Shown: piece by piece, positions 1 to 64,000 of the stretch | Position numbering within the stretch: position 1 is the first letter of the stretch | Layout: every line of letters begins with the position of its first letter | NCBI GenBank assembly: GCA_024635755.1 | Contig: JAGXIF010000007.1 | Coordinates: 1-64,000 of the forward strand | DNA from: Halothiobacillus sp. | Lineage (GTDB): Bacteria; Pseudomonadota; Gammaproteobacteria; Halothiobacillales; Halothiobacillaceae | DNA: 64,000 nucleotides | Direction of reading: 5' to 3' | Translations under genes and position numbers: made by a program | Notes under the pieces: model-generated | What the model saw: the letters and a program-made list of their open reading frames with translations, nothing else | Told to the model about the DNA's origin: nothing | Databases searched by the model: none

Positions 1-2072
1 ACCAGGCTGATGGTCAGGCGCTCGGCGAACAGCTCGCCGTTCTTGTGCCGGTTCCATAGCTCGCCGCTCCAGTAGCCGGCGGTCCGCAGCCGCTCGCGCA
101 TCTGGCGGTAGAACTCGGCATCCTGCAGGCCGGACTGCAGGAACTTCGGCGTATGCCCGATCACCTCGTAGCGGCGCCAGCCGGTCATCTCGGTGAAGGC
201 GGCGTTGACGTCGATGATGCGCGCGTCGAGGCCGGTGATCATGATGGCCTCGCGGGCGTGGACGAACACCGAGGCGGCCAGCTGCAGATCCTGCTCCATC
301 CGCTTGCGGGACGTGATGTCCTGGTGGGTGCCCCACATGCGCAGCGGTTTTCCATCGGCGGCCCACTCAAGGATACGGCCACGAATGAGCACCCAGATCC
401 AGTGGCCGTCTCGATGCCGCATGCGCAGCTCGACCTCGTAATAGTCTCTCTCTCGATTGAAACAAGCGTGCAACGCGCTTTCCGCGTGTGCCAAGTCATC
501 GGGATGCGCAAAACGCTCCCATGTCCCGATGGTTGTGGGCTCGAGCTCCGACAACGCGTAACCGACCATATGCGCCCAACGCTCGTTGAAGACGGTTTCG
601 CCGGTCTGGATGTTCCATTCCCAGGTGCCGACGTTGGTGCCCTCGATCACGTTGCGCAAACGCTCGCGTTCGCGTTGCAGCGCCTTCTCGGCGCGTTCTC
701 GCTCGGTGATGTCGTGGATGATCACGAACATTCGCCCGCCGTCGGGATGATCGTTTATCGGTGTGGCGTGCACCTCGACGCGTCGCTCTTCGCCCGACCG
801 TAAGCGGTGCGTATGCAGGTGACAGTGGCCGCCAACCTCCCCACCGCGACAGACCTCGTCGAATTGTTGGCAACGATGCGCCCAGAGTCGATCGACCGGC
901 TGGCCGATCAATTCCTCACGCGACCAGCCATAGAATCTTGCCGCGGCGTCATTCGCATCCAGGATTTCGCCCTTCTGGAAGTCCAGCAACAAAAGGACCG
1001 AGGCGTTGTCCTCGAAAAAGCGCCGGAACCGTTCCTCACTCCGGCGCAGGGCATGGTGCCGCATCAGCAGCGCCAGCGACAGCACGGTGATCAAAAGCAC
1101 GGCGACCAGCACCACGACCACCAGCATCCAGTATTGCGCCCAGATGTCGGCCGCCGTGATGTCCGGCGGGGTGTCGAACGGTGGCAAACTCAGGCGACGG
1201 CTGATCTCCTCGACCGAGGCGTAATCCCCCGGCGGGCCGAAGCCGGCGATGCCCGAGAGCATTGCGGCCGGATCGCTGGTATCGAGCGAGAACAGCGCCG
1301 CGCCGATACGCCGCTCCAGGTCCGCGTCCATGTGCTGCATGGTCACCATCGGCCACTCGGGGTACAGGCGGGTGGAGACCACGAACGGAAAGCTGCCGAC
1401 CGGCTGCTTGTTCACCACACGCAGCTCGTCGAGGTGAGCCGTCCCGAGACTGCGCAGGTTCTCGAGCACGCCGGTGCGAATGAACCCGACGTCGGCCTTG
1501 CCGTTGAGCACCGCCTCAACCACCGCGTCGTGGGTGCCGACGAACTCGAAAGTCGCCTGCTTGCGCAGGTCGACACCCGCGTCGAACGCCTCGAACAGCG
1601 GGGCCCGGTACCCGCCGAGGAACCGGGTACCGGGCGCGGCAATCGTCGGGCCCGCGAGATCCGCGAGTGTCTCGATTCCTGTCTTGTCCTTGCGCGTGAT
1701 GATCACCCCGCCAAGGCTGCGCGTGGTCTCGCCGTAATTGCGCGCCACCAGCGTTGCCAGCACGCCGGAGAGGGCGTTTTCCGAGCGCACCGTGATGTAG
1801 TGCGTCGGGTTGGTCAGCAGCAGGTCCACCTGGTTTCGCCGGATGGCATGGTCCAGCTGGTCGGGTGGCAGCACCTTGAGGCGGAATGTCACCCCGTCGA
1901 CGCTATCGTTGAGGTAGTCGATCAGTGGCTGGAAGCGCTGCTCCATGATGGGCGCCGGGCGCATGCCGAACACGCCCACGAGCACCTCGTCCTCGGAGAT
2001 CAGCGCCTGGGCCGCACCAGTCCATAGCAGCAGCCCCAGCAGCAACGAAACGATCGGAGCGCGGCGGATCAC
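1..2072 (-). CDS. PhnD-like solute-binding domain / multi-PAS sensor (3' end cut)
   Basis: About 690 codons run off the left edge of the window, so the C-terminal output domain is unseen. Order: a hydrophobic signal region ending WTGAAQA; a periplasmic PhnD-type binding domain (about 30-300; the frame reads MRPAPIMEQRFQPLIDYL, NPTHYI and GTRFLGGY); one membrane helix (about 310-335); and three PAS modules starting near 344 (SEERFRRFFEDNAS), 472 (GTNVGTWEWN) and 595. The start is GTG at 2072: it overlaps the TGA of the upstream gene as GTGA, and AGAGAG lies just before it. Such proteins usually end in histidine kinase or GGDEF/EAL domains, but this one cannot be judged. Coupling to the lipoprotein solute-binding gene suggests that both respond to one ligand (inference). 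Confidence 0.85.
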   Translation of the reverse strand, partial: MIRRAPIVSLLLGLLLWTGAAQALISEDEVLVGVFGMRPAPIMEQRFQPLIDYLNDSVDGVTFRLKVLPPDQLDHAIRRNQVDLLLTNPTHYITVRSENALSGVLATLVARNYGETTRSLGGVIITRKDKTGIETLADLAGPTIAAPGTRFLGGYRAPLFEAFDAGVDLRKQATFEFVGTHDAVVEAVLNGKADVGFIRTGVLENLRSLGTAHLDELRVVNKQPVGSFPFVVSTRLYPEWPMVTMQHMDADLERRIGAALFSLDTSDPAAMLSGIAGFGPPGDYASVEEISRRLSLPPFDTPPDITAADIWAQYWMLVVVVLVAVLLITVLSLALLMRHHALRRSEERFRRFFEDNASVLLLLDFQKGEILDANDAAARFYGWSREELIGQPVDRLWAHRCQQFDEVCRGGEVGGHCHLHTHRLRSGEERRVEVHATPINDHPDGGRMFVIIHDITERERAEKALQRERERLRNVIEGTNVGTWEWNIQTGETVFNERWAHMVGYALSELEPTTIGTWERFAHPDDLAHAESALHACFNRERDYYEVELRMRHRDGHWIWVLIRGRILEWAADGKPLRMWGTHQDITSRKRMEQDLQLAASVFVHAREAIMITGLDARIIDVNAAFTEMTGWRRYEVIGHTPKFLQSGLQDAEFYRQMRERLRTAGYWSGELWNRHKNGELFAERLTISL

Positions 2073-3028
2073 GTGACCAACTCTCTGGGCAGATAGGCGC
2101 CCGTCACCCATGTCTCGATCTCGGCGGGGGACGGCGGCTCACCTTCCGTGGCGAGCAGGGGGTACAGATAGCGGACGGCATCGAAGAGCCGCGAGGCGCG
2201 CGAAAGATAGTTGCGGTTGGCCTGTATCCCGGGCAGGAGGATACCGGCCATCGACCAGGCCACCACCCGCTCGGTCACATGCTGGGCATCGGCAATGCGG
2301 TAGACGGCGTCCTGCCGATTGGTTTGCAGATGGTGCAGCCCGCGGAAATGCGCGCGGATCACGTCGGTCAGCACCCGGTCGACGGCACCCAGCCGCTCGC
2401 GGCGCACGGCCAGGACATCGAAGATCATGTCAGGGAAATCGCGGCTGTCGATCAGCCGACGCGCCCCGGCATCGTGCAGGCGCGTGGCGATGGGTTCATA
2501 GCTGACCATCGCGTCCAGCTCGCCCTTGCGCCAGGGGCCCAGCTGCTGATCGGCAGCGCGATCGACCACGGTCACATCATCCCGGTCGAGATCCACCCGG
2601 GCGAGAACCTGGTCGAGCAGCATCTCGCCGACGCCGCCGAGTTCGACCCCGATGCGTTTGCCGGCGAGGTCCTCGATCGAGTCGATACCCTCACGCACCA
2701 TCACCACGTCGCCGCCCGAGGAGACGTCGAACACCAGCACCACCACCAGGTCGAGGCCCGCCAGGCGCGCCCGGATCACCTCGTCTAGCGTCAGGGCAGC
2801 GGCATCCGCCTCGCCCCGGCGCAGATGATCCAGCGAGGTACTCGACGAGCCCAGTCGGGACAGCGAGGCTGTCGACGGCAGCCAGTCGAACTGGGAGGCG
2901 AGCAGCAGCGTCTCGTAGCCGATCCAGGGGAGATAGGCAACGCGAATGGTCTGCGGGTGGGGACGGCACCCGCCCAGAATGGAGGCACCGGCCAGCGGGG
3001 CGAGCGTCAGAAAGGTGCGTCGTTGCAT
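2069..3028 (-). CDS. NMT1/THI5-like ABC-type solute-binding lipoprotein
   Basis: 319 residues. The N terminus MQRRTFLTLAPLAGASILGGC combines an RR-x-F-L Tat-like start with a lipobox, with Cys at about residue 21, so an exported lipoprotein is expected. The body starts IRVAYLPWIGYETLLLASQ and reads like the SsuA/TauA/NMT1 family that binds sulfonates, nitrate or thiamine precursors: EDLAGKRIGVELGG, then YEPIATRLHDAGARRLID. No ABC permease or ATPase gene lies next to it. It is instead coupled by GTGA overlap to the PhnD/PAS sensor. It may therefore present ligand to the sensor rather than feed a transporter. The ligand cannot be read from the sequence. Confidence 0.85.
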   Translation of the reverse strand: MQRRTFLTLAPLAGASILGGCRPHPQTIRVAYLPWIGYETLLLASQFDWLPSTASLSRLGSSSTSLDHLRRGEADAAALTLDEVIRARLAGLDLVVVLVFDVSSGGDVVMVREGIDSIEDLAGKRIGVELGGVGEMLLDQVLARVDLDRDDVTVVDRAADQQLGPWRKGELDAMVSYEPIATRLHDAGARRLIDSRDFPDMIFDVLAVRRERLGAVDRVLTDVIRAHFRGLHHLQTNRQDAVYRIADAQHVTERVVAWSMAGILLPGIQANRNYLSRASRLFDAVRYLYPLLATEGEPPSPAEIETWVTGAYLPRELVT

Positions 3029-3086
3029 GCGCTTGGTGCGTTATCCCTGGCGTTTCGACGACCCTTGGCCGCCCGATTGGAACCTC

Positions 3087-3118
3087 GAGCAAGACGCATT
3101 CCCGGCACCGTCTTGCTC
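3087..3118. repeat. Perfect 10-bp inverted repeat in leader of solute-binding operon
   Basis: GAGCAAGACG (3087-3096) and CGTCTTGCTC (3109-3118) are exact reverse complements around a 12-nt spacer. The pair lies 59 bases upstream of the solute-binding lipoprotein start. No T-run follows on the minus strand, so it is more likely an mRNA leader hairpin or an operator than a terminator. Confidence 0.6.
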
Positions 3119-3184
3119 ATGCTCGGTTAGCCCAACGTATCCAAATTCTGCGCGAAACACCATCACGAACACGGCATTTTTATC

Positions 3185-3198
3185 CATTCAAGTGAATG
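3185..3198. promoter_or_regulatory. Operator-like palindrome CATTCA-AG-TGAATG
   Basis: A 6-bp inverted repeat with a 2-bp centre lies in the AT-richest part of the gap between the rhodanese terminator and the minus-strand solute-binding operon. The size and position fit a dimeric repressor or activator site upstream of that operon. No regulator family can be assigned. Confidence 0.35.
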
Positions 3199-3219
3199 CT
3201 TATAAAGATGCGCGGCCCA

Positions 3220-3251
3220 AAACAGAACGACCGGCCCGCAAGGCCGGTCGT
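3220..3251 (-). terminator. Rho-independent terminator after rhodanese gene
   Basis: The stem ACGACCGGCC (3227-3236) pairs with GGCCGGTCGT (3242-3251) around CGCAA. Read on the minus strand, TTCTGTTTT follows the stem. It lies 20 bases beyond the stop codon of the rhodanese gene. Confidence 0.8.
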
Positions 3252-3271
3252 CGACGGCGCGGCCAGCGGCG

Positions 3272-3925
3272 TCAGGAGGGCTCGACGGTCGTCAGCCCGA
3301 GGGTGTGCCACATCTGCATGCCGCCGCGATACCAGTAGATCTTGTCGGCCGGGTAGCCGAGCGCGACCAAGGCCTTGATATTGGTGGGCGACTGACCGCA
3401 CCAGGGACCGTTGCAGAACAGCACCAGCTTCTTGGCCTGACGAAAATTGAACAGGCCGCCCTCCTTCTTCACGCCAAACTCGTCGAGCAGCAGTGTCTCG
3501 GCCACGAACGGATCGAATGTGGACGATCCCGGATAGAGCTTGGTCCAGGGGATATTGACCGCGCTGGGAATGGTGCCCTTGTTGAACCAGTCCGGCGTGC
3601 GCGAATCGATCAGCAGGAACGCATCCACGCCCTGGGCACGCGCCTTGAGCATCTTGAGCAGTTCGATCTCGCCGATGGTATGCACGCCGGGCAGCAACTG
3701 GATTGGTTGGACGCAGAACGGCGGGCATTCCCGACTCGTCTGTTGGTAGTCCTCCGCGATCCGGTTGTCCGGGTCCTGGTTGCGCTTGATCTCGACGGGC
3801 TGACCATTGTGCTCAACGGTCACGGAGCCGAGATCGGAGGTGACCTTGACCTTCATTTCCTCGGCGCCCACCACGCCGGCGGCGGCCAGCAGTGTCACGC
3901 CAATCAACCAGATTGGTTGTTTCAT
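3272..3925 (-). CDS. Exported rhodanese-like sulfurtransferase
   Basis: 217 residues. The N-terminal hydrophobic signal (about 1-21, ending VVGA) predicts export. A rhodanese domain follows (about 80-215): LLIDSRTPDWFNKGTIPSA matches the substrate-side motif, and the catalytic loop CNGPWCGQS (C171 as the nucleophile) comes before GYPADKIYWYRGGMQMW. The extra loop Cys C176 and the pair C67/C71 in ECPPFC could form disulfides in the periplasm. Rhodaneses move sulfane sulfur; the physiological donor and acceptor are not visible. The gene stands alone with its own terminator. The family call is sure, the role in sulfur oxidation is inference. Confidence 0.9.
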   Translation of the reverse strand: MKQPIWLIGVTLLAAAGVVGAEEMKVKVTSDLGSVTVEHNGQPVEIKRNQDPDNRIAEDYQQTSRECPPFCVQPIQLLPGVHTIGEIELLKMLKARAQGVDAFLLIDSRTPDWFNKGTIPSAVNIPWTKLYPGSSTFDPFVAETLLLDEFGVKKEGGLFNFRQAKKLVLFCNGPWCGQSPTNIKALVALGYPADKIYWYRGGMQMWHTLGLTTVEPS

Positions 3926-3992
3926 GGCCTGCCTCCCTTGCGTTTGAATATGACGGGAGTCTAGGCCGGGTTCCGCAGCCCTGCAGACGGCT

Positions 3993-5351
3993 TCATGCGG
4001 ATTGCGGGATGCAGCGCACCGTCTCGCCGCGACCGATGCCGTAGTAGTGCCAGCCCGTCGCCTTCAGGCGCTCGGGATCGTAGAGGTTGCGGCCATCGAC
4101 GATCAGCGGTTCGGCGAGCGACTCGCGCATCAGCTCGAAGTCCGGCGCGCGGAAGGCCTTCCACTCGGTGCAGATCACCAGCGCATCCGCGTCCTTGAGC
4201 GCGGCATCGCGCGTGCCCACCAGGGAGAGGTCGCCACGGTGGCCATAGATGCGCTGGGTTTCTTCCATGGCTTCCGGGTCGAAGGCCTGCACGCGTGCAC
4301 CGGCGGCCCACAGCGACTCCATCAGCGTGCGTGACGGCGCCTCGCGCATGTCATCGGTATTGGGTTTGAAGGCCAGCCCCCACAGGGCGAAGGTCTTGCC
4401 GGCGAGTGCCTCGACGCTGCCGTAGTGCGCGACCAGCATCTCGAACGGCCGATGCTTCTGGCGACGGTTGACCGCCTCGACGGCGTCCAGCAACAGCGGT
4501 TCGTGGTCAACGGCATGCGCGATGCGCACCAGGGCCTGCACGTCCTTGGGAAAGCACGAACCGCCGTAGCCGCAACCGGGATAGATGAAGTGGTAGCCGA
4601 TGCGCGGGTCCGAGCCGATGCCTAAGCGCACGTTCTCGATGTCGGCCCCGAGGCGTTCGGCCAGGTTGGCCAGTTCGTTCATGAAGCTGATCTTGGTCGC
4701 CAGCATGGCATTGGCGGCGTACTTGGTCAGTTCCGCCGAGCGCAGGTCCATCATGATCATCCGGTCGTGATTCCGGTTGAACGGGGCGTAGAGGTCACGC
4801 ATCACCTCTTCGCTGTGCGGATCGCTGGTGCCGACGATGATGCGGTCGGGCTTCATGAAGTCGTTGACCGCCGCGCCTTCCTTGAGAAATTCGGGGTTGG
4901 AGACCACATCGAATGCGAGCGTCTTGCCGCGCTTGGCGAGAATGTCACCGACCACCTGGCGCACCTGGTCGCCGGTGCCCACCGGCACGGTGGACTTGTC
5001 GATGATGATCTTGGGGCCGTCCATGTGCTCGGCGATGGTGGCGGCCACGGCCCGAACATACTGGAGGTCGGCCGAGCCGTCCTCGTCCGGCGGCGTGCCC
5101 ACGGCGATGAACTGCATTTCACCGAATGTGACGCCCGCGGCGGCATCCGTGGTGAAGTGCAGACGGCCCTGCTGGTGATTCTCGCGCACGATCGGTTCGA
5201 GGCCCGGCTCGTAGATGGGAATCACGCCATCGTTGAGCTTAGCGATCTTCCCGGGATCGACGTCCACGCAGGTCACCTCGTGACCCACTTCCGAGAGACA
5301 GGCCCCGGTGACCAGTCCGACATAGCCCGTTCCGAAAATCGTTACCTTCAT
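3993..5351 (-). CDS. ugd: UDP-glucose 6-dehydrogenase
   Basis: 452 residues, usual for the family. It oxidises UDP-glucose to UDP-glucuronate with two NAD+, supplying capsule, exopolysaccharide or LPS sugars in the cytoplasm. Visible: the Rossmann start [19 protein letters not shown], the central signature [14 protein letters not shown], the catalytic Cys in [16 protein letters not shown] (about residue 265), and the C-terminal NAD domain with [18 protein letters not shown]. The start overlaps the darP stop as ATGA, so the two are translationally coupled. Nearby glycosyltransferase genes (GT39, GT2, GT4) may use its product, but none is adjacent. Confidence 0.97.
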
Positions 5352-5914
5352 GCGTCTTGCCCTGACTGGTTGTCTTGTGACGGCTCCGCTGTCTCGAGCA
5401 TGGCGCGCACCTCCTGAAAGAGCGCCCGGCAGGCGCGCCCGGTTTCCTCGCGCGCCGTCTCGCTGCGTGCCGCCCGCTGCAACTGGCGCAGGTGCTGGAC
5501 GTCGACCTGCGGGAACTCGGCCACGAACCGCGTGACTGCGTCCGGGTTCTGGATCAGCGCCTCGCGCCAGCGCTCGGCCAACTGAAACAGGCGCTGGTTT
5601 TCCGGCGAGTTCGGGTCCATGCGGCGCAAGCCGGCCTGGATGCCTTCGACATCTTCTTCCCGCATCAGTCGGCCGATGTACTGCATGTGTCGCTTGTGCG
5701 CCCCACGGGCGCGAATGCGCCGGGCCGTGCTGATGGCATCGCGCATCCGTTCGCTGACCGGCAACTGGTCAAGGGCTTCGACGTCGAGTTCGATCAGGCT
5801 CTCGCCCAGCTTCTGGGCGGCATGCGCCTCGCGCTTTTCGACGGTTTTGCTCGGACCCCATTCCTCGTCATCGCCATCAGCGAGGGGATCGTCGGGAAGA
5901 TGATGATCGGACAT
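5348..5914 (-). CDS. darP: Ribosome-associated assembly factor DarP (YjgA, DUF615)
   Basis: 188 residues. The family signature is clear: [19 protein letters not shown], then [18 protein letters not shown], then [18 protein letters not shown]. The E. coli protein binds the late 50S precursor and helps fold the peptidyl-transferase centre. The acidic N terminus ([13 protein letters not shown]) and the basic helical body are typical. It is first in a two-gene unit with ugd (ATGA overlap), an unusual pairing with no obvious functional link. Confidence 0.93.
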
Positions 5915-5995
5915 GGCGTGGCTCGCAGATTCGCAAAACGTGGATTCTACCCAATTGGCCGGGCCAGCGACGAGCGCGTCCGCCCAAGGGCCTTC

Positions 5996-6475
5996 TCAGT
6001 GACGCGAAGCGTCGAGATTCAGGCGCCAGACCCGGGCATTAAGCAAGGCGGCGAACGCGACCCAGAACCAGTAGGGCACCAGCAGCCCCGCGGCGATCAT
6101 ACTCACCTGGGCGAAGGTGATGATGGTCAAAGTCAGCAACAGCCAGAGCAGCAAAATGTCGATCAACGCGGCGACCATGCGACGGCGACCGAAAAACAGC
6201 CACGACCAGGCGGCATTGAACAGCAGGTGGACGACATACAGGGTCAGGCCCGCCGTACGCCAAGCCGAGTCGTCTGCCTCGAAAACCCGCCAGGCGGCCA
6301 CGGCCATCAACAGGTAGAGAATGCCCCAGGCGATCGGGAAGACGCGATTGGGCGGTGTCCAGGCCGGTTTCGCCAGGGAGCGATACCAGTCGTCCGGGCG
6401 AAAGACGCCACCGCTGAGCGCAGTGAGCGCAACTAGGACGATGGAGCCCATCAGGGCGGCTATGGATTCGAGCAT
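5996..6475 (-). CDS. tspO: TspO/MBR family membrane protein
   Basis: 159 residues with five predicted membrane helices. Family marks are present: SLAKPAWTPPNRVFPIAWGILY near residues 33-54, NAAWSWLFFGRR around the third helix, and PYWFWVAFAALLNARVWRLN at the end. TspO binds porphyrins and other hydrophobic ligands and is linked to tetrapyrrole control and stress in bacteria. No heme gene is adjacent here. It stands as a single gene between darP and truD on the same strand. Confidence 0.93.
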   Translation of the reverse strand: MLESIAALMGSIVLVALTALSGGVFRPDDWYRSLAKPAWTPPNRVFPIAWGILYLLMAVAAWRVFEADDSAWRTAGLTLYVVHLLFNAAWSWLFFGRRRMVAALIDILLLWLLLTLTIITFAQVSMIAAGLLVPYWFWVAFAALLNARVWRLNLDASRH

Positions 6476-6565
6476 GCGGGGCCTCTGGCAGTGGCAAAAG
6501 CGGCAGCGGCAAGCCTATAGCAGTTCGGCGCCCGCCGCGTCCCAAATCGCACCCGAAAGGCCCGG

Positions 6566-7702
6566 CTAAACCTGCGGGCCCAGTTCTGGCGACGCCGGCG
6601 GCAGGAACAACTCGCCGATCAACTCGGTGGCGTAACTGCCCGGTGGCAGGGAGAAACTCAACGGCAGGGTGTCATCCGTCTCGGCCGAGCCGATATCGAA
6701 GGCCAGATCCTCGATGGGGATGACTAGGGGGCGGCGATCCGCGGCCACGCGCCAATCGATGAAACGCTGCCGCCAGCTATCCGCCCCCCAGCATTCGAGC
6801 ATCGACATGCCCAGGGGTGCTTCCAACTCCCCGGCTACCAGCCCCGCCTCACTGCCCTGCTCGCCCCACAATGGGCCGGTCAGGCGCAGGTCGCCCTGGT
6901 CCACGCGGGCTTGCAGGGCGTCCAGCTCGGCGGGCTCAGCCGCAAAACGGCTGCGCGAGCCAGCCAGTTGCAGGATGTCACCCGGCAGAACGGCGGCGAA
7001 CGAGGTATCGGTCAGCCGTTCCGCCAGCACGCGATCGAAAATCGCCGAGCGCAACGTGGAGATCAGCCAGTTGCGCGCCTGGCGCTTGGGGCTGCCGCGG
7101 CGCTCGCCCTGACCCCACTCCCGCAGGGCCTGCAGGTTGGCGTAGCCACGTCCATAACGTTGTTCGCCGAAATAGTTGGCCATGCCGCCCGTTACAAGAC
7201 AGTCCCGGCGTTCGGCGAGGTACTCGGCCAGGTCCCCGGCGGCGGGGTCGGCCGGATGCACATCGTGCAGCAACAGCTGAAAACGGTTGGCGCGGTGGAT
7301 GCCACGGCGCAGCTTCTTGTCGTGACGCTTCATGGCCAGCAGGCCGATACCGCGGTCGGCACAGGCACGCGGAAAGGCTTCCGCATCAAAGCGTTCGTGC
7401 GGAATGCTCAACCACTGACTGGTCACGGCCTGCCGGTCCTTGAGCCCGCAGAAACCGATGTCCCGCGGCTTGGTCCCGGTGACCGATGCCATCCAGTCGA
7501 CCAGTGCGCCGGTGGTCATCTCGCGCTTTTCCAGCCGCAGCAGCCAGTGGTTTCCCTCGCCGGTGGGCGCAAAGCCCAGGTCCTCGTCCACACGGAACGA
7601 TTCCGGGGTGGCCTTGAACCCGGCATGCCACTGGGGGCGGCCGCAGACGCGCGGGCGATCGCTGCCGGGCGCGCCCGGCCAGTCGAGCAATGGATCAGTC
7701 AT
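6566..7702 (-). CDS. truD: tRNA pseudouridine(13) synthase TruD
   Basis: 378 residues from ATG at 7702. A longer frame continues upstream inside pyrC, but this ATG overlaps the pyrC stop (ATGACTGA) and gives the usual TruD length. TruD isomerises U13 of tRNA-Glu. Visible: GFKATPESFRVDE (entry motif), the catalytic Asp in GFCGLKDRQAV (D89), and the TruD insertion domain with MANYFGEQRYGRGYANLQAL. It is translationally coupled to pyrC, an arrangement that gives no clear functional link. Confidence 0.95.
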   Translation of the reverse strand: MTDPLLDWPGAPGSDRPRVCGRPQWHAGFKATPESFRVDEDLGFAPTGEGNHWLLRLEKREMTTGALVDWMASVTGTKPRDIGFCGLKDRQAVTSQWLSIPHERFDAEAFPRACADRGIGLLAMKRHDKKLRRGIHRANRFQLLLHDVHPADPAAGDLAEYLAERRDCLVTGGMANYFGEQRYGRGYANLQALREWGQGERRGSPKRQARNWLISTLRSAIFDRVLAERLTDTSFAAVLPGDILQLAGSRSRFAAEPAELDALQARVDQGDLRLTGPLWGEQGSEAGLVAGELEAPLGMSMLECWGADSWRQRFIDWRVAADRRPLVIPIEDLAFDIGSAETDDTLPLSFSLPPGSYATELIGELFLPPASPELGPQV

Positions 7703-8738
7703 CAAGTCGAGTCGCCAGCCAGTCGATTTTTTCGCCACTGAGGAAAGGCACCACCTGATCGTCACCGGCCTCGAATGCCTCCGGTACGCGCTGCGTGACC
7801 CGCTGCAGGCGCAGCCGGCGCTCGTTGACCAGCAGGCCGTAGAAACGGGGGCCATTGAGGCTGGTGAATGCTTCCAGGGCATCCAGTCGTCCCAGGGCAT
7901 CGAAGACCTGGGCATACAGTTCCACTGCGACCGGGGCGGTGAATGCACCGGCGCAACCGCAGGCGGACTCCTTGGCCCCCCGTGGATGCGGCGCACTGTC
8001 GGTGCCCATGAAGAACTTGCCCGACGGGTCGACTGCCGCCTCGAGCAGCGCCAGACGGTGCTTCTCGCGCTTTAGGATCGGCAGGCAGTAGTAGTGGGGG
8101 CGAATCCCGCCCGCCAGCATGGCATTGCGGTTGAACAGCAGATGGTGGGCGGTGATGGTCGCCCCGAGGCGCTCGCCCTGTGAGCGGACGAAGGCGACCG
8201 CCTGGGCCGTGGTGATGTGTTCCATCACCACTTTTAGCCCCGGAAAGCGTTCGAGCATCGGCGCCAGTACGCGCTCGATGAACACCGCCTCCCGGTCGAA
8301 GATGTCGACCGTCGGGTCGACCACTTCGCCATGCACCAGCAGCGGCAGGCCGGTCCGCTCCAGCGCGCCCAGTACGGCTTCGATCGCCAGGGGGTCGGTC
8401 ACCCCGTTGTCCGAATTGGTGGTGGCGCCGGCCGGATAGAGCTTGACCGCGTGCACCCACGGGTCGGCAGCCGCCTGCTCGATCTCGGCCACGGAGGTCT
8501 GATCCGTGAGGTAGAGCGTCATCAGCGGCTCGAACGAGCGGTCCGGGCCAACGGCGGCCAGCACGCGATCGCGATAGGCGTGCGCCTCGGCCACCGTGGT
8601 CACCGGCGGAACCAGGTTGGGCATGATGATCGCGCGACCGCACTGTCGGGCGGAGAAACGTGCCACCACCTCGAGCATCCGGCCATCACGAAGGTGCAGG
8701 TGCCAGTCGTCCGGCTGGCGAATAATCAGCTCATCCAA
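7695..8738 (-). CDS. pyrC: Dihydroorotase, PyrC type
   Basis: 347 residues. It closes carbamoyl-aspartate to dihydroorotate in pyrimidine synthesis. Metal ligands H13 and H15 in DWHLHLRDG, carbamylated K99 in HAVKLYPAGATTNS, and the catalytic Asp in MGTDSAPHPRG (about 247) are all present. The start is TTG at 8738: an in-frame stop lies a few codons upstream and the next Met comes after the metal-binding motif. An AAAAAGG ribosome-binding sequence lies 10 nt upstream and can pair with the start region (see the hairpin entry). truD follows with an 8-nt overlap. pyrD, the next enzyme of the pathway, lies 2.4 kb away on the other strand. Confidence 0.95.
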   Translation of the reverse strand: MDELIIRQPDDWHLHLRDGRMLEVVARFSARQCGRAIIMPNLVPPVTTVAEAHAYRDRVLAAVGPDRSFEPLMTLYLTDQTSVAEIEQAAADPWVHAVKLYPAGATTNSDNGVTDPLAIEAVLGALERTGLPLLVHGEVVDPTVDIFDREAVFIERVLAPMLERFPGLKVVMEHITTAQAVAFVRSQGERLGATITAHHLLFNRNAMLAGGIRPHYYCLPILKREKHRLALLEAAVDPSGKFFMGTDSAPHPRGAKESACGCAGAFTAPVAVELYAQVFDALGRLDALEAFTSLNGPRFYGLLVNERRLRLQRVTQRVPEAFEAGDDQVVPFLSGEKIDWLATRLDD

Positions 8739-8754
8739 AAGGGGAAAACCTTTT
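8737..8754 (-). promoter_or_regulatory. Possible start-site hairpin of pyrC
   Basis: Read on the minus strand, AAAAGG (8754-8749) carries the Shine-Dalgarno sequence and CCTTTT (8742-8737) covers the first bases of the TTG start. They can form a 6-bp stem with a 6-nt loop, hiding ribosome-binding site and start codon together. In enterobacteria pyrC is controlled by a start-proximal hairpin that depends on pyrimidine pools; whether the same logic holds here is inference. The AT-rich stretch just upstream (8751-8780) is the likely promoter. Confidence 0.4.
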
Positions 8755-8792
8755 TAAATTCAATTTATTAACAAGTAAACATCATGCGTTTC

Positions 8793-9272
8793 CTACCAGG
8801 AGATGTAGGCGTAGCCGTCTTCCTGGTACTCCATCAACGCGGCGGCGCCCACCTGCTCGATTCGCGCAAAGTCACGCATGTCGTCGTCGCGGTAACCCAC
8901 CGTGTCCATGGTATTGCCGCAGGCGATCCATTCGACGTCGTAGTTCTTGGCGAACCCTTCCACGCGGGCGTAGATTTCCGGATCGACCTCGCTCATGGGT
9001 TCCTTGGCCAAGATATGAATGCCCTTGGCGAAGCAGGCCACCGCGATCTTCACGTTGCCGCCGTACTTGCCGATCATGGCGGTCATCGAATTGAGCACGT
9101 GCGTCTGGTACTCCACGTCACCGTGGTTGAGCTGATAGATGACCCGGTGGGCCGGCTCGTCACCGGGGAAGAACAGCTCATCCTGGGCCTGCGCCTTGCC
9201 CACGCCCAAGGCCGCGCCGGCACCGGCCATGACGGTCATGAAACGACGTCGATTTTTGCGGAAATCCTGCAT
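8793..9272 (-). CDS. Exported DsrE/DsrF-superfamily protein
   Basis: 159 residues from ATG at 9272, chosen because GAAAGAGGTGGAGAG lies directly upstream; longer in-frame starts lack such a site. The N terminus NRRRFMTVMAGAGAALGVG and AQA cleavage site look like a Tat signal. The mature part fits the DsrE-like fold: RVIYQLNHGD, then VKIAVACFAKGIHILAK, then YDVEWIACGNTMD. The Cys in VACFAKG and the one in ACGNTM lie where family members carry sulfur-relay cysteines. Secreted DsrE paralogues occur in many sulfur-metabolising proteobacteria, with unknown function. It is monocistronic. Confidence 0.85.
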   Translation of the reverse strand: MQDFRKNRRRFMTVMAGAGAALGVGKAQAQDELFFPGDEPAHRVIYQLNHGDVEYQTHVLNSMTAMIGKYGGNVKIAVACFAKGIHILAKEPMSEVDPEIYARVEGFAKNYDVEWIACGNTMDTVGYRDDDMRDFARIEQVGAAALMEYQEDGYAYISW

Positions 9273-9415
9273 CTCTCCACCTCTTTCACAATTCAGGCCA
9301 ATGCCTGGTTCGACTGGGCCGGCTCTGCCCTTCCCCTGTCGGGGGAGATGGCACCCGTGGCCCATGCATTCATCTTAACGCATGCAACGAAGGGACAGCG
9401 GCCGAGGGTGATCGT

Positions 9416-10984
9416 TCAGTCCCGGGGTTGGCCCACGCGCATCAACACCACGCCACCGCGCGCATACAGCACCTCGCCGGGAATGTCCTCGGCTCGATCG
9501 ACATGCGTCAACAACAGGTCGCCCGACCGGGGGTCGCGGCGCTCGACCACGCGTTGGGCATACACGCCGAAACTGGGCGTGTTCATGCCGCGCATGACCA
9601 GTTCACCCGACATATCCCGCGCCATGAGCCCGGCCTCGCGAACGGGTCCCTGCTGCATCTGGCCGACGGCGTTGACCACCAGGGCGTTGACCACCAGGGA
9701 AAACGACAGGGCGACTGGCAATAGTACGCGCGGCAGCGACCAGCGCCTCATGGCCCCGGCCACCAGCACCAACAGCAAGGCCGCCCCCACGATCAGGTAC
9801 CAACCGATGTCGAAGTATCGACCACGCTCGGCCAGCATGTCCTGGACGTAGCCAGGCTTGATGCGATCGAAATTGAGCTCGACCAGCCAGGGCAGCAGCA
9901 GGATCAGCAATAAAAAGAGTGCGGGCGGCGCCAGATGCAGCAGTCGATGGCGCACCTGCGGCAGGTGCGCGGCCATCACCAGCATCAGGCCCACCAGCCC
10001 GTAATTGAGGTAATGCGGCAGCTTGGTGCCAGAGAACGAGAACAGCGCCAGGGTGACCAGAAACCAGATCCAGCCGAAACGCCGCAATGCCAGCGGCAGC
10101 GAGCTGGGCCGTCCATAGGCCGACTGCCAGTCGCTGGGAAAGTACCGCAGCGAAGTCAGCACGGCCCCGGTGAACGGCAGCAGCGCTACCAGGGTGACCA
10201 CGGGGTAGTACCACAGCCCGCCCGAATGCCCCTCCATCGGCTCATCAAAACGACTGAGGTTGTTCTTGAGGAAGAATTCGTCGACAAAGTACTGGCCATG
10301 CTCGAACCACATGGCCACGTACCAGGGCACGGCGACGGCAACGAAGATCGCCAGCCCCTGCCAGTCGAGCACGGCGCGCCACCACGCCCGACCGCGCCCG
10401 GTGGCCAGATAGAACAGGAAGCTGGTCGCGGCCGGAATCACCACGCCCACCGGCCCCTTGGTGAGAAACCCCAGCGCCATGGCCAGATAGGCCCAGCGTA
10501 TCCAGCGCCGCTCGCCGCTCACCCAGTGATTGAAGGTGGCGAACACCGCGCCGGTGACAAACAACAGCAGCACGGCATCGGAGATCGCCGCCTTACCCAC
10601 CACCGTAGTCATCAGGGAGGTGGCCGCGATCAGGGCGGCGAAAAATGCGCTGCGCGCGCCCAGGTAGCGGTCGGCGAACAGGTAGATCATCCCGATCCAC
10701 ACGGTCGAGGCCAGGACCGAGGGGAGTCGGAATGCCCATTCATGAAAGCCGAATACCCCGACCGAGGCGGCCTGCAACCAGTAGATCAGCACCGGCTTGG
10801 CGAATCGCGGCTCGCCGTTGAGATACGGGGTAAGAAAATCACCCCGCTCGAACATCGCCCAGGTCGCGCCGGTAAAGGCCCCTTCATCCAAATCGAACAG
10901 CGGCAGGCTGCCGATGCCCCAGACGTACCCGATCGCCACAGCCACGGCGAGAACAAGAAAATGCAGGCGTCGGGAGTCGAGCAT
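9416..10984 (-). CDS. ArnT-like family 39 glycosyltransferase, integral membrane
   Basis: 522 residues from ATG at 10984. Many membrane helices. The first periplasmic loop has LPLFDLDEGAFTGATWAM, where the acidic pair of GT39/GT-C enzymes sits, followed by PRFAKPVLIYWLQAASVGVFG, typical of the ArnT group. A second feature is AYLAMALGFLTKGPVGVV. Such enzymes move a sugar from undecaprenyl phosphate to lipid A or a protein in the periplasm. No aminoarabinose (arn) genes are near, so donor and acceptor are unknown. The GT2 gene at 18.9-20.0 kb could make the lipid-linked donor (inference). Confidence 0.88.
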   Translation of the reverse strand: MLDSRRLHFLVLAVAVAIGYVWGIGSLPLFDLDEGAFTGATWAMFERGDFLTPYLNGEPRFAKPVLIYWLQAASVGVFGFHEWAFRLPSVLASTVWIGMIYLFADRYLGARSAFFAALIAATSLMTTVVGKAAISDAVLLLFVTGAVFATFNHWVSGERRWIRWAYLAMALGFLTKGPVGVVIPAATSFLFYLATGRGRAWWRAVLDWQGLAIFVAVAVPWYVAMWFEHGQYFVDEFFLKNNLSRFDEPMEGHSGGLWYYPVVTLVALLPFTGAVLTSLRYFPSDWQSAYGRPSSLPLALRRFGWIWFLVTLALFSFSGTKLPHYLNYGLVGLMLVMAAHLPQVRHRLLHLAPPALFLLLILLLPWLVELNFDRIKPGYVQDMLAERGRYFDIGWYLIVGAALLLVLVAGAMRRWSLPRVLLPVALSFSLVVNALVVNAVGQMQQGPVREAGLMARDMSGELVMRGMNTPSFGVYAQRVVERRDPRSGDLLLTHVDRAEDIPGEVLYARGGVVLMRVGQPRD

Positions 10985-11130
10985 GGCGGGCGGTCTCGAG
11001 GGAAAGGTGGGCAGATCACGGGCCAGCGACGGGCTGGGCCGGCGGCAGTATATCAATCGGGGACCACCGGCGGTCACCCCCACCCTGGGGTTGACGCTAC
11101 AATAAGGCTTTTGCCGATACGCTGGTGCCC

Positions 11131-12168
11131 ATGGACCTCTACTCCCTGCTTCGTCCCCTGCTGTTCCGACTCGACCCGGAAACCGCCCACCGCGTGACGC
11201 TGGGCCTGCTCGACATGGCGGCGCGCACGCCCTGGTGCCGCCTGCAATCGCGGGGCGTGGCGGCCGATCCGATCAGAGTGATGGGGCTCGACTTCCCCAA
11301 CCGCGTGGGACTGGCCGCCGGGCTGGACAAGAACGGCGCCCACGTCGACGGGCTGGCCTGTCTGGGCTTCGGCTTTCTGGAAGTGGGCACCATCACGCCA
11401 CGCGCTCAGCCGGGCAATCCGGCCCCGCGAATGTTCCGCCTGCCGGATGCCGAGGCGCTGATCAATCGCATGGGCTTCAACAACGACGGATTGGATGCGG
11501 CGCTGGAAAACCTTGCTGACCACAAGAACTCGGTGCCCTTGGGGGTCAACCTGGGCAAGAACTTCGACACGCCACTCGAGGCGGCGCTCGATGACTACCG
11601 AATCGGTCTGGCCGGTGTCTATGACCTCGCCGACTACGTCACCATCAACATCTCCTCGCCCAACACCGCCAACCTGCGCAACCTCCAGGGCGGCGCGGCC
11701 TTCACCGGCTTGCTGGCCGGGCTGACCGAAGAGCGCGCCCGCCTGCGGGACAAGACCGGCCGCCATGTCCCTCTGGCGATCAAGATCGCCCCGGACATCG
11801 AGGCCGAGGCATTTCCCGCCCTGACCGACGCGCTGGTTGCCCACGAGATCGACGCGGTCATCGCCACCAACACCACCATCGGCCGCCCCGTGGTCTCAGG
11901 CCTGCCGCATGCCGACGAGGCGGGGGGATTGAGTGGTCGACCGGTGCGCCAGCGCTCCACGGAAACGATCGCCCGACTGCGCGAGGCGCTGCCGGACGAC
12001 TTCCCCATCATCGGGGTCGGCGGCATCGATTCCGGCGAAGCGGCGCTGGAAAAGATCCAGGCCGGGGCCGACCTGGTCCAGGTCTACACGGGGCTGATCT
12101 ATCGCGGCCCCGCCCTGGTCGGTGAAATAGCAAAGGCCCTCGCGGAATCGGAACAAGCGCCGGGTTAG
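11131..12168 (+). CDS. pyrD: Dihydroorotate dehydrogenase (quinone), class 2
   Basis: 345 residues from ATG 11131; a GTG at 11125 is an alternative, and no strong ribosome-binding site favours either. It oxidises dihydroorotate to orotate and passes electrons to membrane quinone. Visible: the membrane-binding N-terminal helices ([16 protein letters not shown]), FMN-site [38 protein letters not shown], and the class 2 segment [18 protein letters not shown] with the catalytic Ser. ATNTTIGRP and [11 protein letters not shown] complete the barrel. It is divergent from the GT39 gene. Confidence 0.97.
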
Positions 12169-12230
12169 GCATCGCCGCGGGCATCCCCGGCCTTTCTCGT
12201 TGATTTTCCGGAATAGTTTTCCCCCCTGAC

Positions 12231-12236
12231 TATACT
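12231..12236 (+). promoter_or_regulatory. Possible -10 element upstream of GT4 gene
   Basis: TATACT lies in the 222-nt gap between pyrD and the GT4-like gene, about 155 nt before that start. No convincing -35 box sits at the usual distance. The rest of the gap is GC-rich, with no other motif I can support. Confidence 0.25.
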
Positions 12237-12390
12237 CAGTCGCAGGCGGCCGGCCTCCGTTCGCCTGCCGGATTTTCGGCACAATCACGACGGCCCACAC
12301 GGCCGGGAATTCGGTTCGACGAGACGGGGGGTCGCCACCGTCTGCTACCGGAGGGCATTTCGAGATCCGATCGATGGTGGAGGTGGTGCC

Positions 12391-13155
12391 GTGAGAATCG
12401 CCCAGGTTGCCCCGTTGCACGAAAGCGTTCCGCCCCGGACCTATGGGGGTACCGAGCGTATCGTGCACTACCTCACCGAAGCGTTGGTCCGAGAAGGACA
12501 CGAAGTGACCCTCTACGCCAGTGGAGATTCCCGGACCAGCGCACGACTGCGCCCGGGGGTGGCCGAATCCCTGAGATCCTCGGCGACTCGCCATGACCCC
12601 CTTACGTGGCATGTCCTGCAACTCGCCCGGGTGGCCCGGGAAGCGGAGGATTACGACCTCGTCCATTTCCATACCGACTTCCTGCACTACCCGCTCTGGC
12701 GCCGGATGTCGGTCCCCCAACTGACCACGCTCCACGGGCGTCTGAACCTGCCGGATCTCCGCCCTCTCTACGAGGAATTCAGCGACATCCGGGTGGTCTC
12801 CGTCTCCGACAGCCAGCGCGGACCGCTCGTGGATGTGGCCCGATGGGCGGGGACCGTCTACAACGGCATCCCGGCCGCGTCCTACACGTTCCGTCACGAG
12901 CGGGGAAGCTATCTGGCCTTCCTCGGGCGGATGTCGCCGGAGAAGGGACCCGAGGCGGCCATCGACATCGCGATTCGTGCGGGCATCCCGCTGAAGATGT
13001 CCGCCAAGATCGACGCCTTCGACCGGGACTACTTCGATACACGCATCCGGCACCGGGGAGGCGAACTGGACCTGATTGTCCGTCGGCACGGCCGGGATAT
13101 CGCCGTCAATATCGAGCGACGCAACGGACCGATCGAACTCAGCGTGACGGTGTGA
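12391..13155 (+). CDS. GT4 glycosyltransferase, N-terminal domain with short novel tail
   Basis: 254 residues from GTG 12391, with GGAGGT 6 nt upstream. The first 215 residues are a clear GT4 N-terminal domain: MRIAQVAPLHESVPPRTYGG, YDLVHFHTDFLHYPL, TTLHGRLNLPDL and AFLGRMSPEKGPEAAI. In family members KIDAFDRDYFDTRIR is followed by about 150 residues that bind the nucleotide sugar (the E-x7-E region). Here only about 38 unrelated residues follow, ending in a tail rich in Arg and Val. The other frames do not restore the missing domain, so this is not a simple frameshift. It may be a decayed gene, a deletion product or a repurposed domain. Confidence 0.75.
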   Translation: MRIAQVAPLHESVPPRTYGGTERIVHYLTEALVREGHEVTLYASGDSRTSARLRPGVAESLRSSATRHDPLTWHVLQLARVAREAEDYDLVHFHTDFLHYPLWRRMSVPQLTTLHGRLNLPDLRPLYEEFSDIRVVSVSDSQRGPLVDVARWAGTVYNGIPAASYTFRHERGSYLAFLGRMSPEKGPEAAIDIAIRAGIPLKMSAKIDAFDRDYFDTRIRHRGGELDLIVRRHGRDIAVNIERRNGPIELSVTV

Positions 13156-13212
13156 CCCCGCCCCTCTCGCCGCGAGCGCCCCACCTCCCGGCGGTCCGCC
13201 AGGAGCGTTGAT

Positions 13213-13989
13213 TCAGGCGCTTTTCCGATCCGCACAGATCGGGCAGTCGGGATCCTGGCGGTAACGCACCGTCCGCCATTCGGCATCCTTGAGATCAAAC
13301 AGGGCCAATCGCCCCACCAGCGGGCGGCCAACCCCGGCGATCATCTTGATCGCCTCGGCAGCCTGCAAGCTGCCGATCATGCCCACCAATGGCGAGAGCA
13401 CCCCGGTCTCGGCACACCGCAACGCATCCTCGCCTTCCTCGCGATACAGGCAGCGATAACAAGGCGCGTCCGGATCACGGGGGTCGAAAACCGTCACCTG
13501 GCCGGCCCACTGGATGGCCGCTCCGGACACCAGGGGCACCCGATGGCGGCAACAGGCGGCATTCAGAGCAAAGCGCAGGGCGAAGTTGTCCGAGCAATCG
13601 AGCACCAGATCGACCGCGGCGACGGCCGTGCCCAGCCGCTCGCCTTCGAGCTTGCCCTCCAGTGGCACCAGCCTGATGCCCGGGTTGATGCGGCCGAGTC
13701 GTTCGACCGCCGACTGGGTCTTGGGCTCACCGATTCGATCCGTGTCGTGCAGTACCTGGCGCTGCAGATTCGACAGGTCGACCGAGTCGAAATCGGCCAG
13801 ATGCAACTCGCCCACGCCGCTGGCGGCGAGATACATGGCCACGGGGGAACCCAGGCCGCCTAGGCCGACCACCAGCACCCGGGCCTGCATCAGCCGCTCC
13901 TGGCCGGCATAGTCCAGGCCGTCGAGCATGATGTGTCGGCCGTATCGAAGCAGTTCTTCGTCGTTCATCTCAAGATCGCTCGTTGCCAT
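13213..13989 (-). CDS. MoeB/ThiF/HesA-family sulfur-carrier adenylyltransferase
   Basis: 258 residues from ATG 13989 (the ATG at 13968 is also possible). E1-like enzymes adenylate the C-terminal Gly of MoaD or ThiS. Seen: RYGRHIMLDGLDYAGQERL, nucleotide loop VVGLGGLGSPVA, SNLQRQVLH, DCSDNFALRFALN, the zinc pairs CYRC and CPIC, and the Cys in CAETGVLSPLVG. There is no C-terminal rhodanese domain. No moaD, moaE or thiS gene is near, so moeB versus thiF cannot be decided. A terminator-like hairpin separates it from the upstream gene. Confidence 0.88.
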   Translation of the reverse strand: MATSDLEMNDEELLRYGRHIMLDGLDYAGQERLMQARVLVVGLGGLGSPVAMYLAASGVGELHLADFDSVDLSNLQRQVLHDTDRIGEPKTQSAVERLGRINPGIRLVPLEGKLEGERLGTAVAAVDLVLDCSDNFALRFALNAACCRHRVPLVSGAAIQWAGQVTVFDPRDPDAPCYRCLYREEGEDALRCAETGVLSPLVGMIGSLQAAEAIKMIAGVGRPLVGRLALFDLKDAEWRTVRYRQDPDCPICADRKSA

Positions 13990-14012
13990 CAGATCATCGG
14001 GCACAAACGCAA

Positions 14013-14034
14013 ATGCCCGGCCGAAGCCGGGCAT
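14013..14034 (-). terminator. Hairpin terminator after the 139-residue unknown gene
   Basis: ATGCCCGGC (14013-14021) pairs with GCCGGGCAT (14026-14034); on the minus strand the loop is TTCG, a stable tetraloop. TTTGCGTTTGTG follows, so the U-tract is interrupted and termination may be partial. The hairpin sits 24 nt before the MoeB/ThiF-like start. Confidence 0.6.
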
Positions 14035-14061
14035 GCCGCGTCGCACCCGTCGATGCTGGAA

Positions 14062-14481
14062 TCAGAGGTAGTGCCTCCAGGGGTCATCCGGGCTCTCGGG
14101 TATCTCACCGTGCTGCAGGCGGTCCCGGACAAGCTGGGGATCGCCGGCGGGCCGGTACTTCTGGGTAGGCAGGTTGCAGCCATCCAGCCCCAGCGATTCG
14201 CGCTGGGTTTGTTCGGTGTAATCCACCAGGGCGCATTTGAGCTTTTCCATCAGCGCGGCGTCCAGGTGAAAACCCGCCGACTGCAGGGCCTGGCGGATCG
14301 CCTTGAGGCAGATCACCGAGAGGTCGTACTCGACCTCGAGGCAACGCGGCCCACGTCGGCGGGCGGAAACCACCCCGGGCAACCAGCGGGCAAAAGGCTC
14401 TGCCTGCCGCGCCTGCTCACCTTCGTGATGCGGACCACGAAACCAGATTTCGTGCATCTTGATCAGTTGCTTGTCGTCCAT
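14062..14481 (-). CDS. Conserved-looking protein of unknown function
   Basis: 139 residues; I do not recognise a named family. The middle (about 38-75), GVVSARRRGPRCLEVEYDLS followed by KAIRQALQSAGFHLD, has the strand-helix pattern of ferredoxin-like or heavy-metal-associated folds, but no CxxC metal motif. The C-terminal third is polar with YRPAGDPQLVRDRL and the ending DDPWRHYL. It lies 105 nt downstream of prmC on the same strand and ends in a hairpin terminator, so it may be the last gene of the hemA-prfA-prmC unit. No signal peptide or membrane segment. Confidence 0.7.
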   Translation of the reverse strand: MDDKQLIKMHEIWFRGPHHEGEQARQAEPFARWLPGVVSARRRGPRCLEVEYDLSVICLKAIRQALQSAGFHLDAALMEKLKCALVDYTEQTQRESLGLDGCNLPTQKYRPAGDPQLVRDRLQHGEIPESPDDPWRHYL

Positions 14482-14585
14482 GCCGGCGCCTTGCCTTCCG
14501 CCCTGTATCGCTCAAGACTAGCGCACTTGTCACGGCAGACCAAGCACCCGGCACTGAGGCATCCCTGGCGAGTCGTAGTGCGGTC

Positions 14586-15503
14586 TCAGGCCGGCTTGAC
14601 CCCCATGGTCACTCGCGGATGGTCCGCCAGATCCGCCCGGGTCTCGATGCCCGTTAACCCCGCTTGTCGCATCAGCCTCGCGACGGCCGGCGCCTGTTCG
14701 TAGCCGTGCTCGAACAGCACCCGCCCGCCGGGACGCAGCACGACGAGTGTCGATTCGAGCAACCGTCGGTAATCCGCCAGTCCATCCGCGCCCGCCACCA
14801 GCGCCGTGCGCGGCTCGTGGCGCACGTCTCCTAAATCGAGATGCACATCATCGCCGGCGAGGTATGGCGGGTTGCTCACCAGCAGGTCCACGGATGCCGG
14901 TGCAACGGCCGACAACCAGTCGCCCCGCCATAGGGCGACGTGGGCCGAGGCGCCCTGCTCGGCCAGCAAGAGCATATTCTCCCGGGCCAGTTGCAGCGCG
15001 TCGCTGCTGCGATCCACGGCATACACGAGCGCATCGGGGCGCTCGGCGGCCAGGCTCAAGGCAATCACGCCGCTGCCCGTGCCCAGGTCGAGCACGCGAA
15101 AATCCGACGCATCCGCAGGAATGCAGCCCAAGGCCCATTCAACCAGCGTCTCGGTGTCGGGCCGCGGGATGAGCACACCGGGACGACAACGGAAACGGTG
15201 CTTCCAGAAACCACGCTCGCCGATCAGGTAGGCCACCGGTTCGCCGGCCGCACGCCGATCGAACAGTGCCGTCAGCCGTTGTCGGGTAGGCGCATCGATC
15301 GCATCGGCACCGCGCATCATCAGGCCCGCCGTACTCAGGCCGGTGACATGCCCAGCGAGCAAACGCGCCTCGAACAGCGCCTCACCCGCCTCGCCGCCGC
15401 GGCCGGCGGCAATCCGGTGCGCGCCGTCACGCAGGCACTCGTCCAAGGTGGCGCTCAAGGCTGCCCGACGTCCGTCTTGCGGCACCGGCGGATCAGTGGA
15501 CAC
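14586..15503 (-). CDS. prmC: Release factor glutamine methyltransferase PrmC
   Basis: 305 residues. It methylates the Gln of the GGQ motif in release factors using S-adenosylmethionine. The SAM loop VLDLGTGSGVIALSLAAERP and the substrate motif LLVSNPPYLAGDD are intact. The N-terminal helical domain includes LLAGHVTGLST and YLIGERGFWKHRFRC. It starts 4 nt after the prfA stop, so enzyme and substrate are co-produced, the usual gammaproteobacterial order hemA-prfA-prmC. The length is slightly above the E. coli protein because of a longer N terminus. Confidence 0.96.
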   Translation of the reverse strand: MSTDPPVPQDGRRAALSATLDECLRDGAHRIAAGRGGEAGEALFEARLLAGHVTGLSTAGLMMRGADAIDAPTRQRLTALFDRRAAGEPVAYLIGERGFWKHRFRCRPGVLIPRPDTETLVEWALGCIPADASDFRVLDLGTGSGVIALSLAAERPDALVYAVDRSSDALQLARENMLLLAEQGASAHVALWRGDWLSAVAPASVDLLVSNPPYLAGDDVHLDLGDVRHEPRTALVAGADGLADYRRLLESTLVVLRPGGRVLFEHGYEQAPAVARLMRQAGLTGIETRADLADHPRVTMGVKPA

Positions 15504-15507
15504 GATA

Positions 15508-16599
15508 TCAGCCGCCCTCTTCGGCCAGCGCCTCGAGCTGCGCGGCCTGATCGGCCTGCCGCAGGGGCACGACCACCTGGGTCAGGTCGCCGGCCATGAC
15601 GCGATCGAGCTGATGGAGGGTGAGATTGATGCGGTGATCGGTCACCCGGCCTTGGGGGAAGTTGTAGGTTCGGATGCGGTCGGAACGGTCGCCGGTGCCG
15701 ACCAGGGCCTTGCGGCTGGCGGCGGTCTCCGCGGCCTGGGCGCGGCGGACGTCGTCGGCCAGCCGGGCGGCCAGCAGGTCCATCGCCCGAGCGCGGTTCT
15801 TGTGCTGGGAACGCTCTTCCTGACACTCGACCACGGTTCCCGTCGGCAAGTGGGTGATCCGTATGGCCGAATCGGTCTTGTTAATGTGCTGCCCGCCGGC
15901 ACCGGAGGCACGGAAGGTATCCACGCGCAGGTCGCCGGCATTTATTTCCGGCGCCTCGGCGGCGGGGATGACCGGCATCACGGCCACCGTGGCCGCCGAG
16001 GTGTGAATACGCCCCTGGGTCTCGGTCACGGGCACGCGTTGGACCCGATGGGCGCCGGATTCGAACTTCAGCCAGGCGTAGACGCCTTCACCGCTGACCC
16101 GCGAGATCAGCTCCCGGTAGCCTCCATGCTCGCCTTCGGAGGCGGAAAGCACCTCGACCTTCCAGCCCTGCGATTCGGCAAAACGCCCGTACATGCGGAA
16201 CAGGTCACCGGCGAAGATCGCGGCCTCGTCGCCGCCGGCCCCGGCACGAATCTCGAGGAACACGTCACCCTCGTCATTGGGATCGGCGGGCAGCAACTGG
16301 CGTTCGATCTCGGCATCGAGCTCGGCAAAACGCGCCTCGAGTTCGGCCAGTTCCTCGCGGGCCATCTCGGCCATCTCGGCATCCTCGCCCTGCGTCAGCG
16401 TTCGGGCCTCGTCCAGCGCCTTTTCCATGGCGTGATAGGCATCGACGTTCTTTACCAGGGATTCCAGCCGCGCGTATTCGCGCGACAGGCGCTGAAAACG
16501 TGTCTGATCGGCGATCACGTCGGGATCGGCGAGCAAGGCGGTAATTTCCTCGAACCGCTCGACCAGGTTGTCGAGACGGGCGACCAGGGCTTTATGCAT
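15508..16599 (-). CDS. prfA: Peptide chain release factor 1
   Basis: 363 residues. It reads UAA and UAG stop codons. The stop-codon recognition motif P-x-T is seen in [14 protein letters not shown], which separates RF1 from RF2 (SPF). The catalytic GGQ is in [18 protein letters not shown] (about residue 235). The N-terminal coiled coil ([19 protein letters not shown]) and [20 protein letters not shown] are typical. It sits between hemA and prmC. Confidence 0.97.
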
Positions 16600-16669
16600 A
16601 GATTACGGCGAACTTGGCGGAGTGGGAGTGGCAACCATGGGGGCGTCGGTGGGCCCGACAAGGGGCGCC

Positions 16670-16693
16670 GGTCCGGGGCCCGAGGCCGGGACC
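16670..16693. repeat. GC-rich hairpin between hemA and prfA
   Basis: GGTCC (16670-16674) pairs with GGACC (16689-16693), and inside it GGCC (16677-16680) pairs with GGCC (16684-16687) around CGA. It lies in the 111-nt gap between hemA and prfA, which is almost pure G and C. No T-run follows on the minus strand, so it is not a standard terminator; it may slow polymerase or protect the mRNA. Confidence 0.4.
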
Positions 16694-16710
16694 CCGGGCC
16701 AGGGCTTCGG

Positions 16711-18039
16711 CTAGGATTCCCGGCTGGGATCCTGTCCCCTGCTGTTCCAGGAGCCCACGGGCAGGGCTCGCTGGGCCAGGGCCTCGGCATCCTCGTCGAG
16801 ACCGACGACGTGCGAGACGCTCTGCAGCGTGGCCAGATCTCCGCTGACACACGCCTGACGCAGCACCACCGTCGGCTGGTGGATCAGCCGGTTGGTGAGG
16901 GTGTTGGCGAGATAGTCGAGTGCCTCCTGCGGATCTCGTCCCGACTCAATCATCGACCGGGCGCGGGCCACGGTCTCGTCGCGCATCAACTCGGCACGTT
17001 GGCGATAGCTGCGAATCAGCTCGGCACCTGTCTGCAACTGCACCCATTGAAGGAAGTGCTCGACCTGCACGTCGATGATCTCCTCGGCCTGTTCGGCCGC
17101 CTCGCGGCGGCTGCGCTGCCCCTCGTCGATCACCGTCTTGAGATCGTCGACGGTGTACAGGTAGACGTCCTGGAGCTTGCCCACCTGCGGCTCGATGTCG
17201 CGCGGCACGGCGATGTCGACCATGAAGATCGGCCGGCGCTTACGCTCGCGGATCGCCTGCTCGACCGCGCCCTTGCCGAGTACCGGCAGGGAGCTGGCGG
17301 TCGAGGAGATCACGATATCGGCCCGGTGCAGGTGCGCCGGGACGTCGCCCAGACCGATCGCGCTGCCCTCGTACTGCTCGGCGAGCATATGGGCCCGCTC
17401 GATCGACCGGTTGGCGACGATCACGCGCGACAGCCCCGCCGACTGCAGATGGCGAGCACAAAGCTCGATGGTCTCGCCCGCGCCGATCAGCAACGCCGTC
17501 TTTTCCTCCAGCGAGCCGAATATCTGCCGCGCCAGGCTGACGGCGGCAAAGGCCACCGACACCGGCGAGGCGCCGATCTGCGTGTCGGTGCGCACCTGCT
17601 TGGCCACCGCAAAGGTGTTCTGGAACAGGCGGCCAAGTATCGGACCCAGGGCATTGGCGTCCTGGGCCAGCGTGAAGGCATCCTTGATCTGACCGAGGAT
17701 TTGCGGCTCGCCCAGCACCATGGAATCGAGCCCACAGGCCACGCGCATCAGGTGCCGAATCGCGGATTCGTCGGTGTGGGCATAAATGTAGGGGCGCAGC
17801 GATTCGGGCGACAGCTGGTGAAAGGCGGCCAGCCATTCGACCAGGGCGTCGGTCACGCATTCCGAATGCGTGTAGATCTCGGTGCGGTTGCAGGTCGAGA
17901 CGATTGCCGCCTCGCGCGCGCCGCAATCGCCCAGCAGACCTTGCAAAGCGTTCTGCACGCGCTCAGGGCCGAACGCGATGCGCTCGCGCACGTCCACCGG
18001 TGCGGTCTTGTGGTTTACCCCGAATGCGATCAGTGACAT
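16711..18039 (-). CDS. hemA: Glutamyl-tRNA reductase
   Basis: 442 residues from ATG 18039. It reduces Glu-tRNA to glutamate-1-semialdehyde, the first step of C5 heme synthesis; the next enzyme, hemL, lies at 55.4-56.7 kb. Visible: MSLIAFGVNHKTAPVDVRER, the catalytic Cys in IVSTCNRTEIY, HLMRVACGLDSMVLGEPQIL, and the NADPH domain LIGAGETIELCARHL. The C-terminal dimerisation helices are complete. A GTG 21 nt upstream is in frame but has no better ribosome-binding site. A perfect TATAAT ends 6 nt before the ATG (see the promoter entry). Confidence 0.95.
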   Translation of the reverse strand: MSLIAFGVNHKTAPVDVRERIAFGPERVQNALQGLLGDCGAREAAIVSTCNRTEIYTHSECVTDALVEWLAAFHQLSPESLRPYIYAHTDESAIRHLMRVACGLDSMVLGEPQILGQIKDAFTLAQDANALGPILGRLFQNTFAVAKQVRTDTQIGASPVSVAFAAVSLARQIFGSLEEKTALLIGAGETIELCARHLQSAGLSRVIVANRSIERAHMLAEQYEGSAIGLGDVPAHLHRADIVISSTASSLPVLGKGAVEQAIRERKRRPIFMVDIAVPRDIEPQVGKLQDVYLYTVDDLKTVIDEGQRSRREAAEQAEEIIDVQVEHFLQWVQLQTGAELIRSYRQRAELMRDETVARARSMIESGRDPQEALDYLANTLTNRLIHQPTVVLRQACVSGDLATLQSVSHVVGLDEDAEALAQRALPVGSWNSRGQDPSRES

Positions 18040-18045
18040 GACGGA

Positions 18046-18051
18046 ATTATA
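18046..18051 (-). promoter_or_regulatory. TATAAT -10 element abutting the hemA start
   Basis: On the minus strand TATAAT is followed by TCCGTC and the hemA ATG. Transcription from it would begin at or next to the start codon, giving a leaderless mRNA, consistent with the lack of a Shine-Dalgarno sequence. The -35 position (about 18069-18074) shows no TTGACA-like hexamer, so the call is tentative. Confidence 0.4.
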
Positions 18052-18090
18052 GCCTCGCACGCCCCGGTTTGACGATCCCCGCCGTACACA

Positions 18091-18927
18091 CTAGCGACGC
18101 GAGCCGAATCGCCCGGCACCGAGCCGACGCCCCCAGCGGCCGGGCCAATATCGCAGCGTGCCGAGAAAAAGGGCCACCACGCCGATCAGCGCCACCAGCC
18201 AGTTCGCCCAGAACCCCTGCGGGTAGCCAACATCCACCCAGGGGGCGCCCAGAGCACATACAGCACAGACGAACACCGCGACCGGCACCGGCCAGCGGGC
18301 GTGACGGGCCGCCGGCCAGCGACCGACCAACCAGACGGCCGCCACCACCGATGCCAATCCGACGATTGCCCCGGCCAGTACGTCGGTGGGCCAGTGCACT
18401 CCGGCCGCCATACGCGAAATGCCCATCAGCGAGGCGATCAGCAATATCAGGACCGCGACAGGCAGCCGCGGCCTGAGCCCCAGGATCAGCACCCCGGCTG
18501 CGGTGAAGGCGGTGACCGTGTGCCCGGAGGGAAACGCCTTCGAATGAATCGCATGGCCGATCAGATGGAAGGCGCCCGGCTCGTAGACGCCCGGCGGGCG
18601 GGCGATATCCAGCAACGGTTTGAGGCTGTGGGTGATCAAGGTGGCAATAATGGCAGCGAACAGCATCAGGATGGCCAGACGCGGCTTCCACAATACGAAC
18701 GGCAGCATCAGTCCCAATGTCAGCCAGGTATCGGCCAGGGCATTGAGTCCGGCCCAGAAAGGCACGGTCGGCTCGATACCGCCAAGGGCGTTGAAGTGGT
18801 GGAACAAATCCTCGCGGGCGCCGGGCCAGGCAAACACGACGACCATCAGGGCCAGGGCCGTGAGGACGAAGGCCAGCAGCAACTGGTCCAGTGCATCCGA
18901 TTCGCGCAAGGGGTGGGGGTAGCTCAC
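18091..18927 (-). CDS. PAP2-family membrane lipid phosphatase
   Basis: 278 residues with several membrane helices. All three PAP2 motifs are present: KPLLDIARPP, then KAFPSGHTVTAF with the catalytic His, then SRMAAGVHWPTDVLAG. Such enzymes dephosphorylate phosphatidate, undecaprenyl diphosphate or lipid A at the outer face of the inner membrane. The start overlaps the stop of the GT2 gene (ATGA), so a role in recycling or trimming the polyprenyl or lipid substrate used with that glycosyltransferase is likely (inference). Confidence 0.92.
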   Translation of the reverse strand: MSYPHPLRESDALDQLLLAFVLTALALMVVVFAWPGAREDLFHHFNALGGIEPTVPFWAGLNALADTWLTLGLMLPFVLWKPRLAILMLFAAIIATLITHSLKPLLDIARPPGVYEPGAFHLIGHAIHSKAFPSGHTVTAFTAAGVLILGLRPRLPVAVLILLIASLMGISRMAAGVHWPTDVLAGAIVGLASVVAAVWLVGRWPAARHARWPVPVAVFVCAVCALGAPWVDVGYPQGFWANWLVALIGVVALFLGTLRYWPGRWGRRLGAGRFGSRR

Positions 18928-19964
18928 GATCGATCCTCGTCGACGGTGGACCTGTCGCCGCGGGCGGTACGCGGCATATGGAAGGCATCGTGTTCCCCGG
19001 CCAGGTCAAAGCGCGCCGGCAGGTGATAGGTCCGCACGTTCCGGGATTCGTAATAAGTGCGCGACAGCATTTCGGAAAGCACGCCGGTGGTCAGCATCTG
19101 CACGCCGATCAGGATGAAGAGGATCGACACCAGCAGCAGCGGACGATCGCCGATGTCATGGCCCAGGAGTTTTTCGACAAACAGGTAGAACATGCCCAGT
19201 CCGCCGAGCAGGCCGAACCCCGTGCCCAGCAGCCCGAAGAAGTGCGCCGGGCGCGCCGAAAACCGCATAAAGAAGTAGACGCTGATCAGATCGATCACCA
19301 CCCGGAAGGTGCGCGACAGCCCATACTTCGAGGTGCCGGCGATGCGGGGGTGGTGCGTGACCTCTTCCTCGGCGATGCGGCTGGGGGCGGTCTGCGTGGC
19401 CAGCCAGGCGGGGATGAAACGGTGCATCTCCCCATACAGGCGCACCCCCTTGATCACCTCGGCACGGAAGACCTTGAGGCTGCAACCGTAATCGTGCAGG
19501 TTCACTCCGGTCAGGCGTCGAATCAACCGGTTGGCCAGCCAGGACGGCACCTTGCGCACCCAGTTGTCCTTGCGATCCCGCCGCCAGCCGGCCACCAGGT
19601 CCAGGTCTTCCTGGAGCAAGCGATCGACCATGCGCGGGATGTCGATGGGGTCGTTCTGCAGATCCCCGTCCATGGTGACGATCACCTCCCCGCGCGCCAG
19701 GTCGATGCCGGCCTGCATGGCAGCCGTCTGGCCGAAGTTGCGGGTCAGCGGGATCGGGCGAACATGCGTGCCGTATGCCTCGCGGGCCTTCTTGATCTCC
19801 GCGACCGTCGCATCGGAGGAGCCGTCATCCACCAGCAAGAGCTCCCAGGCTGCGGTATAGTCGGCGAGCGCCGCATGCACTCTTTCCACCAGGGGGGCGA
19901 CGTTGTCCTGCTCGTTGAACATCGGCACGACGATGGACACCGGCGCGGCTAGCTTGCTCGTCAT
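18924..19964 (-). CDS. Family 2 glycosyltransferase, ArnC/DPM1-like, membrane anchored
   Basis: 346 residues from ATG 19964, with AGGGGTG upstream; a GTG at 19976 is less likely. N-terminal GT2 domain: VSIVVPMFNEQDNVAPLVER, LLLVDDGSSDATVAEI, MQAGIDLARGEVIVTMDGDL (DxD in MDGDLQND), then the VAGWRRDRKDNW segment. Two C-terminal membrane helices follow (HFFGLLGTGFGLLGGLGMFY). This group moves a sugar from a nucleotide to undecaprenyl phosphate on the cytoplasmic face. The partner GT39 enzyme at 9.4-11 kb could use the product. It is first in a coupled unit with the PAP2 gene. Confidence 0.92.
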   Translation of the reverse strand: MTSKLAAPVSIVVPMFNEQDNVAPLVERVHAALADYTAAWELLLVDDGSSDATVAEIKKAREAYGTHVRPIPLTRNFGQTAAMQAGIDLARGEVIVTMDGDLQNDPIDIPRMVDRLLQEDLDLVAGWRRDRKDNWVRKVPSWLANRLIRRLTGVNLHDYGCSLKVFRAEVIKGVRLYGEMHRFIPAWLATQTAPSRIAEEEVTHHPRIAGTSKYGLSRTFRVVIDLISVYFFMRFSARPAHFFGLLGTGFGLLGGLGMFYLFVEKLLGHDIGDRPLLLVSILFILIGVQMLTTGVLSEMLSRTYYESRNVRTYHLPARFDLAGEHDAFHMPRTARGDRSTVDEDRS

Positions 19965-20089
19965 GGCGTGAAACACCCCTGGTCGACTGGATGGATGACA
20001 CGGTGGTCTAAGGTGGCCGCAGTGTACGGCACAACCCGGCGTGTCCGCCAGTCATGCCCGACGTGACGGCATCCCCGTGTGTGCGCCCT

Positions 20090-20108
20090 GTTCAATCTTT
20101 CATTGAAC
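20090..20108. repeat. Inverted repeat GTTCAAT-CTTTC-ATTGAAC
   Basis: A perfect 7-bp inverted repeat with a 5-nt centre lies in the 300-nt divergent gap between the GT2 gene and the GGDEF-EAL gene. It could be an operator or part of a terminator, but has no T-run. Nothing else in the gap can be assigned. Confidence 0.4.
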
Positions 20109-20264
20109 CGTAATGCTTGACGCGATCCGTCCGCCCCACGACCATCTCGCCTGAATGATGCAGGACTGCAGCCGACCATTCATATTCCGTGTCGAGCACG
20201 TCACCACACCCCGGACGGCCTACATTGGCGCCCGGAGTGACCTGCCCGCCAAGGACACGACCTG

Positions 20265-23200
20265 ATGCACGAGGAGCCATTGCCCCACGCCCCCCCCTTC
20301 GATGATGTCCTCGCTCGTCTGGAAGCGTTTGCCGAACGAATGGGAAACCGGCTGGCGCGCGACGAGGCCATGACCGCCGTGTTGGAGGCTGCAGCCACCT
20401 GCTTTCCATCACTCACTCGGTCGGCAGTGTTCAGCAGCGCCGATGGCAACCTGATCGCGGCGACGCAGGATTTCGACATTGCCCTGCTGCCGCAAGGCGA
20501 TGCCGATCTGCACTCGATCGAACAGGTGGAGGACCAACTGGTCCTGCATAGCCTGGGCGCAGACCAGCCCGAAACGGGCTATTGGGCCATCGAAATCACC
20601 GGCGGCCTCCCCGCCGACCCCGTGCGCGACGCCGTCTTGGGACTACTCCACCGCCTGTTCGGTAGCGGCCGTCCCGATGCCGCTCGCCTGGAACGCGTGC
20701 GGCGCGGGCAGGTCGAGCGCCTCGAACGCGACCAGGCCCTGATGCAGTCACTGCTGGCCCAGATCGACACCCTCATCATGGCCGGGGACGTGGAGGATAT
20801 GCTCGCGGTGGTCTGCACCCAGCTGGTGGAGACGGGGCTGTTTCTCTGTGCCTGGGTCGCCGGTAGTCGCGGGGACCTCTCGCCGCTGGCCAGCGGGGGC
20901 GACAGCGAGTTGATCGACCATCCCTCCACCGAGGCCCACCAAGCCCTGAGGGAAGGATTCCGCCGTGCAGAGGCCTTGGTGCAAGCCAAGCACAGCATTG
21001 TCTTCGATGAACATATCGCGGCCCCGTTCGCCAGCCAGAGCTGGTTCGACACGCCACCGATGGCCGCGCTGATCCCATTGTCGCGCCATGATCGGTTGTG
21101 GGCGTTCCTGGTCGTGGTGGCCGCTTGCGAAGAGGATCTCGATCAGCAGGTCACCGACGTCCTGATCCACTTGAGTGACCTCGTCAATCGCAGCCTCGAA
21201 CAGCTAGACCTGCGCGAATGGCTCGACGAGGAACAGCGGCGCAACACCTACCTGGCCTACCACGATCCGCTGACCAACCTGGCCAACCGCCGGGCGGTGG
21301 ATGCCGAATTGCCCAAGGCCATGGGGCGCGCCGACCGGCATCAACAGATGCTGGCAATCGTGCTGCTCGATCTGGACGACTTCAAACCGATCAATGATCG
21401 CTACGGCCATGCCGCCGGCGACGAGATGCTGATGACGGTGGCCAAGCGGCTGAAATCGGCGATTCGGGACACCGACACCGCCGCACGCCTCGGCGGGGAT
21501 GAATTTCTGCTGATACTCGAGGACATCGAAGCCGATGCCGGGCTGGCGCGGGTTCTCAACCGCCTATCGCACACCATCCGCAAGCCGATCCTGCTCGAGG
21601 ACGGCCTTGAGCTGCATGCCAACGGCTCGATCGGTGTCACCCGCTACCCGCTGGACAATGGCAATTCGGAACAGCTGATCCGCAACGCCGACGCCGCGCT
21701 CTATTCGGCCAAGAACAACAAGGCCCAGCGGACGCAAGACTGGGTTATATGGCAGGAGAGTACGCCGAACGACGGGCCCGAGCCCCATCACGCCTCAGAC
21801 GAACTAGCCCCCTACGGCCCGGAGGCAAAGGCACTCCTCGAACCCATCCAGCCGGAGATCGAGGCGCTGACCGACGAGTTCATCGAACGCTTTCACCAGG
21901 AACTGACCCAGCACGAATCGGTCCGACGCGTCATCAAGCACCTCTCGTCGGAGGAATACCAGGTTCTCAAGCGGGAACAGGCCGACCACCTCCACTTTTT
22001 GCTCGCCCCGGGGCTCGATCAGGAGGCGCACGCCAATCACGCCCGCCACGTCGGCTACATCAGCGCCCTCGCCGGGGTTTCGCCCAGCAACCTGGTGCGG
22101 GCGATCACGGTGTACATGCACGAGTTCAACCAGACGTTCAATCGGGCCCATCTCAACCAGCGCCACCAGAACCGACTCGAGCGGGTCTTCACCGAGCGGT
22201 TGAGCCGCGAGCTCTCACACCAGCTGGATGCCGGCCAATCGGTGGGCGACGAGTACCAGGGCGCCCTGACCGTGATCGACGAGCGCCGGCGCCGGGAACA
22301 CAACTGGCCCGACTTCAACGAACACCTGCTCGACACCCTGATCGGCCTGCCGGGCATCGCGGGGGTTTCGATTCTGTCACCCGACGGCGACGGACGCTTT
22401 GTCGCCAACTACAGCGAAGGTCTCGACCCGTTTGCCGTTCCCGCCGAGCGTGACACACGCCCGACGCTGGACCTCAATCTCCTCGGGGCCGATCACCCCG
22501 TGTCGCGCGCCTACCGGTTGGCACAGCTGGAGCAGATCGAGAACTACGCGGTGGGCGAACGCTGGCTGCCGTGGCGCGCCCAGGCCCAGACGACAGACAT
22601 TCGTACCACCACCGCCATCCCCATCCTCGGAAATCGCGACCAACCGATCGCCGTGATCTGTCTGCACGGCCACATTGCCGGAATGTTTGACAACCCCCTG
22701 ATCAGCGGTTTCTGCGTTCAGCTCATGGCCCTGGTCAGCCAGGCGTGGCGGCAAATTCGCAGCCCGGCGGCCCTGCTCTATGCCAAGGGCGACTACGACC
22801 GCTGGCGTCAGGCCTTCTACGATGACGGCCTGGAGATGATCTTCCAGCCGGTGATCGACGTTCAGACCGGCCGACTGACCACCCTCGAGGCCCTGGCGCG
22901 CTTGTTCCTGCCCGACGGCGAAATGATCATGCCCAACATGTTCATTCCCTGGCTCAACGACAGCCAGGTCATGCGGCTGTTCGAGGTCGGCCTGGAGCAG
23001 TCGTTACAGTGCCTGCACGACTGCGAGACCCACGACGGCCGGCAGTTGTCGGTGGCCATCAACCTGCCGGTCAACGTACTCATCGATCCGGCCACTCCCG
23101 GCCACATCCAGGCAGCACTCGACCGCCATGGCATCAGCCCCCACCGGGTCACGCTGGAGTTGCTGGAACAGGGCGACACCGGCTTCGAGCCGGGCGAATT

Positions 23201-23876
23201 GGCCAAGCCCATGGATCGCATCGGGGCCATCGGCGTGAGGCTTGCCATGGACGATCTGGGTTCCGGTTACAACAACCTGCTGCGCTTGCGCAGCCTGCCC
23301 TTCTCCACGGTCAAGATCGACCAAGGCATGGTCCGGGCGGCACAGAACGAACCCGGCCGCGTGCTTACCTTCATTGCCTCGATGATCCAGATGGCCCACG
23401 CCCTCGAACTGCAGACCGTGGTCGAGGGACTCGAGACCCTCGATTTGATCGAGGCCACCTCCCTGCTCGGCGGCCAGCTCGGGCAGGGTTATGCCATCGC
23501 CCGCCCGCTGCGCAAACACGATCTGCTGACATGGATGGACCAGTTCGATTTCGGCATCGATCCGAGCCGACCGACGACGCCACTGGGCGCCATGGCCGCA
23601 CTGTGGGGGCTTCGCGCCCTCGGTCGGGATCACCTGGAGCATTCTGCTCGGCACCATCAACTGCGGGTCGCGGCCTCGCACTGGGCGACCGAACACCTCG
23701 ACACCCAACGCGCGCTGGCCACCGACATCCTGTCGATGTTCCAGCAGTTCCGCGAGGGCAACCTGGGACACGATGCCCGTGATCGGCGTCTGAACGAACT
23801 GATGCAGGCGCTGGACCGGATGATCCGCGACCAGGCGGGCCTCGAGGCGCCTGTCAGCAACGCGCTGGACGCCTGA
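20265..23876 (+). CDS. GAF-GGDEF-globin-like-GAF-EAL c-di-GMP protein
   Basis: 1203 residues, no membrane helix. Order: N-terminal region and GAF-like domain (about 150-320); GGDEF domain with intact RLGGDEF (409-413) and an I-site RDTD exactly five residues before it; a globin-like sensor (about 516-648, with HVGYISALAGVSPSNLVRAI); a second GAF-like domain (about 680-830); an EAL domain (842-1095) with TLEALARL, the metal-site pair in MDDLGSGYNNL, KIDQGM and VVEGLET; and an unassigned helical tail of about 108 residues. Both c-di-GMP synthesis and hydrolysis residues look complete. The tail overlaps the convergent gene by 23 bases. Confidence 0.93.
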   Translation: MHEEPLPHAPPFDDVLARLEAFAERMGNRLARDEAMTAVLEAAATCFPSLTRSAVFSSADGNLIAATQDFDIALLPQGDADLHSIEQVEDQLVLHSLGADQPETGYWAIEITGGLPADPVRDAVLGLLHRLFGSGRPDAARLERVRRGQVERLERDQALMQSLLAQIDTLIMAGDVEDMLAVVCTQLVETGLFLCAWVAGSRGDLSPLASGGDSELIDHPSTEAHQALREGFRRAEALVQAKHSIVFDEHIAAPFASQSWFDTPPMAALIPLSRHDRLWAFLVVVAACEEDLDQQVTDVLIHLSDLVNRSLEQLDLREWLDEEQRRNTYLAYHDPLTNLANRRAVDAELPKAMGRADRHQQMLAIVLLDLDDFKPINDRYGHAAGDEMLMTVAKRLKSAIRDTDTAARLGGDEFLLILEDIEADAGLARVLNRLSHTIRKPILLEDGLELHANGSIGVTRYPLDNGNSEQLIRNADAALYSAKNNKAQRTQDWVIWQESTPNDGPEPHHASDELAPYGPEAKALLEPIQPEIEALTDEFIERFHQELTQHESVRRVIKHLSSEEYQVLKREQADHLHFLLAPGLDQEAHANHARHVGYISALAGVSPSNLVRAITVYMHEFNQTFNRAHLNQRHQNRLERVFTERLSRELSHQLDAGQSVGDEYQGALTVIDERRRREHNWPDFNEHLLDTLIGLPGIAGVSILSPDGDGRFVANYSEGLDPFAVPAERDTRPTLDLNLLGADHPVSRAYRLAQLEQIENYAVGERWLPWRAQAQTTDIRTTTAIPILGNRDQPIAVICLHGHIAGMFDNPLISGFCVQLMALVSQAWRQIRSPAALLYAKGDYDRWRQAFYDDGLEMIFQPVIDVQTGRLTTLEALARLFLPDGEMIMPNMFIPWLNDSQVMRLFEVGLEQSLQCLHDCETHDGRQLSVAINLPVNVLIDPATPGHIQAALDRHGISPHRVTLELLEQGDTGFEPGELAKPMDRIGAIGVRLAMDDLGSGYNNLLRLRSLPFSTVKIDQGMVRAAQNEPGRVLTFIASMIQMAHALELQTVVEGLETLDLIEATSLLGGQLGQGYAIARPLRKHDLLTWMDQFDFGIDPSRPTTPLGAMAALWGLRALGRDHLEHSARHHQLRVAASHWATEHLDTQRALATDILSMFQQFREGNLGHDARDRRLNELMQALDRMIRDQAGLEAPVSNALDA

Positions 23877-24771
23877 TGGCAAGCGAGATTACCGCGGCGA
23901 GCAGCGCCGTACCCAGCACGAACAGATGCAGGTTGACGGCTGCCGCCACCAGCGCCTTGGTGTCGTCGACAAACGGCCCGATCAACAGCGCCACACCCGC
24001 CTCGTACGTGCCGAATCCGCCCGGCGCGTGGACGGGCAGCACCGTGGTCAGGTCCCCGCCGATCGCGCCGACCACCCCCTGAAAGAAACTCACTGGCGCC
24101 AGCGCGGCGAGCACCCAACCCAGCGCGCAGAGCTTGATCAGCCAGTTGGCCCAGGTCCAGAACAGGGTGCCGAGAAACAGGCGGGGATGGTCCGGGAGGC
24201 TTTCAAGGATCTCCACCAGCCGGTCTTGCCAGCCATTACTGCGGCCCTTCAGACGAGCGTGCAACCAGTGGCGCAAAACGTAAACGCCCAGGGGCGAGAC
24301 CAGCAGCAGGACAAAGACCGCGACCCAACCGGCCGCCAGACCCAGCAGCATTCCGGCGGCCAGCAGGCCGATCAGGACCACCACCTGCAGGTCGAGCAGG
24401 CGAAACCACAGCAGCACCGGCACGCTCTGCATCGGCGACAGGCCGTAGTAGCGGCGCATCAGCAGCGGGAAGGACAGCTCGCCCGAGCGCATCGGCAGCA
24501 GATTGTTCATCAGGTTGTGCCAGCTCGACAGGCGAAGCGTGGGCCAGAATTCCCCGGCCAGGCGGGCGCGGAAATAGCGGGTGATCCGCAGGGTCCGCAC
24601 CACATAGCTGGCAAGCATCAGCAGCAAGGCGACCAACAACGCCGCCGGATCGATCGCCAGCCAGGGCGCGACCAGCCGCTGCGGCCCCACCCACGCCACC
24701 ACCCCGACGATCAGGGCGATCACCGCCAGCCAGCCGATCGCCATCATCCCCCGGCGGGCCGTGACACTCAC
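23854..24771 (-). CDS. YbhN/LPG-synthase-type flippase-like membrane protein
   Basis: 305 residues from GTG 24771, with AGGTGATCG upstream. About seven to eight membrane helices and the family motif region SSWHNLMNNLLPMRSGELSF with the Arg and Glu, and near the end HAPGGFGTYEAGVALLIGPF. Homologues include the transmembrane part of MprF and archaeal or bacterial lipid-sugar flippase-like proteins; substrates are mostly unknown. The last 23 bases overlap the end of the convergent GGDEF-EAL gene. Confidence 0.88.
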   Translation of the reverse strand: MSVTARRGMMAIGWLAVIALIVGVVAWVGPQRLVAPWLAIDPAALLVALLLMLASYVVRTLRITRYFRARLAGEFWPTLRLSSWHNLMNNLLPMRSGELSFPLLMRRYYGLSPMQSVPVLLWFRLLDLQVVVLIGLLAAGMLLGLAAGWVAVFVLLLVSPLGVYVLRHWLHARLKGRSNGWQDRLVEILESLPDHPRLFLGTLFWTWANWLIKLCALGWVLAALAPVSFFQGVVGAIGGDLTTVLPVHAPGGFGTYEAGVALLIGPFVDDTKALVAAAVNLHLFVLGTALLAAVISLAIRRPARC

Positions 24772-24986
24772 CGATCACCTCGCGGCGGGCAAGCCGTGGA
24801 AACGAGTGCACCCGCTTTGGGCGCCTCAAGGTATTTGGGCATAATGTTCGATTGCTCCATCAAATTCACGGGCACCATCCCATGGTTTCTCGGCCGGGTC
24901 ACGGGTCGCGATGGACGACGCACAGCATAGCGGCCGGTGACCACCGGACCGAAAGACAACCGAGCGAGACCACGACAAAGGGCGCC

Positions 24987-25439
24987 ATGAGCGAGATTGT
25001 ATTCCACCTGATCGACGACACGGCCGACGATGCCTTCTGGTATTTTGCCGCCGAGCTGTGCGCGCAGACGGTGGACGAATCGCGTCCCGCCTACGTGGTC
25101 TGCGCCAATCTCGCCCATGTCGACGGCTTTGACGACTACCTCTGGGCGTATCGCGGCGATCGCTTCGTGCCACACACGGCCGACCCGGAGGACGCGGTGT
25201 ACGCACCCATATTCATTGGCTGTGACCCGGAGGCCGGCGGCTTTGCCCACGTCATCAACCTCGCCGGGGCCCAGATCTCGCGCGCGGGTGAGCGTGAGCG
25301 CATCGACGAGGTCGTACCTCCGGGAGAAGAATCACGCCAACAAGCCCGCAGTCGCTGGCGCGACTACAAGAGCCAGGGCGCCAAAATACGGCACCAGACC
25401 ATCACCTCGGTGCGTGAAACCGACCCGACCTCGGGCTGA
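24987..25439 (+). CDS. holC: DNA polymerase III chi subunit
   Basis: 150 residues from ATG 24987; a longer frame upstream lacks family similarity. Chi links the clamp loader (through psi) to single-strand-binding protein. Typical features: an N-terminal FHLIDDTADDAFWYFAAEL core, AYVVCANLAHVDGFDDYLW (the segment that helps hold the SSB tail), and FVPHTADPEDAVYAPIFIG. The basic C-terminal tail (RSRWRDYKSQGAKIRHQ) is longer than usual. It lies 72 nt before valS on the same strand, the normal holC-valS pairing. Confidence 0.93.
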   Translation: MSEIVFHLIDDTADDAFWYFAAELCAQTVDESRPAYVVCANLAHVDGFDDYLWAYRGDRFVPHTADPEDAVYAPIFIGCDPEAGGFAHVINLAGAQISRAGERERIDEVVPPGEESRQQARSRWRDYKSQGAKIRHQTITSVRETDPTSG

Positions 25440-25511
25440 CCCGTCCCGGCATCCCGTCTTGCGGCGCAACAAGCCCGCTTTCCCCCATTTGTTTAAAAGA
25501 TCAAGAACGGC

Positions 25512-28364
25512 ATGGACAAGACCTACGACCCCCGACAGATTGAACAGGATTGCTACTCCCGCTGGATGGAAGGCGACCAGTTCAAGCCGGACATGCAGGC
25601 CGAGGGAGCCTACTGCGTCATGCTGCCGCCGCCGAACGTCACCGGTCGCCTGCACATGGGTCATGCCTTCCAGGACACCCTGATGGACACGCTGACCCGC
25701 TGGCACCGCATGCGCGGCGAGGCCACCCTGTGGCAGCCGGGCACCGACCACGCGGGGATCGCGACGCAAATGGTGGTCGAGCGCCGTCTGGAGTCCGAAG
25801 GCGTTTCGCGCCACGACATTGGCCGTGAACGATTCCTGGATAAGGTCTGGGAGTGGAAGGAGCAGTCCGGCGGCTTTATCACCGAGCAGATGAAGCGTCT
25901 GGGCGCCTCCTGCGACTGGTCGCGTGAGCGTTTCACCATGGACGACGGCCTGTCCGAGGCGGTCCGCGAGGTGTTCGTCCGCCTGTACGAAGACGGCCTG
26001 ATCTACCGCGGCAAGCGGCTGGTCAACTGGGACCCGGTGCTGCGCACCGCCGTCTCCGACCTGGAAGTGGTCAGCGAAGAGGAAGCCGGCCATTTGTGGC
26101 ACATGCGCTACCCGCTCAGCGACGGTAGCGGCCATCTGGTGGTGGCCACCACCCGCCCCGAGACAATGCTGGGTGATAGCGCCGTGGCCGTCCACCCGGA
26201 CGACGAGCGCTACGCCCACCTGATCGGCCAGACCATCACCCTGCCCCTGGTCGGGCGCCGCATTCCGATCATCGGCGACGACTACGTCGATCCCGAATTC
26301 GGCTCCGGTTGCGTCAAGATCACCCCGGCACACGACTTCAACGACTACGCCATCGGCCAGCGCCACGACCTGCCGATGCTCAACGTGCTCTCGCCCACCG
26401 CGACGATCCTGGCCTCTGCCGAGGCGATCGGCCCGGCGGCGGACGACGCCGACACCCACCTGCCCGAGCGCTATGCCGGGCTGGATCGCTTCGAGGCGCG
26501 CCGCCAGATCGTTGCCGACCTCGAGGCCGACGGGCTGCTGACGGAAATCGAAGACCACAAGCTGATGGTCCCGCGCGGCGACCGCAGCGGCACGGTGATC
26601 GAGCCGCTGCTGACCGACCAGTGGTTCGTCGATCTCACCCGCGACAAGACGACCACCGGCAAGCCGGGCGGCAAGAAGGCCATTACCGAGCCGGCCATCG
26701 ACGCGGTGCGCTCGGGCGACATCCGCTTCGTGCCCGGCAACTGGGAGAACACCTACTTCCAGTGGCTGGAAAACATCCAGGACTGGTGCATCAGCCGTCA
26801 GCTGTGGTGGGGCCACCGCATCCCGGCCTGGTTCGACCGTGATGGCAACATCTTCGTCGGCCGCGACGAGGCCGAGGTGCGGGCCAAGTACGAGATCGCA
26901 CCCGAAGAGAAACTGACCCAGGACGAGGACGTGCTCGACACCTGGTTCTCCTCGGCGCTGTGGCCCTTCTCCACCCTCGGCTGGCCCGAGCAGACGGCGG
27001 AACTCGAGCGCTTCTACCCCACCAGCGTGCTGGTCACCGGCTTTGACATCATCTTCTTCTGGGTCGCCCGGATGGTGATGATGGGCCGCTACTTCGGCGG
27101 TGACGTGCCCTTCCGCGAGGTCTACGTTCACGGTCTGGTGCGCGATGCCCACGGGCAGAAGATGTCGAAGTCCAAGGGCAACGTGCTCGACCCGATCGAC
27201 ATCATCGACGGCATCGACCTCGAATCCCTGGTGGAAAAGCGCACCACCGGCCTGATGCAGCCGAAGAAGGCCAAGCAGATCGAAAAGCACACGCGGGAAG
27301 AGTTTCCGGACGGCATCGGCGAGCATGGCACGGACGCGTTGCGCTTCACCTTCGCCGCCCAGGCGACCACCGGGCGCGACATCAGCTTCGACCTCGAGCG
27401 GGTCAAGGGCTACCGCAATTTCTGCAACAAGCTCTGGAACGCCAGCCGTTTCGTGCTGATGCAGTGCGAGGGCGAGGACACCGGAACCGGTGACGAGCCG
27501 GTCACGCTGGATGCCGCCGACCGCTGGATCATCGGCGAGCTGCAGGACTGCGAGGCGACCGTCACCAAGCACCTGGAAGACTACCGCTTCGACCTGGCCG
27601 CACAGACGCTCTACGACTTCACCTGGAGCACCTACTGCGACTGGTACCTCGAGCTGACCAAGCCGGCACTCAAACACGACGATGCCCAGGCCCAGCGCGG
27701 CACGCGCCGGACCTTGGTGCGCGTGCTAGAGACCCTGCTGCGCCTGCTGCACCCCTTCGTGCCCTACATCACGGAGACCATCTGGCAGCGCGTGGCTCCA
27801 CTGGCTGGATGCAAGCCCTCGGCAGAGGCGAGCATCATGACCGCGCCCTTCCCCGTCGCCGATCCCGCCAGTATCGACCCCGAGGCACGCGCGTCCATCG
27901 AATGGCTCAAGAGCTTCATCCTGGGGGTACGCCGCATACGCGCCGAGATGGACATCGCCCCGGGCAAGCCACTGCCGGTGCTGGTCACCGAGGCCAGTGA
28001 AGGGGATCGGCAACGCATCGAGGAACTCGCCCCCCTGCTGACCAGCGTGGCCCGGATCGAGTCGATCCAGGCCATCAGCGACGAGCCGCCGGAGTCCGCC
28101 ATGGCCCTGGTGGGCAAGATGCAGGTGCATATCCCACTAGCAGGGCTGATCGACGTGGAAGCCGAACTCGAACGGCTGGGCAGGGCGATCGAGGGCATCG
28201 AGAAGCAGATCGTCAAGGCACGCGGCAAGCTGGGGAACGCCAATTTCGTCGACCGGGCGCCCCAGGCCGTAGTCGATCAGGAGCGCGAGCGGCTGGCCGG
28301 CTTCGAGAACGAACTCGAGGAGTTGACTGGTCAGCGAGAGCGCATTCGCCGCCTGGCCGAATAG
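25512..28364 (+). CDS. valS: Valyl-tRNA synthetase
   Basis: 950 residues, full length. It charges tRNA-Val and edits mischarged Thr. Class I signatures: [16 protein letters not shown] (HIGH form HMGH) and [14 protein letters not shown] (KMSKS). The editing domain carries [17 protein letters not shown] and [12 protein letters not shown]. The anticodon-binding region includes [15 protein letters not shown], and the C-terminal coiled coil is complete. It follows holC and ends 15 nt from the convergent mnmC stop. Confidence 0.98.
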
Positions 28365-28379
28365 ACCGGATCGCCGGGG

Positions 28380-30350
28380 TCAACGACCGCGGCGATGCCC
28401 TTTCGTTGCCCGGTTCGCCTCGCGCTGAGCGAAACGTTGCGGCTCGAGTCCGGCGGCCAGCGATCGCGGCAGGGGCGAAGGCGTGCCGGTGATACGCGAG
28501 ACCAGGTATTCGGCCAGCCAGGCCGACCAGGTCAGGCCGCGCGCCCCGTGTCCAGTACTCACCCACAGCCCCGGGGCCAGCGCCCCCACGATCGGCAGCC
28601 GATCCGGCGTGGTCGCCCGCACCGAAGCACGACCCTGCAGTTGGGAAGCGGGCGGCAGGCCCTCCGCCAGAGACGGGGCGATCGAGGCCAGCCGCTGGCG
28701 ATTTTCGTCGTGTTCCGTCTCCTTGAGAACCCGGCTGGCATCGCCCGGATGAAAGCTCGCGCCAAACAGGCGCCCTGCCCCCGGGAGGTCCACCGCGTAT
28801 CCCTCGCGCATGATCGGGATTTCCGGCGCCAATGCCGTGGTGGTATTCGCGCTGCCCGTCCAACTGACCTGGCCACGGCAGGGCTCGATCCAGGGGGCCA
28901 GTTCGCCGGCCAGCTCGGCGGTCTTGTCACCCCCAGCGAGCACCACTTGGGCGTAGGGACCGTGCCATCGGCCACCGGCAGTGATGATCTCCCACGCCCC
29001 GTCATCGCGCCGCCGCAGGTCGCTGGCAGACTGCTCGAGCCTCACGGTGATCAAGGGATGCTTGAGCCATTGGGCAATCACCGCACGGGGGCGCAGCCAG
29101 CCTGCGGTGGGAAACCACCAGCCGGGTGCATCGATGTCCGCCAGGCCGCCAATCCCGTTGAGTTCCTCGGCCGTCAACCAGCGGGCGAACCCCGGGTCGG
29201 GCAACAGCTCCGCGGCCATGCGCGCCTGGCGCTGGGCGAACCGTTCGCTGCGCGCCAGCTTGATTACCCCCTTGAACGCCGCCACCGCCCGCTTTGCCGG
29301 GGGCCATGCGGTCTCGTTCACCTGGGCGCGCATGAACCCCATGCCGGAGGCGGTCAGCTGGGAAAGGCGATTCCAGTCTCGGCTGATCACCGGCGCGACT
29401 AACCCCGCCGGGTTACCCGAGCCGCCGCCGGCCGGGCTGGACTCGGTCTCGAAGACCTCCACTGTCAGGCCGCGCATGGCGAGCAAGCGCGCCATTGACG
29501 CTCCCGCCATCCCGGCGCCGATCACCGCGACCGGCGCGGCGGGCGACCGAGGTGCATTGCTCTCTACCCCCTCGGCAAGCTCCCCTTGGTATCGCCCCCA
29601 AAGCATGGCGGGCCGATCCTGACTCGCCCCGGGGGCCGACCCGCGGTTGTCCAGGGCAAACCCCACCTGTTCCAGTAGGCCCGGAAGTGCCGCATCGGGG
29701 CTTTCGGCCGCGAGCGTCGCCCCCGGTGCCGAACGCTGGGCCAATGCGGCAAACAGCGCCCCCGGCCCGCCAGCCGGCGGAAGAACAAGATGAGGGTCGG
29801 TCAGGAAGGTGGCAACGAATCGCGCCTCGATCTCGGTCAGCTGTTCGCCCGGATCGCCCCAGATCATCGTCAGCCGAATCCGCCCCTCGGCCAGCAGTCG
29901 GCGATGGAATCCCGGCACGGCGTCGGGCCACTGGCGGTGCAACTCCCCCTGCAGCTGCTCGAAGCACTCCAGGGCGTTCTCGTCGAGATCGGGATGCTGC
30001 GCCAGCCAGCGGCGGGCCGACTCCCGCTGGCAAACCCTCAAATCGGGCAGATCACGACAATCCAGCGGATGCGGCTCGATGCAGTAGTAATCCAGCTGAC
30101 AGCCGGCCGGGGCGGTCTGCAGGAACGCCACCGCCGTGGCCAGAAAACAGTCCGCCGTGCCGAACCCCAGCTCCAACAGGCTGTTCGCCTCACCGGCAGC
30201 AAAGCGCTCGAACAACCCACTCCCACGGAGGTAGTCCCGCTCCACTTGAGGCAAATCGCAATGCGCCGACCGACGATCGTTGACCGCCGCCTCCTCGTCG
30301 GATTCCAGCCGGGAGCAGACCAAGGGCCAGCCCGCGGGCGAATGCGTCAT
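28380..30350 (-). CDS. mnmC: MnmC-type tRNA wobble-uridine enzyme with diverged methyltransferase half
   Basis: 656 residues. MnmC normally has an N-terminal methyltransferase and a C-terminal FAD oxidoreductase that together turn cmnm5U34 into mnm5U34. The FAD half is intact: VAVIGAGMAGASMARLLA (about 274-291), GGGSGNPAGLVAPVIS, and near the end STGHGARGLTWSAWLAEYL. In the N-terminal half the SAM loop survives only as LLELGFGTADCF (58-69), and the family hallmark of DAFAPAKNP type is replaced by FLTDPHLVLPPAG (182-194). Methyl transfer may be lost, so the product could stop at nm5U. The start overlaps yjbQ as ATGA. Confidence 0.88.
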   Translation of the reverse strand: MTHSPAGWPLVCSRLESDEEAAVNDRRSAHCDLPQVERDYLRGSGLFERFAAGEANSLLELGFGTADCFLATAVAFLQTAPAGCQLDYYCIEPHPLDCRDLPDLRVCQRESARRWLAQHPDLDENALECFEQLQGELHRQWPDAVPGFHRRLLAEGRIRLTMIWGDPGEQLTEIEARFVATFLTDPHLVLPPAGGPGALFAALAQRSAPGATLAAESPDAALPGLLEQVGFALDNRGSAPGASQDRPAMLWGRYQGELAEGVESNAPRSPAAPVAVIGAGMAGASMARLLAMRGLTVEVFETESSPAGGGSGNPAGLVAPVISRDWNRLSQLTASGMGFMRAQVNETAWPPAKRAVAAFKGVIKLARSERFAQRQARMAAELLPDPGFARWLTAEELNGIGGLADIDAPGWWFPTAGWLRPRAVIAQWLKHPLITVRLEQSASDLRRRDDGAWEIITAGGRWHGPYAQVVLAGGDKTAELAGELAPWIEPCRGQVSWTGSANTTTALAPEIPIMREGYAVDLPGAGRLFGASFHPGDASRVLKETEHDENRQRLASIAPSLAEGLPPASQLQGRASVRATTPDRLPIVGALAPGLWVSTGHGARGLTWSAWLAEYLVSRITGTPSPLPRSLAAGLEPQRFAQREANRATKGHRRGR

Positions 30351-30751
30351 GTCGCCTCGGGAAGAACGGTGATCACGATCCGGCGGCTATGCGGATGGTT
30401 GCGGTGTTCCCAGAGGAACACCCCTTGCCAGGTACCCAGCAGCAATCGCCCGTCGGCCAGCGGAATACTTAAGTCATGTCCCGCTACCAACGTGCGGAAA
30501 TGCGCGGCCATGTCATCAGGCCCTTCGTCATCGTGATGGTAGGCGGGGTCCCCGTCGGGAGCGATGCGGCCGATCAGCGTTTCCAAGTCCAGCGGCACCT
30601 CCGGGGAAGCATTTTCCGTGAGCACCAGCGAGGCACTGGTGTGCTGGAGGAACAGGTGACAGACCCCGTCGCCGGTAACCTCCCGCTCGATCGACCGCGT
30701 GATGTTGGAAAAACCGCGGCCACTGGTCGATATCTCGATAATTTTCGGCAT
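30347..30751 (-). CDS. yjbQ: YjbQ/UPF0047 family protein
   Basis: 134 residues from ATG 30751. Family signature: GDGVCHLFLQHTSASLVLTE, PDGDPAYHHDDEGPDDMAAH, then the C-terminal LGTWQGVFLWEHRNHPHSRR. The conserved His and acidic residues form the putative active site. E. coli YjbQ shows weak thiamine-phosphate synthase activity; the true role is unsettled. It precedes mnmC with a 4-nt overlap and is divergent from the PilZ gene. A dedicated thiE lies at 56.7-57.3 kb. Confidence 0.93.
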   Translation of the reverse strand: MPKIIEISTSGRGFSNITRSIEREVTGDGVCHLFLQHTSASLVLTENASPEVPLDLETLIGRIAPDGDPAYHHDDEGPDDMAAHFRTLVAGHDLSIPLADGRLLLGTWQGVFLWEHRNHPHSRRIVITVLPEAT

Positions 30752-30896
30752 GCGCGGAAGTCTACCAATATCGACCGCGATTACGCGCGACGTGCGCACG
30801 GACAACCTTGCGCGGATGGTGGCACTGCCGGCTGGAAAACAGTATTCTCTCTGGGGTCGTTTTCGACCATCCGGGAAGCAGGGAGCAGAACACGGC

Positions 30897-31262
30897 ATGA
30901 TTACTGAACGACGCTTCGCGCGAGTGGAAATCCCCCTGCCCGTGCGCCTGCTGTGCCCCAAAAGCACCATCCGCGGCACGATCCTGGACGTGTCTCTCAA
31001 GGGAATTCTGGTGGGTCTCGAGAGCTACTTTCCCAATGACTGCGTCAGCGCCCCCCTGGAAGTACAGATCTTGTCCGATCCGGATCAGTCGATGCTGGTG
31101 GAATTGACCGCGCGGGTCATCCGCGAGTCAAATACCAGTGTTGCACTAGCCTGGTCGAGCATCGCGCTCGACGAACTGACCCATCTGCGAGAGCTCCTGC
31201 AGTACAACGGGATCGAGGAGCACCAGCTTTCCCGCGAACTGTCGGATCTCATCGGCGACTAG
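30897..31262 (+). CDS. PilZ-domain c-di-GMP-binding protein
   Basis: 121 residues from ATG 30897, with GGGAG upstream. One PilZ domain: the R-x3-R motif is in ERRFARVEI (R5/R6 to R9) and the D-x-S-x2-G motif in LDVSLKGI (31-36), so both c-di-GMP-binding elements are present. There is no other domain, so it would act as an adaptor. The diguanylate cyclase gene 125 nt downstream on the same strand could feed it. Confidence 0.9.
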   Translation: MITERRFARVEIPLPVRLLCPKSTIRGTILDVSLKGILVGLESYFPNDCVSAPLEVQILSDPDQSMLVELTARVIRESNTSVALAWSSIALDELTHLRELLQYNGIEEHQLSRELSDLIGD

Positions 31263-31387
31263 GAACAGACACGTTTCCACCCCGACGACCGAATAACAAA
31301 AAGACACGCAACGACATACATCAACAAGGCCCCGGCCGCATCGGGACCGCCCGAACACCAGCGACACCGGACTACCTGGAACCAGAC

Positions 31388-32473
31388 ATGTTTGATTACA
31401 CCCACGACAGGGCCCAGGCCAGCGAAATCATGCGGATTGTGCTGGCCGAGCTCGCCGAGCTCGGCCTGCCACCGACCCCCGTCTATATCACGCTTTTCTA
31501 CGAGCGCGTCCTCAAGCGTGACGCCAGCCTCACCAAGGACATGGACGACGCCATCAACAGCAGCAAGGGACTGACGGGAGAGGTCGCCCAGGATCTGTTC
31601 GACACCCACGTCCTCAACGGCGCGCTCAAGCAGATGAGGCGGGCACAGGACATCATGCTCCGCGTCATGCGCAACATGATGCTGCAAATGCTCAACACCG
31701 GGAACGAGTTCTCCTCCTTCGCCTCCATGCTGGGAGACTTCGTCCGTCAGATCGATCGCAGCGAGTCCGTCGAGGCATTGCGATCGCTGACTGAGGAGGT
31801 CATGGAGGACACGCGCCAGGTCGAACAGAGCGCCCTGCACTCCTCGGACCAGATGAGCAGTGCTGGCGATCAGATCGCCAAGCTGCGCAAGGAGCTGGAA
31901 ACGGCCCGCCGTGACGCGCGCACGGACCCGCTCACCGGGCTGCCCAACCGGCGCGGCCTGGCCGACATGCTGCAGAAGAACATCACGGCACAGCAGACCA
32001 GTGGCGAGCACGCCGCCTTCCTGCTGGCCGACATCGACCACTTCAAGCACATCAACGACAACTACGGCCACCTGGTCGGCGACAAGATCCTGCGCTTCAT
32101 CGCCCGTACCCTGCGCGAACACGTCAAGGGCCAGGATCAAGTACTGCGCTACGGGGGCGAAGAGTTCGCGATCGTCCTGCCGGAAACCCCGATCGACGGC
32201 GCGGTGGCAGTCGCCAACAAGCTGCGAAACATCATCTCCCAGTCCAAGCTGCGCCTGACAGAAAGCGGGCGCGAGCTGGGCGAACTGACCATTTCGATCG
32301 GGGTGACCAACGTCACCGCCAATGACTTCCCCGACTCGGTCATCCAGCGTGCCGATGACGCGCTGCTCGACGCCAAGCGCAAGGGTCGGGACCGGGTGAT
32401 CCACAACCGCGCCCAAGGACACCTCTCCGGGCCGGATGCCATCATCAACAAAACCGACGACACTCTGCTGTAA
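31388..32473 (+). CDS. Diguanylate cyclase (GGEEF), N-terminal helical sensor
   Basis: 361 residues, soluble. An N-terminal helical region (about 1-165, with MRIVLAELAELGLPPTPVYI) resembles the conserved domain before GGDEF in many proteobacterial cyclases. A short coiled coil (KLRKELETARRDAR) leads to the GGDEF domain: DPLTGLPNRRGLADML, DIDHFKHINDNYGHLVGD and LRYGGEEFAIVLPE. The place of the inhibitory I-site reads KGQD, not RxxD, so product feedback is probably absent. Gene context: PilZ gene directly upstream; convergent with recR, 22 nt apart. Confidence 0.93.
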   Translation: MFDYTHDRAQASEIMRIVLAELAELGLPPTPVYITLFYERVLKRDASLTKDMDDAINSSKGLTGEVAQDLFDTHVLNGALKQMRRAQDIMLRVMRNMMLQMLNTGNEFSSFASMLGDFVRQIDRSESVEALRSLTEEVMEDTRQVEQSALHSSDQMSSAGDQIAKLRKELETARRDARTDPLTGLPNRRGLADMLQKNITAQQTSGEHAAFLLADIDHFKHINDNYGHLVGDKILRFIARTLREHVKGQDQVLRYGGEEFAIVLPETPIDGAVAVANKLRNIISQSKLRLTESGRELGELTISIGVTNVTANDFPDSVIQRADDALLDAKRKGRDRVIHNRAQGHLSGPDAIINKTDDTLL

Positions 32474-32495
32474 CGCCGTCGCGTTTCACCGGACG

Positions 32496-33101
32496 CTACT
32501 CTTCGCGGTGCTCGCGGCGCCCCCTCAGAGCCAGGCTGAGCGTGCTCGGGTCGATGTACTCGAGTTCACCCCCCATGGGTACGCCCTGCGCCAGCCGCGT
32601 GACCTTCAGCCCCCTGCCCTGGGCCAGCTCGGTGACGTAGCCGGCGGTGGCCTCGCCCTCGATGGTCGCACTGGTGGCCAGGATCACTTCTTCCAATGCC
32701 GGCTCGCGCAGACGGACCTCGAGTTGGTCGAGATGCAACTCGTCGGGCCCGATGCCGTCCAAGGGCGACAGGCGCCCCAGCAGCAGGAAGTACCGCCCCT
32801 GAAAGGCACCGGACTGTTCGATCGCGATCCAGTCGGCAGGTGACTCGACCACGCACAACAGCCTGTCGTCACGCTGGTCGTCGGCGCAGATGGGGCACAA
32901 CTCGCCCTCGGTGAAGACGCGGCAGGACTTGCAGTGGCCGAGTTTCTCCAGCGCCGCCTCGATGGCCTGCGCCAACCCCTGGGCGCCCGACCGGTCGTGT
33001 TCGAGCAGGTGCAACGCCATGCGCTGGGCTGTCTTCTGCCCGACGGTGGGAAGGCAGCGCAGCGCCTCGATCAGTTGCTGAAAGCTGGGAGAGAATTGCA
33101 C
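32496..33101 (-). CDS. recR: Recombination mediator protein RecR
   Basis: 201 residues from GTG 33101, the same length as E. coli RecR; a GTG at 33128 lies inside the upstream terminator and is unlikely. RecR works with RecO and RecF to load RecA on gapped DNA. Helix-hairpin-helix [19 protein letters not shown], zinc finger CKSC-x9-CPIC, and Toprim segment [11 protein letters not shown] with [16 protein letters not shown]. It is the last gene of ffs-dnaX-ybaB-recR. Confidence 0.95.
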
Positions 33102-33116
33102 GTGGTCCGGACCCTG

Positions 33117-33150
33117 AGAAGAAAACACCCGGTCCGCGATGGGCCGGGTG
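33117..33150 (-). terminator. Terminator or attenuator between ybaB and recR
   Basis: On the minus strand CACCCGG (33150-33144) and CCGGGTG (33132-33126) form a stem, followed by TTTTCTTCT. It lies 16 nt after the ybaB stop and 16 nt before the recR GTG, so recR expression would need read-through or its own promoter. Confidence 0.65.
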
Positions 33151-33165
33151 GATGGTGTGACAGGT

Positions 33166-33489
33166 TCAGAACGGCATCTTGAAGCCGGGCGGGAGATTCA
33201 TGCCGGAAGTCATCCCGGACATTTTCTCCTGCTGTTCCTGCTCGATGCGCCGGCTGGCATCATTGATGGCCGCCGCGATCAGATCCTCGAGCATCTCCTT
33301 GTCATCCTCAAGTGCGCTGGGATCGATCTCGACACGACGCGCCTCATGCTTTCCGGTCATCGCGATCTTCACCAGGCCGCCTCCGGACTGGCCTTCCACT
33401 TCCATCTGTGCGACCTCTTCCTGCATGCGCTGCATGTTTTCCTGCATCTCCTGCGCCTGCTTCATCAAATTACCCATGCCACCTTTCAT
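33166..33489 (-). CDS. ybaB: YbaB/EbfC nucleoid-associated protein
   Basis: 107 residues. Typical YbaB: N-terminal amphipathic helix ([20 protein letters not shown]), then the strand region [40 protein letters not shown], and a Met- and Gly-rich tail ending PPGFKMPF. It binds DNA as a dimer with tweezer-like helices. It sits between dnaX and recR, the standard order. Confidence 0.95.
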
Positions 33490-33512
33490 TTGGGGTTTTC
33501 TCCTGCTATCGG

Positions 33513-35294
33513 TTATTCGTTGACTGAGCCGTTCGCCCCTTCGACGGGACGCACGGATTCGAGGATCAATTCAGCATCGGCACGCTCGGCCATGACTCGC
33601 GCAGCCGGATGCTGACGGACCGAATCGATTCGGGCCTGCTGTTCGGCCTGTTCGTTGCGCTCGCGGATCTCCGCGGGTGTCGGCCCTTCGACGGGTCCCG
33701 AGGGCGTGTCGATTGCACCCTGGGGGGCCGACTCGGTGACCGCCCGGGACGGTGGCGATGCCTCGCCGAACACGAACCGGATCGCCTGTGTGACCCCCAA
33801 CCGCTTGAGCTGGCTGACCAACCGGTCTTGCGTGCCCTTGGATGCCATCGAGCGAAAGCCCGGGTCGATGGTGAGCAGCACGGTGTCGCCTTCGTCACTG
33901 GCATGACAGCGTTCTGCCAGGCTGCGCGCCGGCATCGCCAGGCGGGAAACGATCTCCGCCCAGTTATGCGCACCAATGCGCAATGAACCAGTCGCCTCCG
34001 TCGGGCCGGGGCCTGCCGACTCGGCCTTGGCTGGCGCGGACGGCGAGACCGGTTCGGCCGTAACCGTCGGCGACGGGGCCTCGGGCGGTGATTCATGCCG
34101 CGATGCCGCTGCCTGAGGCGAAGCCGGCTGAGCGTCGGCGGCGACCTGATAGCCACCCGTCGCGGGGCCATCCGCGACCCGGCCCGAGGCCGATTCGACC
34201 TGGCGTCGAGTTGCGCCCTCCTCCCCGGTGGCCGGCTGGAAGGCCAGCATCCGCAAAAGGGTCATTTCCAGGCCCACCCGCGGCGACGGCGCCCAGCCGA
34301 TATCGCGGCGCCCGCCCAGGGCGATCTGGTACCAGAGCTGCAGCGTTTGCGGATCGACTTCCACGTGTGCAGGGGTGCCATCCGCCGTGTCAGCGGCGGG
34401 CAGCCACTGGGCCACCGAGGCCCGGTGGACGCTCTCGGCCAACTCGGCAAGCAATCGTGCCGGGTCTACCGAGCGCTCCAGCGCCTGATCGACATGACTG
34501 AAAAGCGCCTCGGCATCACCGACGGCGAGTGCATCCAGTAGCGCACGCAGCAGGCGCTGGTCGGTCACTCCCAACATGTCGGCGACCGCCTCGCCGTCAA
34601 GGCGGCCGTCGCAAAAGCCGATGGCCTGATCGAGCAGGCTCAGGGCGTCGCGGATCGAGCCACCCGCCGACTCGGATACCAGGCGCAAGGCCTCGTCGTC
34701 GCTCTCGATACCTTCCTTGGCGAGGATTTCGCCAAGGTAGCGCTGGATATGCGTCTGGGGCAGCGCCCGCAGGTTGAACTGTAGACAACGCGACAGCACC
34801 GTGACCGGCAGCTTCTGCGGATCGGTGGTCGCAAGCAGGAATTTGACGTGCTCGGGGGGCTCTTCAAGAGTCTTGAGCAACGCGTTGAAGCTCGCGGCCG
34901 AGAACATGTGCACTTCGTCGATCAAATAGATCTTGAAGCGGCCCTTGACCGGCAGATAGACGACGTTGTCGAGCAGGTCACGGGTGTCGTCGACCTTGGT
35001 GCGCGAAGCGGCATCCACCTCGATCAGGTCGACAAAGCGCCCCGCATCGATCTCGCGACACGCGCCACATTCGCCGCAGGGGGTGCTGGACACGCCCTGC
35101 TCGCAGTTGAGCGCCTTGGCAAAGATGCGGGCCACGGTGGTCTTCCCCACGCCGCGGGTCCCGGTGAACAGGTAGGCGTGGTGCAGCCGATCACGATCCA
35201 GCGCATTGGTGAGCGCCTGGAGCACATGCCCCTGGCCGACCATTTCGTCGAAACGCTTGGGCCGCCACTTGCGTGCCAGTACCAGGTAACTCAT
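33513..35294 (-). CDS. dnaX: DNA polymerase III tau/gamma subunit
   Basis: 593 residues. Clamp-loader ATPase: Walker [14 protein letters not shown] (43-55), zinc site C64, C73, C76 and C79, Walker [11 protein letters not shown], and sensor [15 protein letters not shown] Pro- and Ala-rich linker (about 365-435) leads to the tau-specific C-terminal domains, which bind helicase and polymerase. I saw no A-AAA-AAG slippery run, so the E. coli-type frameshift making gamma is not evident. The start lies 17 nt after the 4.5S RNA 3' end. Confidence 0.97.
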
Positions 35295-35311
35295 AGCGCG
35301 GGATCCAATTG

Positions 35312-35426
<115 letters not shown>

Positions 35427-35504
35427 ATTGGGTGACGTTTCCATGACTGAAAACGCGAACGAAGAATAACATGCCAGCGGGGACGAAAACAGTGCGAACC
35501 GCCC

Positions 35505-36593
35505 TCAGTGACCGGCAAGCACCTGGTCCAGGGCGGCCAGCAATGCGGCATTGTCCGCGGCGCTGCCGATGGTGATTCGCAGATAATCCACGATCCGCGG
35601 CCGATCGAAATGCCGCACGATCACCCGTCGTGCACGCAGGCCCTCGGCCAGGCTGGCGCCGCGATGGGCCGGGTGCCGGGTCAACAGGAAATTCGCCGCC
35701 GAGGGCAGCACCTCGAAGCCACGCGCCGTCAGGTCCGCACTCAGCTGTTCACGCATGCCGATGATGGCCTGACGGGTCTCCTCGAAATGGGATCGATCCT
35801 CGAGCGCCGCGATCGCCCCCGCACTGGCCAGCCGGTCGACGGGATAGGAATTGAAGCTGTCCTTCACCCGCGTCAACGCCTCGATCAGGCTCGAATGGCC
35901 AATGGCGAACCCCAGCCGCAGACCGGCGAGTGAGCGCGACTTCGACAGGGTCTGGGTCACCAGCAGATTGGGGTAACGCTCCACCAGTCCGATTGCCGAC
36001 TGGCCGCCGAAGTCGACATAGGCCTCGTCGATGACCACAGCGCAATCGGTAAAATGGCCGGCAAGCCGCTCGATATCGGCCAACCCGAGCAAACGCCCCG
36101 TGGGCGCATTGGGATTGGGCAGGATCACCCCACCCACCGACGCGGGGTCGATGCGACACATCGCCTCCACATCGATGGCCAGAGCCTCATCAAGGGCGAC
36201 GGTCCGGGAGGGAATACCGTACAAGCGGCAGTAGACCGGATAGAACGAATAGGTGATCTCGGGAAAGACGATCGGCCGGCCACGCTGGAACAGGGCGCGG
36301 AACAAAAAGCCCAGCACCTCGTCCGAGCCGTTTCCCACGAACACCTCCGCCGCATCCACGCCATGATATTTAGCCAAGGCCTCGCGCAGCGTCAGGCTGG
36401 TCGGATCCGGGTACAGGCGCAGCCCCTCGTCGGCGGCCGCACGGATCGCCTCGGTCACCCTGGCCGACGGCGGAAACGGGTTCTCGTTGGTATTGAGCTT
36501 GACCAGACCATCGATTTTCGGCTGCTCCCCGGGCACGTAGGGGGTCAGGTCGGTCAGGTCATCGGACCAGAATCGGCGAGAGGCTTGCGTCAT
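35505..36593 (-). CDS. hisC: Histidinol-phosphate aminotransferase
   Basis: 362 residues. PLP-dependent fold type I: substrate loop LVKLNTNENPFPPS, GNGSDEVLGFLFRAL, NPNAPTGRLL, VVIDEAYVDFGG, and the PLP Lys in TLSKSRSLAGLRLGFAIG (about K217). C-terminal NFLLTRHP and YLRITIGSAADNAALL complete the site. It follows hisD by 3 nt, in the order hisG-hisD-hisC; the rest of the his pathway is not in the window. Confidence 0.96.
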   Translation of the reverse strand: MTQASRRFWSDDLTDLTPYVPGEQPKIDGLVKLNTNENPFPPSARVTEAIRAAADEGLRLYPDPTSLTLREALAKYHGVDAAEVFVGNGSDEVLGFLFRALFQRGRPIVFPEITYSFYPVYCRLYGIPSRTVALDEALAIDVEAMCRIDPASVGGVILPNPNAPTGRLLGLADIERLAGHFTDCAVVIDEAYVDFGGQSAIGLVERYPNLLVTQTLSKSRSLAGLRLGFAIGHSSLIEALTRVKDSFNSYPVDRLASAGAIAALEDRSHFEETRQAIIGMREQLSADLTARGFEVLPSAANFLLTRHPAHRGASLAEGLRARRVIVRHFDRPRIVDYLRITIGSAADNAALLAALDQVLAGH

Positions 36594-36596
36594 GGC

Positions 36597-37898
36597 TCAG
36601 TCCTCGGACTCGGTCCGGTAGCGGGCCGACTGGGCGTGCGCCTCCAGGCCCTCAGCACTTGCCAGCAGGGAAGCCGTCTTCCCCAATTCCGCTGCACCCT
36701 GTGGCGAGCAATGGATGATGCTCGATCGCTTCTGGAAATCGTAGACCCCCAGCGGCGAGGAGAAGCGCGCCGTGCCCGAGGTGGGCAGCACATGATTGGG
36801 GCCGGCACAGTAGTCACCCAGTGCCTCGGCGGTGTAGCGGCCGACGAATATCGCGCCGGCGTTGCGGATCTCGCCCAGACGTTTATCGGCTCCTTCGAAC
36901 GAGAGCTCCAGGTGCTCGGGGGCGATGCGGTTGACCAGCTCGATGGCCTGATCCAGATCGGCCACCTCGATCAAGGCCCCGCGTGATTCCAGCGCCTTGG
37001 CGATGATCTCGGCGCGCGGCTGACCAGGCAACAGGCGCTCGATCGAGGCCGCGACCGTGTCGAGAAAGTCGGGATCGTGGGCGACCAGGATCGACTGGGC
37101 TTGCTCGTCGTGCTCCGCCTGCGAGAACAGGTCCATCGCGATCCAGTCCGGGTCGGTATGGCCGTCGCAGACGATCAGGATCTCGGAAGGACCGGCGATC
37201 ATGTCGATGCCGACCCGACCGAAGACCTCGCGCTTGGCCGCCGCCACGAAGATGTTGCCGGGGCCGACGATCTTGTCCACCGCCGGCACGGACTCGGTGC
37301 CGTACGCCAGTGCGCCAATGGCCTGTGCCCCGCCGAGGGTGAACACCCGGTCGACCCCGGCGATGCGGGCGGCGGCCAGTACCGTGTCGTTGATCACGCC
37401 ATCGGGCGTCGGGACGACCATGATGACCTGCCCCACCCCCGCAACGCGGGCCGGAATCGCGTTCATCAACACCGACGACGGATAAGCGGCCTTGCCGCCG
37501 GGCACGTACAGGCCGACGCGATCCAGCGGGGTGACCTGCTGGCCCAGCACGTTGCCGTTCGCCTCGGTGTACGTCCAGCTCTCGCCCTTCTGGCGTTCGG
37601 CGTAGGCGGCCAGCCGTTCGGCGGCCAGTTCCAGGGCCTGGCGCACGTCGCTCGGGATCGCAGCAAGGGCCTGGTCCAGTCGCTCGGCGCTCAGTTCCAG
37701 TTCGGCTGAACTGGACACCTCCAGGCGGTCGAGACGGCGGGTGTGTTCCACCAGCGCGGCATCCCCGCGTTGGCGCACATCGGCGAGGATCTCGCGCACG
37801 ATGCCTTCGACCCGGTCATCGGCCACGCCGGACCAGTCGAGCAGGTCGTTGAGTTCCTGATCGAAGCCCGCCGAACGGGCGTTCATGCGACGGATCAT
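36597..37898 (-). CDS. hisD: Histidinol dehydrogenase
   Basis: 433 residues from ATG 37898, which overlaps the hisG stop as ATGA. It oxidises histidinol to histidine in two NAD-dependent steps with zinc. Seen: [20 protein letters not shown], the segment [37 protein letters not shown], the zinc-site region [17 protein letters not shown], and [20 protein letters not shown]. Full length. Confidence 0.97.
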
Positions 37899-38542
37899 GC
37901 GCGCTTTCCCTCCAGGTACTGCTCCACGCGATCAACGAAGTCGGTGACACGGGCGTGCTTGAGTTTCTGTGCCGCCCGATTGACGATCAGCCGCGAGGAG
38001 ATATCGGCCATGTGCTCGAGCGGTTCGAGCCCGTTGGCTCGCAGGGTATTGCCCGTGTCGACCACGTCGACGATGCAGTCGCCAAGGTCGACCAGCGGGG
38101 CGAGTTCCATCGAGCCGTACAGCTTGATCAGTTCGATCTGGCGCCCTTTGTCGGCGAAATGCGATTCGGCGGCGCGGGTGTATTTCGTGGCCACACGGAG
38201 GCGGCCGGGTCGATCGAGCGCGCCCGGCTTGCCGGCCACCATGAGCTTGCACTGGGCAATCTCGAGATCGACCAGCTCGAACAGGCCCTCGCCGCCGTGC
38301 TCGAACAGCACGTCCTTGCCGGCAACGCCGATATCCGCCGCCCCGTGCTGCACATAGGTCGGCACGTCCGAGGCACGCAGGATCAGCAGGCGCACGCTGG
38401 GGTCACTGGTGTCCAGGATCAGCTTGCGGCTCTTGTCGGGATCTTCCAACGGCTCGATGCCCACGGAGGCGAGCAGCGGCAGGGTTTCCTTGAAAATGCG
38501 CCCCTTGGAGAGGGCGACGACGATTTCGTCGGATTCAGACAT
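37895..38542 (-). CDS. hisG: ATP phosphoribosyltransferase, short form
   Basis: 215 residues from ATG 38542; a TTG at 38551 is less likely. It starts histidine synthesis by joining ATP and [39 protein letters not shown] and the PRPP loop [14 protein letters not shown] are present. It lacks the C-terminal regulatory domain of the long form, and so should need HisZ as regulatory subunit; no hisZ is in the window. It begins 5 nt after the murA stop, so it may be co-transcribed with murA. Confidence 0.96.
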
Positions 38543-38547
38543 GTTGC

Positions 38548-39810
<1,263 letters not shown>

Positions 39811-39823
39811 TTACGCTCGGATT

Positions 39824-40171
39824 TCAAGCCGTGGGCGAATCCAGGCCGGATTCCAGGTGCATCAGGTCGTCCAGACCGTACACACCCATCATCGGGCGCA
39901 TGGCCTTGGGCGCGTGAGTGTACCGCAGTCGTATCCCTTTTTCCTCGCCCCGGGCCTGCAGGGCGGTGAGCCAGGCCAGCCCGGCCGTGTCGAGACGCCG
40001 GACCTGCCCGAGGTGCATATCCACTGCCGGACCGATCACACCCTCGGGCATGTCGGGCTTGACCCGGTCCAGCGCGGGGCGCACCAGATCACCACTGAGA
40101 CGGATCACTCCCGGCTCGACCCGCCACTCCCAGCAAGGGGCGCCCCCCTGATCGGCGGCATCACTGTTCAT
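39824..40171 (-). CDS. mlaB: STAS-domain protein MlaB of the Mla lipid transporter
   Basis: 115 residues. STAS fold: VIRLSGDLVRPALDRV, VDMHLGQVRRLDTAGLAWLT, then a helix with ARGEEKGIRLRYTHAPKAM. MlaB binds the MlaF ATPase in the cytoplasm and is needed for complex stability. The DTAG segment matches the conserved loop. It overlaps the end of mlaC by 11 nt and leads into murA. Confidence 0.9.
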   Translation of the reverse strand: MNSDAADQGGAPCWEWRVEPGVIRLSGDLVRPALDRVKPDMPEGVIGPAVDMHLGQVRRLDTAGLAWLTALQARGEEKGIRLRYTHAPKAMRPMMGVYGLDDLMHLESGLDSPTA

Positions 40172-40832
40172 TCTGTTCGCGCAGGGTGCGGATCAGACCG
40201 TCAAGGCCATCGCGCTGGATCTTCTGCGCAAAGCTGCCGCGGTAGTTGTTGACCAGGCTGATCCCGTCGACGATCACGTCGTAGGACTTCCACTCACCGT
40301 TGACCGGGGCCATGCGATAGGCCACCGGCACCGTGCCGAGATCACCGCCGGACACTTCGGACTCGACCACCAGTTCTTCATCCGCCCCACCGGGCTTGGT
40401 GCCTATGATCGTGACCTCCTGGTTCCCCAGCTCGGACAGCGGCCCGGCATAGGTACGCACCAGCAGCCGCTGGAATTCCTTGGTGAAGGCGGCCCGCTGG
40501 CCGGCGCTGGCCTGGCGGTAATAGCGCCCCAGCACCAGGCGCGTCATGCGTTGGGAATCGACGTGCGGTAGCAACAATCGGTCGACAATTTCCAATAGCG
40601 CCTCGTGGTCCGCCTCAATGGCGGCCCGACTGTCCCGAATTTCGGCGATCACCGCCTCGGCGGTGTCCTCCACCAGGGCGCAGGCCTCGGCCTCGGCCGG
40701 CTGTTCGGCACGGGCGGCGAACGACAGACCGACAAGGATCAGGGTGGCAATCCCCACCCAGATGCGGGACGAGTTTCGCGGCGCGGAAGACCGAGGACTG
40801 TCGATGGATTGGAAACGCATAAACACACTCAT
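40161..40832 (-). CDS. mlaC: Periplasmic phospholipid shuttle MlaC
   Basis: 223 residues from ATG 40832, overlapping the TolC-like stop as ATGA. A signal peptide spans about residues 24-42 (IWVGIATLILVGLSFAARA). The Tol_Tol_Ttg2 domain follows: LLLPHVDSQRMTRLVLGRYY, FTKEFQRLLVRTYAGPLSEL and SYDVIVDGISLVNNYRGSFA. MlaC carries phospholipid between the outer-membrane MlaA-porin complex and inner-membrane MlaFEDB. No mlaA is in the window. Confidence 0.95.
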   Translation of the reverse strand: MSVFMRFQSIDSPRSSAPRNSSRIWVGIATLILVGLSFAARAEQPAEAEACALVEDTAEAVIAEIRDSRAAIEADHEALLEIVDRLLLPHVDSQRMTRLVLGRYYRQASAGQRAAFTKEFQRLLVRTYAGPLSELGNQEVTIIGTKPGGADEELVVESEVSGGDLGTVPVAYRMAPVNGEWKSYDVIVDGISLVNNYRGSFAQKIQRDGLDGLIRTLREQNEQ

Positions 40833-42265
40833 TGCGGATAATCACCGGTCGCCACGGCAAGCTGGGCGACGCTCATGTTGTAATCGTTGATCTTGCGGAA
40901 ATAGTCGGCTTGCGCCTCGGTATTGGCACGCACGGCATCGGCAAGCTTGCCGCCGTCGATCAGCCCGGCCTGGAAGTCCATGAAGCTGGAGAGCATCCAC
41001 CGGCGGGTGTTCTCCTTGGCGGAGCTCAGGGCTCGAATCTGGCGGTCCAGACCCTGGCTCTGGTGATAGGCCTCGGCGACCTGGAACGGGATGCCCTGCC
41101 GGGCGAGTTGCGCCTTGGCGACCACGCCCTGCATCTGGGCCTCGGCATCGCTGATATTGGCGCGCACCACACCCGGATTGAACTCCCACTGCACGCCGAT
41201 GACGGGCGTGGCATAGGCCTGGTTGAGTGGCTGATTGATATAGGGGTTGTTCAGCCGGTCCCGCTCCGGGGTGTAGGCCCCACCAGCCACCACGCCGGCG
41301 TAGAGGTTGGGAAAGATCTCGTTCTTGCGCGCCGCTACATAGGAGCGCATCGCGGCCTGTCCTTTCTCGGCCATCGCCATCTCCGGGCGTTGGGACAACG
41401 CCTGCTGCGCCAGATCGGCCAGCTCCTGCTCCGGCATGGCGATCGGCTCGATATGCGACGCGGCCACGGTCAAATCGGCATCGATCGGCAGCCCGATGAT
41501 GGTCTTCAGGCCATCGAGCGTGATCGCCTCGACGCTCTCGGCCTCGGCCAGGTAGCGCTCGAGCTGGGCCGCGCCGCTCTCCAGCGCGTAGAGCTCGCTC
41601 ATGGGGGCCCGGCCAGCCTCGGCGTCCTCGCGCATGCCGTCCCGGGTCCGGTCGACCTGTCGCTTGACCCCCTCGAGCATCTCACGGGTGTCCCGGGCGG
41701 TCAGGTAGCCCCAGTAGGCACGGCGCACGGTCAGCCAAGTCTTGCCCCGGGTGATCGAGACCTCGGAGCGACTGACGTCGCGATTGAGCCGCGCGGCCTT
41801 TTCGTAGTTCGCCAGCTTGCCGAAGGTATACAGCGGCTGGATGATCGAGGCGGTCAGGCCGGTCGTGACGGTGAAGCCCTCGTCGAGATCCGTGCCGTCG
41901 TCACGCAGGGTGCAGGAATCGCCTGCAGGACAGGTGTTGGTCCCGTTGGTGAATATCCCGTCGGAGGCCTTGGGCGCAATACCAGCATACAGATTGGTCG
42001 ACACACGCAGGCCGCCCTCGCCCCTGACTCGCTCGATCAGTGCCTGGGCGCGCGCCACGTTGGCGCGCTGCTCGTCGATGCGAGGATCGGAGGACAGCGC
42101 CATCTCGGTGGCCTGCTCCAGGGTGATCGGCTCAGCGGGTGCCTGCATGGAAGCCCCGCCGACAACCCCCACCGGCTGGCCGGCAACCGGCATCGCGACG
42201 CCGAACAGCCCCGCCGCCAGGAATGCGGCACGACCACGATCAAGGATTCGCTCACTTGTCTTCAT
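40829..42265 (-). CDS. TolC-family outer-membrane channel protein inside mla operon
   Basis: 478 residues. A signal-like N terminus (AAFLAAGLFGVAMPVAG) and two OEP repeats of long helices: ITLEQATEMALSSDPRIDEQ, YGEKAARLN-type coiled segment near YEKAARLNRDVSRSEVSI, then ELADLAQQALSQRPEMAMAE and YATPVIGVQWEFNPGV. It is of ordinary TolC length. The placement is unusual: it sits between mlaD and mlaC, overlapping both by 4 nt (ATGA), so it is translated with them. It may give the Mla system an outer-membrane partner (inference). Confidence 0.9.
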   Translation of the reverse strand: MKTSERILDRGRAAFLAAGLFGVAMPVAGQPVGVVGGASMQAPAEPITLEQATEMALSSDPRIDEQRANVARAQALIERVRGEGGLRVSTNLYAGIAPKASDGIFTNGTNTCPAGDSCTLRDDGTDLDEGFTVTTGLTASIIQPLYTFGKLANYEKAARLNRDVSRSEVSITRGKTWLTVRRAYWGYLTARDTREMLEGVKRQVDRTRDGMREDAEAGRAPMSELYALESGAAQLERYLAEAESVEAITLDGLKTIIGLPIDADLTVAASHIEPIAMPEQELADLAQQALSQRPEMAMAEKGQAAMRSYVAARKNEIFPNLYAGVVAGGAYTPERDRLNNPYINQPLNQAYATPVIGVQWEFNPGVVRANISDAEAQMQGVVAKAQLARQGIPFQVAEAYHQSQGLDRQIRALSSAKENTRRWMLSSFMDFQAGLIDGGKLADAVRANTEAQADYFRKINDYNMSVAQLAVATGDYPQ

Positions 42266-42720
42266 TCTTTTGCCTTGTCGAACAGAAACTTGGAAACCAC
42301 GCTCTCCAGGATGATCGCCGACTGCGTCATGGTGATCCGGTCGCCATCCTGCAACGATTCGAGCGACCCGCCCGGTGAAATCTCGATGTATTTCGCGCCG
42401 AGCATCCCCGCAGTATAGATATTGGCGAAAGAATCGGTCGGCAGGTTGTCGTACTTGTCGTCGATCACCATGCGCACCTCGGCCTGAAAGGTCTCGGGGT
42501 GGATCTCGATCGAACCGACCCGGCCGATGGTCAACCCCGCCAGCTTGACCGGCGATTGTTCGCTCAACCCGCCGACATTATCAAATCGGGCCAGCACCTC
42601 GTAGCCGCTGATCCGACTGGCGCCGAAATTGCTCCACTGCAGGGCCATTACCATCAATGCCGCGATCCCGGCGAGCACGAACAGCCCGACCACCAGCTCG
42701 ACTCCGCGTTGCACATTCAT
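42262..42720 (-). CDS. mlaD: MCE-domain protein MlaD
   Basis: 152 residues from ATG 42720; TTG at 42735 is less likely. N-terminal membrane anchor (GVELVVGLFVLAGIAALMVM) and one MCE domain: FDNVGGLSEQSPVKLAGLTI, GRVGSIEIHPETFQAEVRM, and AGMLGAKYIEISPGGS. MlaD forms the hexameric ring over MlaE that passes phospholipid. It starts 4 nt after the mlaE stop. Confidence 0.96.
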   Translation of the reverse strand: MNVQRGVELVVGLFVLAGIAALMVMALQWSNFGASRISGYEVLARFDNVGGLSEQSPVKLAGLTIGRVGSIEIHPETFQAEVRMVIDDKYDNLPTDSFANIYTAGMLGAKYIEISPGGSLESLQDGDRITMTQSAIILESVVSKFLFDKAKE

Positions 42721-42724
42721 TTCA

Positions 42725-43513
42725 TCAAGCCCCAAACATGAAAGCAGTCATTACAAAATCCAGGCCCAGGACGGCGAGCGAACTCAAGACCACCGTCTGG
42801 GTCGTGGCACGCGCCATGCCGCTTGCCGTCGGCTCGGCGCGATACCCCTCGTAGACCGAGATCAGGGCAATCACCGCCCCGAAGGCCAGCGACTTGAGGG
42901 CCCCTTCCGCCACATCGTCCCAGGGGTCCATCTGCTCGCGAATCTGTCCCCAGAAGGAGGCCTGATCCACGCCCAGCACGACCACCCCGATCAGGTAGCC
43001 GCCAATGATACCCACCATGGAAAACATGGCGGCCAACAACGGCACCGAGATCAACGCCCCCCAGAAGCGCGGCCCGATCACCCGGCGCATTGGGTCGACG
43101 GCCATCATTTCCAGCGCCGCGAGCTGCTCGGTGGTCTTCATCAGCGCGATCTCGGCGGTGATCGCCGAGCCGGCCCGGCCCGCGAACAGCAGCGCGGCGA
43201 CCACCGGCCCCAGCTCGCGCACCAGCGACAGGGCCACCATCACGCCCAGCGACTCGGTGGCATTGAACTTGTTGAGGATGTTGTAGCCCTGCAGACCCAG
43301 CACCAGGCCGACAAAGCCGCCGGCAACCAGGATGATGACCAGGGAGAGTACCCCCGCGGCATAAACCTGCTGGGCAACGTCACGCGGACGAGACCAGGTG
43401 GGAAACAGGACCACCGCCAACCGCAGGGCGAACAGGGCCATCGAGCCGGCGTGGGCCACCGCGTCAATGGCCAGGCGCCCCAGTCGACTGATCGCATCCA
43501 GCAGGGCCGTCAT
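42725..43513 (-). CDS. mlaE: Mla transporter permease MlaE
   Basis: 262 residues with five to six membrane helices. Permease motifs: QVYAAGVLSLVIILVAGGFV, ELGPVVAALLFAGRAGSAIT and the EIALMKTTEQLAALEMM coupling segment that contacts the ATPase; MVGIIGGYLIGVVVLGVD and SLAFGAVIALISVYEGYRA follow. The start overlaps mlaF (ATGA). Confidence 0.96.
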   Translation of the reverse strand: MTALLDAISRLGRLAIDAVAHAGSMALFALRLAVVLFPTWSRPRDVAQQVYAAGVLSLVIILVAGGFVGLVLGLQGYNILNKFNATESLGVMVALSLVRELGPVVAALLFAGRAGSAITAEIALMKTTEQLAALEMMAVDPMRRVIGPRFWGALISVPLLAAMFSMVGIIGGYLIGVVVLGVDQASFWGQIREQMDPWDDVAEGALKSLAFGAVIALISVYEGYRAEPTASGMARATTQTVVLSSLAVLGLDFVMTAFMFGA

Positions 43514-44349
43514 GACCGCCCGCCCAGGCCGAGGTCCTCGGCCAGTGGGGCTTGTTGGTCATCGGCATTGAGCGGCCCTTCGGCATTGCCGTCGAGAAAC
43601 TGGGCCAGCGCCGGTTCTGCCTCCCGTTGCGCCAGCACCTCGTCCGGGGTGCCCGAGCCGATCACGCGCCCGCCGGCCAGCACGATCACCTTGTCCGCGA
43701 TGCTCATCGCCTCCTTGACGTCATGGGTGACCACCACGCTGGTCAACGCCAGCGCGTCGTTGAGCCGGCGAATCAACCGCAGGAGCACACCCATGCTGAT
43801 CGGATCCTGGCCGGCAAACGGTTCATCGTAGAGCATCAGGGCCGGGTCAAGCGCCATGGCGCGGGCCAGGGCGGCCCGCCGTGCCATGCCGCCCGACAAC
43901 TCGGCAGGATATTTGTCTCGAGCAGCGCGCAGGCCCACGGCCTCGAGCTTGAACAGCACGATGCGTCGGATCAGCTCCTCGTCCAGTTGCGAGTGGGCCC
44001 GCAAAGGAAAGGCGACGTTCTCCCCCACCGTCAGATCGGTGAATAGCGCACCGTTCTGAAACAAAACCCCCATGCGCCGCCGCAGGGCGTACAACGACTT
44101 GCGGCGAACCCGGTTGACCTCGACACCGTCGACCAACACCCGACCCCGGGCGGGTCTCTCCTGCCCCCCGACAAGGCGCAGAAGGGTGGTCTTGCCGGTT
44201 CCCGATGGGCCGAGCACCACCGTCACCTGCCCACGCGGAATGCTCATGCTCACGTCGGAGAAGATGGTCTGGGCACCGCGGGCGAACGTCACGCCCTCGA
44301 GCTCGATCATGGCCGCCGAATCGGCCCGCGTGGATCGCTCTGGCGTCAT
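43510..44349 (-). CDS. mlaF: Mla transporter ATPase MlaF
   Basis: 279 residues. ABC ATPase: Walker A VLGPSGTGKTTLLRL, Q-loop GVLFQNGALFTDLTV, signature ELSGGMARRAALARAMA, Walker B LMLYDEPFAGQDPIS, and switch His VVTHDVKEA. The C-terminal extension of about 35 residues fits the segment that binds the neighbouring MlaF and MlaB. It is second in the operon, overlapping the 164-residue unknown gene by ATGA. Confidence 0.96.
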   Translation of the reverse strand: MTPERSTRADSAAMIELEGVTFARGAQTIFSDVSMSIPRGQVTVVLGPSGTGKTTLLRLVGGQERPARGRVLVDGVEVNRVRRKSLYALRRRMGVLFQNGALFTDLTVGENVAFPLRAHSQLDEELIRRIVLFKLEAVGLRAARDKYPAELSGGMARRAALARAMALDPALMLYDEPFAGQDPISMGVLLRLIRRLNDALALTSVVVTHDVKEAMSIADKVIVLAGGRVIGSGTPDEVLAQREAEPALAQFLDGNAEGPLNADDQQAPLAEDLGLGGRS

Positions 44350-44840
44350 GTCCCCATCAACTCCGCAAGTGTCTGCAGGCGTTCCACCGTCGCCATGGAA
44401 GGCGGTTCCCCGTCAACGAATAGGGCACCCTGCTCCGGGCACTGGCCGACAAAGGCCTTTAACCAGGCGCTCAGTTGGCCGGCATCCGCGTTGGCCGGGA
44501 CCAGACCGACGGTAGCGGCCCGTCCCGCGCCCTCCTCCCCCGGTCGCCAGATGGCCGTGCCGTCCTGCAGACGGATCACCCGATGAAAGCCGTCCTGGGC
44601 CAGCCACTCCCACGCCGGGCTCCACCGCGTCTCGTCGACCACCACGACCACCGGGCTGGGCGCGTCAGTCAGCTCGGCCAGCACGGTGTCGACATCGTCA
44701 TCGTCCCGACCGACCCACAGGGCATCCTGCTCGTTGAGCAGGAATGCCACCCGCCATTCAGCCGGCATCTCGGGGTCGAAAAACGTCGACTCGAGTGCCG
44801 GGGAAAGCCGCTGGCGAATGCCGAAATGAACTGCCTTCAT
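44346..44840 (-). CDS. Unknown protein heading the mla operon
   Basis: 164 residues from ATG 44840. No named family recognised. The start (MKAVHFGIRQRLSPALESTF followed by FDPEMPAEWRVAFLLNEQD) recalls proteins related to DUF72, but the TIM-barrel body is missing. A middle segment VVVVVDETRWSPAWEWL and a C-terminal helical part (AGQLSAWLKAFVGQCPEQG) follow. No signal or membrane segment, so it is cytoplasmic. It overlaps mlaF by 4 nt and is probably translated with it. Confidence 0.7.
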   Translation of the reverse strand: MKAVHFGIRQRLSPALESTFFDPEMPAEWRVAFLLNEQDALWVGRDDDDVDTVLAELTDAPSPVVVVVDETRWSPAWEWLAQDGFHRVIRLQDGTAIWRPGEEGAGRAATVGLVPANADAGQLSAWLKAFVGQCPEQGALFVDGEPPSMATVERLQTLAELMGT

Positions 44841-44902
44841 ATTGCGTTCCAGTGTGCTCGACCAGCGCGGTCGAGGAGCGTCCTCGGGGCTTGGTGCGCG
44901 GC

Positions 44903-44908
44903 ATGATA
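44903..44908 (-). promoter_or_regulatory. Possible -10 element of the mla operon
   Basis: On the minus strand TATCAT lies 62 nt before the first gene of the operon. The -35 region shows no clear TTGACA, so the call is weak. The 136-nt gap holds no other signal I can support. Confidence 0.25.
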
Positions 44909-44976
44909 CACAGGCCGGCGGCGCGTTGCTGGCCGGGGATACGTTGTCCGCCGTGGCCGCGGCCATGGCTCTCGAC

Positions 44977-45843
44977 TCACGGTGTGATTTCGCGCACCAG
45001 CCGGAAGCCCAGATTGAGGTCGAATTCATTCTCGTGACGTGGTGCGCGGGATCCGCTGCGGCACGCGCCCGGCGGATTGAACCACGACCCGCCCCGCACC
45101 GCGCGCATCTTGCGATACCTGGCATTCAGGCTGCGATACGGCCGATCGCCCGACCGGGGCCCGCCGGGATACGATTCGCTCCAGTGATCCTGGGTGAATT
45201 CCTGCACGTTGCCGTGCACCTCGCACAGGCCCCAGGCATTGGCCGGCAGACTCATCACCTCGACCGGCCGTCCCAGACCGCACAGGAACCAGCCGCGGGT
45301 ACAGTGCAACCCGCCCGCGCAGTTGACCTCCTCGCGGCGAATGCGGTCGCCAAAGCAGAACATCTGGTCGCTGCCTGCACGCGCGGCGTACTCCCATTCG
45401 GCCTCGGTGGGCAAGCGGTAGGCCTGGCCGGTCCGCTCGCTCAACCAGGCGGCGTACGCCTCGGCGTCTCGAGCCGAGACATTGAACATGGGAAAGTCCG
45501 GGTTGGTCCAGCTATAGGGGCGAGGCCAGCGGTGGTCAGTGGCACGCAGGAATGCCAGATACTCGCGGCGGCGGATTGCCCCACGGGTCATGGCGAAAGC
45601 CCGGGCGAAGCGGATCTCGTGGCGCGGCTGCTCACTCGCCCTGGCGCCGTGCTCGCCCGCCCGGCTGCCCATCCAGAAACCCCCGGCCGGGATCAAGGCC
45701 AGATCCGGTGCCGGAATGCCGTCCGACATCCGGTCATGGAATCGCGGCGGGAGGGCCAGCGCTCGCGCCGCCTCGGCCTGCCGTTCGACGATCGAATCGA
45801 CCGATTCCACCTGCTCTGCCGCTGCGACAAGCTGCATCCACAC
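44977..45843 (-). CDS. SUMF1/FGE-like domain protein
   Basis: 288 residues, no signal peptide. SUMF1 fold: ALIPAGGFWMGSRAGEHGAR, FNVSARDAEAYAAWLSERTG, YRLPTEAEWEYAARAG, NAWGLCEVHGNVQEFTQD, VRGGSWFNPPGACRSGSRAP, then LGFRLVREI. True formylglycine-generating enzymes have a second Cys shortly before the CRSGSR one; here that place is occupied by Asn, so sulfatase activation is unlikely. Related proteins act in ergothioneine-like chemistry or as ligand-binding modules. No sulfatase gene is near. It is divergent from kdsD. Confidence 0.88.
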   Translation of the reverse strand: MWMQLVAAAEQVESVDSIVERQAEAARALALPPRFHDRMSDGIPAPDLALIPAGGFWMGSRAGEHGARASEQPRHEIRFARAFAMTRGAIRRREYLAFLRATDHRWPRPYSWTNPDFPMFNVSARDAEAYAAWLSERTGQAYRLPTEAEWEYAARAGSDQMFCFGDRIRREEVNCAGGLHCTRGWFLCGLGRPVEVMSLPANAWGLCEVHGNVQEFTQDHWSESYPGGPRSGDRPYRSLNARYRKMRAVRGGSWFNPPGACRSGSRAPRHENEFDLNLGFRLVREITP

Positions 45844-45910
45844 ATCTCCGGAGACTTTAGTCAGGCCTCACAAACAAGCCCCTAGCGGGGCATGGTCCGT
45901 GGCACGGGGC

Positions 45911-45919
45911 TGATATACT
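45911..45919 (+). promoter_or_regulatory. Extended -10 promoter of the kds-lpt operon
   Basis: TGATATACT matches an extended -10 (TG-N-TATACT), which can work without a good -35, and none is visible. Initiation near 45926 would leave only about 15 nt before the first kdsD ATG at 45941. Confidence 0.5.
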
Positions 45920-45940
45920 GCAAATCCCGAAAATATTAGC

Positions 45941-46945
45941 ATGACCGCCGGATCGTTCATGGAGCAGATAGCCATTCATCCCGACAACATCCTGAACATG
46001 GCACGCCGCGTCATCGAGATCGAGCAGGCGGCTATCAGCAGCCTGCCCACGCGCCTCGACCAAGCGTTTGTCGAGGCCTGCCGACTGATGCTCGCTTGCG
46101 AGGGCCGCGTGATCGTCACGGGAATGGGCAAGTCGGGCCACATCGGCGGCAAGATCGCCGCCACGCTGGCCAGCACCGGCACGCCGTCGTTCTTCGTTCA
46201 CCCGGGAGAAGCCAGCCACGGCGACTTGGGGATGATCACCGGCCGCGACGTGGTCATCGCCCTGTCCAACTCGGGCGAGACTGCCGAGATGCTGGCTATC
46301 CTGCCAGTCATCAAGCGGATCGGCGTGCCCTTGCTGGCCATGACCGGCCGCCCGGGCTCGACGCTGGCCGAATCCGCCGACGTCCACCTTGACGTGGGCG
46401 TTGACCGCGAGGCCTGCCCGCTGAACCTTGCGCCCACTGCCAGCACCACCGCCACCCTGGTCATGGGTGATGCACTGGCCGTCGCGCTGCTGGATGCCCG
46501 CGGCTTCCAGCCCGAGGACTTCGCACTCTCGCATCCAGGTGGCTCGCTGGGACGGCGCCTGTTGCTGCATGTCCGGGACGTCATGCACACCGGTCACTCG
46601 CTGCCGAAGGTCGGGCCACGCCAGACCGTCAAGCAGGCGCTGCTGATCATGTCCTCGGGCGGCCTGGGCATGACCGCGGTGGTTGACGACGAGGACCGCC
46701 TGATCGGGCTGTTCACCGACGGTGATCTGCGCCGACTGCTCGATCGCAGCGACTTCGACCTGGATTGCCCGATCGAACGGGTCATGACCCCCGACCCGCG
46801 CCATTGCTCGGCCAACGTACTCGCCGCCGAGGCCATGAGCATCATGGAGCGCGACCAGATCAACGGCCTCCTGGTGGTGGATGAGGAAAAGCGCCTGGTC
46901 GGCGCGCTCAACATGCACGACCTGCTGCGGGCGGGGGTAGCCTGA
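45941..46945 (+). CDS. kdsD: D-arabinose 5-phosphate isomerase
   Basis: 334 residues from ATG 45941; an ATG at 45959 is possible and has a slightly better ribosome-binding site. It turns ribulose-5-phosphate into arabinose-5-phosphate for Kdo synthesis. The SIS domain shows VTGMGKSGHIGGKIAATLAS, FFVHPGEASHGDLGMI and ALSNSGETAEML; two CBS domains follow (near 210-325). It leads the plus-strand envelope cluster. The kdsC start overlaps its stop (TGATG). Confidence 0.96.
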   Translation: MTAGSFMEQIAIHPDNILNMARRVIEIEQAAISSLPTRLDQAFVEACRLMLACEGRVIVTGMGKSGHIGGKIAATLASTGTPSFFVHPGEASHGDLGMITGRDVVIALSNSGETAEMLAILPVIKRIGVPLLAMTGRPGSTLAESADVHLDVGVDREACPLNLAPTASTTATLVMGDALAVALLDARGFQPEDFALSHPGGSLGRRLLLHVRDVMHTGHSLPKVGPRQTVKQALLIMSSGGLGMTAVVDDEDRLIGLFTDGDLRRLLDRSDFDLDCPIERVMTPDPRHCSANVLAAEAMSIMERDQINGLLVVDEEKRLVGALNMHDLLRAGVA

Positions 46946-47493
46946 TGACGAACCACGGCAACGCAAGGGAACACGAAACCTGGTTTGACCGCGCCGCGGC
47001 AATCCGGCTGCTGGTGCTTGATGTCGACGGGGTGATGACCGACGGCCGCCTGCATCTGACCGAGGCCGGCGACGAGCACAAGGTCTTTCACAGCCGCGAC
47101 GGTCACGGCATCAAGCTGATCCAGTCCCTGGGGGTTGACGTGGCCATCATCACGGGGCGCTCATCCCCGGCGGTCAGCCGTCGCGCGGCCGACCTGGGCA
47201 TTCAGCACGTGATGCTCGGCGCGACCGACAAGGGACAGGCAATCGAGGAACTGGCGCAGTTGCTAGACATCCCGCTGGTCCAGGTCGCGGCCATGGGCGA
47301 CGACGTCCTCGACCTGCCCATGCTCAACCGCGTCGGCCTTGCCACCACTGTGGCGGACGCACCCGCGGTGATGCGCGCCCGCGTCGACTGGGTGAGCCCT
47401 TTACCCGGCGGCGCCGGCGCCGTGCGCGCGCTGATCGACACGCTGATCGATGCCCAGGGCAAATGGGCCGAGATCCTGTCGCGACACAACTGA
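46945..47493 (+). CDS. kdsC: 3-deoxy-D-manno-octulosonate 8-phosphate phosphatase
   Basis: 182 residues. HAD phosphatase that releases Kdo. Motif I is LLVLDVDGVMTDGRL (D26, D28), motif II VAIITGRSSPAVSRR, Lys in GATDKGQAIEEL, and motif IV VAAMGDDVLDLPML. There is no cap domain, as in the tetrameric C0 type. Overlaps kdsD and lptC by one base or so on each side. Confidence 0.96.
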   Translation: MTNHGNAREHETWFDRAAAIRLLVLDVDGVMTDGRLHLTEAGDEHKVFHSRDGHGIKLIQSLGVDVAIITGRSSPAVSRRAADLGIQHVMLGATDKGQAIEELAQLLDIPLVQVAAMGDDVLDLPMLNRVGLATTVADAPAVMRARVDWVSPLPGGAGAVRALIDTLIDAQGKWAEILSRHN

Positions 47494-48095
47494 TGATGAC
47501 GGCACGCAGCTACAAGATCGGACTGGCGATGATCGCCCTTGTGGTACTCGGCCTTCTGTCGTGGCATAACTTGTCCGGCCCATCGTTCACCGTCTCGGAG
47601 ACGACCGATGGCTACGCCCAGCGGATCCACGCCGGCGTCACCTGGCAGTACGACGAGAACGGCATCCTGACCTACCGCTTAAAATCGCCACGTGCCACGC
47701 ACCTCGATGACCGGGGACAGTATCGATTGGTCGAGCCAACCGCCATGCTCCTGGATGAAGACCCGACCATTCCACCCTGGACGGTCTCCGCCGAGCGCGG
47801 CACGGTATCCGACAAGGGCGGCACCCTGAAGCTGGAAAAGGATGTCCATGCCGAGCGTGACCCCGTCGAGGCGACGGGCCGGCTTGAACTGCGCACCGAG
47901 CGCCTGTGGATATACCCGAATGAACAACTGGCCCAGAGCGACACCCCCAGCCGGCTGAGCGAAACGACCGACGCCGGCGCCACCCGCTGGACCAGCGAAG
48001 CTGCGCGCCTGGAGCTCGATTGGGCGACCAGGCATCTGACGCAATCGGGGCGGGTGCAGGACAATTATCGGCCCGGCAGCCCGCCGTCCCCCTGA
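47493..48095 (+). CDS. lptC: LPS export protein LptC
   Basis: 200 residues from ATG 47493 (47496 also possible), overlapping the kdsC stop. One N-terminal membrane helix (IGLAMIALVVLGLLSWH), then the periplasmic beta-jellyroll with ENGILTYRLKSPRATHL, PPWTVSAERGTVSDKG and KLEKDVHAERDP. LptC joins the LptBFG inner-membrane complex to the LptA bridge. The sequence is poorly conserved in the family; position between kdsC and lptA strengthens the call. Confidence 0.92.
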   Translation: MMTARSYKIGLAMIALVVLGLLSWHNLSGPSFTVSETTDGYAQRIHAGVTWQYDENGILTYRLKSPRATHLDDRGQYRLVEPTAMLLDEDPTIPPWTVSAERGTVSDKGGTLKLEKDVHAERDPVEATGRLELRTERLWIYPNEQLAQSDTPSRLSETTDAGATRWTSEAARLELDWATRHLTQSGRVQDNYRPGSPPSP

Positions 48096-48163
48096 AGGTC
48101 CGCACAGGCATCCGAACGCCTGCGGGCCTCATGATGCATCGACAACAAAACGACGGAGGCCCC

Positions 48164-48739
48164 ATGGCCCACCACGCCAAAAACCCGGATAGCCCTACCC
48201 TCCGATCGACGCCGTTCGCGCGTCGGATCGCCACGCGACTGGCCGGCCTGCTATGTATTGCCCTGGCCTCGGTGGCCCTGCAGCCCACGGTCGCCCTCGC
48301 CGCGCAAGGCGACCGCAACAAACCGATCACGGTTCAGGCCGACAAGAAGGTCACGCGGTACCAGGAAGGGACCAGCGTCTATACCGGCGACGTGGTGATC
48401 GATCAGGGCAGCCTGCACGCCACGGGCAACAAGGCCACCTTGTACCTGGAAGACGGCGAGTTGGTCCGCGCGGTCCTCGAGGGCACCCCCGCGACATTCC
48501 GTGAGCGTGACGAGCAGGGCAACCTGGTCGAAGGCGAGGCGCGCAATGCCGATTACCTGACGGCGCAGGGCGAGGTCATCCTCACCGGCAAGGCGTGGTT
48601 GACCCGCAGCGGCGACGACATCCGCTCGGAACGCATCACCTACGACCTCAAGAACGAAGTAATCGAGGCGGGCGATGACAGCGGCTCATCTCGGGTGGAA
48701 ATGACCTTGCAACCTCGCAACGCCGATTCCCAGGAATAA
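48164..48739 (+). CDS. lptA: LPS transport periplasmic protein LptA
   Basis: 191 residues from ATG 48164, with GGAGG just upstream. A long N-terminal signal (cleavage near ALA-AQ, about residue 46) then the OstA fold: KPITVQADKKVTRYQEGTSV, YTGDVVIDQGSLHATGNKAT, and LTAQGEVILTGKAWLTRSGD. LptA units form the beta-jellyroll bridge for LPS across the periplasm. It sits in lptC-lptA-lptB order. Confidence 0.95.
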   Translation: MAHHAKNPDSPTLRSTPFARRIATRLAGLLCIALASVALQPTVALAAQGDRNKPITVQADKKVTRYQEGTSVYTGDVVIDQGSLHATGNKATLYLEDGELVRAVLEGTPATFRERDEQGNLVEGEARNADYLTAQGEVILTGKAWLTRSGDDIRSERITYDLKNEVIEAGDDSGSSRVEMTLQPRNADSQE

Positions 48740-48748
48740 AACCCTCCC

Positions 48749-49501
48749 ATGACCGAATACGAGACCCCTCGCGACACGCCGCTACTGGAGGCCCGCGCCC
48801 TGTCCAAAACCTACGGCTCGCGTCCGGTGGTGCGCGATGTCTCGTTGAGCGTCGGGGCAGGCGAAATCGTGGGGCTGCTGGGCCCCAACGGCGCCGGCAA
48901 GACCACCAGCTTCTACATGATCGTGGGGCTGGTGGGCGTCGATCAGGGCGGGGTCTATCTCGACGAACGTGACATCACCCACACCCCCATCGACCAACGG
49001 GCCCACCTCGGACTGGGCTATCTGCCTCAGGAACCCTCCGTTTTTCGCAAGCTGACGGTCCGGCAGAACATTCTTGCCATCCTGGAGCTACGCCACGATC
49101 TCAATCGCAGCCAGCGCAAAAAGGCGCTGGACGACCTGCTCAACGAGCTCAACATCAGCCATATCGAGAACTCCAAGGGACAGTCGCTTTCCGGCGGCGA
49201 ACGTCGGCGGGTGGAAATCGCCCGCGCGCTGGCGGCCAACCCGCGCGCCATGCTACTCGACGAACCGTTCGCCGGCATCGATCCGATTTCGGTGATCGAC
49301 ATCCAGCGCATCATCGAGCACCTGCGCGACCGGGGCATCGGGGTGCTGATCACGGATCACAACGTGCGCGAGACCCTGGGGGTATGCAAACGGGCCTACA
49401 TCGTCTCCGACGGGGCCATTCTTGCCCACGGCACCGCCGCCGAACTGCTGGCCAATCGCTCCGTGCGCGACGTCTACCTTGGCCACGACTTCAGTCTGTA
49501 A
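48749..49501 (+). CDS. lptB: LPS export ATPase LptB
   Basis: 250 residues. ABC ATPase: Walker [21 protein letters not shown], the LptB Q-loop region [18 protein letters not shown], signature [18 protein letters not shown], Walker [17 protein letters not shown], and switch [11 protein letters not shown]. It powers LptFG, whose genes are not in the window. It starts 9 nt after lptA. Confidence 0.97.
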
Positions 49502-49669
49502 TCCCGCGGCAATCATGGCGGAAAACCCTTGGCACAACGGCCGGTCAATCGGCTAGACTGATCTCATGCAAATTACGTGCAAAGCATTTCTTCGGCACCC
49601 CGACCATGACACCGGCCGGTCGAAAACGTCCTCCCCCGACCCGGCCCACGGTACCGAGAGAGGCCGCAC

Positions 49670-51157
<1,488 letters not shown>

Positions 51158-51175
51158 CAACATAAGGAGCTACGC

Positions 51176-51469
51176 ATGCAGATTGATATCACCGGCCATC
51201 ATGTCGATGTCACCGAGGCAATGAAGGCCTACGTTCATGAAAAATTCACTCGGCTGGAGCGGCATTTCGACAAGCTTGTCGACATCCACGTCATCCTCAC
51301 CGTCGAGAGCAAGGAACTTCAGAAGGCGGAAGCCAATCTACACGTCAGTGGCCAGGATATGCACGCCGAGGCCGTTACCGACGACATGTACGCCTCCATC
51401 GACGCGATGATCAACAAGCTCGACCGTCAGATCGTCAAGCACAAGGAAAAGATCACCAGTCACCGGTGA
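51176..51469 (+). CDS. hpf: Ribosome hibernation promoting factor, short type
   Basis: 97 residues with AAGGAGC 6 nt upstream. Start MQIDITGHHVDVTEAMKAYV, then FTRLERHFDKLVDIHVIL and DMYASIDAMINKLDRQIVKH. The short form stabilises 100S dimers with RMF or quiets 70S ribosomes in stationary phase. It follows rpoN by 18 nt, probably one transcript. Confidence 0.94.
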   Translation: MQIDITGHHVDVTEAMKAYVHEKFTRLERHFDKLVDIHVILTVESKELQKAEANLHVSGQDMHAEAVTDDMYASIDAMINKLDRQIVKHKEKITSHR

Positions 51470-51494
51470 TCCGCGCCCAGCACGGCTCACGGAG

Positions 51495-51512
51495 GGGGCG
51501 AAATCGCCCCTT
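51495..51512 (+). terminator. Weak hairpin after hpf
   Basis: GGGGCG (51495-51500) and CGCCCC (51505-51510) pair around AAAT, with only TT following. A second small inverted repeat, CCGGAG-C-CTCCGG, lies just beyond. It may trim transcripts, but a strong terminator would show a longer T-run. The gap 51470-51695 holds no gene. Confidence 0.4.
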
Positions 51513-51695
51513 CCGGAGCCTCCGGGGCTCCAACCCATGAGCAATCCGCTCGCCCGTTCGCGGCCGGGCATCCGACCTTTCCCCTCAACCAGTTGGTGTT
51601 GCACACCCAGCCCAAAACGCTATGATGCGCGCCACCACTTTTCCCGCCGCGACACGCGAGCGATCCTCGCGGCCAGTCGACCGACAGGGTGACCA

Positions 51696-52178
51696 ATGAA
51701 TACTGCCGAGCTATTTCCGATCCAGCACATCCGGATCGACGAGCTGTACCAGAGTCGAAAGCGCGTCCTGGATGTCCTTTCCGGCCTGCTGGCGGATGAC
51801 GAGTTGGGTGGTGAACGCGCCACCCACATCTTCGAAGCACTGATTGCCCGAGAACGCCTCGGCTGCACGGCCATCGGTCACGGTATCGCCGTGCCTCACG
51901 GCCGAGTCGATGACATTCTCACCCCCCGTGGGGCCGTGGTGCGACTGCGTGAGGGCGTTGACTTCGGTGCACCCGATGGAGCGCCGGTCACACTGGTGAT
52001 CGGCCTGGTAATTCCCCATGACTGCCCCGAGCAGCATCTGGAAATCCTGGGCGGTCTTGCCCGTCACCTCAACGATCCCGAGGAACGCAAGACCATCATG
52101 GAGGCGCAAAGTGCCGAGCGGGTGCAGGCCTTGATGGTAGAGTGGCTCAAGGACAGTACCGAGGCAACGACCGGGTAA
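51696..52178 (+). CDS. ptsN: Nitrogen-PTS EIIA (PtsN)
   Basis: 160 residues. EIIA-Ntr domain with phospho-acceptor His H68 in [11 protein letters not shown], preceded by [20 protein letters not shown] and followed by [20 protein letters not shown]. It reports PEP and nitrogen state to potassium transport and other targets rather than carrying sugar. It is separated from hpf by 226 nt and comes before hprK. Confidence 0.95.
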
Positions 52179-52243
52179 CGATTCCCGATGCCCCCTTTTT
52201 TGCGCCTTACGGACTGTCGCAGCACCACACAAGCGGGCTCGTC

Positions 52244-53230
52244 ATGACAGTCACCAAGCGCCATATCCCGATTCCCCTGTTCCCCGAGGATGCGAACCGG
52301 GCCAATGCGGCCTGGCAAAGTGCCCTCCCCGAGGGTTCGGCGACCCACGACACCGACCAACGCCTGATCGGCCCGGCTAACCCCTGGGTGCCGACACAGG
52401 TCGCTCTGGTGGACCCGGCCCTGCGCAACTGCCTCCGAGCGGCTCCCGGTGAGCTTTCCAAGGCCAATGGCCCCATGGAGGGCAGCGCGGGGCCTCGCGT
52501 GATTGTCCTGACACAGACCAGCGAAGCACAGGCAACCGAGTGGCTCGCCGAAGTGGCCGGCTCGATGGAGACGGTCGCCGACTCGGTCCGGGTCATCAGC
52601 ACCCCGGAAGATAACGAGGCGGTGACCTGCCGCATCCGGCGCCTGTGCGGTGAGCCCATCGACGAGTGGCGACACGGTGTTTTCTTGGAAATCAGCGGCC
52701 TGGGCGTGCTGATCCGCGGGTCCGCCGGCATCGGCAAGAGCGAGGTGGCGCTCGAACTGATCAGCCGGGGCCATCGACTCATCGCCGATGACGCCCCCTG
52801 CTTCACTGCCCATGCCAACGAAGTCACCGGCACGAGCCCAGATCGACTCTTCGGTCTGCTCGAGGTGCGCGGTATCGGCATCATGGACATCGGTGAACTG
52901 TTCGGCAGCAATGCCCTGAAGACACGCAAGTACCTGCGCCTGATCGTGGATCTCTATCCGGCCGACGGTGGCCACAGGATGGGCCCCGAGGAGCGTCTGT
53001 TCGGGGATCGCGGTACCGAGGAGGTCGCCGGCCGCTCCATACCCGTCTGGCGCCTGCCAGTGGCCCCGGGCCGCAATCTGGCCGTGCTTCTCGAGGCCAT
53101 CGTCCGCCAGCGAAACCTCGAACGACAACGTAGTGGCAAGTCCACCAGCAGCCGCCTGTCGAACCTGATCGGCGAACGCAACGCACCCGCAGGCGATTCG
53201 TCGGACGAAGACGCCGGAGGGGAATCTTGA
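52244..53230 (+). CDS. hprK: HPr kinase/phosphorylase with diverged N-terminal half
   Basis: 328 residues from ATG 52244. The C-terminal kinase half is intact: H144 in [16 protein letters not shown]-loop GSAGIGKS (159-166), the pair D182-D183 in [25 protein letters not shown], and [19 protein letters not shown]. The N-terminal half (1-140) has drifted from usual HprK sequences. It phosphorylates and dephosphorylates the Ser of HPr; the target Ser is kept in the HPr at 54.6 kb. E. coli lacks this gene; it is inserted between ptsN and rapZ. Confidence 0.92.
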
Positions 53231-54108
53231 ACCACCCCAACCCGCGACTGATCCTGGTCACCGGGCAATCCGGCTCGGGGAAATCGGTGGCCCTGGCGGC
53301 CCTCGAGGACAGTGGCTTCTACTGCATCGACAACCTCCCCCCGGACCTTCTCGACCACCTGGCGGAAAGCTATCTAGAGGGCGGCATCGTTGCGCGGGGC
53401 ATCGCCATCAGTATCGATGCGCGTGCCCCGGAACGCGCCCTGGCCGACCTGCCCGGACGCATCGAAAAACTCCAAGAACGATTGCCGCAACTGACCATCA
53501 GCAGCCTGTTCCTCGAGGCCGACCAGCAACGCCTGATCACGCGATTCAGCGAAACGCGCCGACGCCACCCGCTCTCCTATCAGATCGAGAACCTGATCGA
53601 GGCCATTGCGCGTGAAGCGCAACTCCTCACGCCGATCCGTGCCTATGCCGACCTGGTCATCGACACCAGCCTGACCACCGTGCACCAGTTACGCGAAGAT
53701 GTGCGCTCGCGACTGATCGGCGAAAAGGCGGCCGGGCCACGCATCCTGATTCAATCCTTCGGATTCAAGTTTGGCATCCCGCTGGATTCGGATAGTCTTT
53801 TCGACGTGCGTTTCCTGCCCAATCCGCATTGGGAAAGTGCACTACGGGCACATAGCGGGTTCGATCAGCCGGTGATCGACTACCTGGAGAAGCACCCCGT
53901 GACGCACGACACCCGTAGCCAGCTCGCCGGGTTTCTCGGCCACATGCTGGCCCAGGCCAGCCGAAGTGACCGCAGCTACATCACCTGCTCGGTCGGCTGC
54001 ACTGGGGGCAAGCATCGCTCCGTCTACATGGTCGAGCAGCTGGCCCGCGATCTCCGGCCGGCATTCGCCAACCTGGTAGTGCGCCACCGAGATCTGAACA
54101 ACCATTGA
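53227..54108 (+). CDS. rapZ: RNase adapter RapZ
   Basis: 293 residues from TTG 53227, which overlaps the hprK stop; GGAGG lies 7 nt upstream and supports this start. Walker [32 protein letters not shown], and the C-terminal [20 protein letters not shown] with HRDLNNH. RapZ presents the GlmZ small RNA to RNase E and senses glucosamine-6-phosphate in enterobacteria; GlmZ homologues are not evident here. Confidence 0.96.
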
Positions 54109-54205
54109 ACACGGGGACAACGACCAATCCGGCTTTTCACCTGCCCGACCCGTGTTTCGGTATCATGCTGGCTTTGCGCAGCACGAACGAGGAATTACCT
54201 CCACG

Positions 54206-54613
54206 ATGACCGTTGGAATCCTGTTGATCTGCCACAACGACATCGGTAGCCAGTTGATCGAAACGGCCGCCGACATGCTCGAACGCATGCCCACGCGCGT
54301 TGAACATATCGACGTACACCAGGACGATGACCCCATTGAACTGCTCAGCAATGCCCGGCGACGAGTAGCGGAACTCGACACGGGCGAAGGCGTGCTGGTG
54401 ATGACCGACATGTTCGGCTCGACGCCCTCGAACATCGCCCACCGCCTGCGTGACCAGCACGACGTGCAGGTCCTCTCGGGCGTGAATCTGCCGATGCTGA
54501 TTCGGGCACTTAACTACCCTCGCCTGCCCCTGGCCGACATGACCGAAAAGGCCTGCAGCGGCGGGCGCCAGGGCATCATCCAGGAACGCGGTGGTCAGGG
54601 CACGACCGACTGA
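54206..54613 (+). CDS. PTS mannose/fructose-type EIIA domain protein
   Basis: 135 residues from ATG 54206. EIIA-Man fold: active His H10 in GILLICHNDIGSQLIET, VLVMTDMFGSTPSNIAHRL, LSGVNLPMLIRALNYP. There is no EIIB, EIIC or EIID near, so it likely signals rather than imports sugar, as in proteobacterial nitrogen-PTS clusters. It lies 97 nt after rapZ and before HPr. Confidence 0.92.
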   Translation: MTVGILLICHNDIGSQLIETAADMLERMPTRVEHIDVHQDDDPIELLSNARRRVAELDTGEGVLVMTDMFGSTPSNIAHRLRDQHDVQVLSGVNLPMLIRALNYPRLPLADMTEKACSGGRQGIIQERGGQGTTD

Positions 54614-54642
54614 GGCGGTGGCCGAGGAACGAAAGAACAACT

Positions 54643-54936
54643 ATGGCTCTGCAAGAACAACCCGAAACCCTCAGTCGCAAGATGACCCTGTGCAACCGCC
54701 GCGGCCTTCACGCACGGGCCGCCGCACGCTTCGCTTCCACTGCCGAACGCTACGCGAGTGACATCGAGGTGGAGTTCAACGACCGCCGCGTCAATGGCAA
54801 GTCGATCATGGGACTGATGATGCTGGCAGCCGCCTGCGCCAAGACCATCGAAGTCACAGCCCGGGGCGACGATGCCGCCGAGGCACTCGCGGGGATTGCC
54901 GAACTGGTCGATGCCCGCTTCCACGAATCCGAATAG
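54643..54936 (+). CDS. ptsH: Phosphocarrier protein HPr
   Basis: 97 residues. The EI-phosphorylated His is H23 in RRGLHARAAARFAST, and the HprK-target Ser is S54 in NGKSIMGLMMLAA. Having both sites matches the hprK gene upstream. No EI gene (ptsI or ptsP) is in the window, so its phospho-donor must lie elsewhere. It could also be called npr/ptsO. Confidence 0.94.
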   Translation: MALQEQPETLSRKMTLCNRRGLHARAAARFASTAERYASDIEVEFNDRRVNGKSIMGLMMLAAACAKTIEVTARGDDAAEALAGIAELVDARFHESE

Positions 54937-54951
54937 AAAACAGAGACGATC

Positions 54952-55263
54952 ATGAGCAACAAGCAAGACGGCTACCTCGGACTGGACAACGACCAGGACG
55001 GCGGCATCACCTACTACGGTCGAGCCGTACTCGATGCCCGGGTTTTCGGGCTGATCCCGCCCGACGAAACCTGCGCCGGCTGGAACCTGCAGCGCATGCA
55101 GGCCCTGGTCAGCCAGGTCAACGCCGAATGGGACCGCTACGGCAACATCCCCAGCCGTTTGCCCGAGGACCTGCGGGCCAAACACGAGGCGGAATACGCC
55201 CATCAAATCAGCGAGGCCCGCAAGAAAGGCTGGGATCCGGACGCCAATCTCGAAGAAGACTGA
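54952..55263 (+). CDS. Small protein of unknown function at end of PTS cluster
   Basis: 103 residues. No family recognised. Acidic and soluble, with GGITYYGRAVLDARVFGLIP (20-39) and CAGWNLQRMQALVSQVNAEW; the second half is helical, with RAKHEAEYAHQISEARKKGW. It starts 15 nt after HPr and ends just before the bidirectional terminator, so it is the last gene of the rpoN-PTS run. Confidence 0.7.
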   Translation: MSNKQDGYLGLDNDQDGGITYYGRAVLDARVFGLIPPDETCAGWNLQRMQALVSQVNAEWDRYGNIPSRLPEDLRAKHEAEYAHQISEARKKGWDPDANLEED

Positions 55264-55296
55264 CTTCTCGTCCGCCGCTCACGCGGCGGCAGGCAT

Positions 55297-55349
55297 GAAA
55301 AAAGCCGGTAGGCCGGATCCGAATCGGATCACGCCCTGCCGGCTTTTTC
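55297..55349. terminator. Bidirectional terminator between PTS cluster and hemL
   Basis: GAAAAAAGCCGG (55297-55308) pairs with CCGGCTTTTTC (55339-55349); inside, GATCCG-AAT-CGGATC adds a second stem. The T-run serves the plus strand and the A-run, read on the other strand, serves hemL. The converging genes make this a shared terminator. Confidence 0.85.
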
Positions 55350-55368
55350 ACGCCTATCCCCCGGGGCG

Positions 55369-56661
55369 TTAGCCCGCCATGCGGGCAAACACGCGCTCAG
55401 CGGCCTCGATGGTGGCGTCGATCTCCGCCTCGCCATGCGCCATGGAGACAAACCCGGCCTCGAAGGCCGACGGCGCGAAGTAGATGCCCTCCTCGAGCAT
55501 GCCGTGGAAAAACGCCTTGAAGGCGTCGCCGTCGCAGTTGGTGGCATCGTTGAAATTGGCCACCCGCGGTTTGTCGGTGAAGAACAGACCGAACATACCG
55601 CCCACGTTCTGTGCCAGCATCGGCACGCCATTTTGCCGTGCCGCGTCGGTCAGGCCGTCGCACAGCGTCTGGGTGCGCCGGCTGAGCACATCAAAGAAAC
55701 CCGGCACACGGATCAGCTCCAGGGTCTTCACCCCGGCCGCCATGGCCACCGGGTTACCCGAGAGCGTCCCGGCATGATAGACCGGCCCCATCGGCGAGAT
55801 CATCTCCATGATCTCGCGACGACCGCCGAAGGCGCCCACCGGCATGCCGCCGCCGATGACCTTGCCCATGGTGGTCAGATCCGGCGTGACGCCGTAATGG
55901 CCCTGCGCCCCGCCCAGCGAGACGCGAAAGCCAGTCATCACCTCGTCGAAGATCAGCACCGCACCGTACTCGTCACAGACCTTGCGCAGCCCTTCGAGGA
56001 AGCCCGGTTCCGGCGGGATGCAGTTCATGTTGCCGACCACCGGCTCGACAATGATCGCGGCGACCTCGTCACCGATCTCGGCAAACACCTCGCGCACCTG
56101 GTCGAGGTGGTTGTACTCGACCGTGGTGGTCAGGTCGGCAAACGCCTTGGGGACGCCCGGCGAGCTCGGCACGCCATGCGTCAGCGCACCGGAACCGGCC
56201 TCGACCAGCAGCGAGTCGGAATGCCCATGGTAGTTGCCCTGGAACTTGACAATCCGGTCGCGCTTGGTGAAACCCCGCGCCAGGCGGATAGCGCTCATGG
56301 TCGCCTCGGTGCCCGACGAGGTCAGGCGCACCATGTCCATGGAAGGCACCAACTCGCAGAGTAGGTCGGCCATCCGGGTCTCGCTGACCGTCGGCGCGCC
56401 GAACGACAGGCCATTGACCGCCGCATCACGCACGGCCTCGATCACCTCTGGATGGGCATGACCCAGGATCATCGGCCCCCAGGAACCGACGTAATCGATG
56501 TAGGGCCGATCGTTCTCATCGTAGAAACGCGCCCCTTCGGCACGCTTGACGAACACGGGATCGCCGCCGACCGAGCCGAAGGCGCGCACCGGCGAATTCA
56601 CGCCACCGGGAATATGTGCCTGTGCGTTCTCGAAAAGCGTGTGATTGGATGCCGTCATCAA
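55369..56661 (-). CDS. hemL: Glutamate-1-semialdehyde 2,1-aminomutase
   Basis: 430 residues. It turns glutamate-1-semialdehyde into 5-aminolevulinate with PLP, using the product of hemA. Seen: [57 protein letters not shown], and the PLP Lys in [18 protein letters not shown] (about K267). Full length. The start overlaps the thiE stop as ATGA. Confidence 0.97.
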
Positions 56662-57329
56662 GGAATCTCCGGATCGTGGATTGTCTGAATTTGTTCATGG
56701 AGTGCGGCGGCGGCAGACCGGATATCCGGCGCGGCAAACACCGCACTGATCACCGCGACCATGTCGGGGTGATAGGGAAGCAGATCGGGCACATTGGCAG
56801 CGGTAATGCCCCCGATGGCGCAGACGGGCAGCCCGAGACGTTTGGCCGCCCAGGCCAGCAACTCGGCCGAGGCACTGGGGGCATGCGGCTTGGTCGGCGA
56901 GGGGAACATCGCGCCAAAGGCGAGGTAATCGGCCCCGGCGGTCGCGGCCTGCTCGGCTCGAAGGTGGTCAGCATAACAAGACACGCCGATGATCGCATCG
57001 CGGCCGGCGGCCTTGAATTGCGCCCTCGCGGTGGACAAGGCGGGGTCGTCCTGACCCAGATGGACGCCATCGGCACCCACCTCGATTGCCAGTTCGACGT
57101 CGTCATTGACGATGAAGATCCGGTCATGATGGCGACACAACTGGGCGAGTGCGGCGGCCTCGATCCGGCGCCGTTCGTCATCGTCACTCTTGTCACGATA
57201 CTGGACGATCGACGCGCCGCCCTCGATCGCCTCTGCCACCGCTTGGATCAACTCATCACGGACGAATCGCGTGGTATCCGTGATCACGTACAGCCCCCGC
57301 AGGGCCAATGGCCGTCTCGCTTCGCTCAT
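56658..57329 (-). CDS. thiE: Thiamine-phosphate synthase
   Basis: 223 residues from ATG 57329; a longer frame reaches into glk but this ATG overlaps the glk stop and starts the family domain. It joins HMP-pyrophosphate and thiazole phosphate. [74 protein letters not shown] and [16 protein letters not shown] are all typical. Confidence 0.95.
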
Positions 57330-58339
57330 GTGTGGACCGCTCGTTCCGCCAGGTTTCTCGCCCCCGCCAGGCCCAACTCGCCGTCGGGCACCACCCAGAG
57401 GGGCATACGGCTCAGGAGGGTAGCGAAGCGGCCCTTGTCGAGAAAACCATTGAGGGTCTCCTCGCGCAAAAAGGGCAGGATATGCCCGGCGATCGCGCCC
57501 GCAATGAACACGCCGCCGAAAGGCAGTGCCTTGAGTGCCAGGTTGCCCGCCTCCGCGCCCAGAATGCGGGCGAACAGTCGGCAGGCGATCTGTGCGCACT
57601 CGTCCTCGCCGTCGCTCGCCATGCGCGTGATCAGGGCATTGCGATCCTCGGCAGCCGCCAGCCGGCGATCGACGTCCGGCGCCGCGCGGCCAAGGTGTTG
57701 CTCGCGGGCGAAGGCATACAATGAGGAAAAGGCATCCCCGCTCAGCAATCGCTCATAGCTGACATGGCCGCCGATCCGGCGGCGCAGGAAGGCCAACAAC
57801 TCGTCCTCGCGGGCGTTGTTGGGGGCGAAATCGCAGTGGCCGCCCTCGCTGGGCATGGGATGAAAGCGCTCGCCGTCGTGGAAGAAAATGGCCTCGCCCA
57901 GGCCGGTACCCGGCGCAATCACCGCCGCGTGTCCGCCCTCGTGGCCGGAGTCCGGGTTGAGTGCGACACGATCGGAAACGGCGCTGGCCATCGCGCCCAG
58001 ACCGACCGCCACCAGGTCATTGACCAACCGCACCGGCACATCGGCCAGGTCCCGGGCTATCTCGACGGTCGAGACAGACCACGGCAGATTGGTCGCTCGA
58101 ACCACCTGTTCGCCAGGCCGACCGGCCACCGGTCCGGCCACGCCGAAAGCCGCCGAGCGGATGGCCGACCAGCCCAGCCCGTCCACGTCTTCCAGTTGCC
58201 GCCGAAACGCCTGCAACAGCTCGACAAACCCGGCGTGATCACGACTCGCCAACTGCCGTTCGAAGCGCGGGATCGTCTCACCCGGACCGTAGACTGCCAA
58301 CCGAGAATGGGTGCCACCGATGTCACCGGCAAGGATCAT
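57326..58339 (-). CDS. glk: Glucokinase
   Basis: 337 residues from ATG 58339, with GGAGC just before it. ROK-unlike bacterial glucokinase: ATP motif MILAGDIGGTHSRLAVYGPG, AFGVAGPVAGRPGEQ, the catalytic Asp in LVNDLVAVGLGAMAS, VIAPGTGLGEAIFF, and sugar-site PMPSEGGHCDFAPNN. It phosphorylates glucose, for example from glycogen breakdown. It overlaps the phosphorylase-kinase-like gene upstream (ATGA) and thiE downstream (ATGA). Confidence 0.95.
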   Translation of the reverse strand: MILAGDIGGTHSRLAVYGPGETIPRFERQLASRDHAGFVELLQAFRRQLEDVDGLGWSAIRSAAFGVAGPVAGRPGEQVVRATNLPWSVSTVEIARDLADVPVRLVNDLVAVGLGAMASAVSDRVALNPDSGHEGGHAAVIAPGTGLGEAIFFHDGERFHPMPSEGGHCDFAPNNAREDELLAFLRRRIGGHVSYERLLSGDAFSSLYAFAREQHLGRAAPDVDRRLAAAEDRNALITRMASDGEDECAQIACRLFARILGAEAGNLALKALPFGGVFIAGAIAGHILPFLREETLNGFLDKGRFATLLSRMPLWVVPDGELGLAGARNLAERAVHT

Positions 58340-61300
58340 TGCTCCACCTCCGTCACTGGGCCCTGTTCCTTGGTGTCGACACCCAGCAACATGTTCAATG
58401 CCTGGCTGATCCACTGCGCGACCTGGTCGGGCGTGGTTCGGTAGAACGCCTGCCAGGCACGGTCCTTGACCTCGTCATAACGCGCCTCGTCCTGCGGATG
58501 CGCGTGCAGCCATGCCAGTCGCACCGCGTGACCGATCAGCACGTCGAGGATCAAGGGCTCGGCGATGTCCAGCGAGGAGTGTCGACGGATGACCTCGATC
58601 AGCGCCACCAGCGCCTCGATGCTCAGCTGGCGATATTCGGGCGCGCCGATACGATTGAGCAGGTGCTCGACCTCCAGGGCGAAGTTGTGCTCGCCGGCAG
58701 TGGTCTGGCTGCGGTAGAGGGCGCTGTCCAACGTGTTCCGCGGTTCGTAGCGATTACCGATCACGACCGCCGGCGTATGTCCCAGCAAACACCACAGACC
58801 GTGATAAAAGGTCTCGGGCAGGCGGCCAACCGCGCCCAGGATCTCGCGCCGATGATACCAGTCGTCCTCGGCGGCATCCGCGCCAACCGCCTCGCGCATC
58901 GCGCCCCTGAGCACGGCGTCCCCTTCCCCTTCCTCCCCGGGCAGTTCCAATGCATCCCGGGGGGCGCCTCGGCGCAGGTGGAGGGCCTCGAGCTTTTCCG
59001 GATGATCACGCCAACCAAGCGCATCGCGCAATTTGTGCCGGATAACGCTGGGAGCCATGCCCACGAGTTCGTCGAGGGCGGCGGCCGGCGCAATCCCTTG
59101 GTCACGCCCGTGCAGGGCGACCAGGATCTGCAGCAGGGGCCCGGTGCGCAACGTGATCACGTCGTCGAACAGGGTCGGCTCGGAGCGTATCCAGGCACCC
59201 AGGTGAATGATCAGCTCCTGAGTGAGTATCCGTTCGCGCGGATCGTCGCCACAAAAGGAGGCGATGCGTTGCAGTATCTCCGCGTTGGAGATCGGTTCGT
59301 CGATCACCGCGTCACGCGTGTAGGACCGCCCCACCGCTACCCGCTTTTGCCGCACGATCAGATCCATCAGGGCCACTTCGAGGAAGGCATCCACCTTGTG
59401 CCCCTGCTCTGCGGCGAGGCGCATCACGCACCAGGCCTGCTGCCGCTGGGCGACACGGAATATCATCGAGAGATGCCCGGCGATCTCGCGGGCATGTCCA
59501 TAGGCATCGGGAAACCGGCGGCCCGCCGCTATGTCGCTCTGCTCCAGGCGCTGCAGCAACGCCAATTGCTCCTCGAGCACCCGCGTTTCGGCAAATGCCG
59601 CCTCCAGGGCCTCCAACGATGGCGATTCGCCCAGGCGTTCGATCAGTTCAGCCGGATCGCCACCGCTTTGCCAGCGTGAGGGATCGACGGTCATGCGCCG
59701 TGCCCAGCCCGGCATCAGGCCGGGCAGTTTCAGGCGTGGGGCCCGGGTGGCCAGGGCATCAATGTGATCGACGTGCACCGGCACGCCTCCCACCTCACCC
59801 TGCCCCAGCTCTTCCCGGCAGAACGCCAGTAGCCGCTCGATCCCTGCCGCCTGCAGCATCCACTCCGACACGAGCACTGTAAACAGCGGCCGGCCGGCCT
59901 GGCGGGCGTTGCGATGCAGGTAGTCGATCGAGGTACGCAGCTCGTGCACCAGCAAGTCGATATCTTGGGTGAGGTAGAAATCCTCGTTCTCGAACAACTG
60001 GGGGATGACCGCCCATTGCCGTCCGTCGGCCTCGACGATCGAGGCAGTCGCCAGCCCCAACACTCGGCGTCGCGGTCGACCACTCAACCCGAGCCGCGGG
60101 TTGGCACCCAGCTGGGTCAGGCTCTCGATCAAGGCACGCGCCGAGGTGACCTGCACGCGAGACTCGCCCAGCACGTCCACCGGCTCGATACCGGCGGCGG
60201 CAAGATAAGCGGCCACCTCCGGCGTTTCCGCGATCATGGCCACCGCCACCGCTGGGGAACGTTGCACCCGGAGGTTCCGCCGCCGACTGAGCGGGTCGAT
60301 GTCGGAGACGTCCACCAGGCGATGGAGCAACAAGCGTCCCACCATCCAGAGGCTCTGTGCCCAGACCAGTGGACGATTCTCGTTGGCCCGCCGTTCGGTC
60401 GAGCCGGCATCGGCGCGCTCTGCCTCGAGATGCTCCGCGGTGACGTAATAGAGCTCGGGCAACAGTGCCTGACCATCCTCCGGGATCGCCAGCACCTTCA
60501 GGCGACGGTCGATCGATTCGGCCATTTGCGCGTCGCCGCGGAAGATCGCATTGATCAACTGGAAGGCGAGGAACAGCGGCCATTCCGATTCGATCCGGGC
60601 AAAGGCCTCCAGCTCCTGGGGCTCGTAATGGAGCTTGGCCTCGTCCTCGATCACGGTTTGGTGACCGTCGCGCAAAAAGCGCTTGTAGCCGTATCGACCG
60701 GCCAGTTTCTGCTGGATGATCGCCTCGATACGCTCGACCATTGCCATATCGTGCACCGCAAACCCTGGAAAACCGATCACCGCCAGCAGGGCCGAATCGA
60801 TCTCCTTGGAGCCGGACTCTCTCGGCAGGATCGCCAGCAGACTCTGCTCGACCCGGACGATGTCATCGGCGACCACGTGGATGCGGCTGCGAGCATCACC
60901 TTCCCCGCCGAACAAATCGAAACCGTCGACTGCCTCGAGTGCGGCCAGCACCAGCCCCAGCGAACTGGCGTTGAGCTCACGCACACCGCGATTGATCTTG
61001 TTGCCTCGCTCCCAGATCCCGTAATCCGGCGTCACGTAGGCGCGAGACAGATACCAGACCAGGTTCTGGACGAAATCCACCTCGTCACGACTTTGCACGA
61101 TCACCAGTCCACTGACGGTCATCTGCACCAGCATCAGCACGAACAGCGAGGTGGCGTCCAGCTGCAGGTGGCCCCATTCGTCATCCCCGACCACGGCGTC
61201 GCCGGTCGCGGTGTCGTATTTCGCGTGCAGGGCATCGGTGGGCGAGAGGCTGTGCTTGAACCGCTCGACCCGGTCGGACTGGCGCATCATGGCGAGCAAC

Positions 61301-61611
61301 ACGCCCCGCATGTTGCGCACCGTGGCCTGCTCGAGCTCGAATGCCCGCGCGGAGGAACGCCCCGTGCGACGAAACGCCATCCCCAGCGACCAGGCACCCA
61401 GAATGCTGTAGACGTTATCCCTCACCCAGGCATCGGTGTAATCGCCGTGGGCGGTCACTGCGGTACTCGCCGGCAACAGGCCAGTCAGGGGGTGCTGGCG
61501 TTCGAGGATGTGCCGGCGGACCTCGTCGTAAAGCGGATCGAGCAGATAGGTCCCCTCATCCGCCGCGGGGGCGCCGGAAAGCCGATGGGGGTATTCGCTG
61601 CCTGCAGTCAT
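58336..61611 (-). CDS. Phosphorylase-kinase alpha/beta-like (GH15-related) protein
   Basis: 1091 residues from ATG 61611. The N-terminal half reads closely like the eukaryotic phosphorylase-kinase alpha subunit: DAWVRDNVYSILGAWSLGMA (60-79), DALHAKYDTATGDAVVGDDE, WGHLQLDATSLFVLMLVQMT, GIWERGNKINRGVRELNASS (about 197-216) and YGYKRFLRDGHQT. This is a GH15-like (alpha/alpha)6 barrel; E200 in IWERG falls near the glucoamylase general acid. The C-terminal half also follows PhK order but ends without a CaaX box. Calmodulin and PhK-gamma partners are absent from bacteria. glk is coupled downstream (ATGA). A role in glycogen or glucan sensing is inference. Confidence 0.9.
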   Translation of the reverse strand: MTAGSEYPHRLSGAPAADEGTYLLDPLYDEVRRHILERQHPLTGLLPASTAVTAHGDYTDAWVRDNVYSILGAWSLGMAFRRTGRSSARAFELEQATVRNMRGVLLAMMRQSDRVERFKHSLSPTDALHAKYDTATGDAVVGDDEWGHLQLDATSLFVLMLVQMTVSGLVIVQSRDEVDFVQNLVWYLSRAYVTPDYGIWERGNKINRGVRELNASSLGLVLAALEAVDGFDLFGGEGDARSRIHVVADDIVRVEQSLLAILPRESGSKEIDSALLAVIGFPGFAVHDMAMVERIEAIIQQKLAGRYGYKRFLRDGHQTVIEDEAKLHYEPQELEAFARIESEWPLFLAFQLINAIFRGDAQMAESIDRRLKVLAIPEDGQALLPELYYVTAEHLEAERADAGSTERRANENRPLVWAQSLWMVGRLLLHRLVDVSDIDPLSRRRNLRVQRSPAVAVAMIAETPEVAAYLAAAGIEPVDVLGESRVQVTSARALIESLTQLGANPRLGLSGRPRRRVLGLATASIVEADGRQWAVIPQLFENEDFYLTQDIDLLVHELRTSIDYLHRNARQAGRPLFTVLVSEWMLQAAGIERLLAFCREELGQGEVGGVPVHVDHIDALATRAPRLKLPGLMPGWARRMTVDPSRWQSGGDPAELIERLGESPSLEALEAAFAETRVLEEQLALLQRLEQSDIAAGRRFPDAYGHAREIAGHLSMIFRVAQRQQAWCVMRLAAEQGHKVDAFLEVALMDLIVRQKRVAVGRSYTRDAVIDEPISNAEILQRIASFCGDDPRERILTQELIIHLGAWIRSEPTLFDDVITLRTGPLLQILVALHGRDQGIAPAAALDELVGMAPSVIRHKLRDALGWRDHPEKLEALHLRRGAPRDALELPGEEGEGDAVLRGAMREAVGADAAEDDWYHRREILGAVGRLPETFYHGLWCLLGHTPAVVIGNRYEPRNTLDSALYRSQTTAGEHNFALEVEHLLNRIGAPEYRQLSIEALVALIEVIRRHSSLDIAEPLILDVLIGHAVRLAWLHAHPQDEARYDEVKDRAWQAFYRTTPDQVAQWISQALNMLLGVDTKEQGPVTEVEQ

Positions 61612-61697
61612 GGTCAATCACCGAATACGGGGTCGAACGAATCGCTCGTGGACCGTCCGAGGAATCACGGACGGGGATATCGCAGAGTATGGGCATT

Positions 61698-61966
61698 AAG
61701 GAAGGTCTGCACCAATCCGATACCGCTCTGCGCGCCTTGAGCCGGGCAGGTGCAAGGCGACCGTCCGCCGTGGAAGGGTGATTCCGTTTCCAAGGACGGC
61801 AACGCAGCAGATCCCCGGCTCAAGGCGCGCCCTGCTGGGCCCGGTGAGCCGTCCGTGCTCGGCGTTGCAACGTCTTGACGTGGCCACCGGCGCGCCGGCG
61901 ACGTCGCGCCTTGATCACGAACGGCTCGCCAGACCAGAATGGTATGGATTCGTGCAGACCTTCCTT
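61698..61966. mobile_element. MITE-like element with long terminal inverted repeats
   Basis: This fills most of the 377-nt gap between the phosphorylase-kinase-like gene and hslO. The ends AAGGAAGGTCTGCAC (61698-61712) and GTGCAGACCTTCCTT (61952-61966) are exact inverted repeats; with a few mismatches the match runs to about 30 bp. Inside, GCGCGCCTTGAGCCGGG (61730-61746) pairs with CCCGGCTCAAGGCGCGC (61814-61830), and CCGGCGCGCCGG (61887-61898) is palindromic. No credible gene lies inside. The ends recall IS5-type termini, so a non-autonomous element is likely; no clean target duplication is seen (TTAA versus TTCA). Confidence 0.6.
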
Positions 61967-61988
61967 CACGGTCGAGGGGACCAGCGAC

Positions 61989-62957
61989 TCAGTGGCGAGT
62001 CGATCCCGGCGTGGCGACGCTGTCACCGGTGAGGAGTTGTTCGACGTCGACTCGATCGAAGCGATAGAGGCTGCCACAGAAATCGCAGCGGATCTCGAGG
62101 AGACCCGGGGTTTCCTCGTTGTTCTCCAGCGAGTCCTCGAGCTCCTCGCGGCCGAGACCGGCCAGCATCGCGCCCACGCCCTCGCGCGAGCAGTCGCAGT
62201 TGAACTGCACCCGCGCCACGTCGTGAATCCGCAAGGCCTCCTGGTGGAACAGGCGGTGCAGCAGCTCGGGGGCGGTGACGGCCAGCATTTCGGCCCGCCC
62301 CTTCTCGCCCACAAGGGTGTCGACCAGCTTGCCGACATGCTCGAACTCGGTTGCCGACCGCCCCGCCTCGGGGACGATGCCGCCGGTCTCCGGCATTTGC
62401 TGGACGAGGATACCGGCGGTGGCTTGCCCGTCGGCGGCCAGCACCAGCCGGGTGGGCAACTGCTCTGACTGCTCGAAATAACCCTCGATGGCGTTCTCCA
62501 AGCCTTCGCCGGCAATCGGCACCAGAGACTGGTAGCGGGTGCCCTCGTCCGGCTCGATGGTCAGCACCAGTTGGCCCTGCCCCATCAGGTCGGGCAGCGC
62601 GCCGCCACTGCCGGCCAGGCGCTCGTCGTCCCATTTGGCCATGCAGCGAAAACGCCGATCCGAGCGCACCTGTACCACCAGCAGGCTTACCGGCCCACGG
62701 CCGGCAAACTGCAGCACCAGCCGCCCCTCGAACTTGAGGCTGGCGACCATAAGCACCGCGCCGGCGACCGCCTGTCCCAGTAGGCTGGCCACCGCGGGTG
62801 GGTAGGCACTGTTCTCGGTCGCCGCCTGCCAGGCCGACTCCAGCCGCAGGGAGACGCCACGCACACGGCCATCCTCGAAGGAAAACCGGAACAACTCGTC
62901 CCCCTGGGGCAGCGCATGCCAGTCGATCGATTCGATATGGGTCGGTTCGTCGCTCAT
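61989..62957 (-). CDS. hslO: Redox-regulated chaperone Hsp33
   Basis: 322 residues. The zinc and redox switch is complete: C254-x-C256 in FNCDCSREG and C291-x2-C294 in RCDFCGSLYRFD. The N-terminal domain has ESIDWHALPQGDELFRFSFE, LLGQAVAGAVLMVASLKFEG, and EGYFEQSEQLPTRLVLAADG. Oxidation releases zinc and switches on holdase activity. It starts 3 nt after gatB and ends 23 nt from the inverted-repeat element. Confidence 0.96.
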   Translation of the reverse strand: MSDEPTHIESIDWHALPQGDELFRFSFEDGRVRGVSLRLESAWQAATENSAYPPAVASLLGQAVAGAVLMVASLKFEGRLVLQFAGRGPVSLLVVQVRSDRRFRCMAKWDDERLAGSGGALPDLMGQGQLVLTIEPDEGTRYQSLVPIAGEGLENAIEGYFEQSEQLPTRLVLAADGQATAGILVQQMPETGGIVPEAGRSATEFEHVGKLVDTLVGEKGRAEMLAVTAPELLHRLFHQEALRIHDVARVQFNCDCSREGVGAMLAGLGREELEDSLENNEETPGLLEIRCDFCGSLYRFDRVDVEQLLTGDSVATPGSTRH

Positions 62958-62960
62958 CGC

Positions 62961-64000
62961 TTACTCGCCATCCAGCCGACGCTTGAGAACGTCGTTGACC
63001 GCCTTGGGATTGGCCTTGCCCTTGGCCGCCTTCATCACCTGGCCGACGAAAAAGCCGAACAGCTTGTCCTTGCCACCCCGGTAGGCCTCGACCTGGCCGG
63101 GATTGGCCTCGATCACCTCGTCGACCATCGCCTCGATCGCACCGGTATCCGATATCTGCTTGAGACCACGCGCTTCGATGATCGCATCCACCGAGCCTCC
63201 CTCCTCGGCCAGTGCCTCGAAGACCTCGCGACCGAGCTTGTTCGACAGCGTGCCGTCACCGACCCGCTCCAGCAGAGCGGCGAGCTTGTCCGGGTCCACC
63301 GGGCAGTCGGCAATCTCGAGTTCCAGCCGGTTGAGCAACGCGGCCACTTCGCCCATCACCCAGTTGGCGGCCAGTTTGGGGTCGATACCTGAGTGGGCAA
63401 TCACCGCCTCGAAGTACTCGGCCGTTGCACGACTGGAGGTCAGCACGCCGGCATCGTAGGCGCTCAGGCCGAATGACGACTGGTAACGCTCTGCCTTAGC
63501 GTCGGGCAGTTCGGGCAGCTCCTTGCGCCAGATATCGATGGTGGCCTGGTCGAGCACCACCGGCAACAGGTCCGGATCGGGGAAGTAGCGATAGTCGTCC
63601 GCCTCTTCCTTGGTGCGCATCAGGCGGGTCTCGTCACGGTCCGGGTCGTACAGGCGCGTGGCCTGGACCACTTCGCCGCCGGATTCGAGCAAGTCGACTT
63701 GGCGCTCGATCTCGAACTCGATCGCCCGCTGCAGAAAGCGGAACGAGTTGACGTTCTTGACCTCGGTGCGCGTGCCGAAGGCCTCGTCGCCCACGGGGCG
63801 CACCGAGACGTTGGCATCGACGCGGAACGAACCTTCCTGCATGTTGCCGTCGCAGATGCCCAGGTACTGCACGATCGCGTGGATCTTGCGGGCATAGGCC
63901 ACCGCTTGCTCCGGACTGCGCATGTCCGGCTCGGAGACGATCTCGACCAGCGGGGTACCCGCCCGGTTGAGGTCGATGCCGGTCATGCCGTGGAAGTCCT
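62961..64000 (-). CDS. gatB: Aspartyl/glutamyl-tRNA amidotransferase subunit B (5' end cut)
   Basis: 346 codons of the C-terminal part; the start lies beyond the right edge. [20 protein letters not shown] is the conserved entry segment of GatB, followed by [20 protein letters not shown] and [19 protein letters not shown]. The tail (GatB-Yqey domain, about the last 150 residues) ends with [20 protein letters not shown]. With GatA and GatC it turns Glu-tRNA-Gln into Gln-tRNA-Gln. hslO follows directly on the same strand. Confidence 0.95.

Follow-up and report, generated by a model that had tools for sequence, protein, structure and literature searches.

A TolC-family channel gene within the mla operon of Halothiobacillus and other proteobacteria, and its candidate role at the outer-membrane end of Mla

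We identified a gene for a TolC-family protein between mlaD and mlaC in the mla operon of Halothiobacillus sp. (GCA_024635755.1, contig JAGXIF010000007.1), within the 64,000-nucleotide stretch of DNA analysed here, which is referred to as the window. We think it probable that this dedicated channel is the outer-membrane partner of the Mla system, in place of MlaA, and that it works with MlaC. Support for this reading comes from the gene order, its conservation, the modelled fold of the protomer, the lack of a detectable MlaA in most carriers, and the occurrence of mlaA in the same operon slot elsewhere. Since tolC is mostly present in genomes where MlaA was not found, the evidence suggests that, in a range of environmental proteobacteria, Mla has come to use the channel at its outer-membrane end.

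The mla operon of the window

The operon and its neighbours are as follows (all on the minus strand).

38548..39807, minus: murA (PF00275), the downstream neighbour, as in E. coli
39824..40171, minus: mlaB, STAS protein of 115 aa, located after mlaC; STAS_2 44.5 bits, MlaB model 27.8 bits (cut-off 90)
40161..40832, minus: mlaC, 223 aa; PF05494 170.5 bits (cut-off 26)
40829..42265, minus: tolC-family gene of the mla-linked subfamily, 478 aa from an ATG start; PF02321 in two stretches
42262..42735, minus: mlaD, 157 aa, short, with one MCE domain; TIGR04430 164 bits (cut-off 135), PF02470
42725..43513, minus: mlaE permease, 262 aa; NF033619 364 bits (cut-off 315)
43510..44349, minus: mlaF ATPase, 279 aa; top match PRK11831/MlaF 331.5 bits (cut-off 441), PF00005
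44346..44813, minus: orfX, 155 aa in this translation, with a stop codon that overlaps the start of mlaF
44977..45843, minus: FGE/SUMF-type gene, upstream of mlaF; PF03781 149.9 bits

MlaD and MlaE both score above the NCBI equivalog cut-offs, while MlaC (85.6 against 195 bits), MlaF (331.5 against 441) and MlaB (27.8 against 90) fall below theirs, each being nonetheless the top-listed family. The assignment of MlaC as the carrier is given by PF05494, though the protein lies below the equivalog cut-off, and 40161..40832 is the sole MlaC match in the genome. Homologues of orfX, for which no Pfam match was found, lie upstream of mlaF mainly in Halothiobacillaceae loci, and the FGE/SUMF-type gene recurs in the majority of Halothiobacillaceae loci whose flank is long enough. 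Between murA and the FGE gene, the window holds only the Mla components and the orphan, and no adaptor (MFP/HlyD) or pump gene adjoins tolC in this interval. Further outer-membrane efflux protein (OEP) genes are present in the genome; one of these (L001) resembles E. coli TolC at the tip, from which it appears that the cell retains a canonical TolC.

The earlier note had described a TolC-like gene between mlaD and mlaC that overlaps each neighbour by 4 nt, and both the open reading frame coordinates and PF02321 agree with that description: the junction is AATGA at the mlaD side and CAATGAG at the mlaC side. Judging from these overlaps, co-translation of tolC with its neighbours is plausible. 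Of 119 loci scored at mlaD/tolC, 77 offer a start codon that overlaps the preceding stop by 4 nt, as do 68 of 123 at tolC/mlaC, in a set of loci that partly repeats genomes. A 528-aa frame antisense to tolC (40832..42418, plus strand) is probably spurious, the window having 65% GC and many long open reading frames.

Two OEP repeats in the protein are recognised by the Pfam family PF02321, at 115 bits against a cut-off of 22. Its scores against the curated TolC subfamily TIGR01844 (47.4 bits, cut-off 225.15) and the NodT subfamily TIGR01845 (31.8 bits, cut-off 210.05) place it in neither. An AlphaFold2 model computed from a 54-row alignment (pLDDT 84.3, pTM 0.73) has the predicted fold of a TolC protomer, with four barrel strands and long helical hairpins, and Foldseek matched this model to CusC, OprN, OprM and TolC at a TM-score of about 0.7 and 13-17% identity. 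Searching the PDB with the single TolC sequence returned no match; a profile search returned two, both CFA/I fimbrial fusion chains, which we take to be spurious. The nearest relatives, at 72-88% identity, are in Guyparkeria, Halothiobacillus and Halothiobacillaceae records.

Distribution of the mlaD-tolC-mlaC arrangement

The order mlaE-mlaD-tolC-mlaC was found by tblastn of the window genes on the respective loci in 27/27 genomes of the order, which represent 4 genera of one family and include 22 genomes of at least 90% completeness. Each of the 27 has one MlaC match and a tolC orthologue, and the orthologues in the other 26 genomes are 44-88% identical to that of the window. Conservation throughout the order argues that the arrangement is not a chance one.

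Within a sample of the class, a profile built from 17 family members identified a tolC orthologue in 45 of 369 genomes, or about one in eight, at E <= 3.3e-103 and across 21 family codes; the next-best match was at 8e-15, once a piece of a split gene in one of the carriers is set aside. Regions were fetched for 40 of the 41 carriers outside the order, G113 being omitted since its tolC and mlaC lie on different contigs. The next recognised gene after tolC was mlaC in 40/40 of these regions, and the recognised gene before it was mlaD in 37/40, including G222, where two unrelated open reading frames intervene between mlaD and tolC. No mlaFED was seen beside tolC-mlaC in G385 (L122) and G290 (L125), and the G334 region stops at a contig end. 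Upstream of tolC-mlaC in G290 are frames that by eye are FabA-like and sodium/calcium-exchanger-like.

Scanning named genomes, we confirmed 107 relatives and retained 79 loci; mlaD-tolC-mlaC is present in 76 of these loci. The exceptions are L215, which has mlaC and no mlaD within 1.7 kb upstream, L218, which begins at a contig end, and L188, which ends at one. These loci and those of the class sample come partly from the same genomes and the counts are not additive. The gene is not confined to metagenome bins: Guyparkeria hydrothermalis R3 (L142) is one named isolate that has it, and Sulfuriferula multivorans TTN (L169) is another. In a sample of the phylum, 5 of 398 genomes matched at E <= 1e-20. 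Three of these lie outside the class, and mlaD and mlaC flank tolC in all five. A survey of mla operons for this insertion, as the earlier note had proposed, thus recovers it throughout the order, in 45/369 class genomes and in three genomes beyond the class. Natural fusions of MlaE, MlaD, TolC or MlaC were absent from the loci examined. In one carrier (G116, C3:7000-22000, minus strand; L114), the mla operon that includes tolC has a 277-residue MlaD frame in which two MCE domains apparently follow each other in tandem.

Presence and absence of MlaA

We found no match to Pfam MlaA in the genome of the window (88% complete), and the order's 27 genomes, with completeness of up to 100%, gave none either; the same model matched in the control genomes of E. 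coli and Caulobacter. In the class sample, MlaA is present in 286/369 genomes and MlaC in 342/369, with MlaC in 45/45 tolC carriers. MlaA is absent from 41 of the 45 carriers as against 20 of 297 MlaC-bearing non-carriers (Fisher p 4e-33, uncorrected for kinship, with some genomes in these counts being incomplete). A profile tuned to the class, built from 31 class MlaA proteins and applied at E <= 1 to 68 carriers (27 of the order and 41 others) and three positive controls, gave no credible match in 64/68 carriers, and it recovered MlaA in the controls and in carriers G109, G127, G154 and G222. Three further matches (E 0.075-0.38, over 32-52 positions) look like chance. The MlaA of G109 is part of a second mla operon, and for G127, G154 and G222 no Mla gene was recognised in the roughly 11 kb fetched around mlaA. 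A normal MlaA elsewhere in the genome, which the earlier note had named as speaking against its proposal, was looked for and not found in the window's genome, in 27/27 genomes of the order and in 41/45 class carriers.

Twenty MlaC-bearing genomes of the class have neither MlaA nor an mla-linked TolC (e.g. G042, G118, G120, and G143). Their existence means that the absence of MlaA does not require an mla-linked TolC and, as several of them are nearly complete, that another outer-membrane partner may exist.

mlaA and tolC in the same operon slot

In G330, G249, G133 and G069, the gene between mlaD and mlaC is mlaA, and mlaA also has this position in second operons of G109 and G310. G330 shares its family code with tolC carriers G101 and G228, and G109 has two mla operons (L115 and L268), one with tolC and the other with mlaA between mlaD and mlaC. 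No other single observation argues as well as this shared slot for the two proteins meeting one and the same need. Among 30 randomly drawn MlaA-bearing genomes, mlaA lies in the slot in two, G310 and G069. No match to mlaA or mla-linked tolC was found between mlaD and mlaC in 34/34 MlaA-bearing, tolC-free loci with mlaD in view; these are the 40 loci L286-L325, taken from the upper portion of the list of MlaC matches, less five with a lone mlaC and less G249, which was fetched because its MlaA adjoined MlaC and is not counted in the 34. The slot is empty in four of the twenty genomes with neither protein (G233, G118, G212, and G336), all with mlaD in view.

Evolutionary history of the channel and its operon

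We built a tree of MlaE, MlaD and MlaC from 91 operons, in which nearly all non-carriers had been picked for having MlaA. On this tree, the presence of tolC changes at least 7 times when branches below 0.9 are collapsed into soft polytomies and 10 times by Fitch parsimony (shuffled labels: mean 30.5, minimum 20), with 11 changes on an IQ-TREE tree. The distances among TolC proteins agree closely with those among MlaE, MlaD and MlaC (Mantel r 0.93, n=46; the largest of 500 permutations gave 0.49), which indicates that the channel travels with the operon. The channel may have been ancestral with later losses, or the operon may have moved.

The same tree yields 4 phylogenetically independent pairs when only supported branches are used and 10 when all branches are. 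In the 4 pairs, MlaA changes in the opposite direction to TolC in 3.4 on average and in the same direction in 0.0, which is not significant (p 0.125-1). By the counts, TolC and MlaA are accordingly strongly anti-associated, with a consistent direction, but shared descent may account for the pattern. Among alignment columns of MlaC, MlaD and MlaE that track TolC, those of MlaC looked enriched (subset comparison with MlaE p 0.028, with MlaD p 0.13), an enrichment that was gone after matching for variability (p 0.57 and 0.40).

Proposed role of the channel and alternative explanations

We propose that MlaFEDB would handle phospholipid in the inner membrane, as in E. coli, that MlaC would ferry it across the periplasm, and that MlaC may exchange it at the periplasmic mouth of a TolC trimer. 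In this proposal we infer the contact of TolC with Mla proteins, MlaC and not MlaD as the point of that contact, the trimeric state of TolC, and phospholipid as the cargo, which may move in retrieval or in export. The lumen of TolC is not an obvious route for an outer-leaflet lipid. MlaC is kept with tolC where the block is broken: G222, G290 and G385 lose the mlaD side and not the mlaC side. Together with a short MlaD and the presence of MlaC in every class carrier, this favours exchange between MlaC and TolC over docking of MlaD. The earlier suggestion that the channel replaces MlaA as the outer-membrane partner is supported by the 41/45 carriers in which MlaA was not found and sits less easily with the four that hold both MlaA and the mla-linked TolC. 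The other possibility raised there, a direct link from MlaFEDB to the outer membrane, is less favoured given the short MlaD (157 aa), the retention of mlaC in 45/45 carriers and the side on which broken blocks come apart. A more far-reaching picture, in which the outer-membrane half of Mla is swappable, with either of two unrelated proteins, the MlaA lipoprotein or a TolC trimer, in the same slot of different lineages and with TolC acting as a channel for lipids rather than drugs that would give the cell a lipid conduit to the exterior, is one that we put forward tentatively and with some doubt.

Several other explanations bear on the same observations. MlaFED and TolC might together form an exporter, in which the MlaD hexamer docks on the tip of the TolC trimer, the MCE ring replaces the usual adaptor, and a lipid or hydrophobic compound is pushed out with MlaC as an accessory. 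Docking of a hexamer on a trimer is known from AcrA-TolC and would offer such an exporter a precedent by analogy. No adaptor gene lies between murA and the FGE gene of the window, tolC closely follows mlaD and often overlaps it (77/119 loci), and the MlaD with two tandem MCE domains in carrier G116 could perhaps build a taller stack. MlaD is short, however, and its tail past the profile has a median of 4 residues both in carriers (n=119) and in other loci (n=36), for which reason we rejected the tail as a bridge; mlaC is moreover present in 45/45 carriers, and the three broken blocks lose the mlaD side and not the mlaC side. We regard this exporter as unlikely.

More improbable still is that tolC encodes a regular efflux channel, placed in the operon only for reasons of expression and working with unlinked pumps, with MlaA lost for other reasons. 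TolC-family channels often work with unlinked pumps, which lends this explanation some general support, as do the 20 MlaC-bearing genomes with neither MlaA nor an mla-linked TolC and the 4 carriers that keep MlaA. It does not readily account for a single subfamily holding the slot in 76 of the 77 named loci whose sequence extends to either side of it, for TolC distances that follow those of the operon itself (Mantel r 0.93), or for the spread of the subfamily, which reaches 21 family codes within the class and three further genomes beyond it, and the genome has other OEP genes. Many named carriers are sulfur oxidisers by name (Halothiobacillus, Thiobacillus, Sulfuriferula, and Sulfuricella), and the association might mark this life style instead of a lipid function. 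SoxB, however, is above its cut-off in 22/45 carriers and in 13/35 non-carriers with MlaA (out of 90 picked at random, the 35 with the lowest numbers), with no clear difference; we rejected the link to sulfur oxidation through SoxB on these counts and consider a life-style marker very improbable. We thus retain the partnership of the channel with Mla, probably through MlaC, as the preferred reading. If it is correct, MlaFEDC with a TolC-family channel would separate the job required of the outer-membrane partner from the particulars of MlaA, and TolC-family channels would gain a role in lipid traffic.

Relation to known systems

The window operon resembles that of the E. coli Mla system (MlaFEDB-MlaC-MlaA/OmpC) in its mlaF-E-D-C-B order, flanked by kdsD-kdsC and, at the opposite end, by murA. 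It differs in having tolC between mlaD and mlaC, where E. coli has no gene, in keeping with the earlier remark that the classical mla operon is without a channel gene; in the absence of a detectable MlaA; in having the FGE gene and orfX where E. coli has yrbG; and in missing ibaG. Because MlaA was looked for and not found, the system of the window is, on its gene content, set apart from six-component Mla. In relation to the TolC/OprM/CusC outer-membrane factors, the likeness lies in the fold and the two OEP repeats, while the channel of the window differs in having no adjoining adaptor or pump gene and in its hallmarks RRW (421-423) and GIP (391-393).

The nearest precedent, going by the parts of PMC10665443 used here, is the mlaEFD-tolC-tamB arrangement of Veillonella parvula and the Negativicutes, in which a tolC homologue directly follows mlaEFD and MlaA is absent. 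In those parts, the Veillonella MlaD is long and carries a beta-barrel, MlaC is missing, the envelope bridge is ascribed to MlaD, and TolC is used as an outer-membrane marker. The window differs from the Veillonella type, with its long MlaD bearing a C-terminal beta-barrel and no MlaC, in that its MlaD is short (157 aa) and MlaC is present. The same portions describe the direction and details of Mla transport as still controversial. As far as the sections of PMC6424457 used here go, the Neisseria mla operon also includes a gene for the outer-membrane partner, which is MlaA and not TolC. The chimeric Mla-Pqi system Mpc of Brucella, according to the portions of PMC12436622 drawn on, is Mla-like, lacks MlaA and has another outer-membrane partner; this partner is a PqiC-like lipoprotein, MlaC is lacking, and the MCE protein forms a needle. 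The part of PMC5561183 considered, a survey of MCE gene neighbourhoods in Proteobacteria, mentions MlaA in an operon, contains no instance of the term 'outer membrane efflux', and refers to TolC only as a membrane marker. A search of openly licensed, published papers found no tolC gene between mlaD and mlaC, nor does one appear in the portions used of PMC10665443, PMC5216662, PMC6424457, PMC12436622, PMC5561183 and PMC11784454.

Conserved residues of the channel protein

Three features of the protein stand out within the alignments of the subfamily.

40946..40948, minus: codon of Lys440, at the second periplasmic tip; K in 33 and R in 9 of 54 rows (basic in 42/54)
40997..41005, minus: codons of Arg421-Arg422-Trp423, a subfamily hallmark near the second periplasmic tip; R in 52, R in 52 and W in 53 of 54 rows
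41087..41095, minus: codons of Gly391-Ile392-Pro393, midway along the long helix 364-432

The GIP stretch is invariant in 17/17 rows of alignment A1 and in 54/54 rows of alignment A2, many rows of the latter, and none of the former, coming from a scan in which this stretch was one of two search patterns. Further conserved positions are D430 (53 of 54 rows), A433 and G434 (54 each). MAFFT places Lys440 on Asp393 of E. coli pre-TolC, while a weak local hhalign alignment takes another register; a charge swap at the second tip may be taken as a lead only, given this uncertainty of register. Extracellular loop 2 may be conserved (0.74 against a family mean of 0.64), but the control, 10 usable paralogues from 15 regions, is too shallow to gauge this and we set the loop aside. 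Elsewhere in the window, positions 20265-23876 encode a 1203-aa protein with GGDEF, EAL, GAF and protoglobin domains.

Follow-up and report, generated by a model that had tools for sequence, protein, structure and literature searches.

The intergenic region between hslO and a GH15/phosphorylase-kinase-like gene holds a 265 bp sequence rich in inverted repeats, and the question it raises is whether this is a transposable element or a structured RNA. A first-pass annotation of the window, i.e., the whole 64,000 nt stretch of DNA analysed, had allowed for both, proposing a non-autonomous IS5-like element or an extended RNA structure. The sequence has a GC content of 67% (65% in the host window) and no transposase-sized open reading frame; the ORFs that overlap it in the ORF list are short or enter from neighbouring frames.

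Alignment of copies, together with an empty site in a related genome, places the element at positions 61700-61964 (Table 1), and an nhmmer match over the same positions (E 1.8e-77) is the sole copy within the window. The terminal arms 61698-61718 and 61946-61966 are complementary at 20 of 21 positions. The outer 15 are exact, as first described, but the outermost AA/TT belongs to the target duplication and not to the element. This 4 bp duplication was originally TTAA and now reads TTAA/TTCA. Nested inverted repeats are readily seen, e.g., the 37 nt arms 61730-61766 and 61794-61830. The 10 bp direct repeat CGCGCCTTGA is present at 61731 and 61905, but it is rather a part of the fold, since TCAAGGCGCG at 61820 is the pairing partner of the copy at 61731.

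Table 1. Features of the element and its surroundings, in window positions (strand "." = unstranded)
Feature	Position	Strand	Basis
GH15/phosphorylase-kinase-like gene, downstream of the element	58336..61617	-	ORF list; syntenic with hslO (10 genomes)
CATACT, possible -10 box for the GH15-like gene	61686..61691	-	gap comparison; weak
Left target duplication, TTAA	61696..61699	.	single TTAA in the G008 empty site
Whole copy of the element (very probable MITE)	61700..61964	.	copy alignment, empty site, nhmmer
Left terminal inverted repeat, begins GGAAGGTCTGCACCAAT; outer stem of the fold	61700..61727	+	
Inner arm 1, long imperfect hairpin CGCGCCTTGAGCCGGG / CCCGGCTCAAGGCGCG	61730..61830	.	
Inner arm 2 of the three-way junction	61838..61935	.	
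Right terminal inverted repeat, GGAAGGTCTGCACGAAT on the - strand	61938..61964	-	
Right target duplication, TTCA (differs from TTAA at one position)	61965..61968	.	empty-site comparison
hslO (HSP33 chaperone), 24 bp between its end and the element	61989..62957	-	ORF list; orthologues in 10 of 11 genus genomes

The element is one copy of a dispersed non-coding family in Guyparkeria (Halothiobacillaceae). Its own genome has five full copies of the window's subfamily, with 80-100% identity, plus fragments, and nine of the ten other Guyparkeria genomes have 5-21 each among the matches listed. With a pattern search for the ends only, 5-112 exact ends per genome were found in 10 of 11 Guyparkeria genomes and 3-24 in each of four genomes of the sister genus; a reversed control pattern gave 0-1 matches. 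Family copy number reaches about fifty or more per Guyparkeria genome. In a class-wide search of 369 genomes the exact 18 bp end was confined to Guyparkeria, and the whole element gave no match to plasmids. In all, 126 distinct copies were collected from the two genera. Flanking sequences are unrelated from copy to copy, most copies are intergenic by a crude gene model, and even copies that have diverged strongly, including some in the sister genus, keep a length of 265-266 bp. The family of 265 bases is apparently undescribed, while its kind, treated below, is already known.

The nearest relative, G008, whose hslO is 91% identical, has an exact empty site with one TTAA, GAGTATGGGCATTAACCGTCGAGGGG (...GGGCATTAACCGTCGAGG...). 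Most simply, the insertion in the window is later than the split from this relative. Two further genomes have other family members in the same gap between hslO and the GH15-like gene, in G009 elsewhere in the gap, with a CTAG/CTAG duplication, and in G010 at a different point; thus the gap has received at least three insertions, at separate points in three species (L084, L086 and L093). A single copy conserved with its flanks and no insertion sequence (IS) with such ends, the outcome that the first-pass annotation had held to speak against mobility, is not what was found.

The 4 bp beside each end of 125 copies have the consensus C/T-T-A-G/A (YTAR), which is the reported IS5 target motif (PMC10359306). 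Identical 4 bp duplications flank 25 of these 125 copies, where 7.7 are expected and 1000 shuffles gave a maximum of 17. The ends themselves match those of real IS5-group ISs. In a search with 32 bases of the left end, an IS5 on an Acidovorax plasmid was identical to the element over the first 18 bases. Its ends are GGAAGGTCTGCACGAAT and GGATTCTCTGCACGAAT, with a TTAG/TTAG duplication; its right end matches the element over the core TCTGCACGAATC, and its transposase is of the family NF033581 (IS5) with E 1.6e-97. A genome of the sister genus, G019, contains a complete IS5 with identical 16 bp ends, GGAAGGTCTGATCAAT, and TTAA/TTAA, and ISPa16 has the ends GGAAGGTCTGAAAAAG with CTAA/CTAA. The latter two have GGAAGGTCTGA in common, of which the element carries GGAAGGTCTG. 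A full IS with matching ends, which had been proposed as a check, thus exists in Acidovorax, in the sister genus and as ISPa16, but none was found in the 11 Guyparkeria genomes, of which some assemblies are incomplete. For this reason we infer the mover from IS5s of other genera. An autonomous partner is not strictly required for an IS5-group MITE, because it can be lost.

Candidate partners were also inspected. The DUF772 transposase fragment of G004 (L094), interrupted by an in-frame stop, and a DDE_Tnp_1 IS of G002 (L095) both lack the ends, and the other plasmid matches to the end sequence that were inspected (H2, H5, H10, H11 and H14) revealed no IS with these ends.

Taken from these comparisons, the element is very probably an IS5-group MITE, non-autonomous and moved in trans by an IS5-type transposase. 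Like members of the IS5 group (ISPa16, IS5; NF033581) it has ends beginning GGAAGGTCTG and duplicates a 4 bp YTAR target, but it has no transposase gene, and there is no clear shared sequence beyond the ends with any of the ISs compared. Thus simple internal deletion from any of the ISs examined does not account for it. The proposal of a non-autonomous IS5-like element is in this way upheld by the dispersal in many copies, the precise empty site, the YTAR target and the occurrence of the ends on IS5-group ISs. In the history proposed here, an IS5 transposase would recognise both 17 bp ends (GGAnnnTCTGCACGAAT), and the element would insert at a YTAR site with duplication of 4 bp. One copy would have entered a TTAA in the gap that separates hslO from the GH15-like gene, and would then have decayed slightly, with one mismatch in the terminal inverted repeat and the change of TTAA to TTCA. 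A recurrent intergenic repeat of Guyparkeria is explained by this assignment, and the target motif and ends allow all copies to be annotated.

Other families of bacterial repeats resemble the element in part. REPINs are likewise short, palindromic, intergenic hairpin elements of high copy number, and compensatory changes on both arms have been described for them (PMC3116915). They consist of a pair of inverted REP sequences and are tied to RAYT transposases, and movement of the element by such an IS200-like transposase is most improbable, as a 4 bp YTAR duplication, a 265 bp body with three arms and IS5-like ends do not fit a REPIN. ERIC/IRU and Correia/NEMIS elements, too, lie between genes as short palindromic repeats whose transcripts fold stably, and they are reported to alter mRNA stability or to be cut by RNase (PMC2229807, PMC10969869). 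However, these are about 100-200 bp with TA-type termini, whereas the element is 265 bp and GC-rich, with IS5-type ends and a YTAR target.

Membership in the IS5-group MITEs is well supported, and how the pairing of the element is maintained is the more interesting question. The family stands out in that it is folded over its entire length, with coordinated change of the bases that pair. Folds of both strands show a closing stem formed by the ends and two long arms, i.e., a three-way junction. The structure is strong, with RNA folding z values of -8.6 (+ strand) and -11.7 (- strand), and none of 200 shuffles was as good. Pairs present in the folds of both strands (strand-neutral pairs) were followed in 66 full-length copies. 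They are standard in 96.3% of cells, and shifting the partner by one column lowers pairing to 34-38%. Both sides have changed in 44 of 56 such pairs, a number reached by 0 of 500 shuffles. On a tree, Watson-Crick to Watson-Crick changes on the same branch number 78 against 2.1 expected, a figure that recombination between copies could inflate. Even at positions 4-6 of the ends, which vary freely (AAC, AGG, ACC, ATC, GCC), the two terminal inverted repeats agree in 94 of 126 copies, where 32 are expected.

DNA-level correction, transposition that favours well-paired copies, founder-type recombination and RNA function may each account for this pairing. If the family served first of all as a functional RNA or a hairpin for mRNA processing, kept by the host for its structure and spread incidentally by transposition, this would suit the full-length fold, the paired changes on both sides and on the same branch, the constant length and the mostly intergenic positions. 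RNA selection should, however, favour G.U, and G.U is hardly above A.C, at 63 against 56 cells of the strand-neutral pairs and, relative to the mRNA strand in tandem-gene contexts, at 29 against 27, both being comparisons without a positive control. The strongly covarying fold bears out one side of the extended RNA structure first suggested, but the expected G.U bias is absent. Orthologous copies, which occupy a common site in separate species, have more one-sided than compensated changes, and the window copy is absent from the nearest relative. A search with Rfam covariance models gave no match up to E = 1. A primarily functional RNA is considered unlikely.

As G.U and A.C are equally rare there is no RNA-wobble signature, and the pairing may be kept at the DNA level. 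This could be added to the IS5-group MITE reading. The element would form hairpins or cruciforms, and template switching or arm recombination would copy changes between the arms, and could even flip the element, such that the arms evolve in concert across species and genera. The strand symmetry of the mismatches points this way, with the reservation that the G.U test behind it has no positive control. So do the additional Watson-Crick pair types, of which 40 of 69 are double transversions from the commonest type (e.g., GC to CG) and have no wobble intermediate. The agreement at positions 4-6 is a further argument, although in the Acidovorax IS these positions differ between the two ends. In addition, two Guyparkeria species share an insertion in which the element has exactly opposite orientations (L067:1855-2120 and L128:1505-1770). 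Here the flanks and the ctag/ctgg duplications match, but identity within the element is 46% in the given orientation and rises to 97% once it is flipped. This inversion is a single case; L032/L050, considered as a second flipped pair, have flank matches offset by ~130 bp and are different insertions. Moreover, paired changes could arise without any correction mechanism if dispersed copies recombined or if several founder types were amplified, and the orthologous copies carry mostly uncorrected changes. Maintenance of the pairing at the DNA level is therefore put forward tentatively, as possible but somewhat doubtful. The general question is whether RNA function, transposition or correction through DNA hairpins preserves the folds of bacterial MITEs, and the present family, with its two genera, is deep enough to test it.

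A possible effect of the element on its neighbours was considered from the gap between hslO and the GH15-like gene, which is retained in ten genomes. The start of the GH15-like gene is ~80 bp beyond the other end of the element. The motif of CATACT (AGTATGG) is conserved in 10 of 10 gaps, and the element is 8 bp upstream of CATACT; thus the sequence originally upstream has been displaced. The left end now supplies TTGGTG there, with a spacing of 18 nt. No promoter or terminator was detected in scans of the gap, and both CATACT and TTGGTG are graded weak because a consensus scan misses them. If hslO transcripts read through, a hairpin would follow 24 nt past the hslO stop codon. By analogy with ERIC and Correia elements, for which an action on mRNA from comparable positions is reported (PMC2229807, PMC10969869), the hairpin may be co-transcribed between hslO and the GH15-like gene, and may alter mRNA stability or the GH15 promoter. 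An effect on both genes, as the first-pass annotation had suggested, is plausible.

Other arrangements of the family were also observed. Shorter variants (42-231 bp) that retain these ends are found at L179, L199, L202, L097 and others, and some of them occupy sites at which the full element is present in another species, e.g., L199 against L074/L100. The genome G004 is the sole one of the same genus without any copy, and its genus assignment may merit a check. Adjacent copies of different subfamilies, a few bases apart, are present at L042:2877-3424 and L072:3073-3654. At L027:1229-1766 two copies stand in head-to-tail order and each of the three junctions reads TTAT, an arrangement that looks like insertion of the second copy into the target duplication of the first.
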